From positions 1,922,001-1,986,000 of the forward strand of contig NZ_AP028947.1 in the NCBI RefSeq assembly GCF_036323495.1: a stretch of DNA of 64,000 nt, in the 5' to 3' direction. Numbering within the stretch: position 1 is the first letter of the stretch; each line of letters opens with the position of its first letter. This stretch comes from Limnobacter thiooxidans (GTDB lineage Bacteria > Pseudomonadota > Gammaproteobacteria > Burkholderiales > Burkholderiaceae_B). Positions 1-64,000 of the stretch are shown here, piece after piece. The notes beneath the pieces were generated by a model. That model saw nothing but the letters and a program-made list of their open reading frames with translations, had not been told where the DNA came from and made no database searches. The position numbers were made by a program, and so were the translations under genes.

Positions 1-1005
1 GCTGTAAAACCGTTGCAAGTTGCGTCGTAGAAAGCTTTCTGCAACACCTTCCTTGATGATCAAGGCTGCAAGGTCTGGAATGTAATTGTCCAGTTCGTCC
101 ATGATCATTTCCCGAGTGACACCAATATCATCCAGCAAATCCTGAAGCGACTGCTCACCGTATTTTTCAAAGAAAAAGTCCACACCCAGATCAATGCACG
201 ACTTCAGGTAATCGGTGTTTCTGAACTCAAGCCAGAACTCGTACCCCAGCACCATGAATTCCTGCAGGTCCTGTTCGGTGACATAGTCGCGATAGGCTGT
301 CAAAGGCCATTCACGCACCACATCCCAAAAGGCCAGTGCGCTGTTCATCGCTGTTTCGCGGTACTGCTCGTTGTCCAGGGTTTCGTCCACCATTTCAAGC
401 GAACTTTTTACACCGCTTTCCATCAGGTTGCGCACACGGTCTTCCAGCCCTTCTGACAAATCAGGGGCCTTTGAACTGAGCCACTCGCGCACCTTGCGGG
501 TACTGCTGGCCACAGTGGAAAATTTCATCAGGTTGTTTTGCTCAAACACATAACCCTTGAGCACCGTGAAAATGACATCGGATAAAAAGTGCCGGAACGG
601 CGTGCTGTTCCGAATGTTGGTGACCGCGTGATCAAGCACGCCTTCCTTTTCGAAGATTTTCTCGATGAATTCTGTGGCAATCGAATCGGACACCACCTCA
701 CCTACCTTGGTCGTGCGGCTGGCTGGAAATTCAAAAATTCGGTTGGCAATTTCACCGAACAACTCGGGAATTGCACCACCGATTTCCATTTCAACCGCAT
801 AGCGCTGCGCGGTGGCCTTCACTTTCTTTTCGCTCACCGCATCGCGCAAACGAATGTGTTCAAAACGGTCCAGAAAATAACCCACCTCTTCGGAAAGCAT
901 GGCCTGAAACTTCTTGCCTTTCAGGTTCTGAAGCCAAAAGGCCACCTCTGCCTCAAGCAGTTGCGAAGCAAGGTCTTGGGGCACAGAAGCGCTGGGTTTT
1001 GCCAT
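1..1005 (-). CDS. Unknown protein, N-terminal 335 residues (cut by window edge)
   Basis: The minus strand is open from an ATG at 1005 to base 1, so 335 codons are visible and the 3' end lies outside the window. The product begins MAKPSASVPQDLASQLLEAE and is acidic, soluble-looking and mostly helical, with no signal peptide or membrane segment. I do not recognise the family. No strong ribosome binding site precedes the ATG, but no better start is seen. It is divergent from the transporter gene at 1033, with only 27 bases between the starts, so the promoters must overlap or lie inside the genes. Codon use looks like that of its neighbours. The shorter plus-strand frames here are shadows. Confidence 0.7.
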   Translation of the reverse strand, partial: MAKPSASVPQDLASQLLEAEVAFWLQNLKGKKFQAMLSEEVGYFLDRFEHIRLRDAVSEKKVKATAQRYAVEMEIGGAIPELFGEIANRIFEFPASRTTKVGEVVSDSIATEFIEKIFEKEGVLDHAVTNIRNSTPFRHFLSDVIFTVLKGYVFEQNNLMKFSTVASSTRKVREWLSSKAPDLSEGLEDRVRNLMESGVKSSLEMVDETLDNEQYRETAMNSALAFWDVVREWPLTAYRDYVTEQDLQEFMVLGYEFWLEFRNTDYLKSCIDLGVDFFFEKYGEQSLQDLLDDIGVTREMIMDELDNYIPDLAALIIKEGVAESFLRRNLQRFYS

Positions 1006-1032
1006 GATTCATCCGATGTGGTGTAAGGTTCA

Positions 1033-1755
1033 ATGATTCTAACCCGCAGCATTCAAATCGCCATGAGGCAATACAAATATTACGAGTTCGTGTTGGTGGC
1101 CTTTGTCGCCGTGCTTTTGTGTTCAAACCTGATTGGACCGGCAAAAATTGCCGAGCTCAACCTGCCCTTGATTGGCACCGTAACTTTTGCCGCCGGTGTT
1201 CTGTTCTTTCCAATTTCTTACATTTTCAGTGACATTCTGACGGAAGTGTATGGTTATGGCCGCGACAGGCGTGCAGTGTGGGCAGGCTTTGGCGCGTTGA
1301 TTTTTGCATCCTTCATGGCGTTTACAGTGGTGAACCTGCCCGCAGCGCCTTTTTGGGCCGACAGGCAACCCGCCATCGAAAGCGTATTCGGCAACACCTG
1401 GCGCATTGTGCTGGCTTCACTGATCGCATTCTGGAGCGGCAGTTTTGTCAACAGCTATGTGCTGGCCAAAATGAAAATCTGGACGCAAGGAAAGTGGTTG
1501 TGGACCCGCACCATCGGCTCAACCGTGGTGGGTGAATTCATTGATTCAAGCCTGTTCTACACCATCGCCTTCTGGGGAATCATGACAACCGACCAGATCA
1601 TCACTGTGGCGCTTACCCAGTATGTGTTGAAAACAGCTTGGGAGATTTTGGCCACTCCCCTGACTTACTGGATCGTGGCCCGATTGAAGCGCGCCGAGAA
1701 TGAAGACTACTACGACAGGGATACCCGTTTCACGCCGTTCAGTTTGAAGGTGTAA
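1033..1755 (+). CDS. yhhQ: Queuosine precursor transporter, YhhQ/VUT family
   Basis: The product is a 240-residue inner-membrane protein with about six hydrophobic segments. It carries the family block around residues 66-80 (SDILTEVYGYGRDRRAVW) and a second acidic membrane motif near VVGEFIDSS. The YhhQ family imports queuosine precursors (preQ0/preQ1) used for tRNA wobble modification; this is family knowledge, not shown here. Length is normal. The ATG at 1033 has an AAGG four bases upstream; an internal ATG at 1063 has no such site, so 1033 is preferred. The 3' end overlaps the convergent NlpC/P60 gene by 17 bases. No queuosine genes flank it. Confidence 0.88.
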   Translation: MILTRSIQIAMRQYKYYEFVLVAFVAVLLCSNLIGPAKIAELNLPLIGTVTFAAGVLFFPISYIFSDILTEVYGYGRDRRAVWAGFGALIFASFMAFTVVNLPAAPFWADRQPAIESVFGNTWRIVLASLIAFWSGSFVNSYVLAKMKIWTQGKWLWTRTIGSTVVGEFIDSSLFYTIAFWGIMTTDQIITVALTQYVLKTAWEILATPLTYWIVARLKRAENEDYYDRDTRFTPFSLKV

Positions 1756-2269
1756 GTGCCCCAAGGGCCACCCGGCGTGCGGTGATGAAATGGCGTTGCC
1801 AATATGGACTGAACAATTTGGCAATTTCAACGCCTGCCACGGTGGACACATGCATGAACCGGTTGTCGCCCATGTAAACACCCACATGGCGGCGAGTGGG
1901 ACCTGTTCTGAAAAACAGGAGGTCACCCGTGCGCAGATCCGTCATGTCCACGCGTTCGCCCACGGTCATTTGTTCCCGCGAACTGCGTGGCAGTTCAAAC
2001 TTGAACTTGTCCTGAAACAGAATCTGGATGAAGCCGGAACAATCAACACCCCGTGTTGTGGTTCCACCCAGCTTGTGGCGGGTACCTGCCCAATTGGAAT
2101 AATGGGCCAAGAGGGCATTTTGCAAATCGGTGCTGTAGGAATACTCAACTGGCGGCAGGCTGGAGGACTCCTCCATCGAGGAATTGGCCATTGCAAGACC
2201 GGGTAAAACTGACAGCATCAATACAATCACACTGCACTTCATACTGCTGAATCGGGTGACACGGGGCAT
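1739..2269 (-). CDS. NlpC/P60-family cell-wall endopeptidase, exported
   Basis: The 176-residue product has a signal peptide (hydrophobic core about residues 11-27, ending GLAMA) and a C-terminal NlpC/P60 domain. The catalytic Cys is C77 in GVDCSGF, the His is H128 in RRHVGVYMG, and a third polar residue is H140 in FMHVS. Family members cut the D-iGlu-mDAP bond in peptidoglycan peptides, as MepS does in E. coli. An in-frame TTG/ATG-type extension to 2302 exists, but the ATG at 2269 has an AGGAG seven bases upstream and gives a cleaner signal peptide. The gene overlaps the end of yhhQ by 17 bases in convergent orientation. The exact substrate bond is inferred. Confidence 0.88.
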   Translation of the reverse strand: MPRVTRFSSMKCSVIVLMLSVLPGLAMANSSMEESSSLPPVEYSYSTDLQNALLAHYSNWAGTRHKLGGTTTRGVDCSGFIQILFQDKFKFELPRSSREQMTVGERVDMTDLRTGDLLFFRTGPTRRHVGVYMGDNRFMHVSTVAGVEIAKLFSPYWQRHFITARRVALGALTPSN

Positions 2270-2378
2270 GTTGCTGCTCCTAAAATCGTGTGTTATCGAC
2301 AAGCGTTTGACTGCTTTAGAGGGACCGTATCATAGCGGCAAAGTACAGAACAATCGGTAAAACTCTGTAAAATTTAGC

Positions 2379-2407
2379 AAAAAACCCCGAACAGAGGTCG
2401 GGGTTTT
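2379..2407 (-). terminator. Rho-independent terminator after the small Cys-rich gene
   Basis: A nine-base stem (AAACCCCGA / TCGGGGTTT, 2382-2390 with 2398-2406) is followed on the minus strand by a T-rich stretch. It lies about 20 bases past the stop of the 42-residue gene. Confidence 0.75.
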
Positions 2408-2425
2408 GCAGAAAAAGCGGGCTGC

Positions 2426-2554
2426 TTACTTTTTCTTTTCTGGCTGCTTTTCGCCGGCTTTGGGTTGATCACCCAGAATCGATTTGGCAGGACAAATTTT
2501 AAATGCGGGACATTTTTGACATCCAACAGCGATTGCGATAGGGCAAACGGTCAT
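2426..2554 (-). CDS. Small Cys-rich protein, 42 residues
   Basis: The product starts MTVCPIAIAVGCQKCPAFKI and has four Cys (C4, C12, C15, C21) followed by a charged Lys-rich tail. The Cys spacing C-x7-C-x2-C-x5-C suggests a small metal site (Zn or Fe-S); this is inference. I have the impression that similar short proteins occur in many proteobacteria, without an assigned function. The ATG at 2554 is chosen because a GAGG lies just upstream; an ATG 12 bases earlier (MRITMT) is the alternative. The gene has its own terminator at 2379-2407 and follows no obvious operon partner. Confidence 0.6.
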   Translation of the reverse strand: MTVCPIAIAVGCQKCPAFKICPAKSILGDQPKAGEKQPEKKK

Positions 2555-2625
2555 GGTGATCCTCATGGAGTAAAGGGAAAAATCCCTGACGCAATATTGC
2601 AGGTATTCCCACATTTCAACAAGGG

Positions 2626-3522
2626 TTAATGCACGGTTCCTGTAGGGGATTTATTCAGTTGATGATTCACAAAGTTCTGCGCAGCCACACGCGCGAAGTT
2701 TTCTTCTTCAGTGGACACATCGTCCAGCAACAGTTGCAACTGCTCTGGAATGTCGGTTTGCGGAAAAAGTACCTGGTAAATGTAAAGCCAGCTCAGAGCC
2801 ACACCCCTGTTCTTCTCCACCTCCACCCCATCAAGATGCAATAGCGACAAAGTCAACAGCGACAAAGGCGACCCCAGTTTGGCTGCTTCAGTGAGGTAAG
2901 CCAACGCCAGGTGAATATTTTTGACCACGCCCTTGCCGTGCAGGTAATACACACCCACGTTGTGCATGGCTTGTGCCAAACCACCCTGCGCCGCTTTGTC
3001 AAAGTACTTGAAGGCTTGTAGCAGGTCAGGGGTTTCTCCACGTTCAAGGTCAAGCGCCAAACGATAGGCTGAATTCGGGTCGCCCAAATCAGCTGCCTGT
3101 TTTACGTAACGCTGAGTCAGTATCGGATTGGCCTCAAGTTGACCTTCAACACCACCTTGGTGAATTTGCGCAAGCGTCAGCACCGCCATCAGCACATTGG
3201 CCTGCGCTGCCTGCTCCAGCAATTGCAAACCACGTGGAAAATCCTGGTGGCCCAACTCGCCCGAAAGCAGCAAACGGCCCAGAATGACCTTGGCATCCAC
3301 CTCGTTTCGGGCAACGCCCTGTTCAAGCCAATGAAGGGCCTGTACGCAATCCTCTTCATTGCGACCTTCCGCATACAGGAAAGTGAAAGCAATCAGATTG
3401 CAATGTCCATCCCAGTTGTTACTCAGGGTTTGAAGCAGACGCTCGCGGGCCTGCAACAATTTCTTGTCGACAAACAGGGATTTGATTTCATCGGTGAACT
3501 CAATGGGTGCGGTGTGTTGCAT
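2626..3522 (-). CDS. Sel1-like repeat protein
   Basis: The 298-residue product is built of helical Sel1-type (TPR-related) repeats, best seen at AMHNVGVYYLHGKGV and the following AYLTEAAKLGSPLSL unit. Such repeats act as protein-protein scaffolds. No signal peptide or membrane segment is seen, so it is probably cytoplasmic. The frame is open further upstream to 3750, but that would run into the divergent gene at 3650 and the added sequence looks non-coding; the ATG at 3522 (MQHTAPIEF) is therefore chosen although it lacks a strong ribosome binding site. Partner unknown. Confidence 0.8.
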   Translation of the reverse strand: MQHTAPIEFTDEIKSLFVDKKLLQARERLLQTLSNNWDGHCNLIAFTFLYAEGRNEEDCVQALHWLEQGVARNEVDAKVILGRLLLSGELGHQDFPRGLQLLEQAAQANVLMAVLTLAQIHQGGVEGQLEANPILTQRYVKQAADLGDPNSAYRLALDLERGETPDLLQAFKYFDKAAQGGLAQAMHNVGVYYLHGKGVVKNIHLALAYLTEAAKLGSPLSLLTLSLLHLDGVEVEKNRGVALSWLYIYQVLFPQTDIPEQLQLLLDDVSTEEENFARVAAQNFVNHQLNKSPTGTVH

Positions 3523-3649
3523 GGGGTGTGGACTTTTTGCTGTTCGAGCCGAAATTCTACCTGCCTTGAGCCTGCAGGCACATCGCTGCTGCGAAACCGG
3601 GTGTAACGCTGTGTAAACTAGGCGGCAACTCTTTACACAGGTCACCCCC

Positions 3650-4327
3650 ATGAACACACCCACCATTGCTGTGCAAATCAAAGAAGATGTGTATGCGGAA
3701 ATGAAAGCCCTACACGTGCGCGCAGCCAAGCCCATCAGCGACGAAGACAAGGCGCTGGGCGCAGACCTGCTTGCGCAAACCTATGTGCAGTTGCTGGACA
3801 CCTGTTTCACCCATTTGCTCGACGATCTGAATTCAACCCAACCCGACAAAATGTTGTTGGACGCCTCCAAAGTGATTCACAAGGTACAAAGCGAAGCCCA
3901 GCACTACATCGGCTGGTTGATCAAGTTCATCGCCAACAAGCGCGTGCCGCCGGTCATCCATCATTTTCATGACATTGTTCACCTTGTAGAAATCGACGGG
4001 GTCATGAAACCCTGCATTCTGATCCCGGTGACTGCCACCTACGCCGACAAGGCCCGCAACGTGATGGATGCATTGAAAAACAAGGACACCACGCGCATGG
4101 AAGAAGGTGTGGAATTGCTGATTGAAGCGATTGAAACCGCGCTGGTGCCCCTGGTTTACACCCCCAAGGACTTGATGGGCTTCAACTTCGTGATCAGCAA
4201 GACCATCAACGGCGTGATCAACGTGCTGCACACCTTGTTCAAACACACGCTGCGCAAACTACCTCCGCACATCAAAGTGGAAAGCTACCCGAAGGTCGCG
4301 AACCATTTCGCGACCTTCCTCAAGTAA
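3650..4327 (+). CDS. Unknown helical cytoplasmic protein
   Basis: The 225-residue product starts MNTPTIAVQIKEDVYAEMKA. It is predicted mostly helical, with amphipathic stretches and a run of His near residues 103-111 (VIHHFHDIVHLVE). There is no signal peptide and no clear membrane segment. I do not recognise the family. It is divergent from the Sel1-repeat gene and convergent with the SDR gene at 4334, six bases beyond its stop, so it is probably transcribed alone. Base and codon use match the neighbours. Confidence 0.75.
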   Translation: MNTPTIAVQIKEDVYAEMKALHVRAAKPISDEDKALGADLLAQTYVQLLDTCFTHLLDDLNSTQPDKMLLDASKVIHKVQSEAQHYIGWLIKFIANKRVPPVIHHFHDIVHLVEIDGVMKPCILIPVTATYADKARNVMDALKNKDTTRMEEGVELLIEAIETALVPLVYTPKDLMGFNFVISKTINGVINVLHTLFKHTLRKLPPHIKVESYPKVANHFATFLK

Positions 4328-4333
4328 ACGGGC

Positions 4334-5110
4334 TTAAACAGGCTTGGAGATGAACTTCACCACCGCCGTGGCCCAGCTGCGGGGTGTGAAGCGAATGCTT
4401 TGCGCCATGGTCCAGTTCAAGGCACCGTGAATGTACACGCGCTGGTTGCGCATCATGGCCTTGTAACCCTTGATGGCCACATCTTCCGAACTGGGCATGC
4501 GTTTGCCCTGCACCAGTGCAGATTTCTGCATATTGGCTTCCGCCTGAAATCCTGATGCAGTGGGCCCGGGGCACAAGGCGCATACTGCCACACCACTGTC
4601 TGCAAGCTCTTCAGCCAGCGCTTCACTGAAGCTGAGTACATAGGCCTTGGTGGCGTAATAGGCAGCCATGTAAGGGCCAGGCTGAAACGCTGCGGTGGAC
4701 GCCACATTCAATATCTTGCCGCGTGTGCGGAGCAAATCGGGCATGAAACCGCTGCACAACACTGTAAGCGCTTCCATATTGAGTCGAAGCATGCTGGTGG
4801 TCGCTTCCACCGGCGTGTCTTTGAACAGGCCATAGGTGCCCACACCGGCGTTGTTCACCAGGTAAGTCAGCTCAATGGAATTGGCCTTGACCTTTTGAAT
4901 CAACTGGTCGGCCTCACCTGGTTTGGAAAGATCGGATGGAATCACTACAACATCCACGCCATACTGCTGACGCCAGTGGGTTGCCAACTCTTGCAGCTTA
5001 TTCTCGTTGCGTGCGCTCAGCACCAACGAAATGCCATCTTTCGCAAAACATTCAGCCAGGTGCAAACCAATACCGGACGATGCGCCGGTAACCAATGCCC
5101 ATTGTTTCAT
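4334..5110 (-). CDS. Short-chain dehydrogenase/reductase (SDR)
   Basis: The 258-residue product is a classical SDR. The cofactor loop TGASSGIG is at residues 8-15, NNAG is in the middle and the active-site YxxxK is in AYYATKAY. SDRs oxidise alcohols or reduce ketones with NAD(P)H; the substrate is not predictable here. The ATG at 5110 overlaps the stop of the upstream esterase gene (ATGA) and has GAGGGGAG five bases before it. The two genes form an operon, which suggests a hydrolase releasing an alcohol that the SDR then oxidises; that is inference. Confidence 0.9.
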   Translation of the reverse strand: MKQWALVTGASSGIGLHLAECFAKDGISLVLSARNENKLQELATHWRQQYGVDVVVIPSDLSKPGEADQLIQKVKANSIELTYLVNNAGVGTYGLFKDTPVEATTSMLRLNMEALTVLCSGFMPDLLRTRGKILNVASTAAFQPGPYMAAYYATKAYVLSFSEALAEELADSGVAVCALCPGPTASGFQAEANMQKSALVQGKRMPSSEDVAIKGYKAMMRNQRVYIHGALNWTMAQSIRFTPRSWATAVVKFISKPV

Positions 5111-6024
5111 TGTGACTCCCCTCTTCTTACAAAATCGGCAATGGCCCACAAAGCTCGGTCTGCCTTCTCGACAAACGCATTGAACATCTGGAAATTGTGC
5201 CACATGCCCGGATACACCGTACATTCCACTTGAACGCCTGCTTCCCGCGCCACGCGTTCAAGCAAAAGCGCATCATCCAGCAAAATCTCGTCGCTGCCGC
5301 ACTGAATCAACATGGGTGGCAAACCGTCGAGGTCAGCAAACACAGGCGACACTTTGGGATCGCTGGCCAACTCCTCACCACAGTAAGCCTGAACGCCACG
5401 CTGAAGGGGCACCACACTCAACATCGGGTCAATTTTGGCTTTGCTTTGTATGGACTCCGCGGTCAAGGTCATGTCCACGAACGGAGAAATCATGACCATG
5501 CCACCCGGCAAAGGCATGCCTTCGTTGCGTGCAAACACGGCCATCGCCAATATGTGTGCCCCGCCTGCAGAATCACCTACCAAGGTAATTTGGGCCGGGT
5601 CAACATCCAGGTCGAGCAAGGCCTGGTAGGCAGCCAGCCCATCCTCCAGGGCTGCGGGGTAAGGGTGCTGCGGTGCAAGGCGATAATCCACCAGAAAAAC
5701 ACGGGCGTTGCAGCGCACCGCCAGTTCACTGGCCAATGGCAAGTGCGTTTCCAGTGAGCCTGCAAAAAAGGCTCCACCATGCATGTGCAGAAGCACCTGG
5801 TCCGTGTGCGCATTGGCCGGGCGAACCATGGCGCACATGCAAGTGCCTAACTCGAGATATTCAACACGGGCATCATGGCGCACCTTGAACAAAGGTGCAC
5901 CGGCATTCATGGTGGCAGCAAGCCAGCTGAGCGGGATAGGCAATTTACCAGGTGTTTTGAAGGTGCTGCGCAGTGTCGCGCGGACGGCTTTCTCAGCCAC
6001 GTACTGAATGGGGTTCATGGGCAT
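5107..6024 (-). CDS. Alpha/beta hydrolase, hormone-sensitive-lipase (type IV) esterase
   Basis: The 305-residue product has the oxyanion-hole motif HGGAF at residues 82-86, the nucleophile motif GDSAG with Ser152, an Asp in GSDEILLDD and a His in GMWHNFQ. This is the complete triad of family IV carboxylesterases, which are usually cytoplasmic and act on short or medium acyl esters. No signal peptide is seen. The ATG at 6024 has GGAG six bases upstream. The gene overlaps the following SDR gene by four bases, so translation is probably coupled. It is divergent from the PaaX-like regulator at 6172. Confidence 0.9.
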   Translation of the reverse strand: MPMNPIQYVAEKAVRATLRSTFKTPGKLPIPLSWLAATMNAGAPLFKVRHDARVEYLELGTCMCAMVRPANAHTDQVLLHMHGGAFFAGSLETHLPLASELAVRCNARVFLVDYRLAPQHPYPAALEDGLAAYQALLDLDVDPAQITLVGDSAGGAHILAMAVFARNEGMPLPGGMVMISPFVDMTLTAESIQSKAKIDPMLSVVPLQRGVQAYCGEELASDPKVSPVFADLDGLPPMLIQCGSDEILLDDALLLERVAREAGVQVECTVYPGMWHNFQMFNAFVEKADRALWAIADFVRRGESQ

Positions 6025-6171
6025 TTGGTCTCCGAATGTGACAGCGAAATACGATCTGTGCTGCTTTTGTTATTTCCCCAATATAGCGAATTTGCGACAG
6101 GCAGCATCCCACCCCGATCACCCTGCCCCACAACAAGTTAGACTATTGCTTCCAATTTTCAAAAATTTCCC

Positions 6172-6981
6172 GTGAAAACAAACGCTTCTCCAAAACAATT
6201 AATTCTCGGCCTGATTTTGGCCGCCAAAGGTCGACAGGTTAAAGCCGCACACATGGTGCTGGCCTGCAGCTTGTTCGGTGTGTCTGAAAACAGCGCAAGG
6301 GTGGCCATGGCCAGGCTGGTTGCAGAAGGCCAGCTGAAATCAGCCGGGCGTGGCATTTACACCTTGGGAAAACAGGCGGTGTTCACCGGGCAAGACATTC
6401 AAAGCTGGAACGACAGGCTCACCGCCACTTGCGACTGGAATGGCCACTTCTATGCGGCTTTCACTTCCCACTTGGGCCGCAGCAACCGAAAGCATCTTCA
6501 GGTGCGCGAGAAAGCGCTGCTTTTGATGGGCTTTCGTGAATTGGAGCAAGGGCTGTTTGTACGCCCTGCCAACTTGAGCATGGGTATTGACGGTGTGCAC
6601 AACAGGCTGCTGGCACAAGGCGTCGAAAAAGAACTGATCACTTTCGAGCTGGTTCCTAAAAACCCTGCACAAGCGAAGACACTTCAGAAACTCTGGGATC
6701 TCAAGAAACTGGAAAGACACTATCAAAGCCACACCAAAAAACTGAATGACTGGATGCAGGGATATGGCCGCATGAAGCTGGAAAAGGCTGCCCGGGATGC
6801 CTATTTGGTGGGTAGCCAGGCCATTTATGAAGTGCGACGTGACCCCCTTTTGCCTGCTGAATGGATCGACGCTGCTGCACGGCAGCAATTCTTTGAAAGC
6901 GTGCTGCGCTTTGATGACACGGGCACAAGGGTGTGGCGCGAGTTGCAACTGCGCATATTGAAAGACGAAGAAGTGATCTGA
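6172..6981 (+). CDS. PaaX-like transcriptional regulator
   Basis: The 269-residue product resembles PaaX, the phenylacetyl-CoA-responsive repressor. The N-terminal winged helix-turn-helix spans about residues 30-65 (FGVSENSARVAMARL, then GRGIYTLG as the wing), followed by a longer effector and dimer region. No paa genes lie in the window, so the ligand is likely another acyl-CoA or aromatic CoA ester; this is inference. The start codon is GTG, with no clear ribosome binding site. It lies between the divergent esterase-SDR operon and a PF10118 gene, so either could be its target. Confidence 0.8.
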   Translation: MKTNASPKQLILGLILAAKGRQVKAAHMVLACSLFGVSENSARVAMARLVAEGQLKSAGRGIYTLGKQAVFTGQDIQSWNDRLTATCDWNGHFYAAFTSHLGRSNRKHLQVREKALLLMGFRELEQGLFVRPANLSMGIDGVHNRLLAQGVEKELITFELVPKNPAQAKTLQKLWDLKKLERHYQSHTKKLNDWMQGYGRMKLEKAARDAYLVGSQAIYEVRRDPLLPAEWIDAAARQQFFESVLRFDDTGTRVWRELQLRILKDEEVI

Positions 6982-7022
6982 AATAGCAGCTCATTACACT
7001 GCTTTACTTTTTATAAGCGATC

Positions 7023-7034
7023 TGTAATATTACA
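7023..7034. promoter_or_regulatory. Perfect 12-base palindrome upstream of PF10118 gene
   Basis: TGTAATATTACA lies 56 bases before the start at 7090, in an AT-rich gap after the regulator gene. It could be an operator half-site pair. The regulator is unknown. Confidence 0.35.
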
Positions 7035-7089
7035 TTCACAACTGTCAACGTCATTGATGTTAATGATGCAGAACAATGTGGAGACCGTA

Positions 7090-7944
7090 ATGAGCACAGA
7101 CCTGTCCAGTTCGATCAAGAAGCCCACTTCCATCCACCAGAAAGGTTCCAGCTTTCCGGTGCGTCGAATGGATTTTGATTTTTCAAACATCAATCGACAC
7201 TTTCTCGCAAACGACCCGGCCTGCAGCCATGTGTGGACTGCTTTTCAGGCCTACTTTCCGGAAGGCGAACAGTTTTTCGTTGATGCTGTACGCGATGCCA
7301 AAAAATACGTGAAAGATGAAGCCCTGTTGCGCGAAATCAGCGCTTTTATTGGACAGGAAGCAATGCACGGCAAAGAACACCTGGAGGCCAATGCCGAACT
7401 GAAAAGGCAAGGCATCAATGTGTACGGCTGGGATGCACGCGCCCGCTGGGCCCGCAAGAAACTCAACAAACTGCTGCCCGTGAAGGCCAGGTTGGCCGGC
7501 ACCACAGCGGTTGAGCACTACACTGCGGTGATGGCCGAGCACCTGATGAAAAGTGACAGCTTTCACAAAATGATCGTGGACCCGAAGATCAAGAATCTGA
7601 TTTTCTGGCACGCCATGGAAGAAAGCGAACACCGTGCAGTGGCCTTCGATACGCACAAGGCAGTGGGTGGAACCTATGCCCAACGTGCTATTGCAATGAC
7701 GATTGTTTCAATTGGTATCGGGCCGGTGGTACTCGCCGCCATGCTGAGCTGCATGAAGCAGGACGGCGAATTACTCAACGCCAAGTCCTGGCTGAAATTC
7801 ACCGACCTGTATTTCGGGCGCAAGGGCATCTTTCGAAAAATGATTCCCGACCTTGCCCTGTTTTACAAACGTGACTTTCATCCCATGCAAACCAATATGG
7901 ATGAACCCATGCAGTTGTGGAAGGAAAGGCTGGCGCTGGCTTGA
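7090..7944 (+). CDS. PF10118-type protein, predicted ferritin-like di-iron enzyme (paralog A)
   Basis: The 284-residue product belongs to the family labelled predicted metal-dependent hydrolase (PF10118). Four putative ligand sites are visible: E60 (FPEGEQF), E90-x-x-H93 (GQEAMH), E142 (VEHYTA) and E178-x-x-H181 (EESEH). This E / ExxH / E / ExxH order is the hallmark of ferritin-like di-iron proteins, many of them oxygenases or desaturases. I therefore doubt a hydrolase role, but no activity is shown. A hydrophobic stretch lies at about residues 200-220. The ATG at 7090 has GGAG six bases upstream; an ATG at 7054 is possible but weaker. Two paralogs occur in the window. Confidence 0.8.
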   Translation: MSTDLSSSIKKPTSIHQKGSSFPVRRMDFDFSNINRHFLANDPACSHVWTAFQAYFPEGEQFFVDAVRDAKKYVKDEALLREISAFIGQEAMHGKEHLEANAELKRQGINVYGWDARARWARKKLNKLLPVKARLAGTTAVEHYTAVMAEHLMKSDSFHKMIVDPKIKNLIFWHAMEESEHRAVAFDTHKAVGGTYAQRAIAMTIVSIGIGPVVLAAMLSCMKQDGELLNAKSWLKFTDLYFGRKGIFRKMIPDLALFYKRDFHPMQTNMDEPMQLWKERLALA

Positions 7945-8054
7945 TAGTCTAAAGGCCAGATGGTGGCGCCTATCGCCCCCTGTTGGCGCATCCGGCTACA
8001 TGCATGGTGAGCCTGACACCTTAAGCTGAATCAGATCGCACAGGAGACTCCGAT

Positions 8055-9647
8055 TTGATTCAGCTCAAACATTCAAGACCTATATTGCTGCCGATCCTGT
8101 TACTGGCCAGTGTCATATTGGCCGCCTGCCAGACGGATGGAACAGAAAACAACTCTGTGCCAGGTCAGCAGTCTACGGTTGTTCAAGGCGCAGAACAGGT
8201 TCCTGCAACAACCACACAGGCCTTGGGCTTGGACACATCTTGCGACACCAGCACCCCTTACACCGCACTTTGGTTTCAGTGCGAAGCAGCCAGTTTTGCG
8301 CTGCTGCGCAAAGGCTTTGAAGAATCGCTGAGCAATACACGCTTGCAACAAGCGGTGATCACCCAATCCGCCATCAACACCCCGGTGCCATTTGCACAGG
8401 TGTTGAACAACCCGGATCGAATCTCTTCTCTGCTCTCACCCAGTGCTTACTGGGGCCTGACCCTGGTAGGTGACCCGTTTCGCTACCCAAACTCAAACGG
8501 TCCGAATGGCGCAAGGTTTTACAACACTGAAGCCGATGTGGTGCCCGTACTTTTTCATGACCACACCTGCGCCAAACTGGACGGCACAGTCTGGATGCCG
8601 CAGAACACCCCCGAAGGCACAAAACTTCCAGCGGTGGTGATCAACAATGGGTCGTTGGTGGGTACCCAACCGCTGTACTATTGGGCCGCCCAGGCACTGG
8701 TGCGTGCCGGTTACATGGTGCTGACTTTCGACCAGCGAAGCCAGGGTAGGTCTGACACCCTCGGCGCAAGAGGTGAAATTGGTAGCAACATCGACCCGTC
8801 GGTGTACTGGCTGAACCTGGTGGATGCGATTGACTTCCTTCACAGCAGCCGTTCGAAAAACCACCCCTGGCAAGATCTGTGTGCGGAAACGGCGAGCACC
8901 AACGCATTCAACCCGCTGCATGCCTTTCTGGATAGGGAACGGCTGGGTGTCGCAGGGCATTCCTTCGGTGCCGCTGGCGCCACCTTCGCCCAGTCTTTCG
9001 GGGCCAAGGGCGCAAAGCCCTGGCCGGGAAAAATTAGCAAGGAAAATCCCATTGACGTCATCGTGGCCTGGGATGCACTAGGCCACCCGGATTCACCAAT
9101 CAACGCCAACGGCGGAACTTTCACGCTGGGGCTTGGAAACTATGCAGGCCCGGTGTACAACCTGACTGCTACGCCCTACCCAGCGGTCATTCCACGCGTA
9201 CCCGCATTGGACCTGCCCAGCGACTACGGTGTTTTTTCAGCACCTTACCTTTTGGGCAAAAACCCGGAGAGGTACCTCACAGCCAACCGCTTCTGGCGGG
9301 ACAACGGACAACCCGCCATGGTGGTGGTGCCCCATGCATCCACGCACACGCAATACTCGCAAGGCCTTCTTCTGCCCTCTTCAAGCTGGTGCGCAAGCAA
9401 TTCCGAGGAAGTGTGCGACAGCGGCTGGGTGATCCGCATGGCGGAACATTACACGGTCGCATGGTTTGATCGCTGGCTGAAACAACAAGGCGAGAAAGGA
9501 TTTGATACAGCAGATCAGCGTCTGCTAGACAACGGGAACCCCCTTACCGGTGCTGCCAACATGAGCTGGCATTACAGGTCGGCTCGCTATTTCAGCGACC
9601 GAAGCGGCAAAGCCCACGATTGCGACAACCTTCGGTCAGATTGTTGA
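8055..9647 (+). CDS. Alpha/beta-hydrolase lipoprotein
   Basis: The 530-residue product has a lipoprotein signal peptide with lipobox LAAC (Cys25), so it is probably membrane-anchored on the periplasmic side. The hydrolase core shows a strand-loop typical of the fold (GYMVLTFDQRSQGRSD) and a nucleophile elbow GHSFGAAG; a late His is in VVPHASTHTQ. Four Cys in the C-terminal part may form disulfides. Substrate unknown; an ester or lipid is a reasonable guess. The start is TTG at 8055, with AGGAG eight bases upstream. Its 3' end overlaps the convergent AraC-type regulator gene by 12 bases. Confidence 0.82.
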   Translation: MIQLKHSRPILLPILLLASVILAACQTDGTENNSVPGQQSTVVQGAEQVPATTTQALGLDTSCDTSTPYTALWFQCEAASFALLRKGFEESLSNTRLQQAVITQSAINTPVPFAQVLNNPDRISSLLSPSAYWGLTLVGDPFRYPNSNGPNGARFYNTEADVVPVLFHDHTCAKLDGTVWMPQNTPEGTKLPAVVINNGSLVGTQPLYYWAAQALVRAGYMVLTFDQRSQGRSDTLGARGEIGSNIDPSVYWLNLVDAIDFLHSSRSKNHPWQDLCAETASTNAFNPLHAFLDRERLGVAGHSFGAAGATFAQSFGAKGAKPWPGKISKENPIDVIVAWDALGHPDSPINANGGTFTLGLGNYAGPVYNLTATPYPAVIPRVPALDLPSDYGVFSAPYLLGKNPERYLTANRFWRDNGQPAMVVVPHASTHTQYSQGLLLPSSSWCASNSEEVCDSGWVIRMAEHYTVAWFDRWLKQQGEKGFDTADQRLLDNGNPLTGAANMSWHYRSARYFSDRSGKAHDCDNLRSDC

Positions 9648-10646
9648 TTTTTTCTGGCGCCAATTGCTGGGGGTTTGTCCTGTCCAGCGTTTGAATGCCC
9701 GGCTGAAACTGTGACGGTCGGAAAAACCGAGCTTCAATGCAATGGCTTCCACATCCAGTGACGGATTAGCCAGATATTGCGTGGCTAGGTTGGACAGCGC
9801 CTTGTTTTGCTGGGCCTGAAAAGACGTATTTTCTGCCTTGAGACGACGCTGCAAGGTTCGCGCAGGCACGTCCAGCGCACGGGCCACATCAACCACCGAA
9901 GCATCGACCTGCCTGATCAAGTGTTTCAACACCAGCTCGGCAACAGATTTACCGCCCGACATGGTGCGAATGGTGTCCTCGATGGCCAGCGCTGTCAGGG
10001 CATTGACACGGGCGGAATCCCTGGCGATGGGCCTGCCGAGTTCTGCGTAAGGAATTAACAAGCCGCTGAAGTCGGATTCAAACACTGGCACTTGCCCCAA
10101 TACACTGCTGTACTCGCTGTTGCTGGCGCCAGCTGAGTGGGCAAAATGAGCCTGAAAATTTGCATTGGAAGGCAACAGTTTCCGCAGGAACAACACTGCG
10201 CTGCCAACCACGGTGTCGACAATGCCATTCAACGCTGGGCGGCTTGAATTGTTGCCGACAATGTTGACCTGAAAGGCAATCTGGCTGCCCTTGGGCTGTA
10301 CTGAAAACTGAAACTCGGGCACCAGCAAAGCTGGCAGCCAGTCAATGATTTTCGCGGCACTTTCCAGTGTGGGGCTGGTGGACAAAAACGCTTCCACTTC
10401 CGGCAAAAAATCAAAACTGAAATTCTCGGCCATGGCCAATGGAAAGTAAGCGCGGGTGCTGGCCGCCATGGCTGAGGTATACAAATCCACGATGTTGGCC
10501 AGGGTCAGGTCATAACCCACCCTGCGCTGCATGTCGAACTCAACCCCCGCCCTGGCGAGCACGGCATCGGTTGAAAAGCCACATTTCAAGCCTGCGGCAG
10601 AAAGGCGGGAATAGCTGTAAATACTCAGAGAGCCAAAAGGCGGCAT
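9636..10646 (-). CDS. AraC-family transcriptional regulator (OruR/ArgR-like sensor domain)
   Basis: The 336-residue product has an N-terminal effector domain of the arabinose-binding-like type found in OruR-like regulators, and a C-terminal AraC DNA-binding domain with two helix-turn-helix units (VDVARALDVPARTLQRRL and VEAIALKLGFSDRHSFSRAF). Such proteins often activate neighbouring lipid or amino-acid catabolic genes. It is divergent from the PF10118 gene at 10754 across a 107-base gap, the most likely target promoter. The ATG at 10646 is preceded by a weak GAAG. Confidence 0.88.
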   Translation of the reverse strand: MPPFGSLSIYSYSRLSAAGLKCGFSTDAVLARAGVEFDMQRRVGYDLTLANIVDLYTSAMAASTRAYFPLAMAENFSFDFLPEVEAFLSTSPTLESAAKIIDWLPALLVPEFQFSVQPKGSQIAFQVNIVGNNSSRPALNGIVDTVVGSAVLFLRKLLPSNANFQAHFAHSAGASNSEYSSVLGQVPVFESDFSGLLIPYAELGRPIARDSARVNALTALAIEDTIRTMSGGKSVAELVLKHLIRQVDASVVDVARALDVPARTLQRRLKAENTSFQAQQNKALSNLATQYLANPSLDVEAIALKLGFSDRHSFSRAFKRWTGQTPSNWRQKKSTI

Positions 10647-10753
10647 ACGCAGTTCTTCAAGTTGTCGTGGTGGGTACCCTGCTGGCGCAGGGGGTTACAG
10701 ACTCGCAAGTCGTGACTCCCTACACTGGTGTGAAGTTTCAAAAGGAGCAAGTC

Positions 10754-11635
10754 ATGCAAATCAATCAAAATATCACCAGCGACATTAAACCCCGTGAACA
10801 GTTGGACTTCAAGCTGAACAATGAAATTCCAAAATACTGGTTCCGTGGGGACGCTTACAAAACCCGCATTGTGGATGGTTTCCAGTTGGCCTTCCCGGAA
10901 GGCGAACGCTATTTCATCACCAGCGTCCGATTTTTCCGTGACATGGTTCAAGATCCGCAACTCCAGGAAGACATTCGTTGCTTTATTCGACAGGAAGGCC
11001 AACACGGCATGATGCACACTGCGTTCAACAAGGTACTCGCTGAACAGGGCATGCCGGTTGAGAAAATCTTGAAGCGTGAAAAAGGCAACCTTGACAGAAT
11101 GACCCGACAGTATTCACCACGATTCAACCTGGCCTTGACCGCTGCGTTTGAACATTTCACAGCGTTGATGGCGGAAACATTCTTTGCACGGAAGGACGTC
11201 ATGGCGGGCGCTCATCCCCGTGTTCGCGCCTTGATGGGCTGGCATGCCATTGAGGAAATGGAACACCGTGCAGTGGCATTCGATGTATATCAAAAAGCAG
11301 CAAAAGGCGGTTACTGGATGCGGGTCATGGCCATGACTCTGGCTGTGGTGAAGGTGTTCATTGCCCTGTACAAACTGACGGATGAAATGCTGGTGGCAGA
11401 TGGATTCAAGCTGGGCAAACGGTTGACCATGCACTTGAAAAATCTGCCCTGGCTGTTCGGCCCGAGAAAAGGTGTTTTCTCCAGCATGCTGCCCAACCTG
11501 CTGGATTATTACAAACCAGGTTTCCACCCCAACCAGCAAGCAGTGATTCACAATTACCCAGCCTGGATTGCGGCATATGAACAAAGCAATGACCCCTTGC
11601 TGGCCGGGGAGGCACTGTATCAGGCTGCCTTCTAA
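10754..11635 (+). CDS. PF10118-type protein, predicted ferritin-like di-iron enzyme (paralog B)
   Basis: The 293-residue product is a paralog of the protein at 7090. The same ligand set is present: E51 (FPEGERY), E81-x-x-H84 (RQEGQH), E133 (FEHFTA) and E168-x-x-H171 (EEMEH). The ATG at 10754 has AGGAG seven bases upstream; the frame is open further back into the AraC-type gene, but that part is not coding. The divergent AraC-type gene probably regulates it, and a FadL-type porin gene follows after about 230 bases, which points to a hydrophobic substrate. Catalytic role is inferred from the metal motif only. Confidence 0.8.
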   Translation: MQINQNITSDIKPREQLDFKLNNEIPKYWFRGDAYKTRIVDGFQLAFPEGERYFITSVRFFRDMVQDPQLQEDIRCFIRQEGQHGMMHTAFNKVLAEQGMPVEKILKREKGNLDRMTRQYSPRFNLALTAAFEHFTALMAETFFARKDVMAGAHPRVRALMGWHAIEEMEHRAVAFDVYQKAAKGGYWMRVMAMTLAVVKVFIALYKLTDEMLVADGFKLGKRLTMHLKNLPWLFGPRKGVFSSMLPNLLDYYKPGFHPNQQAVIHNYPAWIAAYEQSNDPLLAGEALYQAAF

Positions 11636-11868
11636 AGCCCCATCCTGAGATCAATTATTGCAATCATGAAAATAAATTTGAACGATTGATTGAATCTGAG
11701 TTACATTTTTGGCAGTATTATTGTTAAACGTTGTAAACATAGACGTCTGCCAGAATAAAAACACAAGCTGGCAGGCGGTTTGAAATTTAAAAACGACCAG
11801 CAAAAAACTCACGACAACTCAAGTTGGGCGCACTGCGACCCGACACGTCGGAGGCAGGAGACAGACAA

Positions 11869-13356
11869 ATGGTGTTTTTGCAGCAAAGCTCCCTTCGGAG
11901 AGCGTGTGCCGTTGCGTTTTCAATGACGGCATTCACTTTAAGCCAACAAGCATTCGCGGGTGCCACCGCCAACGACAACCAAAGCACAATGGGTATCGCC
12001 ACAGCGGGCGCAGGCCAGGCTGCGGAAGCGTCGGATGCAGCAGTGATCTTCTTCAACCCGGCGGCACTTACACGTTTCAAGCGGATTGAAGTCTTGAACG
12101 TGGCAAGTATTGCCACTTTCCAGAACGACTACACCTCAAGCCAGAACAACGACGGCCCCCCCACCGATGCGGGTACACGCGGATCGGCAGGGCAGTTCTT
12201 TTCCAGAAAAGATGGTTATGACTCAGCCCTGTTCATTCCGGGCTTGTTCGTGGCTGTGCCTGTAACACCCAAATTGGTTGTGGGTTTCAGTGCATCCGGT
12301 TCCCATGGTTTGCTGACCCGTTACGAAGAAAACTTCCCTGGCCGTGGTTCAGGCCGTGAAAGTGATTTGAAAATCACGCGTGTGAACCTGGGCTTCGGTT
12401 ACAAGCTGTCCCCGACCCTGTCAATTGGTGCCAATGGTTCGGTTGAACGGTACTTCCAGTCCATCAAACTGCGTGTGAACTTCCGTGATGCGGTGAACAA
12501 GCTTGGGCCGGATGGTGTGGACACTGCAGCATTGCTCGATGGATTGGCTTTGCTGGACCCCCGAGCCGAAGTGCCGGACGAAACCGACGGCAAGCTGCGG
12601 GTTTTTGGCAAGTCATTCAACCTGCAGGCGGGTCTGCTTTGGGAGCCAACTGAGAAAACGCGCATCGGCGTGTCGTATCGACCCAAGTCAAAGTTTGATG
12701 GCAACCAGGGCGAGCTGACCATCAATGAAAACGGGCGAACTGCAGCTTTCAGAGAGTTCCTGGCCACCAGCCCGCTGCTGGGTGTCGGTGGTCCGCTGCT
12801 GGGCGTGGACGCACAAACTGCCGCTGGTGATTTGGCACCTCAACAACAGGCACGCCAGAACATTACGCTTGCCGACGAGTTTCGCTTGTCCTTATTCCAC
12901 CATTACAGCCCAAAGCTGGACTTGATGGCCACTTACACCTACCAGGACTACACCGACACATTCCTGCGGTATGAGCGTGTCAGCAATGGTCGGGTTATTC
13001 AGGACGTTCCGCAGAACTTCCAGATTACTGAGTCGTATCGCATTGGCTTGAATTACAAGATGTACAAGCGCCTGACCCTGCATGCGGGCTATGCACAAGA
13101 AAATGGCGCGGTGGGCGACGACTTGCGCATTCCGATTTTGCCGGACAACGACCGCCGCTTCTATGGCATTGGTGCAAGCTTCTCGCCAAGTCGTGACACC
13201 ACCATTTCAGTGGCTTACCAACTGCTGGACGTGGATGCGGGCCAAGTGGGCAACAACAAGCAAGTCACGCCGGTTGAAGTGTCTGGCGGCTCGTTCCAGG
13301 GCGTGGCCGACCTGGATGCCGAGTTCTACTCATTCAGTTTGATTCAACGATTCTAA
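11869..13356 (+). CDS. FadL/OmpP1-family outer-membrane transporter
   Basis: The 495-residue product has a signal peptide (residues 1-27, ending QAFA) and a mature start rich in Asn/Gly (GATANDNQSTMGIATAGAG), with the NPAAL block typical of the FadL hatch domain. Amphipathic beta strands follow, and it ends in Phe (SLIQRF), as outer-membrane barrels do. FadL proteins import long-chain fatty acids or aromatic hydrocarbons. The ATG at 11869 has AGGAG eight bases upstream. The 232-base gap before it holds a probable promoter that I could not place. A strong terminator follows at 13392. Confidence 0.9.
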   Translation: MVFLQQSSLRRACAVAFSMTAFTLSQQAFAGATANDNQSTMGIATAGAGQAAEASDAAVIFFNPAALTRFKRIEVLNVASIATFQNDYTSSQNNDGPPTDAGTRGSAGQFFSRKDGYDSALFIPGLFVAVPVTPKLVVGFSASGSHGLLTRYEENFPGRGSGRESDLKITRVNLGFGYKLSPTLSIGANGSVERYFQSIKLRVNFRDAVNKLGPDGVDTAALLDGLALLDPRAEVPDETDGKLRVFGKSFNLQAGLLWEPTEKTRIGVSYRPKSKFDGNQGELTINENGRTAAFREFLATSPLLGVGGPLLGVDAQTAAGDLAPQQQARQNITLADEFRLSLFHHYSPKLDLMATYTYQDYTDTFLRYERVSNGRVIQDVPQNFQITESYRIGLNYKMYKRLTLHAGYAQENGAVGDDLRIPILPDNDRRFYGIGASFSPSRDTTISVAYQLLDVDAGQVGNNKQVTPVEVSGGSFQGVADLDAEFYSFSLIQRF

Positions 13357-13391
13357 GTGTTTGTAAAAACACCTCTCAAGCAGTAACTTGA

Positions 13392-13419
13392 AACGGTCGC
13401 TTTAAGCGACCGTTTTTTT
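13392..13419 (+). terminator. Rho-independent terminator of the FadL gene
   Basis: The stem AACGGTCGC / GCGACCGTT (13392-13400 with 13406-13414) is followed by a T run. It overlaps the last codons of the convergent DUF533 gene. Confidence 0.85.
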
Positions 13420-14109
13420 CGCCTGCTCCACTTGCATGCGAAGTTCCTGTTCCAGCGCTGGGTCCAGCCTAAGTTGTTTGGCCAATTCCTGCAGATAACT
13501 GCGTTCCATGAAACTTTCCTCATCGACCACCAGTACGCTGGCTAGAAACATCTCTGCGCCCAATTCAGGCGTGGTGGCGTAGGCTGCAATTTCCACAGGG
13601 TCCAATGGTTTGTTCATTTCTTGGTCAAACCAGCGCTGAAGCTGCGGATCACTGGTCAATTTGGCAATTTCACCATCAATCAACTGGCGTTCTTTCATGT
13701 CGATGTGACCATCGGCTTTGGCTGCACCAATCAAGGCGCGAAGAATGGCTTGGCTGTGCTGCTCCACTTGCGGTTCAGGCAGGCGATCCACTGTTTGGGG
13801 TTCCTGGGTTGCTGCAATATTGCCCTGTTGCTGTTGCCAATTACCATAGGCTTTGTAGGCCAGCACACCCAAGGCAGCAAGACCACCATAGGTTAGCACC
13901 TTGCCACCCATTTTCTTGTGGCGCTTGTTGCCCAGCAACATGCCCAAGGCTGCGGTAGCAGCGGCACCGCCACCCGCACCCACCAGCATGTCCTTCATCT
14001 GCATGCCACCCACGGTTTTTCCACCGGTTTTTACACCGGAGTTGCCGCCACCTTGCATCATCTCGGTTCCGGCTTTCAATAGTTGGTCAATCAGGCTTTT
14101 CGAATTCAT
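13402..14109 (-). CDS. DUF533 (YebE-like) inner-membrane protein with TerB-like domain
   Basis: The 235-residue product has a Gly-rich N-terminal part, one membrane segment near residues 43-60 (AGGGAAATAALGMLLG) and a second short hydrophobic stretch near residues 72-84. The C-terminal helical domain (about residues 115-230) contains DGHIDMKERQLIDGEI, a TerB-like acidic helix pair. YebE/DUF533 proteins have no settled function. The ATG at 14109 has GGAG seven bases upstream. The 3' end shares bases with the FadL terminator. Confidence 0.85.
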   Translation of the reverse strand: MNSKSLIDQLLKAGTEMMQGGGNSGVKTGGKTVGGMQMKDMLVGAGGGAAATAALGMLLGNKRHKKMGGKVLTYGGLAALGVLAYKAYGNWQQQQGNIAATQEPQTVDRLPEPQVEQHSQAILRALIGAAKADGHIDMKERQLIDGEIAKLTSDPQLQRWFDQEMNKPLDPVEIAAYATTPELGAEMFLASVLVVDEESFMERSYLQELAKQLRLDPALEQELRMQVEQAKKTVA

Positions 14110-14187
14110 TCACAGCTCCAGTTTTTGTTCTTGAACAGGAATGGACTACGATGCGTCAAAAAAATTCAATTCTGGATGGGCTGAGGG

Positions 14188-15054
14188 TTACATCGGTGTG
14201 TTGTAGGCGCACCGAAAACCGATGTGTGACGTGCTGCTGGCACCGGCCAAACCCATGCGGGCGGCTGGTCGGTAACGCAGGCAGTATTCGGCTGCACACA
14301 GGTGTGAACCACCCTTGAGGGTGAACAAGATTTGGGCATCCTGAACCGGGCTGCACGAACAGCAGGTGGCCGTGTTGTTGAAAACAGACTGGGTCCATTC
14401 CCACACGTTACCGATCATGTCGAACAGCCCAAATCCGTTGGCTGGAAACTGCCCCACTGCGACCGTCCCCGGAGAAGTGTCAGGCTGCCCGCCGGGCGCG
14501 TAGTACCAGGGGAAGGCACCTTGCCACACGTGGGCCATACGCTGGCCTTCAGGCGCAAATTCATCACCCCAGGCAAATCGGCTTGGACCCATGCCACCTT
14601 TGCAGGCATATTCCCACTCGGCCTCAGTAGGCAAACGCCCGCCACACCAGGCCACATAAGCCTTCGCATCAACAAGGGCCACGTGCACAACAGGATGGCT
14701 ATCGAAATTTGAAGGCAAGGGATCACCGGGACGCGGATTCCGCCAGCTTGCGCCCTGCACTGCCTTCCACCAAAGGTCGGGATTGTTCAGGGGCACCGGG
14801 CTCTGGCTCATCTGAAACACATGGGAATGGCCCTGCTGTTCCGCTTGGGTGACGTAACCGGTGGCATCCACAAAACGCGCGAAATCGCCATTGCGCACCG
14901 GCAGGCTGTCAATTTGAAAAGCATTGACCTGCACGGGGCGCTGCGGCCTTTCTTCGGGGTAAAAATCATTGGACCCCATGAGAAATTCACCCGCACCGAG
15001 ATGCACACGTGCGGGTTCAAGAGGTTGAAAGGGCTGACCCGGCAAGTTAGACAT
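14188..15054 (-). CDS. Formylglycine-generating enzyme (sulfatase-modifying factor)
   Basis: The 288-residue product is an FGE-sulfatase (SUMF1-type) protein. The redox-active Cys pair C253 and C258 lies in GGSHLCAAEYCLRYRP with the five-residue spacing of true FGEs, and the fold motif LPTEAEWEYACKGG is present. FGE is a copper enzyme that oxidises the Cys of a CxPxR motif to formylglycine. There is no signal peptide, so it works in the cytoplasm. Its first eight bases overlap the end of the sulfatase gene, whose CSPTR motif is the evident target. The two genes form a self-contained enzyme plus activator unit. Confidence 0.93.
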   Translation of the reverse strand: MSNLPGQPFQPLEPARVHLGAGEFLMGSNDFYPEERPQRPVQVNAFQIDSLPVRNGDFARFVDATGYVTQAEQQGHSHVFQMSQSPVPLNNPDLWWKAVQGASWRNPRPGDPLPSNFDSHPVVHVALVDAKAYVAWCGGRLPTEAEWEYACKGGMGPSRFAWGDEFAPEGQRMAHVWQGAFPWYYAPGGQPDTSPGTVAVGQFPANGFGLFDMIGNVWEWTQSVFNNTATCCSCSPVQDAQILFTLKGGSHLCAAEYCLRYRPAARMGLAGASSTSHIGFRCAYNTPM

Positions 15055-17476
15055 TCAAACCCATCTGGCTGATGAAGCGCAGCATTTCAACCGGGTTCAC
15101 CTTACTGGTGTCCACATCAATGCTCACCTTTCCCAGTTTGCCCTGAAAGGGATTGGGTCCCGAATAACGTGTTGACACCTGGTTGCCAAGGTCTGCACCC
15201 AAAGTGAAACCATCGTAGCTGGTGGAAAACAGTACGCGCTTGAATGTGTGTTTGGCCACCTCTTGCCCGTTGACAAACAGGGTGCCCTCCCCATCAAAAG
15301 GGCGCGAAGTCATGCGCTGCTGGTACTTGATGCGCAATTTTCCTTCCGGAAGCGGTTTACTACTTTCCATGCGTTCCACATAGGGCACCAGGCTTTGCTC
15401 GTAACACAGCTTGCCATTTTGAATGTACAGCACCCAGCCTGCGTACTTGGCCCCCTGGGCCACAAGCACACCATCCCCGGCCGCTTGCGTGCGTTCACAT
15501 TCCAGCTCAATGGTGTGCGACAAACCACATACAATGGGAGCCACGTCGCGGGCCAGCCGCTCAACAGGCGGGTGAAAATCCCACCGGGCGCGCAAGCCTT
15601 TTTCCTGCCTGTCCTGCACCAGCCTCAACACCAGGTTGCGATCATCGAGCGGCAACACATTGTATTGCTGCGCGGCTTGTAACCACTTGGATTTCAAACG
15701 CTCGACCACGTCCGGAAACTGGCTGGCCACATCGCGCCCCTCGGCGGGGTCCTGGCTTAAATCATAGAGTTCCCATACATCGTCTTCGAAAGGTTTTCCA
15801 CGGGTGTGGCGGGCCACTGCACGCCAGTTGTCTTCCCGGTAAGCACGGTTGCCTCCCAGTTCAAAATACTGCTCACTTCGCGTGGGGCTTTGTGGCTGGC
15901 TGAATGTGGCCAATACGCTTTGACCCTCAAATGGCTTTTGCACCTGCCCTTTGTAAACGGTCGGCCTTTGTACGCCAGCGGCCTCCAACAGCGTGGGCAT
16001 CAAGTCAACCACATGCACGAAGTTGCTGCGCAATTCACCCTGTGCAGCAATGCCCTTGGGCCAACTCACAATCAGCGGGTCTGCAACACCACCAAGGTGT
16101 GCATACTGTTTGTACATCTTGAACGGCGTGTTGGACGCACTGGCCCAACCCATGGGGTAATGCGGGTAGGTGCCCTCTTCGCCCAGTACGTCATACAGCT
16201 GGGCGGCCTCTTCAACCGGAATGGGTCGCCCGAATGCCGGGGCAAACACATTGGGTGTTCCAGTGGGTGTGCCTTCCGGAGAACCACCGTTGTCGGAAAA
16301 CAGCACCACGATGGTGTTTTCTCGCACACCCAACTCATCCAGACTTTGCAGCAGGCGCGCAATGTTGGAATCCATGTTGCTCATCAGGCCCGCATACACT
16401 TCCATGTAGCGCGCGGTAATTTGCTTGTGATTCTCGGGTAGTTTGTCCCAACTGCCTGAACCAAAAGAAAGCGGGGGAAGCTCCACCGTGTCAGGCATGA
16501 CACCCAGCGCTTTCTGCCGTGCAAGGCGCTCCGCCCGCACTGCGTCCCACCCCTTGTCGTACTGCCCCTTGTAGGCATCGCGGTCACGTGCGCGCGCTTG
16601 CAAGGGTGAATGTGGGCCGGGGTAGGCCAGGTGCAGATAGAAAGGACGGCCGGGTTCCAGGGCCTGCTGGGTACTAATGTAGGTGATTGCACGGTCGGTG
16701 AGGTCATCGCAGACAAAATAATCGGGGGTGTCAGGCGGCTCGACGGGTGCAATACCATCAAACAGTTCAGAGGGTTTGAAGTAATCGGTGGAATGCCCTT
16801 GAAACCAGTAGGCGCGGTCGAAACCGCGGTGGGTTGGCCAATTGTCGTAAGGGCCGTTGGCACCTGTGGTGTGGGCATTGTTCAAATGCCATTTGCCACT
16901 TAAAAATGTGGACCAGCCTGCACCTTGCAGCACTTCGGCCAGAGTGGCCGCCTCGTGGGTCAGGTCGCCACGATAACCGGGATAACCTGCATCAATGTCG
17001 GCCAACCAACCCAAGCCGGCGGAATGGTGATTCAAGCCCGTGAGAAATGACGCACGGGTGGGCGAGCACATGGAACAGGTTCGGAAGTTGGTGTACTGCA
17101 AACCCTGTTTGGCCAAACCGTCAATGGTGGGTGTTCTGATTTCACTGCCATAACAACCCAGGTCGGAGAAACCGCAGTCGTCCAGCAAAATCACCACCAC
17201 ATTCGGTGAGTCTTCTTTGGCTTTGGGCCGGGCAGTGCTGGCTGGCCGCGAATCCTGAAACGACAAACCCACCTGTGCCGCTTCACCTTCGGGCAAGGCT
17301 TTCGGGGTCATCAGCGAACGGGCTTTGGTGCTGGCCACATGGGCGCCAGTGGCCGCCACACCGGCTGTGGCGGCACCCACCGCCAGACCTGACAGGAAAG
17401 CACGCCGCTTCAAGCGCTTGGGGGACAGGTCTTCAGGCTTGTCGGTTTCATTGTGCGAGTCGTCTTGGTGTGCCAT
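15047..17476 (-). CDS. Tat-exported type I sulfatase (arylsulfatase family)
   Basis: The 809-residue product is a formylglycine sulfatase. Metal-binding Asp residues are D99-D100 (LLDDCGFSD), the modified Cys is C137 in CSPTR, followed by ASFLTG, and FSDNGG supplies later ligands. A Tat signal is present (RRAFLSGL, Arg pair at 24-25, then an Ala-rich core). Tat export fits because the Cys must be modified in the cytoplasm by the FGE encoded just downstream. The C-terminal third (about 640-809) looks like a beta-sandwich. The ATG at 17476 is chosen over 17488 because a GGGGA lies five bases upstream. Substrate: an aryl or alkyl sulfate ester, not resolved. Confidence 0.92.
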   Translation of the reverse strand: MAHQDDSHNETDKPEDLSPKRLKRRAFLSGLAVGAATAGVAATGAHVASTKARSLMTPKALPEGEAAQVGLSFQDSRPASTARPKAKEDSPNVVVILLDDCGFSDLGCYGSEIRTPTIDGLAKQGLQYTNFRTCSMCSPTRASFLTGLNHHSAGLGWLADIDAGYPGYRGDLTHEAATLAEVLQGAGWSTFLSGKWHLNNAHTTGANGPYDNWPTHRGFDRAYWFQGHSTDYFKPSELFDGIAPVEPPDTPDYFVCDDLTDRAITYISTQQALEPGRPFYLHLAYPGPHSPLQARARDRDAYKGQYDKGWDAVRAERLARQKALGVMPDTVELPPLSFGSGSWDKLPENHKQITARYMEVYAGLMSNMDSNIARLLQSLDELGVRENTIVVLFSDNGGSPEGTPTGTPNVFAPAFGRPIPVEEAAQLYDVLGEEGTYPHYPMGWASASNTPFKMYKQYAHLGGVADPLIVSWPKGIAAQGELRSNFVHVVDLMPTLLEAAGVQRPTVYKGQVQKPFEGQSVLATFSQPQSPTRSEQYFELGGNRAYREDNWRAVARHTRGKPFEDDVWELYDLSQDPAEGRDVASQFPDVVERLKSKWLQAAQQYNVLPLDDRNLVLRLVQDRQEKGLRARWDFHPPVERLARDVAPIVCGLSHTIELECERTQAAGDGVLVAQGAKYAGWVLYIQNGKLCYEQSLVPYVERMESSKPLPEGKLRIKYQQRMTSRPFDGEGTLFVNGQEVAKHTFKRVLFSTSYDGFTLGADLGNQVSTRYSGPNPFQGKLGKVSIDVDTSKVNPVEMLRFISQMGLNV

Positions 17477-17517
17477 GTCTGTCCCCATGTATTTTTGATT
17501 TGATTGTGCCTGTTAAC

Positions 17518-17540
17518 TAGTGACACTATTTGTGTCACTA
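17518..17540. promoter_or_regulatory. 23-base inverted repeat, candidate TetR operator
   Basis: TAGTGACAC and GTGTCACTA are perfect inverted arms around TATTT. The site lies between the divergent sulfatase (start 17476) and GST-like (start 17577) genes. The TetR gene at 18659, downstream in the GST operon, is the likely binder. Confidence 0.6.
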
Positions 17541-17576
17541 TAACCAAAAGAAAACCGATTCTCAAGGAGGGTGTCA

Positions 17577-18665
17577 ATGGAGCAGCCAAAGGTACTGAAA
17601 GTGCATGGCCTGGACTTGTCCTATTTCACGGGCAAGCTGGAAGCCTACCTGCGCAACAAAGGATTGCCCTACGAACTGATCGAAATGGATACACGCGATT
17701 TCAAACGCTGTGGCAAAGCCACCGGGGTGGCGCAAATGCCGCAGGTGGAATGGGCCAACGGGCAATGGCTGAGCGACACCACCCTGATCATCGAGTTTCT
17801 GGAAACCTTGCACACTCAAAGTAGCGTGTTGCCGGAAAAACCAGCTTTGCGCTTTATGGCCAAGCTGCTGGAAGATTTTGGGGATGAGTGGTTGTGGCGG
17901 CCTGCCCTGTATTACCGCTGGGCGAATTCACAGGATGCACGGCTGATGAGCCACCGGCTGGCAGACGGCATGATGAGCGACGTACCCCTGCCCTTCTTCA
18001 TGCGACGCTGGGCCATCTTGAACAGGCAGCGCTTTTTTTTCCTCTGGCAGGACGGCGTTCGTCCAGGCACGGCAAAGCGGGTGGAGGGACACTTTCTTGA
18101 AACCCTGGATGCACTTGAAAACATTTTGAAAAAAACACCTTTCGTGTTGGGCCACAAGCCCAGCCTTGCAGACTACGGCCTGTATGGCAGCATGTTCCGC
18201 CATTTCTTCTGTGACCCCACGCCAGCCCGCATCATGCGGCTGCGTGCACCAGCGGTGCACGAATGGGTGGCACGCCTATGGAACACGCGGCTTGAAAACT
18301 ACGCGGATGTCGCATTTGAAAATGACATCCCCGCTGCACTGGTACCGCTGATGAATATTGTTACAGGAGAGTTTTTTCCTTACATGCTGGCCAATGAAAA
18401 AGCAATTGAAAACAGGCAATCGCGCTTTGAATTCAACAGCAAAGGCACCTTGTTCAAGCTGCCAGTGCAGCGTTACCGAGCCTGGCGCTTTCAACGCTTG
18501 AGAACGCGTTATCAGGCACTGGATCAATCCACACAAGCCGAACTGAATGCGCACTTTCCTGAACTGGCTGCCCAATTGAACAAGCCTATACTGACACCCA
18601 TCGAATGTCGAATCGCAGGCTTGCCGATCTCAAGCCCCTCGAAAATGAAAGGCAGAACATGGTAA
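17577..18665 (+). CDS. Glutathione S-transferase-like protein (paralog 1)
   Basis: The 362-residue product has a thioredoxin-like GST N-domain (about residues 5-80: LSYFTGKLEAYLR, then MPQVEW and DTTLIIEFLE) and a helical GST C-domain with the N-capping block PSLADYGLYG. It is longer than classical GSTs, with about 100 extra C-terminal residues. The ATG at 17577 has AAGGAGG six bases upstream. It overlaps the TetR gene by seven bases and is paralogous to the gene at 19948. A role in detoxifying or isomerising a hydrophobic compound is inferred; the substrate is unknown. Confidence 0.82.
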   Translation: MEQPKVLKVHGLDLSYFTGKLEAYLRNKGLPYELIEMDTRDFKRCGKATGVAQMPQVEWANGQWLSDTTLIIEFLETLHTQSSVLPEKPALRFMAKLLEDFGDEWLWRPALYYRWANSQDARLMSHRLADGMMSDVPLPFFMRRWAILNRQRFFFLWQDGVRPGTAKRVEGHFLETLDALENILKKTPFVLGHKPSLADYGLYGSMFRHFFCDPTPARIMRLRAPAVHEWVARLWNTRLENYADVAFENDIPAALVPLMNIVTGEFFPYMLANEKAIENRQSRFEFNSKGTLFKLPVQRYRAWRFQRLRTRYQALDQSTQAELNAHFPELAAQLNKPILTPIECRIAGLPISSPSKMKGRTW

Positions 18666-19225
18666 AAACAGACGGACGAACCACACGTGGGCAGGAAAAC
18701 AAACGGCAGATTGTGCAGGCTTTGATCGCATTGATTCGTGAGGGCCATGTATCGCCTACCGCAGAAATGGTGTCGGCCCGTGCCGGTGTAGGGTTGCGCA
18801 CCGTGTTTCGGCATTTCAAGGACATGGAAACGCTGTATCGTGAAATTACCAGCGAGGTGGATTCAATTGTGGCGCCAGTGCTGGCCACACCACTTAAAGG
18901 AAACACCTGGCAGGAAAAATTGATGCACGCCATTGAGCGGCGCGCGGACATGTTTGAAAAGCTCGCACCCATTCAGGCTGCAAGCCTGGTTCACTTGCAT
19001 GAATCCGAATTTCTGAAAAATCAGCAGGTGCGTACGGTCGAATTACAGCGGCATTTGCTGCGTGCATTCCTACCCGCGGAAGTGGTGAAAGACAAGTTTC
19101 TGTTCGAAGCACTGGACCTGATCTTGAGTTTTGAAAGCTGGCTGAGACTTCGCAATGATCAGCAACTAAGTGTCAAACAAGCCAAGAAGGTGCTGCAGCG
19201 CAGTGTCGAACAGCTATTGAAGTAA
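18659..19225 (+). CDS. TetR-family regulator, co-transcribed with GST 1
   Basis: The 188-residue product has an N-terminal TetR helix-turn-helix (SPTAEMVSARAGVGLRTVFRHFKDMETLY) and a helical ligand domain. The ATG at 18659 has AAAGG about six bases upstream and overlaps the GST stop region; an ATG at 18605 would give a longer overlap without a ribosome binding site. TetR repressors usually act on their own operon, so the 17518-17540 inverted repeat is the best operator candidate. The inducing ligand is unknown. Confidence 0.85.
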   Translation: MVKTDGRTTRGQENKRQIVQALIALIREGHVSPTAEMVSARAGVGLRTVFRHFKDMETLYREITSEVDSIVAPVLATPLKGNTWQEKLMHAIERRADMFEKLAPIQAASLVHLHESEFLKNQQVRTVELQRHLLRAFLPAEVVKDKFLFEALDLILSFESWLRLRNDQQLSVKQAKKVLQRSVEQLLK

Positions 19226-19239
19226 AGGCCAAAGGGCGC

Positions 19240-19833
19240 TTACATTAGTCGGTCAAGTAGTGAATCAAACTGCGCAATGCCTTGCTCCCGGCTGACCAGC
19301 CCATCCCGAATCAATTGCCGAATACCCCAGAAAGACAAAATCACCATCCACACCAGGCTGGTGGCAGCAGCCTTGTCGAGGTTCTTTTCTTTTCGCACTG
19401 CGGGCACCCAAAGCTTCAGGATGACATCCCGAATGCCCAGTCGAATGGTTTCAAGCTCAGGAGAATTCAGGCCTGAGCCTGCAATCAATTGCCAAAGCGC
19501 ATCGCCACGCCCCACCGGCATGTCCAGTGACACCAGTTCGGCGGCACGTATAGCTTGTTTCAAATCATCGGGGTGGCCTGCAATGGCCTGGGCAGTGCCC
19601 TCCATGGTGTCGGTGAAAACAACCCACGCTGTGGCACCCAGCAAACTTTCGAGATTTGGAAAATGCTGGTACACCAACTGTCGGCTTACGCCCGCGCGAT
19701 CAGCCAGCGCACTCATGTTCAGCACTCCCCAGCCAGCCTCTTCGACCAATTCGGCCGCACAGTTGAGCAAGGCTTTTTTTCGGTCGTCTTTGCCTAGATA
19801 GGGGCGTTTCTCGACAGGGGTGCTTTTGGTCAT
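19240..19833 (-). CDS. TetR-family regulator, divergent from GST 2
   Basis: The 197-residue product has a TetR DNA-binding domain (about residues 17-63, with MSALADRAGVSRQLVYQHF) and a hydrophobic helical C-domain. It is convergent with the first TetR gene, 14 bases apart, and divergent from the GST-SDR operon starting at 19948. It probably represses that operon. The gap 19834-19947 holds an imperfect inverted repeat (CACTGTAAATATTAGTG), a possible operator. No ribosome binding site is evident before the ATG. Confidence 0.87.
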   Translation of the reverse strand: MTKSTPVEKRPYLGKDDRKKALLNCAAELVEEAGWGVLNMSALADRAGVSRQLVYQHFPNLESLLGATAWVVFTDTMEGTAQAIAGHPDDLKQAIRAAELVSLDMPVGRGDALWQLIAGSGLNSPELETIRLGIRDVILKLWVPAVRKEKNLDKAAATSLVWMVILSFWGIRQLIRDGLVSREQGIAQFDSLLDRLM

Positions 19834-19947
19834 TCAAATACAATCTCGGGTTATGTGGATCTCAGTATGCCACACCACCAAACAAATTGACACACTGTAA
19901 ATATTAGTGATTTAATGAATTATTCGAACCCCACAAAAAGGGTCATC

Positions 19948-21078
19948 ATGAGACAAAACTACACACTGTACGGCTGGCACCTTTCCTACTTCACGGGCAA
20001 AGCCTTGTGCTATTTGCGGTACAAGCAAGCCAGCCACACCTTAAAGGCCGTGAATCTGTTCACGCTGACCCGCACCATCAAAAAGAAAACCGGGGCAGCG
20101 GTCATGCCCGTGTTGAAAACATCTGCAGGCGAATGGATTCAGGACACCACTGAAATCATCGATTACATTGAGTCTGTGCACCCCAACAACCCGGTGATGC
20201 CTGCCACACCCGTTCAGCAGTTTGCATCATTGTTGCTGGAAGCGTGGGGTGATGAATGGTGGGTGCCAATTGCCATGCACACACGCTGGAACTACCCCGA
20301 GAACTACGCGCTATTCGAGCGTGAAGCAGGCAAGGCGCTATTGCCCTGGGCACCGGGTTTTCTGCAAAAAAAGATTGCCTTGCGACCCGCAAAAATGCTG
20401 GTTGGCATGTTGCCCCACGTGGGCATTGTCCCCGACCAATACGCCACCATGAATGTGTGGACTGCTCGAATGCTGGATGCGCTGGACAAGCATTTCGAAG
20501 AATATCCTTTCCTGCTGGGCGCTCGCCCCAGCCTCGGCGACTTTGGTTTGGTGGGCACCATGTACGGTCACCTGGGGCGCGATCCGTGGCCCAAACGTGA
20601 ATTGATTGAACCAAGAACAAATCTGAACGAGTGGCTGGAACGGATGAAGAACCCGGCCCCCTTTGCAAAACACAAGCTGATGCCCAATGATGAAATACCC
20701 GCCACGCTGAACCCGGTATTTGAATCGGTGTTTCAGGAGTTCGTTCCCATGGTGGCGAAAATTGGCGAACTGGCCACTGCGCATGCACAGCAACACGGTT
20801 TGAACACACGCCTGCCACGTCGAATTGGAGAGGTCACCACCACCATGGCAGGCCAGCCCTTCAAACGCGGCGCCCTGCCCTACATGATCTGGATGATGCA
20901 ACGGGCACTGGATCACTTGGATGCCATGCCCCAGGGCGATCAACAAGCAGTTCGTGTGTGGCTGGCCAGTCACAACGCTGAACACATTTTGAACATGAAC
21001 CTGCCCCGCGTAGAGCGGCGCGCACTAACCGTGGCAGTCACCGCATTGCCCAAACAACACATGGAGAAAGCAGCTTGA
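19948..21078 (+). CDS. Glutathione S-transferase-like protein (paralog 2)
   Basis: The 376-residue product shares with paralog 1 the N-domain motif LSYFTGKALCYLR, the DTTEIIDYIE block and the C-domain block PSLGDFGLVG. It also has the same long C-terminal extension. The ATG at 19948 has AAGGG six bases upstream; the ATG at 19915 has none. The SDR gene overlaps its stop codon. The two paralogs with separate TetR regulators suggest related but differently induced pathways. Substrate unknown. Confidence 0.82.
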   Translation: MRQNYTLYGWHLSYFTGKALCYLRYKQASHTLKAVNLFTLTRTIKKKTGAAVMPVLKTSAGEWIQDTTEIIDYIESVHPNNPVMPATPVQQFASLLLEAWGDEWWVPIAMHTRWNYPENYALFEREAGKALLPWAPGFLQKKIALRPAKMLVGMLPHVGIVPDQYATMNVWTARMLDALDKHFEEYPFLLGARPSLGDFGLVGTMYGHLGRDPWPKRELIEPRTNLNEWLERMKNPAPFAKHKLMPNDEIPATLNPVFESVFQEFVPMVAKIGELATAHAQQHGLNTRLPRRIGEVTTTMAGQPFKRGALPYMIWMMQRALDHLDAMPQGDQQAVRVWLASHNAEHILNMNLPRVERRALTVAVTALPKQHMEKAA

Positions 21079-21824
21079 ACAGGACAGCAGTCATCACGGG
21101 AGCCTCTTCGGGCATTGGCAAGGCGCTAGCACTTGAATTCGCAAAGCGAGGCTACAACCTGGGGTTGGCCGCACGCCGAATCGACAGGCTGGAAGCGCTT
21201 CGCGCTGAAATCGCAGCACTGCCTGGGGGTCAAAATTTGCAAGTTGAAATCACGGCACTGGATGTCAGCGACACGGCAACCGTAGGCCCAGTTCTTGAAG
21301 GGCTGTTCGGCGCATTAGGACAAGTGGATGTGGTGGTGGTGAATGCGGGTGTAAACAAGTTGACCGGAGTGGGCAAAGGTCAACTGGATGACGAGTTGGG
21401 CCTGATGCAAACCAATTTGCTGGGTGCCATGGCCACCGTGAATGCGGCGGTTGAATGGTTCAAACAACACGGTGGCGGGCATGTAGTGGGCATTTCATCG
21501 CTGGCATCGCTCACGCCCATTCCAAAACAGGCCGCCTATTGCGCAACCAAGGCAGGCTTTTCAATGTATCTCGATGCGGCTGCCATTGAGCTGAAGAAAT
21601 ACAAGATCGATTTCACCAAAATTCTGCCCGGTTTTGTGAAAACCGACATTGTGGACAACATGGAGCAGTACCCTTTCCTGGTGTCGGCAGAACAAGCCGC
21701 CAAGGAAATGGCCAATCACATTGAAAAGCGCCGCTCAGTGGGCGTGGTACCCGGCTACCCCTGGAAAATTTTGAAACCGCTATTGGCCAACATGCCTTCC
21801 GGCGTGTGGCGCTACATGAAGTAA
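21075..21824 (+). CDS. Short-chain dehydrogenase/reductase, TTG start
   Basis: The 249-residue product is a classical SDR with TGASSGIG at residues 8-15, VNAG near the middle, SSLAS, and the active-site motif AYCATKAG. The start is TTG at 21075, overlapping the GST stop codon, with GGAG about eight bases upstream, so translation is coupled. The next gene begins at the base after its stop codon. Substrate unknown; the genes on either side give no firm clue. Confidence 0.88.
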   Translation: MNRTAVITGASSGIGKALALEFAKRGYNLGLAARRIDRLEALRAEIAALPGGQNLQVEITALDVSDTATVGPVLEGLFGALGQVDVVVVNAGVNKLTGVGKGQLDDELGLMQTNLLGAMATVNAAVEWFKQHGGGHVVGISSLASLTPIPKQAAYCATKAGFSMYLDAAAIELKKYKIDFTKILPGFVKTDIVDNMEQYPFLVSAEQAAKEMANHIEKRRSVGVVPGYPWKILKPLLANMPSGVWRYMK

Positions 21825-22634
21825 ATGCACATGATGAAGACCTCCTGGTCAGCCTTGGGTTTTGTGATCGTGGCAGCAGCCATTGGCTTGCTTGAATGGC
21901 AAAGCGCTCAAAGTCCGCCAAGCAATGAACTTGTTTTGTCGGAGTCGCAGCGTGCCTTTGTGCGTGAACAAGTGTTGCAGGCTGGCGCGCAAGGGCCGGC
22001 AACGAGCACTTATGAGCAAGCCATGGCCAATTACATCGACGAAGAAATTTTGTACCGCGAAGGCCTGAAGCTGGGTCTTGAGAAAGACGACCTCATCGTT
22101 AAACGACGTGTGGTACAGAAAATGCGCTTCCTGCTGGAAGACATGACACCCATTGCTCCCCCTACTGCGGAACAGTTACAAGCCTGGCTGGACCAAAATC
22201 CGCAAAAGTATCAAACCGAACAGACCATCCTGTTTGATCATCATTTTTTCAGTCGTGGAAAACGGGGCGATGATTCAGTTTATCAAGCCAGTGCGGCCCG
22301 TGATGAATTGATGAAAGGTCAAACCATCACAGCAGACCCCTTTCCCTTGCAGGTTGGCGTCTTGCTCACCATGGAAAGTGTGACCAAAGAAATAGGTCAG
22401 CAAGCAAGCGATGCATTGTTTGAGCTTCCTGTTGGGCAATGGTCAACACCTATTTCCTCGGCACTGGGTCTACACCTGTTCAAGGTGCAGGAACGGAACT
22501 CCGGCCGCACCATGACAGTGGACGAAGCAGGAAGCCAATTGCGTTCCGACCTCATGGCTGCTCAACGCAAAGAAGTCAATGAAGCCGGTCTTGCTGCACT
22601 GCGCGCCACGTACACCATCAAGGATGTGCCATGA
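21825..22634 (+). CDS. Membrane-anchored parvulin-type peptidyl-prolyl isomerase
   Basis: The 269-residue product has an N-terminal hydrophobic anchor (about residues 8-24), a SurA/PpiC-like helical chaperone part (YIDEEILYREGLKLGL) and a parvulin-like region whose end is clear (LPVGQWSTPISSALGLHLFKV). It would fold or escort exported proteins in the periplasm. The ATG directly follows the SDR stop codon; a second ATG lies two codons later. It overlaps the HupE/UreJ gene by four bases. In my experience such foldases recur next to HupE/UreJ and DUF3604 genes, so a dedicated client is likely. Confidence 0.8.
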   Translation: MHMMKTSWSALGFVIVAAAIGLLEWQSAQSPPSNELVLSESQRAFVREQVLQAGAQGPATSTYEQAMANYIDEEILYREGLKLGLEKDDLIVKRRVVQKMRFLLEDMTPIAPPTAEQLQAWLDQNPQKYQTEQTILFDHHFFSRGKRGDDSVYQASAARDELMKGQTITADPFPLQVGVLLTMESVTKEIGQQASDALFELPVGQWSTPISSALGLHLFKVQERNSGRTMTVDEAGSQLRSDLMAAQRKEVNEAGLAALRATYTIKDVP

Positions 22635-23653
22635 AAGCATGGTGGCGCAACGTGGCTGTTCTACTTGTCTTGTTGACCATAGGGCAAACAGGGCAAATAG
22701 GGCAGCACGTGCATGCGCACGAAATGGGTACATCCGCCCTGCTGCTGCACGAAACTAAACAAGGTTCGGGTCAACTGGTTTTTAAACGCACCTTGGCTGC
22801 TGACGGCAAGGTTCCTCCAATCGACTTCCAGTTTCAGCCCGCCTGTGAACTGCGTGATATCAACACGGAATGGGAAGACAACCTCGAGGTGATTCAACGC
22901 GGCAGTTTTCACTGCAATGCGCCGCTGAAGCAACATAATGTATTGGCAACGGGATTCACCCGCCTGGCACCTGATTTGATTGTGCTCGCCACCCCCCTGA
23001 ACACCCAACGCATTCATACCGTACTCACCCCCAAGGAAACAAGTCTCGGGCTGGGTAGCCACGCCAACACCACCGCACCACTCGAATACCTGTCCATCGG
23101 CATTGAACACATTGTGTTTGGTTGGGACCATGTGCTGTTTGTCACCGGTTTGTATTTGTTGTGGAAGCGCCGCAAACAGACCGTGCCTCAACTTGTTGGG
23201 CAATTCACCCTGTTCACCGTGGGACACAGCCTGACCCTGGCCATGCTGGTGTTGGGTTTGATCGCAGTGCCCACTCGGGCTATTGAAGCCTGGATCGCGC
23301 TCAGCGTGTTTTGGCTGGCCTGGGAATTGATTCGGCCAGCCCCTGCAAGCAAGGCTGGCTGGTCGCATTTGCTCCTGATTGCGGCGTTTGGTTTGCTGCA
23401 TGGATCGGGCTTTGCACTTTCAATGGAAGAGCGTGGCTTTCCAGAAGATGCCCTGCTGTTCACCTTGCTGCTGTTCAACCTGGGCATTGAAATTGGCCAA
23501 TTGTGGATTGTTACTGTACTGGCCACTGCTTTCGCATTGCTTGAAAAAGCACATTACCCGACTTGGACTCGCCTTGCGCAATATGCCCTCACCCTGCTTG
23601 TCGGCGGTGCCGCACTTTACTGGACTGTTGAAAGGATTCACGGCTATGTTTGA
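22631..23653 (+). CDS. HupE/UreJ-family membrane protein
   Basis: The 340-residue product has a signal peptide or first helix (residues 8-28), a periplasmic beta-rich N-domain of about 130 residues and a C-terminal membrane domain of about seven helices. Conserved polar membrane motifs are GIEHIVFGWDHVLF, FTVGHSLTL and LLHGSGFA. These His/Asp motifs are typical of HupE/UreJ proteins, which include nickel permeases; here the metal is unproven. It overlaps the foldase gene by four bases (ATGA) and the DUF3604 gene by eight bases. Confidence 0.85.
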   Translation: MKAWWRNVAVLLVLLTIGQTGQIGQHVHAHEMGTSALLLHETKQGSGQLVFKRTLAADGKVPPIDFQFQPACELRDINTEWEDNLEVIQRGSFHCNAPLKQHNVLATGFTRLAPDLIVLATPLNTQRIHTVLTPKETSLGLGSHANTTAPLEYLSIGIEHIVFGWDHVLFVTGLYLLWKRRKQTVPQLVGQFTLFTVGHSLTLAMLVLGLIAVPTRAIEAWIALSVFWLAWELIRPAPASKAGWSHLLLIAAFGLLHGSGFALSMEERGFPEDALLFTLLLFNLGIEIGQLWIVTVLATAFALLEKAHYPTWTRLAQYALTLLVGGAALYWTVERIHGYV

Positions 23654-25970
23654 TTCATACAAGCCTTGGGTGAACAAGGTATTGCCAGCGTTATTGGTGA
23701 CAGGGCTTTTGACTGGCTGCCTGAGTTCTGAACCAGACAGCAGCGCACAGAACAACACCCCCGCCCCGGTCACACCGGCGGAACGGCCAAAAGATGCGGA
23801 ATGCGTGGGCAGCAGCGTACGCAAGCAAGCTTTTTTTGGCGATTTGCATATTCACACCAAGCTGTCGTTTGATGCGTATTTTTTCAATTCCATCAACGGC
23901 CCGCGCGAAGCCTACCAGTTTGCCAAGGGTGAGAATGCTTTTCTGCCTTCAGGTGAAAACCCTGACACACCCATGCGCCAGATCAACATTGGCCGCCCTC
24001 TCGACTTTGCCGCAGTGACCGAACACGCGGAACAACTGGGTACCTTCTCCAATATTTGCGAACTTCAAGGCAATTTGCCAGCGGGTACCAACCCGGCCTG
24101 CAGTGTGCTTGGTCAGGTGATTCGGGACAATGTGTCCGTATTCATCACGGGTAACGTGCCCTTGTATTTGCAGGTGGTCACCGGTGCTGGAAGCCTGGTG
24201 CCCAGCACACGCACCTGGGAAGAAATTCAGGCCATTGCCAACGAAGAAAACCAGCCCTGCAAATTCACTACCTTCAATGGTTATGAATTTTCTTCCAACA
24301 AGGGCGGACAGGTGTTGCATCGCAATGTGATATTCGCGGGTACCAGGGTACCAGCCGATGTGATCAGTTCAACCCCCCTGATTCCAACCACCAACAACAC
24401 CAATGACGAGTGGAATCTTTTTGACCGGCTTAAAACTGAATGCCTCGATGTGGATGGCTGCGATGTGGTCACCATCCCCCACAGCACCAATCAAAGCGAT
24501 GGGCGGTTTGCCCGCCCACGACAAGCGGATACCGGCCTGCCACTGGCCCGCAACAACGCCACGCTGACCGCAGCAGACGCCACCCTGCGCAATACACTGG
24601 ACCGCCTGTTTGAAATTGTTCAGCACAAAGGGGCCAGTGAATGCATCACCGGTTTCAGCAAGGGGCTGACAGGTGGTGAAGAATCAGGTTGCGGATTTGA
24701 AGAATGGAAAACGCTGTGCAAAGGCGCAGCAGACGACCCTGCAGAATGTGCCAAAGTGTGCAAAGGCAGCGCCAACGATCCACTTTTTTGCCAGGTCAAC
24801 AGGCTGCAGGGCAAAGGCAAAAGCATTCATGCCGTTGATGCTTGCACGAACAGTGACATCGGTGGGTCCACCCCGGGCGACTGTACCAGCCCCCTTGATT
24901 ACGCCCGCAACGTGCTGCCTGAAGGCAGCGTGATTGAACGCAAACTGGGAGTGAACCCTTACCAGTATGGCTTCATCGGTTCCAGCGACACCCACAACGG
25001 CATTGCAGGCAACACCGATAAAACGAAATTTGCGAAAAACTCCGGGCATGGTGGCGTACTGGATGACGAACCCAATGAAGCACTGGGCAATTGGGAATGC
25101 AGGCAACAGCCCCTGCCCACCGATTCCATCACTGGGTTCAAGATACCGTTCAGTGTGGAATCAGCCAGCGACCCCAACCGCTGCGCCGACCGCGTATTCA
25201 ACCCGGTTGCATCCAACTTCACGCCGGGTGGATTGGCTGGCGTTTGGGCACGCGAAAACACGCGCAAGGAGATTTTTGCAGCCTTGAAACGCAGGGAAAC
25301 CTTTGCCACCTCGGGTTCGCGCATGCGAATTCGTACACTGGCGTCAAGAACCCCCTTACCCGGTAATATTTGCGAGCAATTGGCTTCAGGCCGAAGCCCG
25401 ATTGAAGAAGGCCTGGTGGACGGTGTGCCCATGGGTGGCACGCTGAATCTAAATGGTCAAGCCACTGGCACTGGCCCCTACATCGTGGCATACGCCATTC
25501 AGGACCCGGGTGGGGACGAGGCCGGAATACCATTGCAACGCCTTGAACTGATCAAAACCTGGGCTGACAAGGCCGGTGAATTGAAACAACAGGTGTTGAG
25601 GCTGGCAGAAAATGCCGGCGCACCGCAGCCCAATTCAGATTGCAGCATTCAGCAACAAGGGCCGGAACAAATGTGCGCTGTTTTTCACGACACACAGTTC
25701 AACGCCGACACCGGGGCCAGCTACTACGCCCGCGCGCTTGAAAACAATTCCTGCCGCTGGACCACCAAGATGTGTACCGCCAAGGGCGTTCAATGCGAAG
25801 CACTTCAGCCGGGCAACGGCCTGTTCAGTGCGCAAAGCGGTTTTGCGGGCTACGAGGGCTGCTGCCGAATTGAAGGGGAACCCGGTTCTTTCCGCGGCGA
25901 CTTCCGGTTCATCACCCAGCAGGAACGCGCGTGGAGTTCGCCCATCTGGGTTGAAGGCAAGACCCGTTAA
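23646..25970 (+). CDS. DUF3604 lipoprotein, PHP-like predicted metal hydrolase
   Basis: The 774-residue product has a lipoprotein signal with lipobox LTGC (Cys25). The DUF3604 domain shows PHP-like metal motifs: GDLHIHTKLSFDAY (residues 65-78), AAVTEHAEQLG, TIPHSTNQ and GSSDTHNG. It is therefore probably a metal-dependent phosphoesterase or related hydrolase anchored in the periplasm. A Cys-rich segment lies near residues 353-380. The ATG at 23646 overlaps the end of the HupE/UreJ gene by eight bases; an open frame extends further back but only antisense to real coding. Substrate unknown. Confidence 0.85.
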   Translation: MFDSYKPWVNKVLPALLVTGLLTGCLSSEPDSSAQNNTPAPVTPAERPKDAECVGSSVRKQAFFGDLHIHTKLSFDAYFFNSINGPREAYQFAKGENAFLPSGENPDTPMRQINIGRPLDFAAVTEHAEQLGTFSNICELQGNLPAGTNPACSVLGQVIRDNVSVFITGNVPLYLQVVTGAGSLVPSTRTWEEIQAIANEENQPCKFTTFNGYEFSSNKGGQVLHRNVIFAGTRVPADVISSTPLIPTTNNTNDEWNLFDRLKTECLDVDGCDVVTIPHSTNQSDGRFARPRQADTGLPLARNNATLTAADATLRNTLDRLFEIVQHKGASECITGFSKGLTGGEESGCGFEEWKTLCKGAADDPAECAKVCKGSANDPLFCQVNRLQGKGKSIHAVDACTNSDIGGSTPGDCTSPLDYARNVLPEGSVIERKLGVNPYQYGFIGSSDTHNGIAGNTDKTKFAKNSGHGGVLDDEPNEALGNWECRQQPLPTDSITGFKIPFSVESASDPNRCADRVFNPVASNFTPGGLAGVWARENTRKEIFAALKRRETFATSGSRMRIRTLASRTPLPGNICEQLASGRSPIEEGLVDGVPMGGTLNLNGQATGTGPYIVAYAIQDPGGDEAGIPLQRLELIKTWADKAGELKQQVLRLAENAGAPQPNSDCSIQQQGPEQMCAVFHDTQFNADTGASYYARALENNSCRWTTKMCTAKGVQCEALQPGNGLFSAQSGFAGYEGCCRIEGEPGSFRGDFRFITQQERAWSSPIWVEGKTR

Positions 25971-26001
25971 TCCCATCAAATAAAAACAACAGGACAAACC
26001 C

Positions 26002-27069
26002 ATGTTCAGAAAACTGCTACTTGCCTCCATTGCCTTGATCTTGCTGGGCGGCGGCATTGCCTACCTGCAACGCACCCCGATTGCCATGGCACTGGTTGAA
26101 AAAATTGTGGGCGAGCGCATGCAAGACCCGCTGGCGCGACTGGAAGATGGGCTTCACGTAGGTCTGTGCGGAACAGGCTCGCCGTTTCCTGACCCCGACC
26201 GCGCTGCACCGTGTACCTTGGTGATTGCTGGCAAGGACATGTTTTTGTTCGACGCAGGCAGCGCCGCCGCCAAGCAGATCAGCATCATGCGTTTTTCCAC
26301 CGGGCAGTTGAAAGGCGTTTTCATCACCCACTTTCATTCCGACCACATCGACGGGCTGGGCGAAGTATTGATGACCCGCTGGGCACAACACACCGAAGGG
26401 CAACGCCTTACCGTGCATGGCCCCAACGGCATTTCAAATGTTCTGCAAGGCTTCAAGCAGGCCTACACGGCCGACACCGGTTACCGAACAGCCCACCATG
26501 GCGCAGCCATCATGCCCAATGAACTGGCTGGGGCAGATGTCAATGAATTTTCAGTGCAAAAAGGCCAGTACACCACCGTGTTGCAGCAACCAGACCTTCT
26601 GATTGAAGCTTTCGCAGTAAATCACCAGCCCATCAGCCCGGCCGTGGGCTATCGAATCAATTACAAAGGCCGCACCGTGGTACTCAGTGGTGATACCACC
26701 GGTGATGAACAGGTGAAAGACGCAGCACGCAATGCGGACCTTTTGATTCATGAAGCCTTGAGCCCGGAATTGGTAGGCAAGTTGCAGGAAGCCGCCTTGA
26801 ACAACAAGCGCAGCAAGCTGGCCAAGATTTTTGCGGACATCCCGAACTACCATGCTACCCCGCTCGACGTGGCTGAACTGGCCCAGGAAGCCGGTGTGGG
26901 CCATGTGGTGCTCAGCCACATTGTGCCCCCACTGCCCCTGCCACCCTTGCGGGAAGTCTTTCTTGGAAAGGCGCCAGAAATTTTTAAGGGTCCATTCCGC
27001 ATTGGCGAAGACGGCGATTTCATCACCCTTCCAGCCGGGTCGAAAGACGTCATTTACAGCCGTCGATAA
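26002..27069 (+). CDS. Metallo-beta-lactamase-fold hydrolase (RNase Z/arylsulfatase-like)
   Basis: The 355-residue product has an N-terminal hydrophobic segment (residues 4-21), then an MBL domain with the zinc motif HFHSDH (residues 110-115), GDTTGDE and a final His in LSHIVPP. The layout resembles RNase Z-like and arylsulfatase-like members, not beta-lactamases. The anchor points to the periplasm. The ATG at 26002 has AGGA seven bases upstream and follows the DUF3604 gene by 31 bases, so it may belong to the same transcript. Substrate unknown. Confidence 0.85.
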   Translation: MFRKLLLASIALILLGGGIAYLQRTPIAMALVEKIVGERMQDPLARLEDGLHVGLCGTGSPFPDPDRAAPCTLVIAGKDMFLFDAGSAAAKQISIMRFSTGQLKGVFITHFHSDHIDGLGEVLMTRWAQHTEGQRLTVHGPNGISNVLQGFKQAYTADTGYRTAHHGAAIMPNELAGADVNEFSVQKGQYTTVLQQPDLLIEAFAVNHQPISPAVGYRINYKGRTVVLSGDTTGDEQVKDAARNADLLIHEALSPELVGKLQEAALNNKRSKLAKIFADIPNYHATPLDVAELAQEAGVGHVVLSHIVPPLPLPPLREVFLGKAPEIFKGPFRIGEDGDFITLPAGSKDVIYSRR

Positions 27070-27133
27070 AAAAATTTCCAATTAGACAAGATTTCTTGTT
27101 ACATTTGAAAAAAATGAAAATTGGAGACAAAAC

Positions 27134-28882
27134 ATGGCAGCATCGACTTTCGACGTAGTCATCACGGGCGGCCGTTACTTTGACGGCACGGGTGGGCCTT
27201 CGGCCATTCGGCACATCGGGATCAAGGATGGAAGAATTGCAGCGGTCAGTGAAACCCCCCTGCTTTACGACGGTACGCCAAAGGTAATCGACGCGGCAGG
27301 CCACTGGATCACACCGGGCTTTCTGGACACCCACACCCACTACGACGCTGAAATGATTGTGGCGCCCAGCCTGTCAGAATCCGTGCGTCATGGGGTGACC
27401 ACCGTGCTGGTCGGCAGTTGCTCGCTGAGCATGATATGCAGCGAAGCCGAAGACGCATCCGATATTTTCACCCGCGTAGAAACAGTGCCGCGTGAAAAAG
27501 TGCTGCCCATTCTTCAACAACAGAAAACCTGGAATACGCCGAAACAGTGGGTTGAGTTCGTGCAAAAGCAGCCATTAGGCCCCAACCTGATTTCCTTTCT
27601 CGGCCACAGTGATTTGCGCGTGGGCACCATGGGCCTGCTGGACTCCACAGACCGCAAGGTGAAACCCACCGAAACGCAAATGCAGAAAATGGAGGCCACA
27701 CTGACCGAGGCCATGGAAGCCGGTTTTCTGGGCCTGTCCACCATGTGCCTCAAATGGGACAAAATTGACGGTGACCGAGCCTGGTCAAAAAGCCTGCCCA
27801 GCACCTACGCACGCTGGAGCGAACTACGCCGCTTGAACAAGATTTTGCGCAAGTATCGCCGTGTTCACCAAGGTGCACCCAATGCCGCCAACCCGCTGCA
27901 AATTTTCGAATACCTGATTGAAACACTGGGCTGGATTCGCAAACCGCTTAAAACCACACTGATTGCGCTGATCGATTTAAAAGGCAACAAAACCGTTCGC
28001 CCCATGGCCCAGATTTCCAGCCGGCTGGTGAACTGGCTCGGTGGCGCTTTCCGCTGGCAGTTGCTACCGACCCCCTTCACGGTATATGCCGACGGCATCG
28101 ACGTCGTGTTTTTCGAAGAGTTCGGTGCTGGTGAAATGGCGCTGGACCTACGCACCCAAGTTGAAAGAAACAGCCTGTTGCAAAACGAAGACTACCGCCG
28201 ACAGTTTCGAAAGTTTTATGGCCAGAAATTGAGCCCGCGGGTTTGGCAACGCGACTTTGGCGACGCCATTATCCTAGAGTGCCCCGATGCCAACCTGGTG
28301 GGCAAGAACTTCGACGAAGTGGCCCGCACGCGCAAGGTGCACGTGGTCGACCTGTTCCTGGACCTGGTGGTGCAGTTTGGTCAGCAGTTGCGCTGGTACA
28401 CCACAGTGGGCAACCACAAGCGCGAAGTCATCCGCGAGCTGGTGCAGGACAAGAACACACTCATTACATTCAGTGATGCGGGTGCACACATCCGTAACAT
28501 GGCGTTTTACAACCTGCCTTTGCGTTTCCTGAAACTGATCAAGGAAACCATTGACGAAGGAAAACCCATCATGAGCATGGAACATGCGGTGTGGCGGTTG
28601 ACTGGTGAACAGGCCGACTGGCTGGGCATTGATGCAGGGAAAATCAGGGTGGGCGACAGGGCCGACCTGGTGGTGTTGAACCCGGACGCCTTGAACCAGA
28701 ACCTGGAACAGGTCACCTGGGGAGAGATGGAAAACTTCGGTTTGCAACGATTGGTGAATCGCAACCCAGGTGTTGTGAAACATGTGCTGATCAATGGCAA
28801 GATAGCGGTCGAGGACGAGGGCGTGCGCCCCGAACTCGGCAAAGAAATGGGTTACGGGCAATTCCTGCCCGCAAGAACCTGA
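27134..28882 (+). CDS. Amidohydrolase, D-aminoacylase/N-acyl-D-amino-acid deacylase family
   Basis: The 582-residue product has the amidohydrolase metal motif DTHTHYDAE (H67, H69), GHSDLRVG and the late Asp motif FSDAGAH. The first and last beta strands form the small urease-like domain (VVITGGRYFDGTG; ADLVVLNPD). The family hydrolyses N-acyl-D-amino acids or related cyclic amides; the substrate is not determined. GGAG lies seven bases before the ATG. A VOC gene follows 25 bases later, so the two are probably co-transcribed. Confidence 0.85.
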   Translation: MAASTFDVVITGGRYFDGTGGPSAIRHIGIKDGRIAAVSETPLLYDGTPKVIDAAGHWITPGFLDTHTHYDAEMIVAPSLSESVRHGVTTVLVGSCSLSMICSEAEDASDIFTRVETVPREKVLPILQQQKTWNTPKQWVEFVQKQPLGPNLISFLGHSDLRVGTMGLLDSTDRKVKPTETQMQKMEATLTEAMEAGFLGLSTMCLKWDKIDGDRAWSKSLPSTYARWSELRRLNKILRKYRRVHQGAPNAANPLQIFEYLIETLGWIRKPLKTTLIALIDLKGNKTVRPMAQISSRLVNWLGGAFRWQLLPTPFTVYADGIDVVFFEEFGAGEMALDLRTQVERNSLLQNEDYRRQFRKFYGQKLSPRVWQRDFGDAIILECPDANLVGKNFDEVARTRKVHVVDLFLDLVVQFGQQLRWYTTVGNHKREVIRELVQDKNTLITFSDAGAHIRNMAFYNLPLRFLKLIKETIDEGKPIMSMEHAVWRLTGEQADWLGIDAGKIRVGDRADLVVLNPDALNQNLEQVTWGEMENFGLQRLVNRNPGVVKHVLINGKIAVEDEGVRPELGKEMGYGQFLPART

Positions 28883-28907
28883 ACACAAAAATCCACGGAG
28901 AAGTACG

Positions 28908-29276
28908 ATGATTGGATATGTAACGATTGGTACAAACGACCTGCCAAAAAGTGGCGAGTATTTTGACAAGCTGTTTGCACCATTGGGTGCCAAGCGGGTT
29001 CTGGAAGTGCCCCACGGTATTTTCTGGGGCTCCAGCCTGGCCAACCCCTTCATTGGCCTGATGAAGCCAGCAAATGGCCAACCCGCCAATGTGGGCAACG
29101 GCACCATGGTGGCCTTGGTCGCGAAAGACCGTGCCCAGGTGGATGAATTTTACGCCCACGCCAAAGCACACGGCTGCACCTGTGAAGGCGCACCCGGTGA
29201 ACGCATGCCCGGCTTTTACGCGGCCTACTTCCGCACACCGGAAGGCCACAAGATGAACATTTACAAATTAGGTTAA
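28908..29276 (+). CDS. VOC-family (glyoxalase-like) protein
   Basis: The 122-residue product is a single vicinal-oxygen-chelate domain starting MIGYVTIGTNDLPKSGEYFD and ending TPEGHKMNIYKLG, the usual C-terminal strand with a metal-type Glu/His region. VOC proteins include glyoxalases, dioxygenases and binding proteins; the role is not fixed. GGAG lies seven bases before the ATG. It sits between the amidohydrolase and the acetoacetate-decarboxylase-like gene, four bases from the latter. Confidence 0.87.
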   Translation: MIGYVTIGTNDLPKSGEYFDKLFAPLGAKRVLEVPHGIFWGSSLANPFIGLMKPANGQPANVGNGTMVALVAKDRAQVDEFYAHAKAHGCTCEGAPGERMPGFYAAYFRTPEGHKMNIYKLG

Positions 29277-29280
29277 TGAA

Positions 29281-29985
29281 TTGAACCCAGTTGATTCGAT
29301 TTCAGATCCATCCACAGACGAATTTGCATGTTTTGAGAATGTTCCTGCGCCCTGGACCTTGCATGGCAAGGGCCTGATTGTGGTCATGCGCAGCAAAGCC
29401 GAAAAGCTTCGGGCCGACCTGCGCATTCCTGCAACCGTTCGTGACACACTCAAAACACCCTTGAGTGTATTGATGTATGTGGATTACACCCATTCCAACG
29501 CAGGTCCTTACAAGGAATTGCTTTACATTCCGGGCACCGCGCAATTCACAGGCCAACGCCGGCCCACCATCAGCAACATCGTGGTGAGCAGCGCAAGCAG
29601 TGTAAAAAATGGGCGAATCAATTGGGGTATTCCAAAAAATCTGTGTGAGTTTGAGGTGGCGCAAGGGCCAGAAGGTGTTCAGGAGATCAGCCTGAATCAA
29701 AACAACCTGCCCCAATTTGAGTTGGCCTATTCCTCGCGAGGCTTTCAGTTCCCTATTCACACCAGCCTGGTGCCGGGTTTCATGAAAACCCTGGGTCAAC
29801 ACTGGCAAGGCAAGGAATTTGTCTACAGTCCAAGTGCGAAAGGCAAAGCCCGCTTTGCCAAAGTCCACCTGCTGAAAAACCTCGGCGAGGCGTTTCCTGA
29901 CCTGGACATTGGCGATGTGGTCACTGCGCTTGAAATTACCCGTTTCGAAATGACATTCCCTGTAGCCCAGGTAAGCCCGGCTTGA
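29281..29985 (+). CDS. Acetoacetate decarboxylase-like protein
   Basis: The 234-residue product shows the fold pattern of the ADC superfamily: PWTLHGKG near the start, GPYKELLYIPG in the middle and NWGIPKNLCEFE. Many relatives lack decarboxylase activity and act as lyases or binding proteins, and I cannot place the Schiff-base Lys with certainty. The start is taken as TTG at 29281, four bases after the VOC stop; only a weak TTAGG precedes it. It probably ends the amidohydrolase-VOC transcript. Confidence 0.7.
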   Translation: MNPVDSISDPSTDEFACFENVPAPWTLHGKGLIVVMRSKAEKLRADLRIPATVRDTLKTPLSVLMYVDYTHSNAGPYKELLYIPGTAQFTGQRRPTISNIVVSSASSVKNGRINWGIPKNLCEFEVAQGPEGVQEISLNQNNLPQFELAYSSRGFQFPIHTSLVPGFMKTLGQHWQGKEFVYSPSAKGKARFAKVHLLKNLGEAFPDLDIGDVVTALEITRFEMTFPVAQVSPA

Positions 29986-30083
29986 TTAAAGCCAGGATGT
30001 AACCCTGCATGTAACCTTTCATTCACTCGTGGCGAATACCTTCCCGCAGGCACACCGGTTGTGCCAAGTGACGAGGGCTCAAC

Positions 30084-30896
30084 ATGGAAAATCGATGGAA
30101 GGTTAATGCCAAACAGTCAGGTTTAATGCTTGCAGTCGGTGTGGTACTGAACCCCACCGGTGCACTGGCCAACACCTGCAACTGGACCAGCACGCCTGAA
30201 CGCATGATCGTGGCCGAGCTTTATACCTCGGAAGGTTGCAGCAGCTGCCCGCCGGCAGACCGCTGGCTGAGCAGCCAACTTACCACGCCAGAACGCGCCC
30301 GAAGTATCCTCGCCTTGTCCTTTCACGTGGATTACTGGAATTACATTGGCTGGCAAGACCCCTATTCCAGCAAACAGTTTACCCAACGCCAGTATGCGCA
30401 CAAAAGCCGCGGTAACGTCAGCCAGATTTATACCCCGCAGTACGTGTTTTCAAACCGTGAAGTGCGCCGCTGGGGACAGGCAGGCTTGATTCCCCAACAA
30501 CTGGCAGCCATGAAACAGGACAAGGCACCGATTTCATTGCACATGTCGCTGGAACGAAAACAGGCGAATCAGGTCGAAATCAAGGTGAAAGCAGATTGGC
30601 TCGATGAACGTTACAAGGCAGGCAGAATGTTTATTGCCTTGTATGAAGACAAATTGAGTCAACAGGTTAAAGCCGGCGAGAACCGGGGTGAGTTGCTTCG
30701 GCATGACCGAGTGGTCAGACACCTCAGCCAAGCTGTGGCAGTATCGAGTGCTGACAGTGTCAGGGTATTCACACAAACCATTCCAGCCGACTGGAATCAA
30801 GAGAATGTGGGAATTGGTGTCATCGTGGAAAACAGTGAATCCAACACCGTGCTTCAGGCATTGAATGCAACAGGGGCCTTGGCCCGGTGTAGTTAA
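30084..30896 (+). CDS. DUF1223 thioredoxin-fold protein, exported
   Basis: The 270-residue product has a hydrophobic signal-like N-terminus (residues 12-29) and the DUF1223 signature ELYTSEGCSSCPPAD with CxxC at C52 and C55. The fold is thioredoxin-like, so a periplasmic thiol redox role is likely but unproven. GAGG lies about eight bases before the ATG. It is followed after 26 bases by msrB and then msrA, both exported, which suggests a periplasmic oxidative-damage repair unit in which this protein may pass electrons to the Msr enzymes. That last point is inference. Confidence 0.82.
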   Translation: MENRWKVNAKQSGLMLAVGVVLNPTGALANTCNWTSTPERMIVAELYTSEGCSSCPPADRWLSSQLTTPERARSILALSFHVDYWNYIGWQDPYSSKQFTQRQYAHKSRGNVSQIYTPQYVFSNREVRRWGQAGLIPQQLAAMKQDKAPISLHMSLERKQANQVEIKVKADWLDERYKAGRMFIALYEDKLSQQVKAGENRGELLRHDRVVRHLSQAVAVSSADSVRVFTQTIPADWNQENVGIGVIVENSESNTVLQALNATGALARCS

Positions 30897-30922
30897 AAGT
30901 GGATTGAAAAAAGGAAAATACA

Positions 30923-31426
30923 ATGCAACGTCGTACAGTACTAGCCAGTCTTGCTGCCTTGGGCGCAGGTCTGATGATCGCAAAACCCATGAGCTCAATT
31001 GCCGGAATGAACAAACTGAACAAATCTGAAGCGGAATGGCTGAAGATCATCAACAAGGATCAATTCAACGTCCTGTTCAAGGAAGCCACTGAACGCCCCT
31101 TCTCAAGCCCGCTGAACGACGAGAAACGCAAGGGCACCTACGTGTGCGCGGCCTGCAACCAGCCACTTTTTCCGGCTCAGTACAAGTACGACAGCGGCAC
31201 TGGCTGGCCCAGCTTCTTTGATGCCAACAAAGGCGCATTGAATACAAAAACCGATTACAAACTGATATTACCTCGCACGGAATACCATTGCAGCAACTGC
31301 GGTGGACACCAGGGTCACGTGTTTGATGATGGCCCTGCTCCCACTGGCAAACGGTATTGCAACAACGGATTGGCGTTGAATTTTGTACCCGAAGGCAAGG
31401 CCCTTCCGACTTTGCGCAAGGCATGA
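30923..31426 (+). CDS. msrB: Peptide methionine (R)-S-oxide reductase MsrB, exported
   Basis: The 167-residue product has an N-terminal export signal with paired Arg (MQRRTVLASLAALGAG), possibly Tat-type, then a complete MsrB domain. Structural zinc Cys pairs are C75/C78 and C123/C126, and the catalytic Cys is C146 in RYCNNGLALNF. It reduces the R epimer of methionine sulfoxide, here probably in the periplasm. AGGA lies seven bases before the ATG. It overlaps or abuts msrA, depending on which start msrA uses. Confidence 0.93.
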   Translation: MQRRTVLASLAALGAGLMIAKPMSSIAGMNKLNKSEAEWLKIINKDQFNVLFKEATERPFSSPLNDEKRKGTYVCAACNQPLFPAQYKYDSGTGWPSFFDANKGALNTKTDYKLILPRTEYHCSNCGGHQGHVFDDGPAPTGKRYCNNGLALNFVPEGKALPTLRKA

Positions 31427-31428
31427 AC

Positions 31429-32034
31429 ATGAACACACTGTTTAAATTGAAGTCGACGCTGGCTGTTGCACTGGGTGTGTTGGCAGTCACAAGCGCACAG
31501 GCGGAAACCAAAACCGCCATTTTCGGAGGTGGCTGTTTCTGGTGTGTTGAAGCTGATTTTGACAAAGTGCCAGGCGTACTTAAAACAATTTCAGGTTACG
31601 CAGGCGGGCAGTACAAAGACCCGGATTACAAGGCGGTCAGTGCGGGCCGCACCGACCACACCGAGGTTGTTGAAGTCACTTACGACGACACCAAGGCCAG
31701 CTACAGCCAACTGGTTGAGTTCTTCTGGAAAACCATAGACCCGACTGTGAAAGACCGGCAGTTTTGTGATGCAGGCACACAATACCGCACCGGCTTTTAC
31801 ACCCTGAACGATGAACAGAAGAAAGTAGCCGAAGCGAGCAAGGCCAAATTGCAGGCCAGTGGCAAGTTCAGGACCATCCACACTGAAGTGGCCCCGGCGA
31901 TCAAATTCTACCCGGCCGAGGAATACCACCAGGATTACTACAAAAAGAACCCAGTGCGTTACGGGTACTACCGAAGCGGCTGTGGTCGTGACAATCGACT
32001 GGAAGAATTGTGGGGACCGAAGGCAAGCAGGTAA
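31429..32034 (+). CDS. msrA: Peptide methionine (S)-S-oxide reductase MsrA, exported
   Basis: The 201-residue product has a signal peptide ending AQA (residues 1-25) and the MsrA motif GGGCFWCVEADF with catalytic C36. Further family blocks are GYAGG, TDHTEVVEV and FCDAGTQYRTGFY. It reduces the S epimer of methionine sulfoxide. Two in-frame ATGs are close: 31423 overlaps the msrB stop (ATGA), and 31429 has AAGG seven bases upstream and is preferred. Together with MsrB both epimers can be repaired outside the cytoplasm, which is less common than the cytoplasmic forms. Confidence 0.93.
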   Translation: MNTLFKLKSTLAVALGVLAVTSAQAETKTAIFGGGCFWCVEADFDKVPGVLKTISGYAGGQYKDPDYKAVSAGRTDHTEVVEVTYDDTKASYSQLVEFFWKTIDPTVKDRQFCDAGTQYRTGFYTLNDEQKKVAEASKAKLQASGKFRTIHTEVAPAIKFYPAEEYHQDYYKKNPVRYGYYRSGCGRDNRLEELWGPKASR

Positions 32035-32064
32035 TGTGCAAAACCGGCCGACAGCAGTTGTCGG

Positions 32065-33492
32065 TCAAACAGTTTTCAAATCCATGACAGTGAAGTGGAA
32101 TGTACTACCCACACCCACTTCACTTTCCACCCAGATTTCTCCCTGCATCAACTCCACAAGCCGGCTTGTAATACTGAGGCCCAACCCTGTGCCGCCGAAG
32201 TTGCGTGTGATGGATGAATCGGCCTGCTCGAATGGTTTGAATATCGCGTCCATTTTTTCAAGGGGGATACCAATGCCTGTGTCACGGATGGAACACACCA
32301 GCTTGTGCAAGCCGCGGTTGTCACGCGTTGCATCCACGCGAATGTCCACCCCGCCCTGCTCCGTGAACTTGATGGCATTGCCTACCATGTTGTTGAGTAC
32401 CTGCAACAAACGCACCGGGTCACCTAGCAGTTGATTGGGGCAAGCATCTGAAAACGTGCATTCAAGAGACAGGTTTTTTGCAGCCGCTTTGGGTATCATC
32501 GGCCCGATCGCCTGCTCGAACACCCGGCGTGGATCAAAGACCACTTTCTCGATCTTCATCATGCCGGCTTCAATTTTGGAGAAGTCGAGAATTTCGTTGA
32601 CGATCACCAGGAGCGTATTTGCCGAATCGTGAGCCACCTGCAAAAACTCGCGCTGTGCCTTTGTTAATTGGGTCTCAAGGGCTAACTCGGTCATACCAAT
32701 GATGCCATTCAATGGGGTGCGAATTTCATGACTCATGTTGGCAAGAAACTGGCTTTTTGCCCGGTTAGCACTTTCAGCAAGTTCTTTGGCCCGGGACTCA
32801 CCATCCAGATGTTCGGTGGTTCGTTTCAGCATTTCAAAGGCAGGGCGAAACTCGGTGGGCAAGTTTTCAATTCGCAAATCAGGCTCATTTCCAGGTTTGG
32901 CTACAGGCGCATGTTCGAATTCATCGACCCGCTCCAGGGCACCCAACCAGCTTTTCAATGGGAACCAGATAATCAGCAAGCCGCCAATCAAACCACCCAC
33001 AGCACTGGCCATGGCCACCCCAATCAAACCCCAGAAGCCGTCAGCAATGGCATCCACCGCAAATGTAAATCGCAGTACGCCGTAATCATAACCACCCGCG
33101 TTGATTGCTCGATTCACGTCATAAAGTTGTTCGGCAACTTGCTCACGAAGCCAAAGGGGTGAAGTACTTTTGGTGATCTGTGAATTCTGGGTTTTGATGA
33201 CACCGCCCGAAAGATCAATGAACTTGGCGGAGGCGAAACGAGACCCTGCAATCGCCTTGTTCAGGGTTCGTTGAATGGTGTCGTAGTCGCCGATCACTGC
33301 GCTGTCAGAGACAGTTTGGGCGACCACTTCAATCATCATGTTGGCCGAGTCTTGGGCCTCCTCCAGCGTGCTGTGGTACTGGAAACGGGAAAAGGCCACG
33401 AAACTGATACTGACAAACAGCATCAGTGCAATGGTATACAGCAGAAATACCCGTCCGATCAGGGATGAGGGCAACAAACGGATACGGCTCAT
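32065..33492 (-). CDS. Sensor histidine kinase
   Basis: The 475-residue product has two membrane segments (about 11-34 and 152-177) enclosing a periplasmic sensor region of some 115 residues, a short cytoplasmic linker, a HisKA domain with H255 in [15 protein letters not shown], and a HATPase domain with N box, DTGIGIP and GGTGLGLSI. No receiver domain is fused and no response regulator lies in the window. It follows the PhnD-like gene by 15 bases, so the binding protein may present a ligand to its periplasmic domain (inference). Confidence 0.92.
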
Positions 33493-33507
33493 TTTTATTG
33501 CAAAACC

Positions 33508-34347
33508 TCAGCGCACAGCAATTGGGGCTGACGCATAAAAACGGCGGTAACTTTCATAGTCCTTGTCGGTGGCAGACAGAAAATGGCTGTCCGTATCGAG
33601 ACCCACGGACTCGGAGGCACGTTTGAGAATCAACGCGCCTTCTTTGCTTTTGTGCATGTTGGTGAACGCATTGGCCACAGCCCTGACATCTTTGGCACTC
33701 ACTTTATTGGATGCCATCAAAGCAAGGTCAAGATAATCTTCCGAAGTCCAAAGAATACGAAACTTGGTGCCCTGCTTCTCCGTAAAACCGTCAATCAACA
33801 CCGAATTGCTGCCAACCGCCTTGGCGCGCCCAGCCAGTAATTGCGCGAATGCTGCATTCTGGTTGCCTGCAAAAACAGGATTGACCTCGATGCCTTGACT
33901 GATGAGCTGTGCCTGGGGAACGCGGTAGCCTATGAACGCCTCGGGGCCAGCAAATACCATGTCCTGCCCGTTCAGATCGGCAAGGGTACGAATGGGTGAG
34001 TTGTCCAAGACGGCGATTTGACCTTGCAGAGCAGGCCCAGTGCGACGACCGAATACTTTCCAGCCCAGCTTGTCACGTTCAGGACTGAACAGGTGATTGG
34101 AAAACACAAACTCTACTTCCTGAGCCAAAACATAAGCTGTGGTGTCAGCGGAAGTACGCCCGATTTTCAGTTCAAGCTTGACCCCACTTTTTTCACTGAC
34201 GTGTTGAATAATCGGGTTCCAATAGGCCGCAGTTTTTGGAATGTCCCATTGATTCACCGGTGAAAAACGATAAACCGGCTGCTGCGCGTGGGCTGGTGAA
34301 CCAGCCAACAACATCAAAGAAACCAGGAAAATGGAACGCAAAGTCAT
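33508..34347 (-). CDS. PhnD-like periplasmic binding protein
   Basis: The 279-residue product has a signal peptide (residues 1-21, ending AHA) and the PhnD/phosphonate-binding fold: YRFSPVNQWDIPKTAAYWNP at the start, then VEFVFSNHLF and FAGPEAFIGYR. No permease or ATPase gene lies nearby. The only partner is the kinase gene 15 bases downstream, so this is more likely a sensory binding protein than a transporter part. The ATG at 34347 has GGAAAG upstream and gives a clean signal peptide, unlike an open extension to 34398. Confidence 0.85.
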   Translation of the reverse strand: MTLRSIFLVSLMLLAGSPAHAQQPVYRFSPVNQWDIPKTAAYWNPIIQHVSEKSGVKLELKIGRTSADTTAYVLAQEVEFVFSNHLFSPERDKLGWKVFGRRTGPALQGQIAVLDNSPIRTLADLNGQDMVFAGPEAFIGYRVPQAQLISQGIEVNPVFAGNQNAAFAQLLAGRAKAVGSNSVLIDGFTEKQGTKFRILWTSEDYLDLALMASNKVSAKDVRAVANAFTNMHKSKEGALILKRASESVGLDTDSHFLSATDKDYESYRRFYASAPIAVR

Positions 34348-34365
34348 TTTTTCTTTCCAAAGAAC

Positions 34366-34391
34366 GGGGGTGGACAGCATAGACCACCCCC
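34366..34391 (-). terminator. GC-rich hairpin after the acyl-CoA ligase gene
   Basis: Eight perfect pairs (GGGGGTGG / CCACCCCC) enclose a ten-base loop between the acyl-CoA ligase stop and the PhnD-like start. The T tract after it is short, so termination may be partial. Confidence 0.55.
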
Positions 34392-34442
34392 ACTGCAAGC
34401 AAAAGGTTAAACAGAGATGCTTTTCCGATTTTGCATTAGATA

Positions 34443-36086
34443 CTACTTGGCAAATTGCACACCTTTGAATTGCTCGCGAAGTGTCGACTTCTGGATTTTA
34501 CCAGTGGCACCGATCGGCATCGCATCAACAAACTCAACGTCATCCGGAATGTGCATTTTGGAAATGCTGCCCTCGTAAAACTTCAGGATTTCTTCCTTGC
34601 TGACCTCACTTCCGGGTTTTTTGACCACGATCAACAGCGGGCGCTCATTCCATTTTTCATGGGGGATGGCGATCACTGCAGACTGCAATACAGCCGGATG
34701 AGACATGGCAATGTTTTCAAGATCAATCGAACTGATCCATTCACCGCCCGACTTGATCACATCCTTGGTGCGGTCGGTGATCTGCATCAAACCATCCGGT
34801 GCCATTCGCGCGACATCGCCAGTGGCAAACCAGCGCTTTCCATCCTTGTCGTGACTAAAGGCTTTTGCACCATCTCCACCGTAGTATTCATTCAGTACCC
34901 AATGACCCCGCACGTGAAGTTCACCACTTTGCTCGAAATCCCAGGGCAACTCGGTGCCATCTTCAGCCAGCAGCTTCATGTCCACACCAAAAATGGTTCG
35001 CCCCTGCTTGGCCACAATTTCATACTGCTCCTGCTTGGGCAAATCACGCTCGTCACCTGACAACTTGGAGACTGTTCCAAGAGGAGACATTTCAGTGCTA
35101 CCCCACCCTTGCATCAACTCCACTCCCATTTCATCGAAGGATTTGATCAAACTGATGGGAACGGCTGACCCGCCCACCAAAGACCGCTTCAAGGTGCTGA
35201 ATGTGAGTTTGTTTTGCAGGACATGGTTGATCAAACCCAACCAGATTGTGGGCACACCGGCAGCCACAGTGACTCGCTCGTTTTCAAGCAGACTGTAAAT
35301 GGAAGGGGCATCCAGCTGCGGCCCTGGCATGACCAGTTTGCAACCGGTCATCAAAGCCGCGTATGGCAAACCCCATGCATTGACATGGAACATGGGCACC
35401 ACGGGGAGAATGGTGTCCTTGCGGGTCAAGGCAATTGCATCGGCACAATTGGACATCATGGCGTGCAACATCGTAGACCGGTGGGAATACAAAATACCTT
35501 TCGGATTACCTGTCGTGCCCGAGGTGTAGCACAGGGTACAGGCCGAGTTTTCATCGAACTCCGGCCATACATAGGTGTCATTCTGCGCCGCCAGCAATGC
35601 TTCATAGTTCAGCAAACCGTTAACGGGTGGCTCCGCAGGCATCTTGTCTTCGTCAATCAGTAACACCCAGCGCTTCACGGTGGGGCAATGCGGAGCGATT
35701 GCTTTGATCAGGGGCGCAAAGGTCAGATCAAAAAAGATGGTGGTGTCTTGCGCGTGGTTGATGATGTAAATCAACTGCTGCGGGGTGTAACGTGGGTTCA
35801 GGGTGTGGGTCACTGCGCCCATGCCTGCCACCGCATAATAGATTTCAAGGTGCCGGTGGCTGTTCCAGGCAATCGTGGCAATGTTCTCGCCCTGCTCAAC
35901 ACCCAAGCCGTGCAAGGCGTTGGCCAATTGCCTTGAACGTGCAGCGAGAGCCTTGAAGGTGATGCGATGCAAGTCGCCTTCAACCCGACGGGTTACCACC
36001 TCCTGCCAACCATAAAAACGTTCTGCATGCAGCAGAATTGAAGAAAGCAGCATCTCCTGCTTCATCATCAAACCGGGTTTCAACAT
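34443..36086 (-). CDS. Acyl-CoA synthetase (medium/long-chain fatty acid CoA ligase)
   Basis: The 547-residue product is an ANL-superfamily enzyme. The P-loop-like motif [11 protein letters not shown], the adenine motif [18 protein letters not shown] and the C-terminal catalytic Lys region [12 protein letters not shown] are all present. It activates a carboxylic acid to its CoA thioester through an acyl-AMP. The similarity pattern is closest to AlkK-like fatty acyl-CoA ligases (impression). The ATG at 36086 has AGGAG nine bases upstream. It is divergent from the broken P450 gene, which may once have supplied its substrate. Confidence 0.9.
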
Positions 36087-36252
36087 CGTCTCTGTCTCCT
36101 TGTTCTGATTGGAATATTTTTTATAAAGTGTAACCCATGAAAGCGTAACAACAGTTCCATTTTGTAAGGTGTTTTGCACACGCATACCGGCTTGTGACAA
36201 CAAGTTTGGTAAGTTGATCCCCAGACACAATAAATTTTCGAACAGCAACACA

Positions 36253-37680
36253 ATGACTTCAAGCAGCACAACAAGCTATTGGCAAAACACGGATGTGCCC
36301 ACGCGCCTGCCCGGTCCACCCAGCCTTCCCTTCGTGGGGTCTGCGTTCCTCATCGGGAACCCCAATCGGTTTTATGCCGTCATGCAGCGATGGGCCAGAA
36401 AATACGGCGACCTGTTTCACGTAAAGATTGGCGTCGACAGTTACATCGTTTCAAGCAACATGGCGCTGTCGAAGCTTTTGTTTGAAAATCGGCCCGAAGG
36501 TGTTGAGCGTCCACCGATGATTGCCCGCTCATTCAGCTCCATTGACCTGGTCAACAACCTGTTTGCTGCCGAGGGTGAAAACTGGCGCAAGCAACGCAAG
36601 GCGATTGCAAAATCGCTGAGCGCGCACAACCTTGGCAAGGCCGAGGACATGATTTTTCATGAAGTCCAGCGCAGGCTCGACAGAATGGATCAGCAAATCA
36701 AAGCCTCCATTGGAAAGCCCATCAATTTCCTGCCACATTCCAAGCAATTTTCACTGGGCATCATTTCTCGCCTGGTGTTTGGAGACGACTTTCGTCAAAC
36801 CGCGGAGAATGACGAACTGTCCACCGAACTGAGCTTGATCTTCAACACACTGGCCAGTCGAACTGTTGCGCCAATCGAGTACTGGAAATGGTTCAAGTTA
36901 CCCAAAGACCGGGCATTTGAACGCGTTAAAAACCGCCTGCGGCGTGACATCACGCAACGCGCTACCACCGCGCTTGAGCAGTTGCGGGAACAACCCAAGA
37001 ACCACCGACCCGACAACCTGCTCGATGGGTTGCTGATGCATCAATTGGCCGAAGAACCTGCACAAGCCCTGAGCGAAGACGAAGTGTTTGCCAATGCTGT
37101 GGCACTGATTGCCGCCGGCATGGACACTACCTCGACCACCCTGGCCTGGGCGCTTTACCTGCTGGGCAAACACACCGAGATTCAACAGCAACTGCGCAGT
37201 GAATTACGCATCGCAACTCAGGGTACTGGGCGCCTGCCCACGCTATAGGGAGTACACACACAACCGCTTCTTGAAGCGGTCATCTGGGAGGCATTGCGCC
37301 TGTACCCTTCAGCCCCCTTCCTGATTGCCCACACCACGCAGGAATTTGAGTTTGAAAACCGGAAAATTCCCTCAAATACCAGCTTCTTTTTCATGCACGA
37401 CCAGGCAGAAAAAACAGCCAATTCAAATGCCGGTTTCAACCCACAGCGCTGGCTTGATTCAGGAGAATTGGCCAAGGCGGTCAAAATGCTGCCCCTACCC
37501 TTTGGTATAGGCCAGCGCCTTTGCCCCGGCAGGAATTTGTCGTTGATGGAATTGAAAGCCTACCTGGCCGCATTGCTGTGCAGGTATGAATGGGAAAGCG
37601 CGGGGGAAGATGAACCCAACCGGGTTTACAAGTTCACCCTTGAACCAGAGAACATGCCGATTCGCTTCAAGGCTTTGTAA
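36253..37680 (+). pseudogene. Cytochrome P450 interrupted by one in-frame amber codon
   Basis: Reading from ATG 36253, a P450 frame runs to TAG at 37246-37248 (331 sense codons), and the same frame continues without a shift to TAA at 37680. The first part has the Pro-rich start (PTRLPGPPSLPFVG) and the I-helix AAGMDTTSTT. The second part has the K-helix ExxR (EALR, 37288-37299) and the heme loop FGIGQRLCPGR with the Cys codon at 37522-37524. Without the second part no heme can bind, so the truncated product would be dead. A single base change (for example GAG to TAG) explains it; sequencing error or suppression are alternatives. Confidence 0.85.
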
Positions 37681-37684
37681 CGTG

Positions 37685-38050
37685 TCATGCCTGGCGGCTG
37701 TGTGCCGCCTTCCAGATCACCCAGATGACCAAGGCTTGCAGCGGCAAACGCAGGTACAGCAAGACAACCGGAATGTTTGCAAACTGATCCGGGTTCATGG
37801 CCATGTGAATGTTGGCTGGCAGCACTGCAACGCAAAGCGCAATCAATCCAAAACCGGCCCACTTGCGGGTGCGTTCGACCAGTATTCCGATACCGCCCAG
37901 GATTTCAAAGATGCCGCTGATTTTGACAAGCGCTTCAGGGTTGCTGAAGTACGGCGGCACGATGCTGGAGAAGAAATCCAGCAATACGAAGTGCAAAATG
38001 CCAGCCCCGATGAAAAAGGCTGCAACAACAAGAACAGGAATTGGAGGCAT
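37685..38050 (-). CDS. DoxX-like membrane protein
   Basis: The 121-residue product is a small four-helix inner-membrane protein of the DoxX type, with GIFEILGGIGILVE in the second helix region and a polar ending AAHSRQA. Members of this group have varied, mostly unknown roles. The ATG at 38050 is chosen; a TTG start at 38089 would add 13 residues but overlaps the tRNA terminator hairpin. No good ribosome binding site is seen for either. It is convergent with the P450 pseudogene, five bases apart. Confidence 0.75.
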   Translation of the reverse strand: MPPIPVLVVAAFFIGAGILHFVLLDFFSSIVPPYFSNPEALVKISGIFEILGGIGILVERTRKWAGFGLIALCVAVLPANIHMAMNPDQFANIPVVLLYLRLPLQALVIWVIWKAAHSRQA

Positions 38051-38084
38051 GGCAGAAAAGGAAAGATTAAAACCAGGAATGTTA

Positions 38085-38117
38085 AACAAAAAACCCCCGC
38101 CTTTTGAGCGAGGGTTT
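38085..38117 (-). terminator. Rho-independent terminator of the tRNA-Arg gene
   Basis: Nine pairs with one mismatch (AAACCCCCGC with GCGAGGGTTT) enclose a seven-base loop and are followed on the minus strand by TTTTTTGTT. It starts 10 bases past the tRNA 3' end. Confidence 0.8.
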
Positions 38118-38126
38118 CTTTAATTT

Positions 38127-38203
38127 TGGTGCGGCTGGCAGGAATTGAACCCACGACCCCTTGGTTCGTAGCCAAGTACTCTATCCAGCTGAGCTACAGC
38201 CGC
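38127..38203 (-). tRNA. tRNA-Arg (anticodon ACG)
   Basis: The 77-base minus-strand sequence folds as a cloverleaf: acceptor GCGGCTG / CAGCCGC, D arm GCTC..GAGT, anticodon stem CTTGG / CCAAG around loop CTACGAA, and a T arm with TTCAATT. The 3' CCA is encoded. Anticodon ACG, read as ICG after A34 deamination, decodes CGU, CGC and CGA. Confidence 0.95.
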
Positions 38204-38278
38204 AGAACAGAAGCGAGATTATGCCCCAAAGTATTTTCTTCTGCAAGTGCACAAGCCCACTTTTTTCAAAAATCTTCG

Positions 38279-39787
38279 TCAAACTCCGGCCAGGCTGTAT
38301 TGGGCAACCAGTTTGCGGAATTCGTCCTCCTGGCGATCCAGTTCTTCATCGCTGAGTCGCAGTTCATTTTGAAGCACAAACCGGACTTCATTCATGCAGG
38401 CCAAAGCTGCTGCACTGTCGAGAAACAGTGCCCTACTTCGTCGAGCCAGTACGTCCTCGATGGTCACAGCCATTTCCTCGAGCACGGCCTGTGCGATTTC
38501 GGCTTCATTCAATACCAGATTTTCATGGATGGCAGAACCGGGCTTGCGCATGGGCAAATCATCCTCCAGGCGCATGTGCCGGGTTCTCGTGGGCTTGTTC
38601 AACCAGCCCTGCTGTTCGCACACCAAGTCCACCACTTCTTCGGCCATGCTGCGGTAGGTAGTCCACTTTCCACCAGTGATGGTCACAAGCCCGCTTGCTG
38701 CGGTGATCACGGTGTGTTCGCGCGAAATGCTTTTTGTGTTCTGTTTTTCTCCACCTGCATTGACCAAGGGGCGCAAGCCCACGAATACACTACGAACATC
38801 GGCCCGAGTAGGTGCCTTCGCCAGGTAAAGCGCGGCAGTATTCAATATGAAATCCACTTCCTCCGGCAAGGCATCGGGCTCCCAGGGTGCGTCGGCGCGG
38901 GGGGTGTCTGTGGTGCCGATCAAGGTTTTACCCTGCCAAGGCACAACGAACAGCACACGACCATCACTTGTTTTGGGCACAAGCAGGGCTTCCTTGGCGG
39001 GGTAGAAATGTTCATCGACCACCACGTGTACACCTTGGCTTGGGCTCAACATGGGTTTTGCTTCTGCAGAATCCATTTGGCGGATTTCATCAACCCACAC
39101 ACCGGTGGCATTGATCACCGCTTTGGATCTGAATGTGAAACACTCACCTGAAAAAACATCCCGAGCCTGTACTGCAGTGATTTTTTCGCCGACCTTGACA
39201 AAGCCAGTCACCGGCACATAGTTGATCGCCATTCCTCCCAGCTTGTGTAGCGTTTTCATCAGGGCGATGGCCAGGCGCGCATCATCAAACTGCGCATCAA
39301 AATAGCGAACACCGCCATGCAACTTGTGTTGCGAAATCGTGGGTACGGTGCGCAACACTTCGTTCTTTTTCATCAGGGTCGTGGGACCAACGCCCAACTT
39401 GCCGGCCAGCAAGTCGTACAACTTCAAACCAAACCAATAGAACAACTTCTGAAACACATTGCGCACAGGGATGACAAAGGCCAATGGTTTGACCAGGTTT
39501 GGCGCATTGAGCAACATGCGACCACGCTCTTCAAGCGCTTCACGAACCAGGCTGAAATTGCCCTGCGCCAAATAACGCACACCACCATGGGCCAACTTCG
39601 TTGCGCGTGAACTGGTGCCCTTGGCAAAATCATGGCCTTCGAGCAGAAGCACTTTCAAGCCCCGACTTGCCGCATCAACGGCACTGCCCAAACCTGTGGC
39701 ACCGCCGCCAATGACGATCACGTCCCACTCATATTCTTCATGCGCCCTTGCTTTTAAAACCTCTAGGTGCTTTTTACGACTAAGCAT
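38279..39787 (-). CDS. glpD: Glycerol-3-phosphate dehydrogenase (aerobic, FAD)
   Basis: The 502-residue product is GlpD. The FAD-binding GGGATG is at residues 27-32, followed by the family blocks [21 protein letters not shown] and [13 protein letters not shown], and the C-terminal DAO-C domain is present. It oxidises glycerol-3-phosphate to dihydroxyacetone phosphate and feeds electrons to quinone at the inner membrane. Its ATG overlaps the glpK stop by eight bases, so glycerol kinase and dehydrogenase are made together. No glpF or glpR is in the window. Confidence 0.95.
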
Positions 39788-41270
39788 CTGCCCATCCTTT
39801 GGAACGTTCTACGGCGCGGTGCCAACGATCCAGCAAGGCACCCCGTTCATCTATACCCATTGCGGGCTCAAACCGCGCATCCACCTGCCAGTTCGCAAGC
39901 AGGCTTTGTTCACTGTCAAATACCCCCACCGCAAGGCCGGCCAGGTAAGCGGCTCCCAAGGCAGTTGTCTCGGTGACGGTGGGGCGCACCACAGGAACAC
40001 CCAGTAAATCCGCCTGAATTTGCATCAATAAATTGTTGTTCGAAGCTCCACCGTCGACACGCAATTCAAGCAGAGGCCTGGCCCCATCGCGCTGCATGGC
40101 CTGCACCAGGTCCACCGTTTGCAAGGCGATGCTTTCCAGTGCGGCCCGGGCGATATGCGCCCTGTTGGTGCCACGGGTCATGCCCACCAACGTGCCGCGA
40201 GCATACGGGTCCCAATGCGGCGCACCAAGCCCCGCAAATGCGGGGACCAGACACACGCCATCGGTATTGGGCACACTGGCCGCAAGTGCCTGCACGTCCG
40301 CAGATTTTTCAATAATGCCGAGGCCGTCGCGCAACCACTGCACCACGGCACCGCCCATGAACACACTGCCTTCCAGCATGTAACTGGTTTGTCCTTGAAC
40401 GGTCCAGCCCACTGTGGTCAACAGGCGATTGTGACTTTCAACCACTTCGGTGCCTGTATTCATCAACATGAAACACCCAGTGCCATAGGTGTTTTTGGCT
40501 TCACCGGGTTTGAATGCTGTTTGTCCGAATGTGGCAGCTTGCTGATCACCGGCCACGCCTGCGATTGGAATGGCTGCACCGAAGTGAGCAGACTCGCAGT
40601 GCGCAATTTCTCCGCTTGATTCGCACACCTGCGGCAACAGGCTTCGCGGTATGTCGAACAAGGCGAGCAACTCATCGTCCCAGCTAAGTGTGTGTATGTT
40701 CAGCAGCATGCTGCGTGAAGCATTGCTGACATCTGTGGCGTGAGTGCGCCCGCCTGTCAGGTTCCAGATCAACCAACTGTCTATGGTACCGAAGGCCAGT
40801 TCACCAGCCTCAGCCTGCGCCCTTGCCCCGTCCACGTTGTTCAGGATCCAGTTCAGCTTGGTGGCAGAAAAATAGGAGTCCAGTTCAAGCCCGGTGGCGC
40901 GGCGAATCAGCGGCGCCTTGCCCTGCTCGCGCAATTTGTCGCAAAAAGCCGCAGTGCGGCGATCTTGCCAAACAATGGCGTTGTAAACCGGTAGGCCGGT
41001 TTTGCGGTTCCAGACTACCGTGGTTTCGCGCTGATTGGTAATACCAATACCGGCAATGTCCGAAGCCTTGATTCCAGCCTGCTCAATGGCGCCGCGCGCG
41101 CAGGCCAGTTGTGTGCGCCAGATGTCGTCCGGGCGATGCTCAACCCAACCGGCTTTTGGAAAAATCTGCTCAAATTCCTGCTGGCAACTGGCTACGACTT
41201 GAGCACGTTCATTGAATACAATCGCGCGTGAACTGGTCGTGCCTTGGTCGAGTGCCAAGATAAAACCCAT
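39780..41270 (-). CDS. glpK: Glycerol kinase
   Basis: The 496-residue product is a full-length FGGY-family glycerol kinase. The N-terminal phosphate loop [15 protein letters not shown], the substrate region [11 protein letters not shown], and the later blocks [10 protein letters not shown] and [11 protein letters not shown] are all present. It phosphorylates glycerol with ATP. AGGAG lies eight bases before the ATG. A gamma-glutamylcyclotransferase-like gene precedes it by 24 bases and glpD overlaps its end, giving a three-gene operon. Confidence 0.96.
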
Positions 41271-41294
41271 GGGTGCGTCTCCTTGTTCTCTTTT

Positions 41295-41744
41295 TTATTT
41301 TCTTTGTCCGGTGCTGTTCCAGTTTCCAACATGCCGAGCCAGAAAGGCCTGCATGCCTTCAGCCTCAAATTGGCTGACACTCCACAAGGCATCAGTCAAC
41401 AGATCGGGGTGACGCCAAATGTAAGTGTCTGCCTTCACTGTCTCGCCCGTAGTATTCAAAAACACTTCAATGTGCTCGCGGGCATATTCTGAACCCTCAA
41501 ACACATCCAGATTGTGAATGTCCTCTGGTCGTACATTCAGCCACACCAAACCTTGCACCTGTGCCTGCGTGTTTCTGACCATGGCCGGGTAAGTTTCACC
41601 CGGCACGGCGTGGCGCTGAAATCCTTTCGCAATGGCATTCATGCAGGGATACACCCCTTTCACCACCTGCCCCCAAACGGGCAAATACATCAGTGAACCG
41701 TAAACAAAAACATGCCTGCCATCTTGCTCAATTTCCGAGCCCAT
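41295..41744 (-). CDS. Gamma-glutamylcyclotransferase-like (AIG2/GGCT) protein
   Basis: The 149-residue product has the GGCT-fold motif FVYGSLM at residues 13-19 and the acidic region LDVFEGSEYARE, where the catalytic Glu is expected. Members cleave gamma-glutamylamines or gamma-glutamyl dipeptides; the true substrate here is unknown. AAGG lies nine bases before the ATG. It is the first gene of the transcript that continues into glpK and glpD, an association with no obvious metabolic reason. Confidence 0.83.
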   Translation of the reverse strand: MGSEIEQDGRHVFVYGSLMYLPVWGQVVKGVYPCMNAIAKGFQRHAVPGETYPAMVRNTQAQVQGLVWLNVRPEDIHNLDVFEGSEYAREHIEVFLNTTGETVKADTYIWRHPDLLTDALWSVSQFEAEGMQAFLARHVGNWNSTGQRK

Positions 41745-41799
41745 GCGATGTTACCTTTTCAAATGAAAAACAATTAGAAAATGCCTGTAAGGAGACGAT

Positions 41800-42573
41800 G
41801 TGAAAACAACAACTGATTTGTTCAATTTACAAGATAAGGTGGCTTTGGTCACGGGTGCAACACGGGGAATTGGTCTGGCCTGCGCCGAACTGCTGGCGTC
41901 CAAGGGGGCAACCGTAATCATTTCCAGCAGAAAACAGGATGCCTGCGAGCAAATTGCTGCGCAATTTCAGGCAGATGGCTTGAAGGCCGTACCCATGGCC
42001 TGCCACTTGGGGGAAATGGAGCAGATTGAGGCTTTGTACCAACAGATTGAAGCCAAATTCGGCAAGCTCGATATTCTCGTCAACAACGGGGCCACCAACC
42101 CGCACTTTGGCCCAATTTACGACACCGATTTGGCAGCGTTTCAAAAAACCTGTGATGTGAACATTCGCGGCTATTTTTACATGAGCAGCCATGGCTGCAA
42201 GTTGATGGCCAAAAACGGGGGCGGCAGCATTATCAATGTGGCGTCGGTTAATGGGGTGATTCCCGGCCTGTACCAGGGCATTTATTCCATTACCAAGGCG
42301 GCTGTCATTTCGATGACCAAGGCTTTCGCCAAAGAATGTGCACCGATGAAAGTGCGGGTGAACGCCTTGTTGCCTGGCGCCACCGACACGAAATTTGCCT
42401 CGGCCCTTGTGCACAACGATGCCATTCGCAATGCACTGCTGCAGCATGTGCCCATGAACCGGGTTGCACAGCCCAGTGAAATGGCGGGCACGGTGTTGTA
42501 CCTGGCTTCGGAGGCATCGAGCTACACCACCGGGGCCTGCATCAATGTCGATGGCGGTTACCTGGTAGTGTAA
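41800..42573 (+). CDS. Short-chain dehydrogenase/reductase, GTG start
   Basis: The 257-residue product is a classical SDR with TGATRGIG near residues 18-25, NNGATN in place of the usual NNAG, and YSITKAA holding the active-site Tyr and Lys. The ending SYTTGACINVDGGYLVV is typical of FabG-like members. The start is GTG at 41800, with AGGAG five bases upstream; the ATG two bases earlier is out of frame. It is divergent from the GGCT-like gene and convergent with the SDR gene ending at 42587. Confidence 0.88.
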   Translation: MKTTTDLFNLQDKVALVTGATRGIGLACAELLASKGATVIISSRKQDACEQIAAQFQADGLKAVPMACHLGEMEQIEALYQQIEAKFGKLDILVNNGATNPHFGPIYDTDLAAFQKTCDVNIRGYFYMSSHGCKLMAKNGGGSIINVASVNGVIPGLYQGIYSITKAAVISMTKAFAKECAPMKVRVNALLPGATDTKFASALVHNDAIRNALLQHVPMNRVAQPSEMAGTVLYLASEASSYTTGACINVDGGYLVV

Positions 42574-42586
42574 GTTCATTACATGA

Positions 42587-43411
42587 TTACTTGATCTGAA
42601 TGCCTTTGTAATCTTCTTCGTTCAGCGTGCGCCCCATTTGCTGCCACAAAATGTGGCGCATTCGCTTGAACGGCACCAGCCGTGAACCCAGCCACACGCG
42701 GGCCGCATTGTTGCCATACACAATGCGCGGCTCGTTTTTCTGAATGCACTTCAACACGTAGTTGCAAATTTCATCAGGCGGTGTAGTAAGGAATTTCTTG
42801 GCAAACTTTTCATGTTCGGGCTTGCTGGCAATGTTGGTGTTGATGCCACCCGGATGAACCAGGTGCACCTGTACCTTGCTGTTGGACAATTCAACCATCA
42901 GTGATTCAGTGAAGCCACGTACTGCAAACTTGCTGGCACAGTAATCGGAATTGCTGGGTGTACCCACCAAGCCGAAAATGCTGGAGACATTCACCACGGC
43001 GCCTTCACCATTGGCCAGCAACTGCGGCAGGAATGCCCGGGTGCCATGTACCACACCCCAAAAGTTGATGCCCATGACCCGCTCATAGCTGTCGTCGCTC
43101 AGCGCCCAAACCGGGCGCCCTTCACCACTGACACCGGCGTTGTTGATGATGACATGCGCATCGCCCAAAGCCGCTTTCACGGCCTGCGCGAATGCATACA
43201 CGCCCGCTTTGTCAGATACATCCAGCTTTTCTGAATACACCTGCACCTTGGCTGCCTGCAGAACCAGTTTCTCGGTTTCCTTCAAGCCTTTTTCGTCGTA
43301 ATCGCATATCGCGATTTTGCTGCCCAAGCGTGCAAACATCAGCGCGTAGGAACGACCCATTCCGGAAGCTGCACCGGTAATGACAACAACCTTGTTCTTG
43401 AAATTCTTCAT
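42587..43411 (-). CDS. Short-chain dehydrogenase/reductase, in operon with BVMO 1
   Basis: The 274-residue product is an SDR with TGAASGMG near residues 12-19, NNAG, an SSIFG active-site Ser region and YCASK. The C-terminal part is longer than in FabG-like enzymes (GNNAARVWLGSRLVPFKRMRHI), as in membrane-associated SDRs acting on lipids or steroids. AAGGAG lies seven bases before the ATG, which overlaps the stop of the Baeyer-Villiger gene (ATGA). The pair suggests alcohol to ketone to ester chemistry. Confidence 0.9.
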   Translation of the reverse strand: MKNFKNKVVVITGAASGMGRSYALMFARLGSKIAICDYDEKGLKETEKLVLQAAKVQVYSEKLDVSDKAGVYAFAQAVKAALGDAHVIINNAGVSGEGRPVWALSDDSYERVMGINFWGVVHGTRAFLPQLLANGEGAVVNVSSIFGLVGTPSNSDYCASKFAVRGFTESLMVELSNSKVQVHLVHPGGINTNIASKPEHEKFAKKFLTTPPDEICNYVLKCIQKNEPRIVYGNNAARVWLGSRLVPFKRMRHILWQQMGRTLNEEDYKGIQIK

Positions 43412-44934
43412 GCTGTAACTCCTTCCGTGACTGGTTTTGAAGCGGCTGCATTGGCGTTGCTGTTCGCATTCAGTGGCAATTGAAACGCATGGTCAGATGA
43501 CTTGAAGTTTTTAGCCATTCGCAGGTAGGTGTAACTGAACCCAGGAAACATCGCCACCACATGGCCGCTCTTGCTTTTGTACCAGCTGGTACAACCGCCG
43601 CGTTTCCAGACAGTCTTTTCCATCTCGCTGTGAATGTGCGTGGTGTAGCGTTCTTCGGCCTGTGGTTTCACCTCAATAGCAGCAGCCTTCTTGGCCTTCA
43701 CTTCCGAAATGGCACGCATGATGTAGTGCATCTGCGCTTCGATCACGAAAATTGCAGAGGTGTGTCCAATGCCGGTATTTGGCCCGGTCACGATGAACAG
43801 GTTGGGGAAACTGGGCACTGTGGTGCCCAGGTAGGCGCGTGGAAACTCGTCCCACACGTCGGCCAGTTTCGTGCCGCCAGTACCGATGACAGGGTAGGAA
43901 ATCACGCCATCTGTGGCATCGTAGCCCGTGGAGTACACGATGCAATCCAGGTCAATCTGCTCACCGCTTTGAGTTTTGATACCGGTTTCATTGATTTCAG
44001 CAATGCCATCGGCCTTGTCATGCAGGCTGACATTGGGGCGGCAATATGCAGGGTACAGGGTATTACTCAAAATAATACGCTTGCAGCCGATGGTGAAATC
44101 GGGCGTGACCTTTTTGCGCAATACGGGGTCCTTGATCTGCTTCTTGATGTGATTCAAGGCTTCGCGCTGGGCAACATTCTTTAATGCAAAGTCGGAATAC
44201 TTGAATGCGATTACCCTGCTTTCCAGTCCCCAGTAAATGGCCGAACGAGCCAGCTTTCGGATGGGCTCAACCTTCAGTAATGCACGCTGCCAAGGCTTGA
44301 AGACGCGGTCAGGGCGTGGCAATACCCAGTGCGGCGAACGCTGAAACACGTGCAAGTGCCCTACTTCCCCGGCAATCGCTGGAATAACCTGGGCCGCGCT
44401 GGCGCCACTGCCAATGATGGCAACCCGCTTGCCTTTGTGGTCGTAGTTTTGGTCCCAGGCATTGGTGTGAAAGGTTTTGCCCTTGAAGGACTCGCGGCCT
44501 TTGAAATTCGGAATCACCGGCGTGCTCAAGGGACCCGATGCATTGATCACGAATTGTGCCTTGATCACATCGCCGCCTTGCAGGTGGACATGCCAGCGTT
44601 GCTCGCTTTCATTCCACTCCGTGCGCTGCACATTGCTGTTGGTGCGGGTTTTCTCGCGAAGGCCATGCTTGGTAATGACGTGTTCCGTATAGCGCTGCAG
44701 CTCGGCGCCTTCTGCAAACATCTGGCTCCAGTCATAAGGCTCCGACTCGATGGAATACAGCAGCGATTGAACGTCCACCGCCGCACCAGGATAGGAATTC
44801 TGGCACCAGGTGCCGCCCATGAAATCGCGGCGTTCCAGCATGATGAAATCTTCGATGCCACGCTTTTTCAGGTTGATGGCAGCACATTGCCCGCCAAACC
44901 CACTGCCAATAATCACCACGCCGTATTCAGTCAT
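43408..44934 (-). CDS. Type I Baeyer-Villiger monooxygenase (copy 1)
   Basis: The 508-residue flavoprotein has a first Rossmann motif GSGFGG (residues 10-15), a GGTW block (40-43), the Baeyer-Villiger fingerprint FKGKTFHTNAWD (F150 to W160) and a second Rossmann motif GSGASA (175-180) for NADPH. These enzymes insert oxygen next to a ketone to give an ester or lactone. The substrate is unknown; AlmA-like or cyclic-ketone enzymes are the closest models. A Ser/Asn/Ala-rich tail follows residue 480. It overlaps the SDR gene by four bases. Confidence 0.9.
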   Translation of the reverse strand: MTEYGVVIIGSGFGGQCAAINLKKRGIEDFIMLERRDFMGGTWCQNSYPGAAVDVQSLLYSIESEPYDWSQMFAEGAELQRYTEHVITKHGLREKTRTNSNVQRTEWNESEQRWHVHLQGGDVIKAQFVINASGPLSTPVIPNFKGRESFKGKTFHTNAWDQNYDHKGKRVAIIGSGASAAQVIPAIAGEVGHLHVFQRSPHWVLPRPDRVFKPWQRALLKVEPIRKLARSAIYWGLESRVIAFKYSDFALKNVAQREALNHIKKQIKDPVLRKKVTPDFTIGCKRIILSNTLYPAYCRPNVSLHDKADGIAEINETGIKTQSGEQIDLDCIVYSTGYDATDGVISYPVIGTGGTKLADVWDEFPRAYLGTTVPSFPNLFIVTGPNTGIGHTSAIFVIEAQMHYIMRAISEVKAKKAAAIEVKPQAEERYTTHIHSEMEKTVWKRGGCTSWYKSKSGHVVAMFPGFSYTYLRMAKNFKSSDHAFQLPLNANSNANAAASKPVTEGVTA

Positions 44935-45109
44935 TTTTTAACCCCGGTTGAAATTCAAGCTGGGATGAATGTATATCTGACTACGTACGTTGTCAATTAC
45001 AAATTGAGCAATTGAGGGTAGAAGTAGCCCCCTAATTGGAGGATCAAATTCGGCTCGGGCTCGCAAAATTGGGGGATGTATTTTGGCCAATCAAACGAGG
45101 AGCGAACCC

Positions 45110-46531
45110 ATGGCAATACCCCAGGCACTGATCAAGGATTTAGAAGGCGAAGTAAACGTAAGCCGCAACGGCGAGGTCGTCGCAGTAAAAGCAGGTGACT
45201 ACCTTTTGCCTGGCGACGAAATTGCAACCGGAGCCACTGGTCGCCTGTCGCTGGAATTTCCGGGCGTTAACGGCCAAATGCCTGCAGCGGGCTTCATGTC
45301 ATCCAACGGCAAACTGACCCTGGGTGAACAACCTGGCCCGAACGGTCAGCAAATGGTCGTGATAGAGGATGGTGAATGTTTCGAGTTCACCACCGAATTG
45401 GCTGAAAACTCGGCTGCTGCCGATGGTGGTGCCGTAGCGGGTTTGTTCGGTGCTGGGCTGTTGGGCGCAGGTGGTGGTGCTGTTGCTGGTGCAGGCGCAT
45501 TGGCGGCCGGTGCATTTCTGGCTGGCGGTTCGAGCGATTCATCGGGCAGTGCAGGTGGTGCTTCCACGGGAACTGGAACAGGCGTGAACACCGCGGGAGG
45601 TTCAGGCACGGGCGGCGTGGGTGCAGGCGAATTCTCGTCGGAAGGCAGTCCACAAAGTTTGGAAGAATTCGTTGCAGAAAACCTGACACCGGAGAACGCA
45701 CAGCAAAGCCTGCTTGAACCCATTCAAAATGCGTTGCAAAACAGCCAGAACAACCCGGAATCCACACCCGATAATTTGGCTGTGGCAGTTGAGCAAACCG
45801 GGCTGGGTATACTTGAAAATGTTCACGATGCTCTGGTTGCCACAACAGGCGAAGGCACACCCCAGGCAGACTTGATTCAACAGCTCGTTAACGGCATTGA
45901 CCAAACACCACTTGGAGAACCACTGAGTCCACTTACCTCGGCGCTGACAGATGCAGTCAACACAGAACTTGGATTGGACACCTTGATTGCCGCCCTGCCC
46001 AACCTGGACCTTGCCGATGGCGGCCTGGTGACCAGCGTAGTCGATTTGGCTGATGGCATTACTCAACCTTTGAGCCAACAGATTGAACCCGTTGATCAAT
46101 TGGTTGATGGACTTCGCACTGTGGCTGTTGAAGTGGACAATGTACTGGACGGCATTCTAAGCCAGATCACCACCGAGATACCTGACTTGCAAAGCCTGGA
46201 TAGCGGGCTACCCACAGATTTAACTTCAGTGTTGCCTGCTGACCTGACTTCTGCCTTGCCTGCTGATCTGACTTCTGCCTTGCCCGCAGAAATCACTTCT
46301 GCCTTGCCAACCGAACTGGAAGGTGGACTGGCTGAATTGGTCGATGGAATTTTAGGGGGAGCGGATTCGCTTCAAGCAGCATTCGATGGGTTTGGCGGCG
46401 CAGGCTTGCCTGAGATTCCCGAAGGAGACCTGCTGGGTACATTAAGCACCGGTATTTCATCGGGTGCTGATGCGCTGGGTGGTCAATTGGGTGGGCTGCC
46501 AGGCCTCTCGATCGACGGCCTGCCAAGTTAA
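45110..46531 (+). CDS. Retention-module/FecR-like surface or secreted low-complexity protein
   Basis: The 473-residue product opens with a FecR/BapA-prefix-like beta module (residues 1-100: GEVNVSRNGEVVAVKAGDYL, then GDEIATGATGRL). A Gly/Ala-rich hydrophobic stretch (about 108-150) and a long acidic, Leu/Asp-rich helical region follow, ending in an octapeptide repeat. Such N-terminal modules retain type I secreted adhesins at the cell surface, but here the large adhesin part and RTX repeats are absent. There is no signal peptide. AGGAG lies eight bases before the ATG at 45110. Function unknown; a miniature adhesin remnant or a stand-alone anchor are options. Confidence 0.7.
   Translation: MAIPQALIKDLEGEVNVSRNGEVVAVKAGDYLLPGDEIATGATGRLSLEFPGVNGQMPAAGFMSSNGKLTLGEQPGPNGQQMVVIEDGECFEFTTELAENSAAADGGAVAGLFGAGLLGAGGGAVAGAGALAAGAFLAGGSSDSSGSAGGASTGTGTGVNTAGGSGTGGVGAGEFSSEGSPQSLEEFVAENLTPENAQQSLLEPIQNALQNSQNNPESTPDNLAVAVEQTGLGILENVHDALVATTGEGTPQADLIQQLVNGIDQTPLGEPLSPLTSALTDAVNTELGLDTLIAALPNLDLADGGLVTSVVDLADGITQPLSQQIEPVDQLVDGLRTVAVEVDNVLDGILSQITTEIPDLQSLDSGLPTDLTSVLPADLTSALPADLTSALPAEITSALPTELEGGLAELVDGILGGADSLQAAFDGFGGAGLPEIPEGDLLGTLSTGISSGADALGGQLGGLPGLSIDGLPS
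46205..46324 (+). repeat. Five tandem 24-base repeats (octapeptide LPADLTS-type)
   Basis: Five in-frame copies of an eight-residue unit (GLPTDLTS, VLPADLTS, ALPADLTS, ALPAEITS, ALPTELEG) lie inside the retention-module gene. The middle copies are nearly identical in DNA, which suggests recent slippage. Confidence 0.9.
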
Positions 46532-46549
46532 ACCTTCATTTGATTAAAA

Positions 46550-46586
46550 AAAGCCCAGGCACTTTGAAGGGTGCCTGGGCTTTTCC
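46550..46586. terminator. Strong bidirectional terminator
   Basis: Thirteen pairs (AAAGCCCAGGCAC / GTGCCTGGGCTTT) enclose an eight-base loop, with A and T runs on the two sides. It lies between the convergent genes ending at 46531 and 46631. Confidence 0.9.
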
Positions 46587-46630
46587 AAATGAAGCAGACT
46601 GAGTCAATCACACTGACTCATTCAACGGGC

Positions 46631-48772
46631 TCAATCAAACTGATAGACCGCTACAGTGCCACTGACATCGCCATAACCCACAATCAACAAGGGTTTTGCG
46701 TTCGGGCTTTTCGCGGCAGGTACAAACTTCATGCCTTCCGGTGAAATGTCGCCGTTTGCAAAATTGGTGGTGCTGCGGATGTACTGTACAAATTCTGGTT
46801 TGGCTGGATTGGTCACCTTCATCACCAGGATTGAACTGGAACGCTCAAGACCGATAAACGCATAAAAATCGTTTCCAATCTGCCCCACCGTCAATGCTTC
46901 GGGTTCGGGACCCTTGTTGTCAAACCGGCCTGAAATGGCACCGTCGGCAAACAGCGTGTCTTTATTCGCATCATTCGCCAATTCACCATACACATAGCGT
47001 TCCACGTCTGAACCTGATTCGTACACCAGCTGGCCTGTTGCTGCATCAATGATCGAGTAGGAACGACCGCCCAAGGCATACACCTTGTCGTAATCACCGT
47101 CGTTGTCGGTGTCACCAAATCGGCCTGTGGAGGTGGTTGCAAACACGGTCAAGCGACCTGCAACTGAAGCCTGCTGAATACTCGCTGCATTAGGAAATGC
47201 AACGGGGTCCAACGTCAGGGCAGACAGTCGACGGGTTTCTTCAAGTGAGCCTGAAAGAGCACCAAAATTGGTCAGGAAGTCATTGCGATCATCGCCCTCA
47301 TTCGCGGTCACAATGTAAGTTTTGCCGCCCACAGTGAAACTGGCCGCAGTGTCTGGCATATAAATACCCATCACATTAGGAAGTGTGATCAGCTCTGGCG
47401 GATTCAATACAGTGGCCCTGTCTGAAGGGGCAAACGCATTGCGCGCCAAACCATGGTCTTTGAAACCGAGCGCAAAAATGCGGCTGATACGCGCGGAAGC
47501 CAAATCCACTACGGCTATCGCATTGTTTTCCTGGAGTGTAATGAATGCAGTGCGGCTGTCAGGAGAAATTGAGACAAACTCAGGTTCCAGATCTTGCGCG
47601 ACGCTTGCACCGGGTCGACCGATTCGAACACCAGAAGGCAATTCAGTTGCACGATTTCCACCCACGTTGAAATCGGTGAATCCGAGTTGAATGGCTGTGT
47701 CCGCAGGCACACCATTCACAACTCGAACAATTGAAATGGATCCTTCTGGGTCAATTCCATCTGTTCCGAAGGTGTCGCTCAGCTCAGCCTCGTTGGCCAC
47801 CACCACTGCGCTTCCATCGGGTGAGAACGCCACGCTGTCAGGTAACACACCAACTGGCACTTTCTTGAGATATGTAAGGCTTCCGTTCGTAGCAATGCTG
47901 TAAAAAGCAATTACACCCTGAACAGTTTTGGGTGTGCCAGAAACAGCAACCGCCATCAGGTTGCCTGCAATGTCCAGGCTCTGAATACCGCCTGCGGTAA
48001 ATCCGGCATCATTCACGTCGGCAGCAACGTCTTTTGTTCCATCAATCGTCAAGTTGGAAGCCGTGGTGGGCGACGCCAGTGCTGTGGCGCTGAGATTGGC
48101 CAATGACATGCGCTGAACAGTCAGCGCCCTGCCTGTAGCCGGTGCGGTGGCTGCCACATCTGAAATGTGAAATGAGGATTTGCTGCCTTCGTGATAGGCC
48201 ACGATTTCAGCCACACCTGCCTGAGAAACACCATAGCGACCAACCAGCTTGCCCTGTGGCAAACCCTTTGCGGCTGCAACGGATTTTGCCAAGTGCGTCA
48301 ATGCCTGGCCTTCGGTGGGTACTGTCACACCAGCGGCGAGCAATGCGCCTGGATTGGCTGCAGACCAATTTGCAGGCGTTGTAGCGCCGGGCGCCACACG
48401 TGCTGCATTGATCACAATACCGTTGTCGGGGTTGTTGTCGCTGTCCAGCGCTTGAATGAAACGGGCAATGTTCAAGGTGGCTGGGTCTGTGGCTGTGCCA
48501 TCTGCGCCCATGTCAATCGGTGTAACCACACCTCCGGGCACGGCAACAGCCGGCAAGCGCACGCCGCCCACAGCAAAGGTCACTGACTCACCGGGACGGT
48601 AGCTAAAACCACCGTCAGTTGCTGTTGTACCAGATTGGGTGGCAGTACCATAAGCTGCGCCTGAAACTGCTGCATCTACAAATGTGCTTTTGAGGGGGGC
48701 ATCGTCTGAGCCACCACAAGCTGAAACCAGAATGGCTGCCACACCAGCCGCGAGAATCTTTTTATTGAACAT
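46631..48772 (-). CDS. Choice-of-anchor I / phosphatase-like beta-propeller lipoprotein
   Basis: The 713-residue product has a lipoprotein signal with lipobox VSAC, an N-terminal domain of about 200 residues and a C-terminal WD-like propeller (repeats such as VAFSPDGSAVVVANEAEL and VSISPDSRTAFITLQENNAI, then GPEPEALTVG). The propeller matches the choice-of-anchor I group, some of which are annotated as alkaline phosphatases. A candidate PHO box lies about 60-90 bases upstream, which fits induction by phosphate starvation. The ATG at 48772 is chosen over a TTG five codons earlier. Enzymatic role is unproven. Confidence 0.82.
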   Translation of the reverse strand: MFNKKILAAGVAAILVSACGGSDDAPLKSTFVDAAVSGAAYGTATQSGTTATDGGFSYRPGESVTFAVGGVRLPAVAVPGGVVTPIDMGADGTATDPATLNIARFIQALDSDNNPDNGIVINAARVAPGATTPANWSAANPGALLAAGVTVPTEGQALTHLAKSVAAAKGLPQGKLVGRYGVSQAGVAEIVAYHEGSKSSFHISDVAATAPATGRALTVQRMSLANLSATALASPTTASNLTIDGTKDVAADVNDAGFTAGGIQSLDIAGNLMAVAVSGTPKTVQGVIAFYSIATNGSLTYLKKVPVGVLPDSVAFSPDGSAVVVANEAELSDTFGTDGIDPEGSISIVRVVNGVPADTAIQLGFTDFNVGGNRATELPSGVRIGRPGASVAQDLEPEFVSISPDSRTAFITLQENNAIAVVDLASARISRIFALGFKDHGLARNAFAPSDRATVLNPPELITLPNVMGIYMPDTAASFTVGGKTYIVTANEGDDRNDFLTNFGALSGSLEETRRLSALTLDPVAFPNAASIQQASVAGRLTVFATTSTGRFGDTDNDGDYDKVYALGGRSYSIIDAATGQLVYESGSDVERYVYGELANDANKDTLFADGAISGRFDNKGPEPEALTVGQIGNDFYAFIGLERSSSILVMKVTNPAKPEFVQYIRSTTNFANGDISPEGMKFVPAAKSPNAKPLLIVGYGDVSGTVAVYQFD

Positions 48773-48819
48773 TAAACTCACCCGCAATATTGAATAAGCG
48801 GCAAGTGTGTTTCATGGGT

Positions 48820-48859
48820 GTTTAAGTTTGATGACAGTTACTTGACGGAGAGATGACAA
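48820..48859 (-). promoter_or_regulatory. Candidate PHO box upstream of the choice-of-anchor I gene
   Basis: On the minus strand three heptamers TTGTCAT, CCGTCAA and CTGTCAT, followed by a weak fourth (CTTAAAC), repeat every 11 bases with four-base spacers. This matches the PhoB consensus CTGTCAT with 11-base spacing. TATTCAAT further downstream may be the -10 element. Confidence 0.6.
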
Positions 48860-49244
48860 ACGGAAAAAGCAGAAAGGCAAGATAGATGCCTACATCTGTG
48901 TGGAACGCGACCTTCCACATTTCAATACCAGCTACACCATCCAAAGTAAAAACGCTTGCAACAATAGAGTCAGAGAATTGTTCTGTACCAAGCGATTTAG
49001 CACCTGAGGGTCAAGCCCACCCCACAATCAAATAGCGGAATCGAAGCATAGACACTGTCAAAAACCCACAGAATGCACGCCCTATTAGGCGACTGAAAAC
49101 CGAACACACAGTCTATATTCGTGATTTTTTCGGTGCACTTTTATCAAAAAAACCAATTTGTACAAGGCTTACAACCCGGTTGCTGACAAGTCTTAGAATC
49201 CGATCGTTCTCCGTATTGAATCCGAACAAACATTCGTTTTACCA
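48860..49244. other. Non-coding gap between divergent genes
   Basis: About 385 bases without a credible open frame. AT content rises towards 49130-49250, as expected for the promoter of the hydrolase operon. I see no tRNA and no convincing structured RNA. Confidence 0.6.
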
Positions 49245-49262
49245 TTACATCGCTCAATGTAA
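49245..49262. promoter_or_regulatory. Inverted repeat TTACAT-N6-ATGTAA before the hydrolase operon
   Basis: Perfect six-base arms lie 40 bases before the ATG at 49302, so the site overlaps or follows the promoter. It resembles a TetR or FadR-type operator. It shares TTACA/TGTAA half-sites with the palindrome at 7023, upstream of another PF10118 gene. Confidence 0.45.
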
Positions 49263-49301
49263 CGGTTGAACACTCACCGTAACCGATGGAAGTTTCAAGT
49301 T

Positions 49302-50270
49302 ATGCTGAATGCCCAGCAAGTTTTGGAAAACAGTTTCGTCAATAACGTGGCCCATGCTTACCTGAGCAAGGCCAAATTACCCAACCATGAGCGGGTAAAG
49401 GCTTGGCGTTATCGCAGTTTTCTTCCCATGCTGCACCGCCTGCATGGGTCACTGACCGGTTTTGCAACGCATCGTAGATCGATTGATGGCAGAACCATGG
49501 TGTGGCTCGAGGGTGGAAACCCTGAGGGCAGCCCAGTGGTCTTGCTCCATGGCTTCAGCTCTTGCAAAGAGAACTGGCTGCCCCTGCTGCCCTTTCTGAT
49601 GAATAAGCATCGACTGCTCGTGCCCGACCTGCCTGGCTGGGGCCAAAGCCACTTCTGCAGCGAGAAAGTGTACGGCTTTGATCAACAGGTAGAGAGACTG
49701 GCCGACTGGGCCGAGTTGGTGTTGGAAGGCCCTGCGCACTGGGTGGGCAGCTCCATGGGCGGCGGAATTGCAGCATTGCTCGCGGCACGCCACAACAAGT
49801 GGGTAAGTTCCCTGACACTCATGAACGCCGCAGGAGTAGTTGGCAGCGAGCTGACACCCTTCGAGCGAAATTTGCAGGAAGGGCGCAACATGCTGATTGC
49901 ACATGACATCAAGGGCGTGCTTGATTTGCTGGGCTCGACAATAGCCAGCCGAACCCTGCCTTGGTTGATGACACCTTTTGCCTACTGGGATGTGGTTTCC
50001 CGTCGCCATGTGAACCAGCACATTTTTCGCCAACTGCTGGAATATGCACCAAGCCCAGACCAGCCTTCATTTTCGGCGATCTCGGCACCCACGCTGATCG
50101 TATGGGGTGAGGAGGATGAAATCATTCATTCCAGTTGTGCCTACACATTCAAGGCATTGATACCCCACGCAGAGATCAAAAACCTTCCTGGTGTGGGACA
50201 CATGCCCATGGTGGAAAACCCCGTCAAGGCCGCGAAATTGCTCAAGCAGTTTTGGCTTACGGCTCAATAA
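49302..50270 (+). CDS. Alpha/beta hydrolase (esterase/lipase-like)
   Basis: The 322-residue product has the oxyanion region LLHGFSSCKENW, the nucleophile elbow VGSSMGGG, an Asp in VWGEEDEI and a His in GVGHMPMVE, a complete triad. There is no signal peptide. It opens a run of four same-strand genes (hydrolase, PF10118, SDR, Baeyer-Villiger monooxygenase), where it could hydrolyse the ester made by the monooxygenase. The ATG at 49302 has GGAAG nine bases upstream; a TTG at 49266 would extend it by 12 residues without a ribosome binding site. Confidence 0.87.
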   Translation: MLNAQQVLENSFVNNVAHAYLSKAKLPNHERVKAWRYRSFLPMLHRLHGSLTGFATHRRSIDGRTMVWLEGGNPEGSPVVLLHGFSSCKENWLPLLPFLMNKHRLLVPDLPGWGQSHFCSEKVYGFDQQVERLADWAELVLEGPAHWVGSSMGGGIAALLAARHNKWVSSLTLMNAAGVVGSELTPFERNLQEGRNMLIAHDIKGVLDLLGSTIASRTLPWLMTPFAYWDVVSRRHVNQHIFRQLLEYAPSPDQPSFSAISAPTLIVWGEEDEIIHSSCAYTFKALIPHAEIKNLPGVGHMPMVENPVKAAKLLKQFWLTAQ

Positions 50271-50348
50271 CAACATTTTTTTCAAACCCAAAGTTTTTTT
50301 CGACGACACCCGAACAAACGCTCAGTTTTATTGAATGGAAGTATGATC

Positions 50349-51290
50349 ATGAACAACGTTTTTTCAATGCCCATCGACAATCAGGCCTCAAGCAAGTCAG
50401 GCACAGCCCAACGAATTCCAATCCGGCACATGGATTTCAAATTCGATGGCAAAGACCTTGACCCCGTGTTTTTTCAAAACACGACTTTTGCCAGCGCCTA
50501 CTTTCACGCCTTGTCCATCTTCCTGACTTTTGGTGAGGACCTGGTGATCGACACGGCCCGCCACCACCGTCAATTTGTCAAAGATGAAGCCTTGAAGGCT
50601 CGCGTCACGGCACTGATTGGTCAGGAAGCGATTCATTCCAAGTTGCACCATGAGTTCAATGACACCCTGGCTGAGAACGACTATCCAGTGAAGTTCTACC
50701 GCTTTCTGGCCGAGCAGGTCTTCAAGTACGGCTTCAAGCAACTGCCCAACGGCATGCAGCTTTCATTGATGGCCGGAATTGAGCACTTCACTGCCGTACT
50801 GGCCGAATACATGATGAAACATGAGGAAATCTTCTTCCTCAGCCAGGATGAAAAGCAACGCGCCTTGTGGATGTGGCACATGCTGGAAGAGTGCGAGCAC
50901 AAGGACATTGCTTATGATGTGTATCAGCAACTGTCAGGCGACTACTTGATGCGCATTAGCGGATTCGGACTGGCGTTTGTCACCATCCTGATGCTGGTGC
51001 CGCTGGGTGGCGCCTTGATTCCGTTCCTGCGCAAGCCCAGCAGTGTATTCAAGCTGAGTTTCTGGAAAGATGCCCGTAAAAGCATGGACATGCTGTTCAC
51101 CGGAAAAGACAGTGTCTTTGGCGGCAGCATGAAGCACATTCTTGACTACCTGCGCCGCGACTTCCACCCCAGCGACCATGACACCAGCGACTTGATGGCT
51201 TATTACAAGGAAAAGCTGCTGAATCCTGCCAATGGTCTGTTGAGCCCGTTCATGACCCGGGAATTTTACCCCGGTGCCAAGGCAGCCTGA
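50349..51290 (+). CDS. PF10118-type protein, predicted ferritin-like di-iron enzyme (paralog C)
   Basis: The 313-residue product is the third PF10118 paralog. Putative ligands are E63 (TFGEDL), E93-x-x-H96 (GQEAIH), E145 (IEHFTA) and E181-x-x-H184 (EECEH), the same order and similar spacing as in paralogs A and B. A hydrophobic hairpin at about residues 196-222 may associate with the membrane. The ATG at 50349 has GGAAG eight bases upstream; two earlier in-frame starts are weaker. It is 78 bases after the hydrolase gene and 42 before the SDR gene, so a shared pathway is likely. Confidence 0.82.
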   Translation: MNNVFSMPIDNQASSKSGTAQRIPIRHMDFKFDGKDLDPVFFQNTTFASAYFHALSIFLTFGEDLVIDTARHHRQFVKDEALKARVTALIGQEAIHSKLHHEFNDTLAENDYPVKFYRFLAEQVFKYGFKQLPNGMQLSLMAGIEHFTAVLAEYMMKHEEIFFLSQDEKQRALWMWHMLEECEHKDIAYDVYQQLSGDYLMRISGFGLAFVTILMLVPLGGALIPFLRKPSSVFKLSFWKDARKSMDMLFTGKDSVFGGSMKHILDYLRRDFHPSDHDTSDLMAYYKEKLLNPANGLLSPFMTREFYPGAKAA

Positions 51291-51332
51291 GTTTGCGCGA
51301 TACCGCGTCGAGAAATCCAAAGTGAGTCAAAT

Positions 51333-52166
51333 ATGAGTTTACTGAGAAGAAAAAAAGACCTGCCAAGCCATAACGCCTACGCCGTGGTGACTGGTGCGGG
51401 CAGTGGCATTGGCAGGAGTTTTGCGCTGGAAATTGCTCGCAGGCGGGGCGTGGTGGTTTGCGCCGACCTGAAACTGGAAGGTGCCCAGGAAACCGTACGA
51501 CTGATCGAAGCCCAGGGAGGTAAAGCATTTGCTGTGGCTTGCGACGTGGGCGTGGCTGAACAGGTGGAACAATTGGCCGAGCAGGCCGAAGAGTTGATGG
51601 GGCACCCGGTGACTTTGCTCATCAACAACGCAGGCGTCGGGCTGGGCGGCAAAATTGAAGAAACCACGCTGGAAGACTGGCGCTGGTGCATGAATGTCAA
51701 CTTGTGGGGCGTCATTCACGGCTGTCATTACTTCGTGCCCAAGTTCAAGCAGCTTGGCCGCGGCGCCATTGTCAACGTGGCATCCGCAGCGTCGTACACG
51801 GCAGCCCCGGAAATGAGCGCCTACAACACCACCAAAGCCGGTGTTCGCGCCTTGTCAGAAACATTGTTCGCAGAACTCAAAAAAGACAAGATTTCGGTGA
51901 ATGTACTTTGCCCGACGCTGGTACCCACCAACATCATCAAGGACGGTCGTCTGCCTGCACGGTATTCCAAGCTGGCCAATCACGCCCTGATGAATTACGC
52001 CATGGTCACCAGCGACTCTGTGGCCACACTGACACTGAACCGGCTGGACAGCGGTGAGTTGTACACCACGCCCCAGGTCGACGCCAAACTGTTCTGGCTC
52101 ATGAAACGTGCCGCCCCCAACCTGTACGCCAAGTTCCTGGGCTTTTCATATCAGTTTGTCAAATAA
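51333..52166 (+). CDS. Short-chain dehydrogenase/reductase, in operon with BVMO 2
   Basis: The 277-residue product is an SDR with TGAGSGIG near residues 20-27, NNAG, an ASAASY active-site Ser region and YNTTKAG. Its C-terminal extension (FWLMKRAAPNLYAKFLGFSY) is similar in style to the SDR paired with Baeyer-Villiger copy 1. It lies 24 bases before the monooxygenase gene. It probably oxidises an alcohol to the ketone substrate of that enzyme (inference). Confidence 0.9.
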   Translation: MSLLRRKKDLPSHNAYAVVTGAGSGIGRSFALEIARRRGVVVCADLKLEGAQETVRLIEAQGGKAFAVACDVGVAEQVEQLAEQAEELMGHPVTLLINNAGVGLGGKIEETTLEDWRWCMNVNLWGVIHGCHYFVPKFKQLGRGAIVNVASAASYTAAPEMSAYNTTKAGVRALSETLFAELKKDKISVNVLCPTLVPTNIIKDGRLPARYSKLANHALMNYAMVTSDSVATLTLNRLDSGELYTTPQVDAKLFWLMKRAAPNLYAKFLGFSYQFVK

Positions 52167-52190
52167 TCCAAAAAAGGCTCACTACACACC

Positions 52191-53708
52191 ATGCCAGTCG
52201 ATAAAAACACAATTCATTCCAGTGACACCATCTACGACACATTCATTGTTGGCGCCGGTATCTCCGGTATTGCAGCGGCCATCAAGTTGAAGAAGGAAGG
52301 CTACCATCACTTCAAGATCATTGAAAAAGCGAAGCGAGTCGGCGGCACCTGGCGTGAAAACACCTACCCCGGCTGCGGATGCGATGTGCCTTCTTCCCTC
52401 TACTCCTATTCGTTTGCACCCAGCAGCAAGTGGAGCCGTCTGTTTGCACTGCAACCGGAAATTCTGGAATACCTTGAAGATGTCAGCGACAAATTCAACA
52501 TCACCCCACTCATTGAATTTGAAAACGAACTTGAACAGGCTGCCTGGGACGACACGCGCCATCTCTGGGTGATGGACACCAGCAAGGGCCAGTATTTGGC
52601 CAGAACCGTGATATTCGCCACTGGCCCCATCACCGAATCCCAAATTCCAAATTTGCCTGGCCTGGAGACCTTCAAGGGCGAGACGTTTCACTCCGCCCGT
52701 TGGAACCACGATATCGACCTGACAGGCAAACGCGTGGCCGTGGTAGGCACCGGCGCTTCAGCCATTCAGTTCATTCCGCAGATTCAGCCCAAGGTCAAAA
52801 GCCTGGTTGTGTTTCAGCGTACCGCCCCGTGGGTGCTGCCCAAACCCGACCTGCAACTGGGCACCAAGGGCAAGATGCTGATGGACAAATTGCCAGTCAT
52901 TCAAAGCACCTGGCGCAAGGCTGTGGCAGGCTCACTGAATGTGATCAACTTCGGCTTGCGAAACCCCAGCGTGCTGGAGCCTGTCAGCACCGCAGTCAAG
53001 CAACTGTTGAAGGTACAAATCAAGGACAAAGCCCTGCGCGAAGCAGTGACACCCGATTTCACATTGGGTTGCAAGCGAATCCTGTTTGCCAACAACTACT
53101 ACCCTGCCCTGCAGGCCAGCAACACCCAACTTATTCCACATGGAATGACCCGAATCGAAGGCAACACCGTCATTTCTGCCAACGGCGAACGGCATGAAGT
53201 GGATGTGATCATCTGGGGAACCGGCTTCAATGTGTCGCACCCGCCCATTGGTAGAAAAGTGATCGATGCCAAAGGCCAGCGAATTGCCGACTTGTGGAAA
53301 AAGACCTCGCCAGAAGCGTACCTGGGTGCAACACTGCGCGATGTTCCCAATGCCTTCCTGGTACTGGGCCCCAACGTGTTGGTATACGACTCGTTCATTG
53401 GCCTGGCCGAAACGCAACTGGACTACATCATTGATGGCTTGAAACTGATCAAGAGCAAATCAATCAGCAAGCTCACCATCAAACCCGAGGTACTGGAGGC
53501 CCACAATCAGAAAGTGCAAAAACACCTGAAGGGCACCGTGTTCAATGCCGGTGGATGCAGAAGCTATTACCTCGACGAAAACGGCCGTAACTTCGCAGCC
53601 TGGCCGTGGTCACTCGCCACCCTGAAAAAACGACTGAGCCACTTCAATATGGCTGATTATGATGTGGTCATACAGTCGTCGAACAAGGCCGGTAAAAAAG
53701 CAGCTTAG
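52191..53708 (+). CDS. Type I Baeyer-Villiger monooxygenase (copy 2)
   Basis: The 505-residue product has GAGISG (residues 21-26) for FAD, the GGTWRENTYPG block, the fingerprint FKGETFHSARW (F161 to W171) and GTGASA for NADPH. It is related to copy 1 at 43408, and both are paired with an SDR. It ends in a Lys-rich tail (KAGKKAA). The expected reaction is ketone to ester or lactone, which the upstream hydrolase could then open. Substrate not predictable from sequence. Confidence 0.9.
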   Translation: MPVDKNTIHSSDTIYDTFIVGAGISGIAAAIKLKKEGYHHFKIIEKAKRVGGTWRENTYPGCGCDVPSSLYSYSFAPSSKWSRLFALQPEILEYLEDVSDKFNITPLIEFENELEQAAWDDTRHLWVMDTSKGQYLARTVIFATGPITESQIPNLPGLETFKGETFHSARWNHDIDLTGKRVAVVGTGASAIQFIPQIQPKVKSLVVFQRTAPWVLPKPDLQLGTKGKMLMDKLPVIQSTWRKAVAGSLNVINFGLRNPSVLEPVSTAVKQLLKVQIKDKALREAVTPDFTLGCKRILFANNYYPALQASNTQLIPHGMTRIEGNTVISANGERHEVDVIIWGTGFNVSHPPIGRKVIDAKGQRIADLWKKTSPEAYLGATLRDVPNAFLVLGPNVLVYDSFIGLAETQLDYIIDGLKLIKSKSISKLTIKPEVLEAHNQKVQKHLKGTVFNAGGCRSYYLDENGRNFAAWPWSLATLKKRLSHFNMADYDVVIQSSNKAGKKAA

Positions 53709-53782
53709 GTCTTGGGGGATCGCGAGAAAAAAGCAGTGCAGTGAACGTGAGCCCCATTGGGGCTCACTTCAAATGTGTGTCG

Positions 53783-53872
53783 TGGCGGAGAAGGAGGGAT
53801 TCGAACCCTCGAAGAGGTTGCCCCCTTACCTGATTTCGAGTCAGGCCGATTCAGCCGCTCTCGCACTTCTCC
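53783..53872 (-). tRNA. tRNA-Ser (anticodon CGA)
   Basis: The 90-base minus-strand sequence has acceptor GGAGAAG / CTTCTCC, a long variable arm as in class II tRNAs, anticodon stem CCTGA / TCAGG around loop CTCGAAA, and the T-loop GGTTCGAATCC. CCA is encoded. It decodes UCG. Confidence 0.96.
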
Positions 53873-53963
53873 GTGGCGGCAAGTATAACGCAGTGTCATC
53901 GAGCTATGCAGCCGCCAGTTCAGGTAGCATGCGAAATTCAACAAAACAACAAAGGAGACAAAA

Positions 53964-54377
53964 TTGAATCAATCCGCAGGAAACCGGTTTGTATTTCTGG
54001 GCTTCATAGCAGCAGGATTCACAAACCTGCTGGGCATGCTTGCTGCCAGTGAGTTTTTCACGAAGACCGCCTTTCACAGCCTGTCCCCCAACGTGTTCTC
54101 GGAATTCGGCACGTTCATGGTCATGGTGTGGGGGCTCGCCTACCTGGCAGCAGCGAAGCACGCGCACAACCTTCCAGCGCTGTGTTTTGTGTTTGCGTTT
54201 GAAAAAGCCATTTATGTTTACACCTGGGTGGTGTGGATACAGGCCAACTCAGACACACTGCCTGCGCTCCAGGACAGCGATCCTTTGCTGGCACTCTTCT
54301 ATTCTGGATACGGTCTGATTGACCTCGCTTACGCCCTGTTCTTCGCTTGGGCGGGCATTCGGGCTCTTCGCAACTAA
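53964..54377 (+). CDS. Small unknown membrane protein, TTG start
   Basis: The 137-residue product has about four hydrophobic helices (near residues 8-27, 47-64, 70-91 and 107-132) and no motif I recognise. The start is TTG at 53964, with AGGAG six bases upstream. It lies between the tRNA-Ser gene and the regulatory region of the NrtA-like operon, and its stop precedes the candidate enhancer sites by about 15 bases. Function unknown. Confidence 0.7.
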   Translation: MNQSAGNRFVFLGFIAAGFTNLLGMLAASEFFTKTAFHSLSPNVFSEFGTFMVMVWGLAYLAAAKHAHNLPALCFVFAFEKAIYVYTWVVWIQANSDTLPALQDSDPLLALFYSGYGLIDLAYALFFAWAGIRALRN

Positions 54378-54390
54378 ATCTATACAAGTC

Positions 54391-54469
54391 GGTGCATGCA
54401 CCACTTCCACCAGACACGGCGCACTGATTTGCTTGGTGCGCCGCACCAAAATTGGTCTTCGCACCAAAA
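54391..54469. promoter_or_regulatory. Cluster of GGTGC/GCACC inverted repeats, candidate enhancer
   Basis: Three related elements occur: GGTGCATGCACC (54391-54402), TTGGTGCGCCGCACCAAA (54433-54450) and TTGGTCTTCGCACCAAAA (54452-54469). They lie about 60-140 bases before the sigma-54 promoter, the usual place for NtrC-type activator sites. The half-sites resemble NtrC boxes, but their order and spacing do not match exactly. Confidence 0.5.
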
Positions 54470-54528
54470 CAGACGTTCTAAATTCCCTAAAACTACAGTT
54501 TTCTGTGGAAGAAACCGAATCAAAGACT

Positions 54529-54544
54529 TGGCACGCATTCTGCT
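54529..54544 (+). promoter_or_regulatory. Sigma-54 promoter of the NrtA-like operon
   Basis: TGGCACGCATTCTGCT has the invariant GG (54530-54531) and GC (54542-54543) separated by ten bases, and nearly matches the consensus TGGCACG-N4-TTGC. Transcription should start near 54555. Confidence 0.8.
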
Positions 54545-54557
54545 TATAGGTGAATGA

Positions 54558-54623
54558 GGCTTTTGCCAAAGACGGACCAAGCCACAACAAATCAAACAAT
54601 GCAGTACTGGACAACGGCGTCCA
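54558..54623 (+). ncRNA. ANTAR-target (NasT/NasR-type) two-hairpin leader
   Basis: Hairpin 1 (54558-54583) is imperfectly paired and closes with CC/GG on the hexaloop AAAGAC. Hairpin 2 (54608-54623) is TGGAC / GTCCA around AACGGC. Both loops have A at position 1 and G at position 4, the known requirement of ANTAR protein binding. Hairpin 2 uses the 5' arm of the terminator at 54613, so forming it prevents termination. Confidence 0.72.
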
Positions 54624-54667
54624 TCCCTCTACCTGCCAGGCAGGATTGGTGATGTACGCCGTTTTTT
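54613..54667 (+). terminator. Leader terminator controlled by the ANTAR hairpin
   Basis: AACGGCGT (54613-54620) pairs with ACGCCGTT (54656-54663), with an inner CCTGC / GCAGG hairpin, and six T follow at 54662-54667. It ends 29 bases before the NrtA-like start codon. Confidence 0.75.
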
Positions 54668-54696
54668 CTTGGGTTGAACTTTCGAGGATGCACCAC

Positions 54697-56016
54697 ATGA
54701 GCAACAAACCAACCGACAACAAACCAGAGTTGTCTGAAACACGCCGCACTTTTATCAAACAATCGGCCGCCGTGTGGGGCACTACCCTGCTCGCAGGTTT
54801 TGGTGCACCGTCCATTGTGATGGCTCAATCCAGCAAGCTGGAAACCACGAAAGTAAAACTGGGATTCATCGCCCTGTCCGATGCGGCACCCCTGTTCATC
54901 GCAGAGGAAAAAGGATTTTTCAAAAAGCACGGCATGACCGATGTCGAGGTGCTCAAGCAATCCTCCTGGGGCACAACCCGCGACAACCTGGTACTGGGTT
55001 CAGCCGGCAACGGCATTGATGGTGCACACCTGCTCACACCCATGGCTTACCTGCTGACCACAGGTGCAATCACCACCAACAACATTCCGGTGCCCATGAA
55101 TATTCTTTGCCGCCTGAACCTGGATGGACAGGGCATTTCGGTCAGCAACGAATACCTGGACCTCAAGGTGGGCACCAATGCCAGTGAACTGAAAACAGCA
55201 CTGGCGGCCAAGAAAGGCGGCGGCAAGGCGGTGAATGCTGCAATGACATTCCCGGGCGGCACGCACGACCTGTGGCTGCGTTACTGGATGGCCTCGGCTG
55301 GCATTGACCCCAACAGCAGCGTGTCCACCATCGTGGTTCCTCCACCCCAGATGGTTGCGAACATGAAAGTGGGCAGCATGGACACCTTCTGCGTAGGTGA
55401 ACCCTGGAACCTGCAACTGATTCACCAGAAAATTGGTTACACGGCAGTAACTACTGGTGAGTTGTGGAACAACCACCCGGAAAAAGCATTGAGCCTGCGT
55501 GCCGATTATGTGCAAGCAAACCCCAACGCAACCAAGGCACTTCTGAAAGCCGTGATGGAAGCGCAGATTTATTGTGATGACCCTGCCAATAAGGATGAAG
55601 TTGCACGTGTCTGTTCACAGCGCAAGTGGATCAACGCACCAGTGGGCGACATTATCGAGCGTATCAAAGGCGACTTCGACTATGGCACTGGCCGCATTGA
55701 AAGCAATAGCAAACACCTGATGAAATACTGGAGAAACCAGGCTTCGTATCCTTTCCAAAGCCATGACCTTTGGTTCCTGACTGAAAACCAGCGTTGGGGC
55801 TACCTGCCAAGCAAACTCGACACGAACGCGCTGATCAAGAAAGTGAACCGCGAAGACATGTGGCGTGTTGCTGCAAAAGAATTGGGCATTGCAGCCAAAG
55901 ACATCCCAACCAGCACATCGCGTGGAGTCGAAAAATTCTTCGACGGCAAGGTGTTTGACCCCAAGAATCCGAAGGCTTATCTCGACAGCCTCGCCATCAA
56001 GGCCATGAAAGCCTGA
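54697..56016 (+). CDS. nrtA: NrtA/CmpA-like ABC substrate-binding protein, Tat signal
   Basis: The 439-residue product has a twin-arginine signal (ETRRTFIKQSAAVWGTTLL) and an NMT1/NrtA-type binding fold: VKLGFIALSDAAPLFIAEEKGFF, then MTFPGGTHDLWLRYWMA and a long C-terminal helical part. This matches nitrate, bicarbonate or cyanate binding proteins. Nitrate is favoured because of the sigma-54 promoter and ANTAR leader upstream, which are features of nitrate assimilation operons. The ATG at 54697 is chosen, with GAGG about nine bases upstream. No nitrate reductase is in the window. Confidence 0.88.
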   Translation: MSNKPTDNKPELSETRRTFIKQSAAVWGTTLLAGFGAPSIVMAQSSKLETTKVKLGFIALSDAAPLFIAEEKGFFKKHGMTDVEVLKQSSWGTTRDNLVLGSAGNGIDGAHLLTPMAYLLTTGAITTNNIPVPMNILCRLNLDGQGISVSNEYLDLKVGTNASELKTALAAKKGGGKAVNAAMTFPGGTHDLWLRYWMASAGIDPNSSVSTIVVPPPQMVANMKVGSMDTFCVGEPWNLQLIHQKIGYTAVTTGELWNNHPEKALSLRADYVQANPNATKALLKAVMEAQIYCDDPANKDEVARVCSQRKWINAPVGDIIERIKGDFDYGTGRIESNSKHLMKYWRNQASYPFQSHDLWFLTENQRWGYLPSKLDTNALIKKVNREDMWRVAAKELGIAAKDIPTSTSRGVEKFFDGKVFDPKNPKAYLDSLAIKAMKA

Positions 56017-56044
56017 TTAGTTAATGCAACAAGGACCCATCATC

Positions 56045-56911
56045 ATGATGAACACCGACACACTAGAGCGCATTCAAGCAACACCCAAACTGCGCAGCAA
56101 ACCGCTGGTAGAAACCCGATTCTTCAGGCAGTTCAAATCGAGCTTGGGCAATGTGGTTCCGCCATTGGTCATCATGAGCCTGTTGTTGTTGATCTGGGAA
56201 ATTCTGTGCAGCGGTGAAGGTGCACGCCTTCCCGCACCCAGCAAGGTCATCACCGACACCTGGGAGCTCATTACCAATCCCTTTTACAACAACGGTGGAT
56301 CCGACGTTGGTATGGCCTGGCAAATTCTCGCCAGCCTGGAACGGGTGGCGATTGGCTACAGTCTCGCTGTTGTGGTGGGTGTGGCACTCGGTGTGTTGGT
56401 GGGTCAATCAACCTGGGCCCTGCGTGGCCTGGACCCCTTGTTTCAGGTGTTACGTACAGTACCCCCATTGGCCTGGTTACCCTTGTCGCTGGCAGGCTTT
56501 CAGGATGGCAACCCATCGGCGATTTTCGTGATTTTCATCACGGCCATTTGGCCCATCATCATCAACACCTCGGTGGGCATTCGCAACATTCCGGAAGACT
56601 ACCGAAATGTTTCTCGTGTGATTCAACACAATGGCGTCGAGTACTTCTGGAAAATCATGTTGCCTGCCGCGGCGCCTTATATTTTCTCGGGTTTGAGAAT
56701 TGGTGTGGGTTTGAGCTGGCTGGCCATTGTCGCCGCTGAAATGTTGATTGGTGGTGTGGGTATCGGCTTCTTCATCTGGGACGCCTGGAACAGCTCGCTG
56801 ATTAGCGACATCGTATTGGCACTGGTGTACGTGGGCATTGTCGGCTTCATTCTCGACCGCTGCGTGGCCTGGGTCGGCAACAAGATTACACGCGGCACTT
56901 CCGCAGCTTAA
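56045..56911 (+). CDS. nrtB: NrtB-like ABC transporter permease
   Basis: The 288-residue product has about six membrane helices and the binding-protein-dependent permease loop (EDYRNVSRVIQHNGVEYFWKIMLPAAAPYIF) that contacts the ATPase. LRTVPPLAWLPLSL is typical of the NrtB/SsuC/TauC group. An AGGA lies nine bases before the ATG at 56045; an earlier ATG at 56024 is possible. It follows nrtA by 28 bases and precedes the ATPase gene by 10. Confidence 0.9.
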   Translation: MMNTDTLERIQATPKLRSKPLVETRFFRQFKSSLGNVVPPLVIMSLLLLIWEILCSGEGARLPAPSKVITDTWELITNPFYNNGGSDVGMAWQILASLERVAIGYSLAVVVGVALGVLVGQSTWALRGLDPLFQVLRTVPPLAWLPLSLAGFQDGNPSAIFVIFITAIWPIIINTSVGIRNIPEDYRNVSRVIQHNGVEYFWKIMLPAAAPYIFSGLRIGVGLSWLAIVAAEMLIGGVGIGFFIWDAWNSSLISDIVLALVYVGIVGFILDRCVAWVGNKITRGTSAA

Positions 56912-56921
56912 GGGGCACAAC

Positions 56922-57773
56922 ATGAGCGATCGTTTTCTGAGTATTTCGCAAGTTCAAATGCGTTTTGAGCGCAATGGCATCACCAACCCGGTGTTGAAGG
57001 ACATCAACCTGGAAGTCAATCGCGGTGAATACATTTCGTTGATCGGCCATTCGGGTTGTGGCAAATCTACTGTGCTGAATATCATCGCCGGCTTGCTGAC
57101 CGCCAGCGAAGGTGTGGTGATCGTGGACAACAAGGAAGTGAATGCACCGGGGCCTGACCGTGCCCTGGTGTTTCAAAACCATTCCCTGCTGCCTTGGCTG
57201 ACTGTGTACCAGAATGTGGAAATTGCCGTTGAAAAAATCTTCAAAGGCAAGAAAAGCAAGAAGGAACAACGTGAATGGATTCTGTACAACCTGGACATGG
57301 TCAACATGAGCCATGCGCTGGATCGCTTGCCTTCAGAAATTTCAGGTGGCATGAAGCAGCGCGTGGGCATCGCCCGTGCGCTGGCCATGGAACCCAAGGT
57401 GCTGTTGCTGGACGAACCTTTCGGTGCACTTGATGCATTGACCCGCGCGCACCTCCAAGATGAAGTCATGCGCATTCAAAATGAATTGAAAAACACCGTG
57501 GTCATGATTACGCACGATGTGGATGAGGCCGTGTTGCTGTCAGACCGCATCGTGATGATGACCAACGGCCCTTCAGCCACCATCGGTCAAATTCTCGACA
57601 TTGAACTGGCCCGCCCCCGTGATCGCCTGGCCTTGGCCGACGACCCGACTTACAACCACTATCGGCATGAAGTGCTCAGTTTCCTTCACGAAAAACAGCG
57701 CAAGGTGGAAGCCATCGACAAGCACAGGCAAACCAAGGTGAAAACCGAAAGCAAAGTAACCGCCAACGGATAA
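56922..57773 (+). CDS. nrtD: NrtD/NrtC-like ABC transporter ATPase
   Basis: The 283-residue product has Walker A GHSGCGKST, the Q-loop in FQNHSLLPWLT, the signature ISGGMKQRVGIARAL, Walker B LLLDEPFGALD and the switch His in MITHDVDEA. It is the size of NrtD; the extra binding domain of NrtC is absent. AAGGGG lies six bases before the ATG. It closes the three-gene operon, and a strong terminator follows at 57795. Confidence 0.92.
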   Translation: MSDRFLSISQVQMRFERNGITNPVLKDINLEVNRGEYISLIGHSGCGKSTVLNIIAGLLTASEGVVIVDNKEVNAPGPDRALVFQNHSLLPWLTVYQNVEIAVEKIFKGKKSKKEQREWILYNLDMVNMSHALDRLPSEISGGMKQRVGIARALAMEPKVLLLDEPFGALDALTRAHLQDEVMRIQNELKNTVVMITHDVDEAVLLSDRIVMMTNGPSATIGQILDIELARPRDRLALADDPTYNHYRHEVLSFLHEKQRKVEAIDKHRQTKVKTESKVTANG

Positions 57774-57794
57774 AACCCGACAACAAGCAGAAAC

Positions 57795-57830
57795 AAAAAC
57801 CGCCAGGAACCTCCCCTGGCGGTTTTTTTT
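57795..57830 (+). terminator. Rho-independent terminator of the NrtABD-type operon
   Basis: AAAAACCGCCAGG pairs with CCTGGCGGTTTTT around a short loop, followed by eight T. Confidence 0.9.
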
Positions 57831-57961
57831 CGACCCTAGGGAAAGTACCAAGTGGTAAGGGTTTGCTCCAATTCAGTTAGTTTTGGTACCCCATCACAAT
57901 GCAGGTTCGAAAAGTAAAATCAAAACAACAGTCGAAAGTTACATCATTCTTAGGAGGCAAC

Positions 57962-59080
57962 ATGACTGATTCCGTGAACAACCAGAAGCGCCGTGATTTT
58001 ATCAAGGGCACATCCGTGGCCGCAGTGGGTGCAGGTGCCATGGCATTCCCCATGATTTCAACTGCACAAACAGTGAACATGCGCTTCCAGAGCACATGGC
58101 CACAGAAAGACATCTTCCATGAGTACGCGGAAGACTTCGCCAACAAAGTCAACAGCATGACCGGTGGTCGCCTGAAGATTGAAGTGCTGCCAGCCGGTTC
58201 CGTGGTCAAGGCTTTTGACCTGCTGGATGCTGTGAGCAAAGGCACACTGGACGGTGGTCATGGTGTGATCGCTTACTGGTACGGCAAGAACCCGGCTGTG
58301 GCCTTGTGGGGTTCCGGCCCAGCTTTCGGCATGGACGCCAACATGTTGCTGGCCTGGCACAATTATGGCGGCGGTAAAGAACTGCTGGAAGAAATCTACA
58401 AAGACCTGAACATGGACGTGGTGTCCTTCATGTCTGGCCCAATGCCAACACAGCCCTTGGGCTGGTTCAAAAAGCCAGTGACAAAAGCTGAAGACCTGAA
58501 AGGCCTGAAGTTCCGCACTGTGGGTTTGTCTGTGGACATGTTCACAAAAATGGGTGTGGCTGTGAACGCCTTGCCTGGTGGTGAAATTGTTCCAGCGATG
58601 GACCGTGGCTTGCTGGATGCCGCTGAATTCAACAACGCGTCTTCTGACCGTCTGTTGGGCTTCCCCGACGTATCCAAGGTGTGCATGCTGCAAAGCTTCC
58701 ACCAGTCTTCTGAACAGTTTGAAATCATGTTCAACAAGACCAAGTACAACAAGTTGCCTGCTGAACTGAAAGCCATCATCAAAGGTGCTGCTGAAGCCTC
58801 TTCTGCTGAAATGAGCTGGAAAGCAATTGACCGCTACTCCAAGGACTACGCAGAAATGCAAAGCAAACAGGGTGTGAAATTCTTCAAAACCCCTGACAGC
58901 ATTCTGAAAGCCCAATTGAAAGCGTGGGATGAAGTGACCAAGGAAAAATCCGCTGCCAACCCCATGTTCAAGAAAGTGTTCGAATCGCAGCGTGCCTTTG
59001 CAGCACGTGCAGCCAAGTGGCAAGCCGACACAACAGTCGACTTCAAGATGGCTCAAGCATTCTACGCACAGAAGAAGTAA
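57962..59080 (+). CDS. dctP: TRAP transporter substrate-binding protein DctP, Tat signal
   Basis: The 372-residue product has a twin-arginine signal (QKRRDFIKGTSVAAVGAGAM, cleavage after ISTAQ) and a DctP fold: FQSTWPQKDIFHEYAEDFAN at the start, then DLKGLKFRTVGL, whose Arg usually binds the substrate carboxylate. A Tat-exported P subunit is typical of the mannitol/chloroaromatic or alpha-keto acid subgroup. AGGAGG lies five bases before the ATG. The small and large permease genes follow after a hairpin. Confidence 0.92.
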   Translation: MTDSVNNQKRRDFIKGTSVAAVGAGAMAFPMISTAQTVNMRFQSTWPQKDIFHEYAEDFANKVNSMTGGRLKIEVLPAGSVVKAFDLLDAVSKGTLDGGHGVIAYWYGKNPAVALWGSGPAFGMDANMLLAWHNYGGGKELLEEIYKDLNMDVVSFMSGPMPTQPLGWFKKPVTKAEDLKGLKFRTVGLSVDMFTKMGVAVNALPGGEIVPAMDRGLLDAAEFNNASSDRLLGFPDVSKVCMLQSFHQSSEQFEIMFNKTKYNKLPAELKAIIKGAAEASSAEMSWKAIDRYSKDYAEMQSKQGVKFFKTPDSILKAQLKAWDEVTKEKSAANPMFKKVFESQRAFAARAAKWQADTTVDFKMAQAFYAQKK

Positions 59081-59096
59081 ATTTTGAAGCAATGAA

Positions 59097-59134
59097 AAGG
59101 CCAACAGCCCCTTGGGGTGTGTTGGCTTTTTTTT
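59097..59134 (+). terminator. Hairpin between dctP and dctQ, likely partial terminator
   Basis: GCCAACA pairs with TGTTGGC, with an inner CCCC/GGGG, followed by eight T. Its place inside the operon suggests it lowers permease expression relative to the binding protein. Confidence 0.75.
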
Positions 59135-59157
59135 ACAAGGAAGCTGAGGTTCAACCC

Positions 59158-59727
59158 ATGCTAACGTTCTTACACCTAATCGACAAAATGTCGACCAAAA
59201 TCGGTCAACTGTTCTCATGGCTGATCGTCGTGCTGACTGCAGTGATCGTATTCGAGGTTTTTACCCGATACGCATTCAATCACCCCAACCCTTGGGTGTT
59301 TGATGCCTCGTACATTTTGTACGGCATCCTGTTCATGATGGCTGGTGCATACACCCTGTCCAAGGGCGGACATGTGCGTGGCGATATTCTGTACGGCTTC
59401 TTCAGCCCAAGAACACAGGCCTCACTCGACCTGATCCTGTATTTCGTATTCTTTTTCCCCGGCATCATTGCTCTGACTTATGCAGGCTATACCTTTGCCG
59501 AAGACGCCTGGCTCATTAAGGAAATGTCCTCAGTGACAGCCGACGGCCCTCCGATTTATCCGTTCAAGACATTCATCCCGCTGGCTGGATTTTTTCTTTT
59601 ACTCCAAGGCGTCGTGGAGGTGATTCGTTGCGTGATGTGTATCAAGGCAGGTGAATGGCCGAAACGTGAAGAAGACGTTGAGGAAGTTGACGTGGAAAAA
59701 CTCAAAGCCTCACTCGGCAAGAATTAA
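59158..59727 (+). CDS. dctQ: TRAP transporter small permease DctQ
   Basis: The 189-residue product has four hydrophobic helices and the family pattern FEVFTRYAFNHPNPWVFDASYILYG. It forms the small membrane subunit that pairs with DctM. The C-terminal tail is acidic and Lys-rich (EEDVEEVDVEKLKASLGKN). The ATG at 59158 has GAGG about nine bases upstream; the open frame extends back into dctP but is not coding there. The start of dctM is 12 bases beyond its stop. Confidence 0.9.
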   Translation: MLTFLHLIDKMSTKIGQLFSWLIVVLTAVIVFEVFTRYAFNHPNPWVFDASYILYGILFMMAGAYTLSKGGHVRGDILYGFFSPRTQASLDLILYFVFFFPGIIALTYAGYTFAEDAWLIKEMSSVTADGPPIYPFKTFIPLAGFFLLLQGVVEVIRCVMCIKAGEWPKREEDVEEVDVEKLKASLGKN

Positions 59728-59738
59728 CAGGATTCAAA

Positions 59739-61670
59739 ATGAGAAAAGAACTTTATTTTGGCTTTGCCATCATGGCCATGATCCTGATCGGGGTCGGGAT
59801 CGCGATGCCACCCGTCGCGGAGATGAGCAATGGCCACTTGGGCCTGCTGATGCTGTCACTGGTGGTGGTTGCCATCATGCTGGGGTTTCCCACGGCCTTT
59901 ACGTTGATGGGTATGGGCGTGATTTTCACGTACTTTGCCTACGACCGCGACCTGGACCACACATTGAACCTGATGGTCCAATCCACTTACAAGGTGATGA
60001 CCAACGATGTGTTGATCTCGATTCCCTTGTTTGTGTTCATGGGTTACCTGGTTGAACGGGCAAACTTAATTGAAAAACTGTTCAAGTCGCTGCACTTGGC
60101 CATGGCCCGCTTGCCCGGTGCCTTGGGGGTAGCCACACTGGTGACCTGCGCAATTTTCGCGACAGCCACAGGTATTGTGGGTGCAGTGGTGACATTGATG
60201 GGTCTGCTGGCCATGCCCAGCATGATGAAAGCTGGCTACGACACTAAAATGGCTGCGGGTGTAATTACCGCGGGCGGTTGTTTGGGTATTCTGATTCCGC
60301 CTTCCGTGCTGCTGATTGTGTATGGCGCAACCGCCGGTGTGTCAGTTGTGCAGTTGTATGCCGGTGCATTTTTCCCCGGCTTGATGCTGGCAGGCATGTA
60401 CATCGCCTACGTCATCATTCGCGCAAAAATCAACCCGAAATGTGCTCCACCCTTGTCTGAAGAAGACCGCAAGGTACCACTGACACCTGTCCTGGCTTCT
60501 TTGAAAAACACCTACGGCACCAGCCGTGCAGTGTCCGCGTTGATCAACGGTTTGAAAGGTCGTCGTGAAGGTCATTTGACCAGCGGCCAAGTCGCAAATC
60601 AGTTGTTCATCGCCATGCTGCCCGCACTGTTCGCCGCATTCATTCTGGGTTTGGTGTATTCCTCGGTGACAGCGCCAAAAGAAGCTGAATTTGACACGTC
60701 CAGCCTGGTCAGTTTTGGTTCTGACTATCAAAGCGAACAGTCCAATTCATACTCTTTCGACCTGGCTGAACCAGAAGCAGAAGCCACCACGGGCTTGGCC
60801 GAACCAGCAGGTGCAGAAACTGCAGAATCCACTGCAGCACCTGCAGCAGCCGAACCAGCTGCGGTAGCTGAACCTGCAGCTGCTGCTGCAATGCCCGCTG
60901 CAGAGGCGGAGTCCACCCCAGCACCAACGAACTTCTGGATTTCACTGGCTGTTGTTGCTGCAATTTTGCTGTTTTATTATTCCAAGCTCAGCTTCGAACG
61001 CCTTGAGGTGTTCAAGATGTTGCTGTCCTCTTTCTTCCCGCTCGCCTTTTTGATTCTGGCCGTGTTGGGCAGTATCGTGTTTGGATTTGCAACACCGTCT
61101 GAAGCAGCGGCTGTGGGCGCATTTGGAGGCTTGCTGCTGGCAGCAGCCTATCGACAGTTGAATTTCAGTGTGCTGCGTGAGTCGTCCTTTTTGACCGCGA
61201 AAACCACCGCCATGGTGTGCTGGCTGTTTGTGGGTTCTTCGATTTTCTCGGCAGCTTTTGCATTGCTGGGTGGTCAGGAACTGGTTGAGCAGTGGGTACT
61301 TTCACTGGGGCTGACACCCATTGAATTCCTGTTGCTGTCACAGGTCATCATTTTCCTGTTGGGCTGGCCGCTCGAATGGACAGAGATCATCGTGATTTTC
61401 ATGCCGATCTTCATTCCATTGCTGCCCTACTTCGATGTAGACCCGCTGTTCTTCGGCCTGTTGGTTGCACTGAATCTGCAAACCGCCTTTCTGTCGCCAC
61501 CTGTGGCCATGGCAGCGTTTTACCTGAAAGGCGTATCGCCACCCGGCGTGACCTTGAACCAGATCTTCCTGGGCATGATTCCATTCATGTTCATCCAGAT
61601 CTTCGCCATGTTCGTGCTGTACGTGTTCCCGCAAATCGGCATGTGGCTGCCCGAAGTGTTGTACAGATAA
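59739..61670 (+). CDS. dctM: TRAP transporter large permease DctM with a low-complexity insert
   Basis: The 643-residue product is about 200 residues longer than typical DctM proteins (about 430). The N-terminal half has family motifs GGCLGILIPPSVLL and GIVGAVVTLMGLLAMP; the C-terminal half has FGFATPSEAAAVGAFGGLL and LNLQTAFLSPPVAMAAFYLK. Between them are extra hydrophobic segments and a hydrophilic insert, residues 311-397, whose second half (341-397) is almost only Ala, Glu, Pro and Thr. AGGA lies six bases before the ATG. It moves the DctP-bound substrate in with sodium or protons. Substrate unknown. Confidence 0.9.
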   Translation: MRKELYFGFAIMAMILIGVGIAMPPVAEMSNGHLGLLMLSLVVVAIMLGFPTAFTLMGMGVIFTYFAYDRDLDHTLNLMVQSTYKVMTNDVLISIPLFVFMGYLVERANLIEKLFKSLHLAMARLPGALGVATLVTCAIFATATGIVGAVVTLMGLLAMPSMMKAGYDTKMAAGVITAGGCLGILIPPSVLLIVYGATAGVSVVQLYAGAFFPGLMLAGMYIAYVIIRAKINPKCAPPLSEEDRKVPLTPVLASLKNTYGTSRAVSALINGLKGRREGHLTSGQVANQLFIAMLPALFAAFILGLVYSSVTAPKEAEFDTSSLVSFGSDYQSEQSNSYSFDLAEPEAEATTGLAEPAGAETAESTAAPAAAEPAAVAEPAAAAAMPAAEAESTPAPTNFWISLAVVAAILLFYYSKLSFERLEVFKMLLSSFFPLAFLILAVLGSIVFGFATPSEAAAVGAFGGLLLAAAYRQLNFSVLRESSFLTAKTTAMVCWLFVGSSIFSAAFALLGGQELVEQWVLSLGLTPIEFLLLSQVIIFLLGWPLEWTEIIVIFMPIFIPLLPYFDVDPLFFGLLVALNLQTAFLSPPVAMAAFYLKGVSPPGVTLNQIFLGMIPFMFIQIFAMFVLYVFPQIGMWLPEVLYR

Positions 61671-61698
61671 CTCCCTTCGGAATTGACCCGTACTACCA

Positions 61699-61724
61699 AA
61701 ACCCGCCCTTGTGGCGGGTTTTTT
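61699..61724 (+). terminator. Rho-independent terminator of the TRAP operon
   Basis: AACCCGCC pairs with GGCGGGTT around CTTGT, followed by a T run. Confidence 0.88.
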
Positions 61725-61736
61725 CATGTCTTCACA

Positions 61737-62921
61737 ATGACTGAAAACTGCGTGCTAATATTTGACTCACCTGTCACCCACTTGCGCAACACTATGCCCG
61801 GCCTGTTACCCCACATTGACCCTGATGGTCTTCTCGAGTTTTCAGTGGTCTACACAGACCGCGCCTTGAACCACATGTCCAAACGCTTTGAAGGTGTGAT
61901 GTGCGACATTTCATCCACGCTCAAGGAAGTCTATAACGCGCACACCGCGGTGCTTGTGCCTGGCAGTGGCACCTTCGGCATGGAATCGGTGGCCCGGCAG
62001 TTTGCCCACGGCAAACACGTCATGGTGATTCGCAATGGCTGGTTCAGCTACCGCTGGACGCAGATTTTCGACGCCGGCCAAATTCCCGAGCAAACCACAG
62101 TCATGAAAGCCCGGCGAACCAGCGATTCAGACCAGTCACCCTGGATTCCCTGCCCCGTGACGGAAGTGGTTGACCGAATACTGACGGACAAACCGTCCCT
62201 TGTGTTTGCACCGCATGTGGAAACCTCAGCAGGCATGATTCTGCCGGACGACTACTTGAAAACGGTGGCTGATGCCCTGCATTCCGTTGGCGGCCTCTTG
62301 GTGCTGGACTGCATCGCATCCGGTGCAATGTGGGTGGACATGCAGGCCACTGGCGTGGACATACTGATCAGCGCCCCGCAAAAGGGCTGGAGTGGCTCGC
62401 CAGCCTGCGCCATGGTCATGCTGAGTGAGCGCGCGCGGCAAGCCATTCAGCACACGCAAAGCAGCAGCTTTGCCAGCGACCTGAAAAAGTGGATGGACAT
62501 CATGGAGGGTTACGAGAAAGGCAAGCATGCGTATCACACCACCATGCCCACCGATGCACTGGCCCGCTTGCGCGAAGTCATGCTTGAAACCCGCGATTAT
62601 GGTTTCGAAAAAGTACGCAACGAACAGATTGAACTGGGCAGGCGCGTTCGTGAACTGTTTGAATCCCAAGGCTTCGTGAGTGTGGCTGCAGAAGGCTTTA
62701 AAGCGCCAGGTGTGGTGGTCAGTTACACCACCGACCCTGACATTCAAAACTGCAGCAAGTTCTTGGCGCTGGGTTTGCAAACCGCTGCGGGTGTACCGCT
62801 TCAGTGCGACGAACCGGCCAGTTTCAGAACCTTCCGGGTGGGTTTGTTCGGGCTTGAGAAACTGCACAACATTGACCGTACAGTTGAACACCTGAAGACA
62901 GCGCTGGATTCACTGGAATAA
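61737..62921 (+). CDS. Class V aminotransferase, alanine-glyoxylate (AGXT) type
   Basis: The 394-residue product has the PLP-Lys motif SAPQKGWSGSPACAMVML, the PLP phosphate region GSGTFGMESVARQF and the Asp in VLDCIASGAMW. This is the AGXT/SPT branch of class V enzymes, which moves amino groups from alanine or serine to glyoxylate or pyruvate. The ATG at 61737 is taken as start; the ATG at 61794 (MPGLLPHIDP) is a serious alternative, since neither has a clear ribosome binding site. It follows the TRAP terminator, so it needs its own promoter. Confidence 0.85.
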   Translation: MTENCVLIFDSPVTHLRNTMPGLLPHIDPDGLLEFSVVYTDRALNHMSKRFEGVMCDISSTLKEVYNAHTAVLVPGSGTFGMESVARQFAHGKHVMVIRNGWFSYRWTQIFDAGQIPEQTTVMKARRTSDSDQSPWIPCPVTEVVDRILTDKPSLVFAPHVETSAGMILPDDYLKTVADALHSVGGLLVLDCIASGAMWVDMQATGVDILISAPQKGWSGSPACAMVMLSERARQAIQHTQSSSFASDLKKWMDIMEGYEKGKHAYHTTMPTDALARLREVMLETRDYGFEKVRNEQIELGRRVRELFESQGFVSVAAEGFKAPGVVVSYTTDPDIQNCSKFLALGLQTAAGVPLQCDEPASFRTFRVGLFGLEKLHNIDRTVEHLKTALDSLE

Positions 62922-62983
62922 CAACGCCAAACTACAATTTTTTTACGATTCGTTCGTTCGAATCTGATCTCAAGCCACAAAAA

Positions 62984-63021
62984 CAAAACCCCGCCGACAT
63001 GTGCATGAGGGCGGGGTTTTG
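62984..63021. terminator. Bidirectional terminator between convergent genes
   Basis: CAAAACCCCGCC pairs with GGCGGGGTTTTG around a 14-base loop, with A and T runs on both sides. Confidence 0.88.
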
Positions 63022-63060
63022 TTTTTGGTGGACCCTGAAATTGCTATTTCAATCGCTTAC

Positions 63061-63999
63061 TCAGCGAACCTCACGAAGGGTTTTGATAACAGCGCTGTAC
63101 GGCGCATCACACCATTCCCCGCGCGTTGCACGCGAAGGTTTCTGGCATGACTCATCCTGCTCGAATGCAGTTCTGGACAAGCCAAGGTTAAATGCCTGTC
63201 CACCCAATGGGGAAATGGCGACTTCGAAAAAAGGATCAGTCATCTTTCCAACCAGTTGCGCGATGTCTCGGGGATATCTGGACGACACAACCACCAATTG
63301 GCTCTGCCCCTCGGGCCCGCCAGCCACCAGTGGCCAGTCAGCCCTCGGCAATGAAAATGCCGTACCCGCCTTGATCAAATTGTCTTTATCCAGAGCGTTT
63401 GGAAATAACAAGGTAAGACCCTTGCGATCAGAGGATCGATAAAAGATGTACAGGTAACTGTCATCTTTGACAGAAATTTTCCCGGACAGTGGAACGCCAT
63501 TGATTTTGACCTGCGCAGGTAAGTCCACAATGAGACCGGTGGTCTTTCTGGATCCAGCGAGAACATTGCGCAATGCCTCATCCAGATTGTTGGGGACCGA
63601 CATGCCCTTTTTTGCAAGCCCTTGCTGCAGGTTGAAAGATTTCGCAGATTCAGTGCTTTCCCCAGCAGTCACCAAAGATGAATTGGCCACCAAACCTTGT
63701 TTCACTTCAGGCGTTAAATTGGCCCGCATCGGAGCAGTGGACAAATCACCGGTCAAGGTCATGTTTTGTGGCTTGTAAATCTTGCTGTTCTGCACACGCG
63801 CGTTGATGGCTTGCTGAGTACATGCACGCAATTCCTCAACCGAGCTTTTGTTGTCAGCCTTGGCCATACAGCGCAGCCAGTTTGATGTGGCAAGCCCCCC
63901 TGTTCTGGCATCGTCCAGTGATATCTCATCAGGTCTGGCTGCACCGGCATAAACCCATTCCTTGCCAGTGGCTCTTAATGCGGGCTGTTCAGAAAGCAT
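63061..63999 (-). CDS. DUF4384-containing protein, C-terminal part (cut by window edge)
   Basis: At least 312 residues are visible, ending TLREVR. The region from about residue 165 to 250 (VPLSGKISVKDDSYLYIFYR, LLFPN, IKAGTAFSLP, GPEGQSQLVVVSSRYP) matches the DUF4384 beta domain, often found in periplasmic or secreted proteins and next to Ser/Thr kinases. Two Cys near the C-terminus (DESCQK and EWCDAP) could form a disulfide. An ATG sits at 63999, but the frame may continue beyond the window, so the true start is unknown. Confidence 0.65.
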   Translation of the reverse strand: MLSEQPALRATGKEWVYAGAARPDEISLDDARTGGLATSNWLRCMAKADNKSSVEELRACTQQAINARVQNSKIYKPQNMTLTGDLSTAPMRANLTPEVKQGLVANSSLVTAGESTESAKSFNLQQGLAKKGMSVPNNLDEALRNVLAGSRKTTGLIVDLPAQVKINGVPLSGKISVKDDSYLYIFYRSSDRKGLTLLFPNALDKDNLIKAGTAFSLPRADWPLVAGGPEGQSQLVVVSSRYPRDIAQLVGKMTDPFFEVAISPLGGQAFNLGLSRTAFEQDESCQKPSRATRGEWCDAPYSAVIKTLREVR

Positions 64000-64000
64000 G

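Follow-up and report, generated by a model that had tools for sequence, protein, structure and literature searches.

The nrtA-type transporter operon of Limnobacter thiooxidans is preceded by an RNA leader that, we conclude with high confidence, is transcribed from a sigma-54 promoter and terminates unless NasR, with nitrate or nitrite bound, holds both of its hairpins. The sensor has probably been exchanged within the genus: NasT and NasS were lost, the one-component NasR took over both of their RNA targets and the architecture of those targets was kept. The type of switch is already known; the points added here are the apparent exchange of sensor and a new view of the Rfam families P11 and narK RNA. 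The stretch of DNA analysed (the window) comprises 64,000 nucleotides, and positions are those of the window unless they carry a contig label. An original prediction made from these letters was right on the anatomy and very probably on the mechanism.

The sigma-54 box, TGGCACGCATTCTGCT, is located at 54529-54544 on the forward strand, with the -24 GG at 54530-31 and the -12 GC at 54542-43 separated by 10 nt. It carries one mismatch to TGGCACN5TTGCW, bearing out the predicted near-consensus promoter, and its position gives a predicted transcription start at about 54555. The match was rejected as stand-alone evidence; with up to one mismatch allowed, five copies of the pattern are observed in the window against 7.8 expected, a frequency at chance. 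Our assignment relies also on conservation within the genus, where TGGCACN5CTGC is found 5′ of nrtA in 12 of the 13 loci; at the thirteenth (L020) the sequence, read by eye, is TGGCACGGCTTTCGC. The genome encodes both RpoN and NtrC, the latter above the family cut-off, and the GG-N10-GC box and RpoN fit a promoter of the sigma-54 class. An activator site in canonical form, the NtrC site TGCACCANNNTGGTGCA, was not found upstream of the nrtA promoter with up to three mismatches allowed. Six GCACC/GGTGC half-sites do cluster at 54391-54465 (no strand assigned) and include the palindrome TTGGTGCGCCGCACCAA at 54433-54449; the cluster is a candidate activator region and these are possibly NtrC sites with unusual spacing. 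Of 12 nrtA loci in the genus, nine have all six half-sites at corresponding positions, two (L014 and L015) have part of them and one (L021) has none. We note that such half-sites are also observed 5′ of nirB.

Two tandem hairpins with A1/G4 hexaloops follow, as predicted. The first, P1 (54558-54583, forward strand; assigned from sequence, fold and covariation), presents the loop AAAGAC at 54568-54573. Its outer helix pairs GGCUU (54558-62) with AAGCC (54579-83); a 3×3 internal loop separates this from the CC/GG pairs that close the hexaloop. The loop-adjacent helix is thus just 2 bp and the outer 5 bp constitute the stable part. The second, P2 (54608-54623, forward strand; assigned from sequence and fold), is the antiterminator form, in which UGGAC (54608-12) pairs with GUCCA (54619-23) around the loop AACGGC (54613-54618). 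The intrinsic terminator spans 54613-54667 on the same strand. Its 5′ arm, AACGGCGU at 54613-54620, is made up of the P2 loop and 3′ stem and pairs with ACGCCGUU at 54656-54663. The original prediction correctly put this 5′ arm in the second hairpin; it also had six T following the 3′ arm, and here it needs correction, as the six T lie at 54662-54667 and the arm includes two of these. P2 and the terminator are mutually exclusive in sequence and in predicted fold, and the two successive A1/G4 hairpins with this overlap match a two-hairpin ANTAR leader of the NasR/NasT class. The stem energies alone are −26.9 kcal/mol for the terminator vs −5.6 for P2. When the full RNA from 54555 is folded, the predicted structure comprises P1 and the terminator; when the RNA is ended after P2, it comprises P1 and P2. 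Of 200 shuffled versions of the segment 54555-54670, 196 are less stable than the original (z −2.78). A pattern taken from this leader (the box and two CAANGNCG loops) matched the genome once and its reversed control not at all; the pattern does not extend to the nirB leader described below.

The nrtA ATG is at 54697, preceded by GAGGA at 54684-54688. The gene (54697-56016, forward strand) encodes a PF13379 periplasmic binding protein whose RR signal was judged by eye to be of the Tat type. The product's nearest solved relative is NrtA (2g29) with 549 bits, vs 386 bits for the bicarbonate transporter 2i48. An nrtB permease (56045-56911; TIGR01183) and an nrtD-type ATPase (56922-57773; TIGR01184) follow on the same strand, both above the model cut-offs and with start codons assumed. 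With the NrtB and NrtCD models above cut-off and a binding protein closest to NrtA, the operon, originally predicted as NrtA-type, is of the NrtABD type, and nitrate is the likely substrate. A 15-bp hairpin with A/T flanks at 57795-57827 was found on the reverse strand (no strand is assigned to the feature); the flanking A and T runs suggest that it is used on the forward strand, where it would probably mark the end of the operon ahead of the TRAP genes. These form a TRAP transporter gene set (57956-61670), Tat-signal binding protein included, beyond this strong hairpin. A leader peptide or an in-frame extension of nrtA was considered and rejected, as the upstream open frame is not conserved among the genus loci: with the upstream extension the frame has 488 aa here vs 443-447 aa in three of 13 loci (L014, L015 and L018).

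Sixty genomes, our own included, were searched for relatives of nrtA; 32 had one at E≤1e-60, at 33 places, and 30 loci were fetched. Of these 30 loci, 26 carry the leader element; 22 were found by script and four (L013, L026, L027 and L030) by eye and with covariance model R1. In the remaining four (L020, L028, L029 and L036) a sigma-54-like box is seen 5′ of the gene, and inspection by eye revealed no such hairpins between the two. Alignment A1 was assembled from 21 leaders, namely 20 of the 22 script-found nrtA leaders (L024 and L032 excluded) and the nirB leader of this genome, with the P1 starts chosen by eye. In A1, 83.3% of the P1 and P2 cells are paired, vs 27-53% in slid controls. Both-sided changes are observed in 11 of the 15 P1/P2 pairs, and the covariation score was reached by none of 500 shuffles. 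These changes fall in nine of the 10 modelled P1 pairs and in two of the five P2 pairs; the other three P2 pairs are invariant. At each of the three inner P1 pairs, between 8 and 11 of the 21 leaders do not pair, matching the internal loop of this genus, and C-A..G..G is invariant in both hairpins. The terminator arms are paired in 82.7% of cells, with a both-sided change in one of eight pairs. Since covariation is scarce in these arms, the terminator rests on sequence and stability. We note that in the nrtA leader of G005 (L013) a base change breaks one terminator pair and leaves the rest intact, which may weaken termination.

A second model, R2, was trained on 19 leaders selected by eye (A2), all from outside the genus. 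Across the 3.54 Mb genome it gave two matches at E≤1. The first is a leader ahead of nirB and a nitrate reductase gene (G000:C1:647413-647537, E 4.4e-4). The second is the nrtA leader (G000:C1:1976552-1976666, 23.9 bits, E 0.044); taken alone this is borderline, and it has weight because it is one of only two matches in the genome at E≤1. R1, which was trained with both of these leaders, finds the same two places at E≤0.01. Over 20 sources R2 detected 12 of the 13 nrtA leaders of the genus (E≤0.05) and had no match with E≤1 at any of the four loci that lack the element; one extra match (L007:2528-2613, E 0.65) looks like chance. R1 also has third matches in two genus genomes, G007:C7:601287-601365 (E 2.8e-4) and G014:C12:177139-177249 (E 1.2e-6), which are possible extra targets of NasT.

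The leader at 647413 precedes nirB (TIGR02374, 921.5 bits) and then a frame for a molybdopterin-type nitrate reductase. A nitrate reductase operon of this kind had been proposed as something to look for, and it proved to have the same promoter and leader arrangement as nrtA. The sigma-54 box is perfect, the P1 loop is AACGGC, the P2 loop is AACGGU and the terminator overlaps P2. The P2 loop reads AACGGC in the 11 other nirB-type leaders seen in the genus, so that only position 6 differs.

The search for ANTAR genes gave a single one in this genome (G000:C1:579815-579976) and none in 14 control genomes. The original prediction thus gained the ANTAR regulator that it called for and lost the NasS/NasT pair that it suggested, since the protein is a NIT fusion of NasR type (PF08376 166.5 bits, PF03861 76.1 bits) with the ANTAR domain C-terminal. 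A REC and ANTAR protein beside an NMT1_2 protein (NasT/NasS) was not found here. The NasR frame spans approximately G000:C1:578747-580015, about 1.4 Mb from the nrt operon, and both domains match the K. oxytoca NasR structure 4akk. No sigma-54 match with fewer than two mismatches was found just upstream of nasR. In 40 genomes, our own included, an ANTAR gene is present in 20 of the 20 with an R1 match vs five of the 20 without; some of these 40 genomes had supplied leaders for the training of R1, and R1 missed the G039 leader (L022). Across the 30 nrtA loci, element and ANTAR gene occur together in 25, the element only in one (G027), the ANTAR gene only in one (G015) and neither in three (G031, G033 and G035), an association with a Fisher p of 0.004 when kinship is ignored. 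In G015, where nrtA (L020) has no leader, R1 matches elsewhere (E 3.5e-4), at a place flanked by a nasS-like frame on one side and a further NrtA-like frame on the other.

Two of 16 genus genomes, namely this one and the sister G009, have an ANTAR frame of 451-467 aa, and in 12 the frame measures 208-232 aa; the other two genomes are incomplete and none was seen. Identification of the 12 short frames as NasT is based on frame length for nine and on Pfam domains for three. Those three are REC and ANTAR proteins of NasT type, and in two genomes (G008 and G014) the adjoining gene is of NasS type (NMT1_2). A NasR query matched, within the genus, only this genome and G009. The two proteins are 93% identical; identity to the other relatives searched does not exceed 44%. 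In G008, nasT and nasS sit between a 258-aa frame, which we take to be pdxH, and a 201-aa frame. Both flanking frames are present here with 85% identity and lie 32 bases apart, and tblastn with NasT and NasS of G008 against the 10.5-kb slot region (L061) gave no match. In G014 nasT, nasS and both flanking frames are all present. The nrtA tree groups this genome with G009 (100/100), and the pair is nested in a seven-row clade (100/99) whose other members are five species with frames of NasT length. The simplest account is that nasTS was lost once and nasR gained once, while the two leaders were retained.

The leader could alternatively be a leftover ancestral NasT target that NasR does not read, with the operon mostly off or leaky. 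The NasT-length frames of most genus genomes (12 of 16), the absence of nasT and nasS from their slot and the altered P2 loop of the nirB leader are consistent with such a relic. We consider it improbable, as neither leader of this genome has lost P1, P2 or the terminator, and the NasR frame is intact and closely conserved in the sister. The leaders of this genome keep the architecture of those of its relatives without being identical to them. The outer helix of nrtA P1 differs from that of the relatives and still pairs, as selection would predict. The nrtA P1 loop is AAAGAC in both NasR genomes and also in G014, which carries NasT. A takeover of both leaders by NasR is the more probable reading. 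If the swap is true, ANTAR regulators would be able to replace one another on a conserved RNA, and what lasts in the circuit would be the RNA element rather than the protein. The sister lineages on either side of the change from NasT/NasS to NasR would then allow a test of which RNA features an ANTAR protein requires. In the literature we recognised no paper on a swap from NasTS to NasR inside a genus, nor one on narK RNA as an ANTAR leader.

An Rfam search of the leader, suggested with the original prediction, yielded no family above threshold. The best match was P11 (RF00625) with 20.9 bits vs a cut-off of 70; narK RNA (RF03032) gave 12.8 vs 43.2 (E 3.8). Both families were therefore compared with the leader through their own loci. 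P11 was searched for in 299 genomes, of which 15 had a match and 11 were above the cut-off; the loci used are L103-L117, and two more matches on the opposite strand at two of them were left unused. R1, which was built without P11, matches all 15 loci, and by script all 15 have P2 and an overlapping terminator. Read by eye, the frame downstream is NirB-like in 13 and NrtA-like in one, and the remaining locus precedes a formate/nitrite transporter; Pfam domains of the N-terminal part of NirB were checked in two of these loci. P11 is filed in Rfam as a gene ('sRNA'), vs the cis-leader architecture of its loci, and we firmly conclude that it belongs to the same class of ANTAR leader. P11 is said to have been recognised as the NalA leader by Romeo in 2012.

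The Rfam filing does lend itself to a further proposal, that the locus is a P11-like gene for a trans-acting small RNA and the terminated leader its product; default termination would indeed free a transcript of about 110 nt. We regard this as very unlikely, given that the overlapping P2 and terminator of every P11 locus, and the NirB-like frame after most of them, fit a cis leader. A trans role added to that of the cis leader may exist. P11 has been discussed in the learned avoidance of C. elegans, and it has been called a regulator of the nitrogen assimilation operon (PMC12080996).

For narK RNA, 143 genomes were searched and 15 had a match, giving 18 matches (L039-L056), one of them above the cut-off. 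R1, built without narK RNA, matches 14 (E<1e-3) of these 18 loci, and P2 with an overlapping terminator was found by script in 13. Seven downstream frames were checked and comprise four NMT1_2, two NirB-like and one with an alginate-export domain (L054); at L039 and L053, inspection by eye suggests NarK-like frames. Most matches look like this kind of leader, the narK RNA model taking in its sigma-54 promoter. Hence narK RNA is probably of the same class as well; the case is weaker than for P11 because most matches are below threshold. With P11 and probably narK RNA in one class, a single model could annotate nitrate-assimilation leaders that present thresholds miss.

Any factor that stabilises P2 could in principle control the terminator, and a ligand-binding riboswitch or another factor outside the ANTAR family might do so. 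The ANTAR signature of the loops, their co-occurrence with ANTAR genes and the resemblance to P11-type leaders make this hard to credit. Some observations do count against an ANTAR reading. The 2-bp helix closing the P1 loop is weaker than in leaders outside the genus, and covariation in the terminator is scarce. Also, G027 has the element with no ANTAR gene found, and in G015 nrtA has no element despite an ANTAR gene. The R1 miss in G039, the lack of a canonical NtrC site, the distance of nasR from the operon with no close sigma-54 match before it, and the modest R2 score of the nrtA leader count on the same side.

We nevertheless favour control by NasR, which would operate as follows. NtrC, presumably under nitrogen limitation, would activate sigma-54 polymerase and transcription would begin at about 54555. 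P1 would form first in the nascent RNA, followed by P2. By default the much stronger terminator (54613-54667) would displace P2 and transcription would stop after about 110 nt. NasR carrying nitrate or nitrite would hold P1 and P2 by their A1/G4 loops, blocking the pairing of the terminator 5′ arm, and nrtABD would be transcribed. The same NasR should govern the nirB-nasA operon through its matching leader. We infer the start site, NtrC control, NasR binding, readthrough and substrate, and likewise the originally predicted induction by nitrate or nitrite when nitrogen is limiting.

The arrangement resembles the nasF/NasR system of Klebsiella oxytoca: two hairpins with hexaloops preferring A1 and G4, the second overlapping a terminator (PMC7496416, PMC3795266, PMC5424462), read by a one-component NIT and ANTAR protein under general nitrogen (Ntr) control. 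When nitrate or nitrite is present, K. oxytoca NasR binds the two-hairpin RNA; in vitro, the readthrough reported is 52% with nitrate vs 5% without (PMC7496416). Unlike in K. oxytoca, nasR here is far from both of its targets, these are a separate NrtABD operon and nirB-nasA, and the rest of the genus has NasT-length ANTAR genes. NalA, the nirBD leader of Pseudomonas putida, likewise combines a sigma-54 promoter and NtrC with an ANTAR-controlled leader; NasT/NasS act there, vs NasR here, and the likeness is one of description (PMC12830290). The eut leaders of Enterococcus, read by EutV, share the dual hairpin, the A1/G4 hexaloop and terminator exclusion, and differ in signal, regulator architecture and genes (PMC3369931). 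The logic proposed for L. thiooxidans, with nitrogen status acting at the promoter and nitrate at the terminator, is thus a known one, placed before a separate transporter operon and in a new host.
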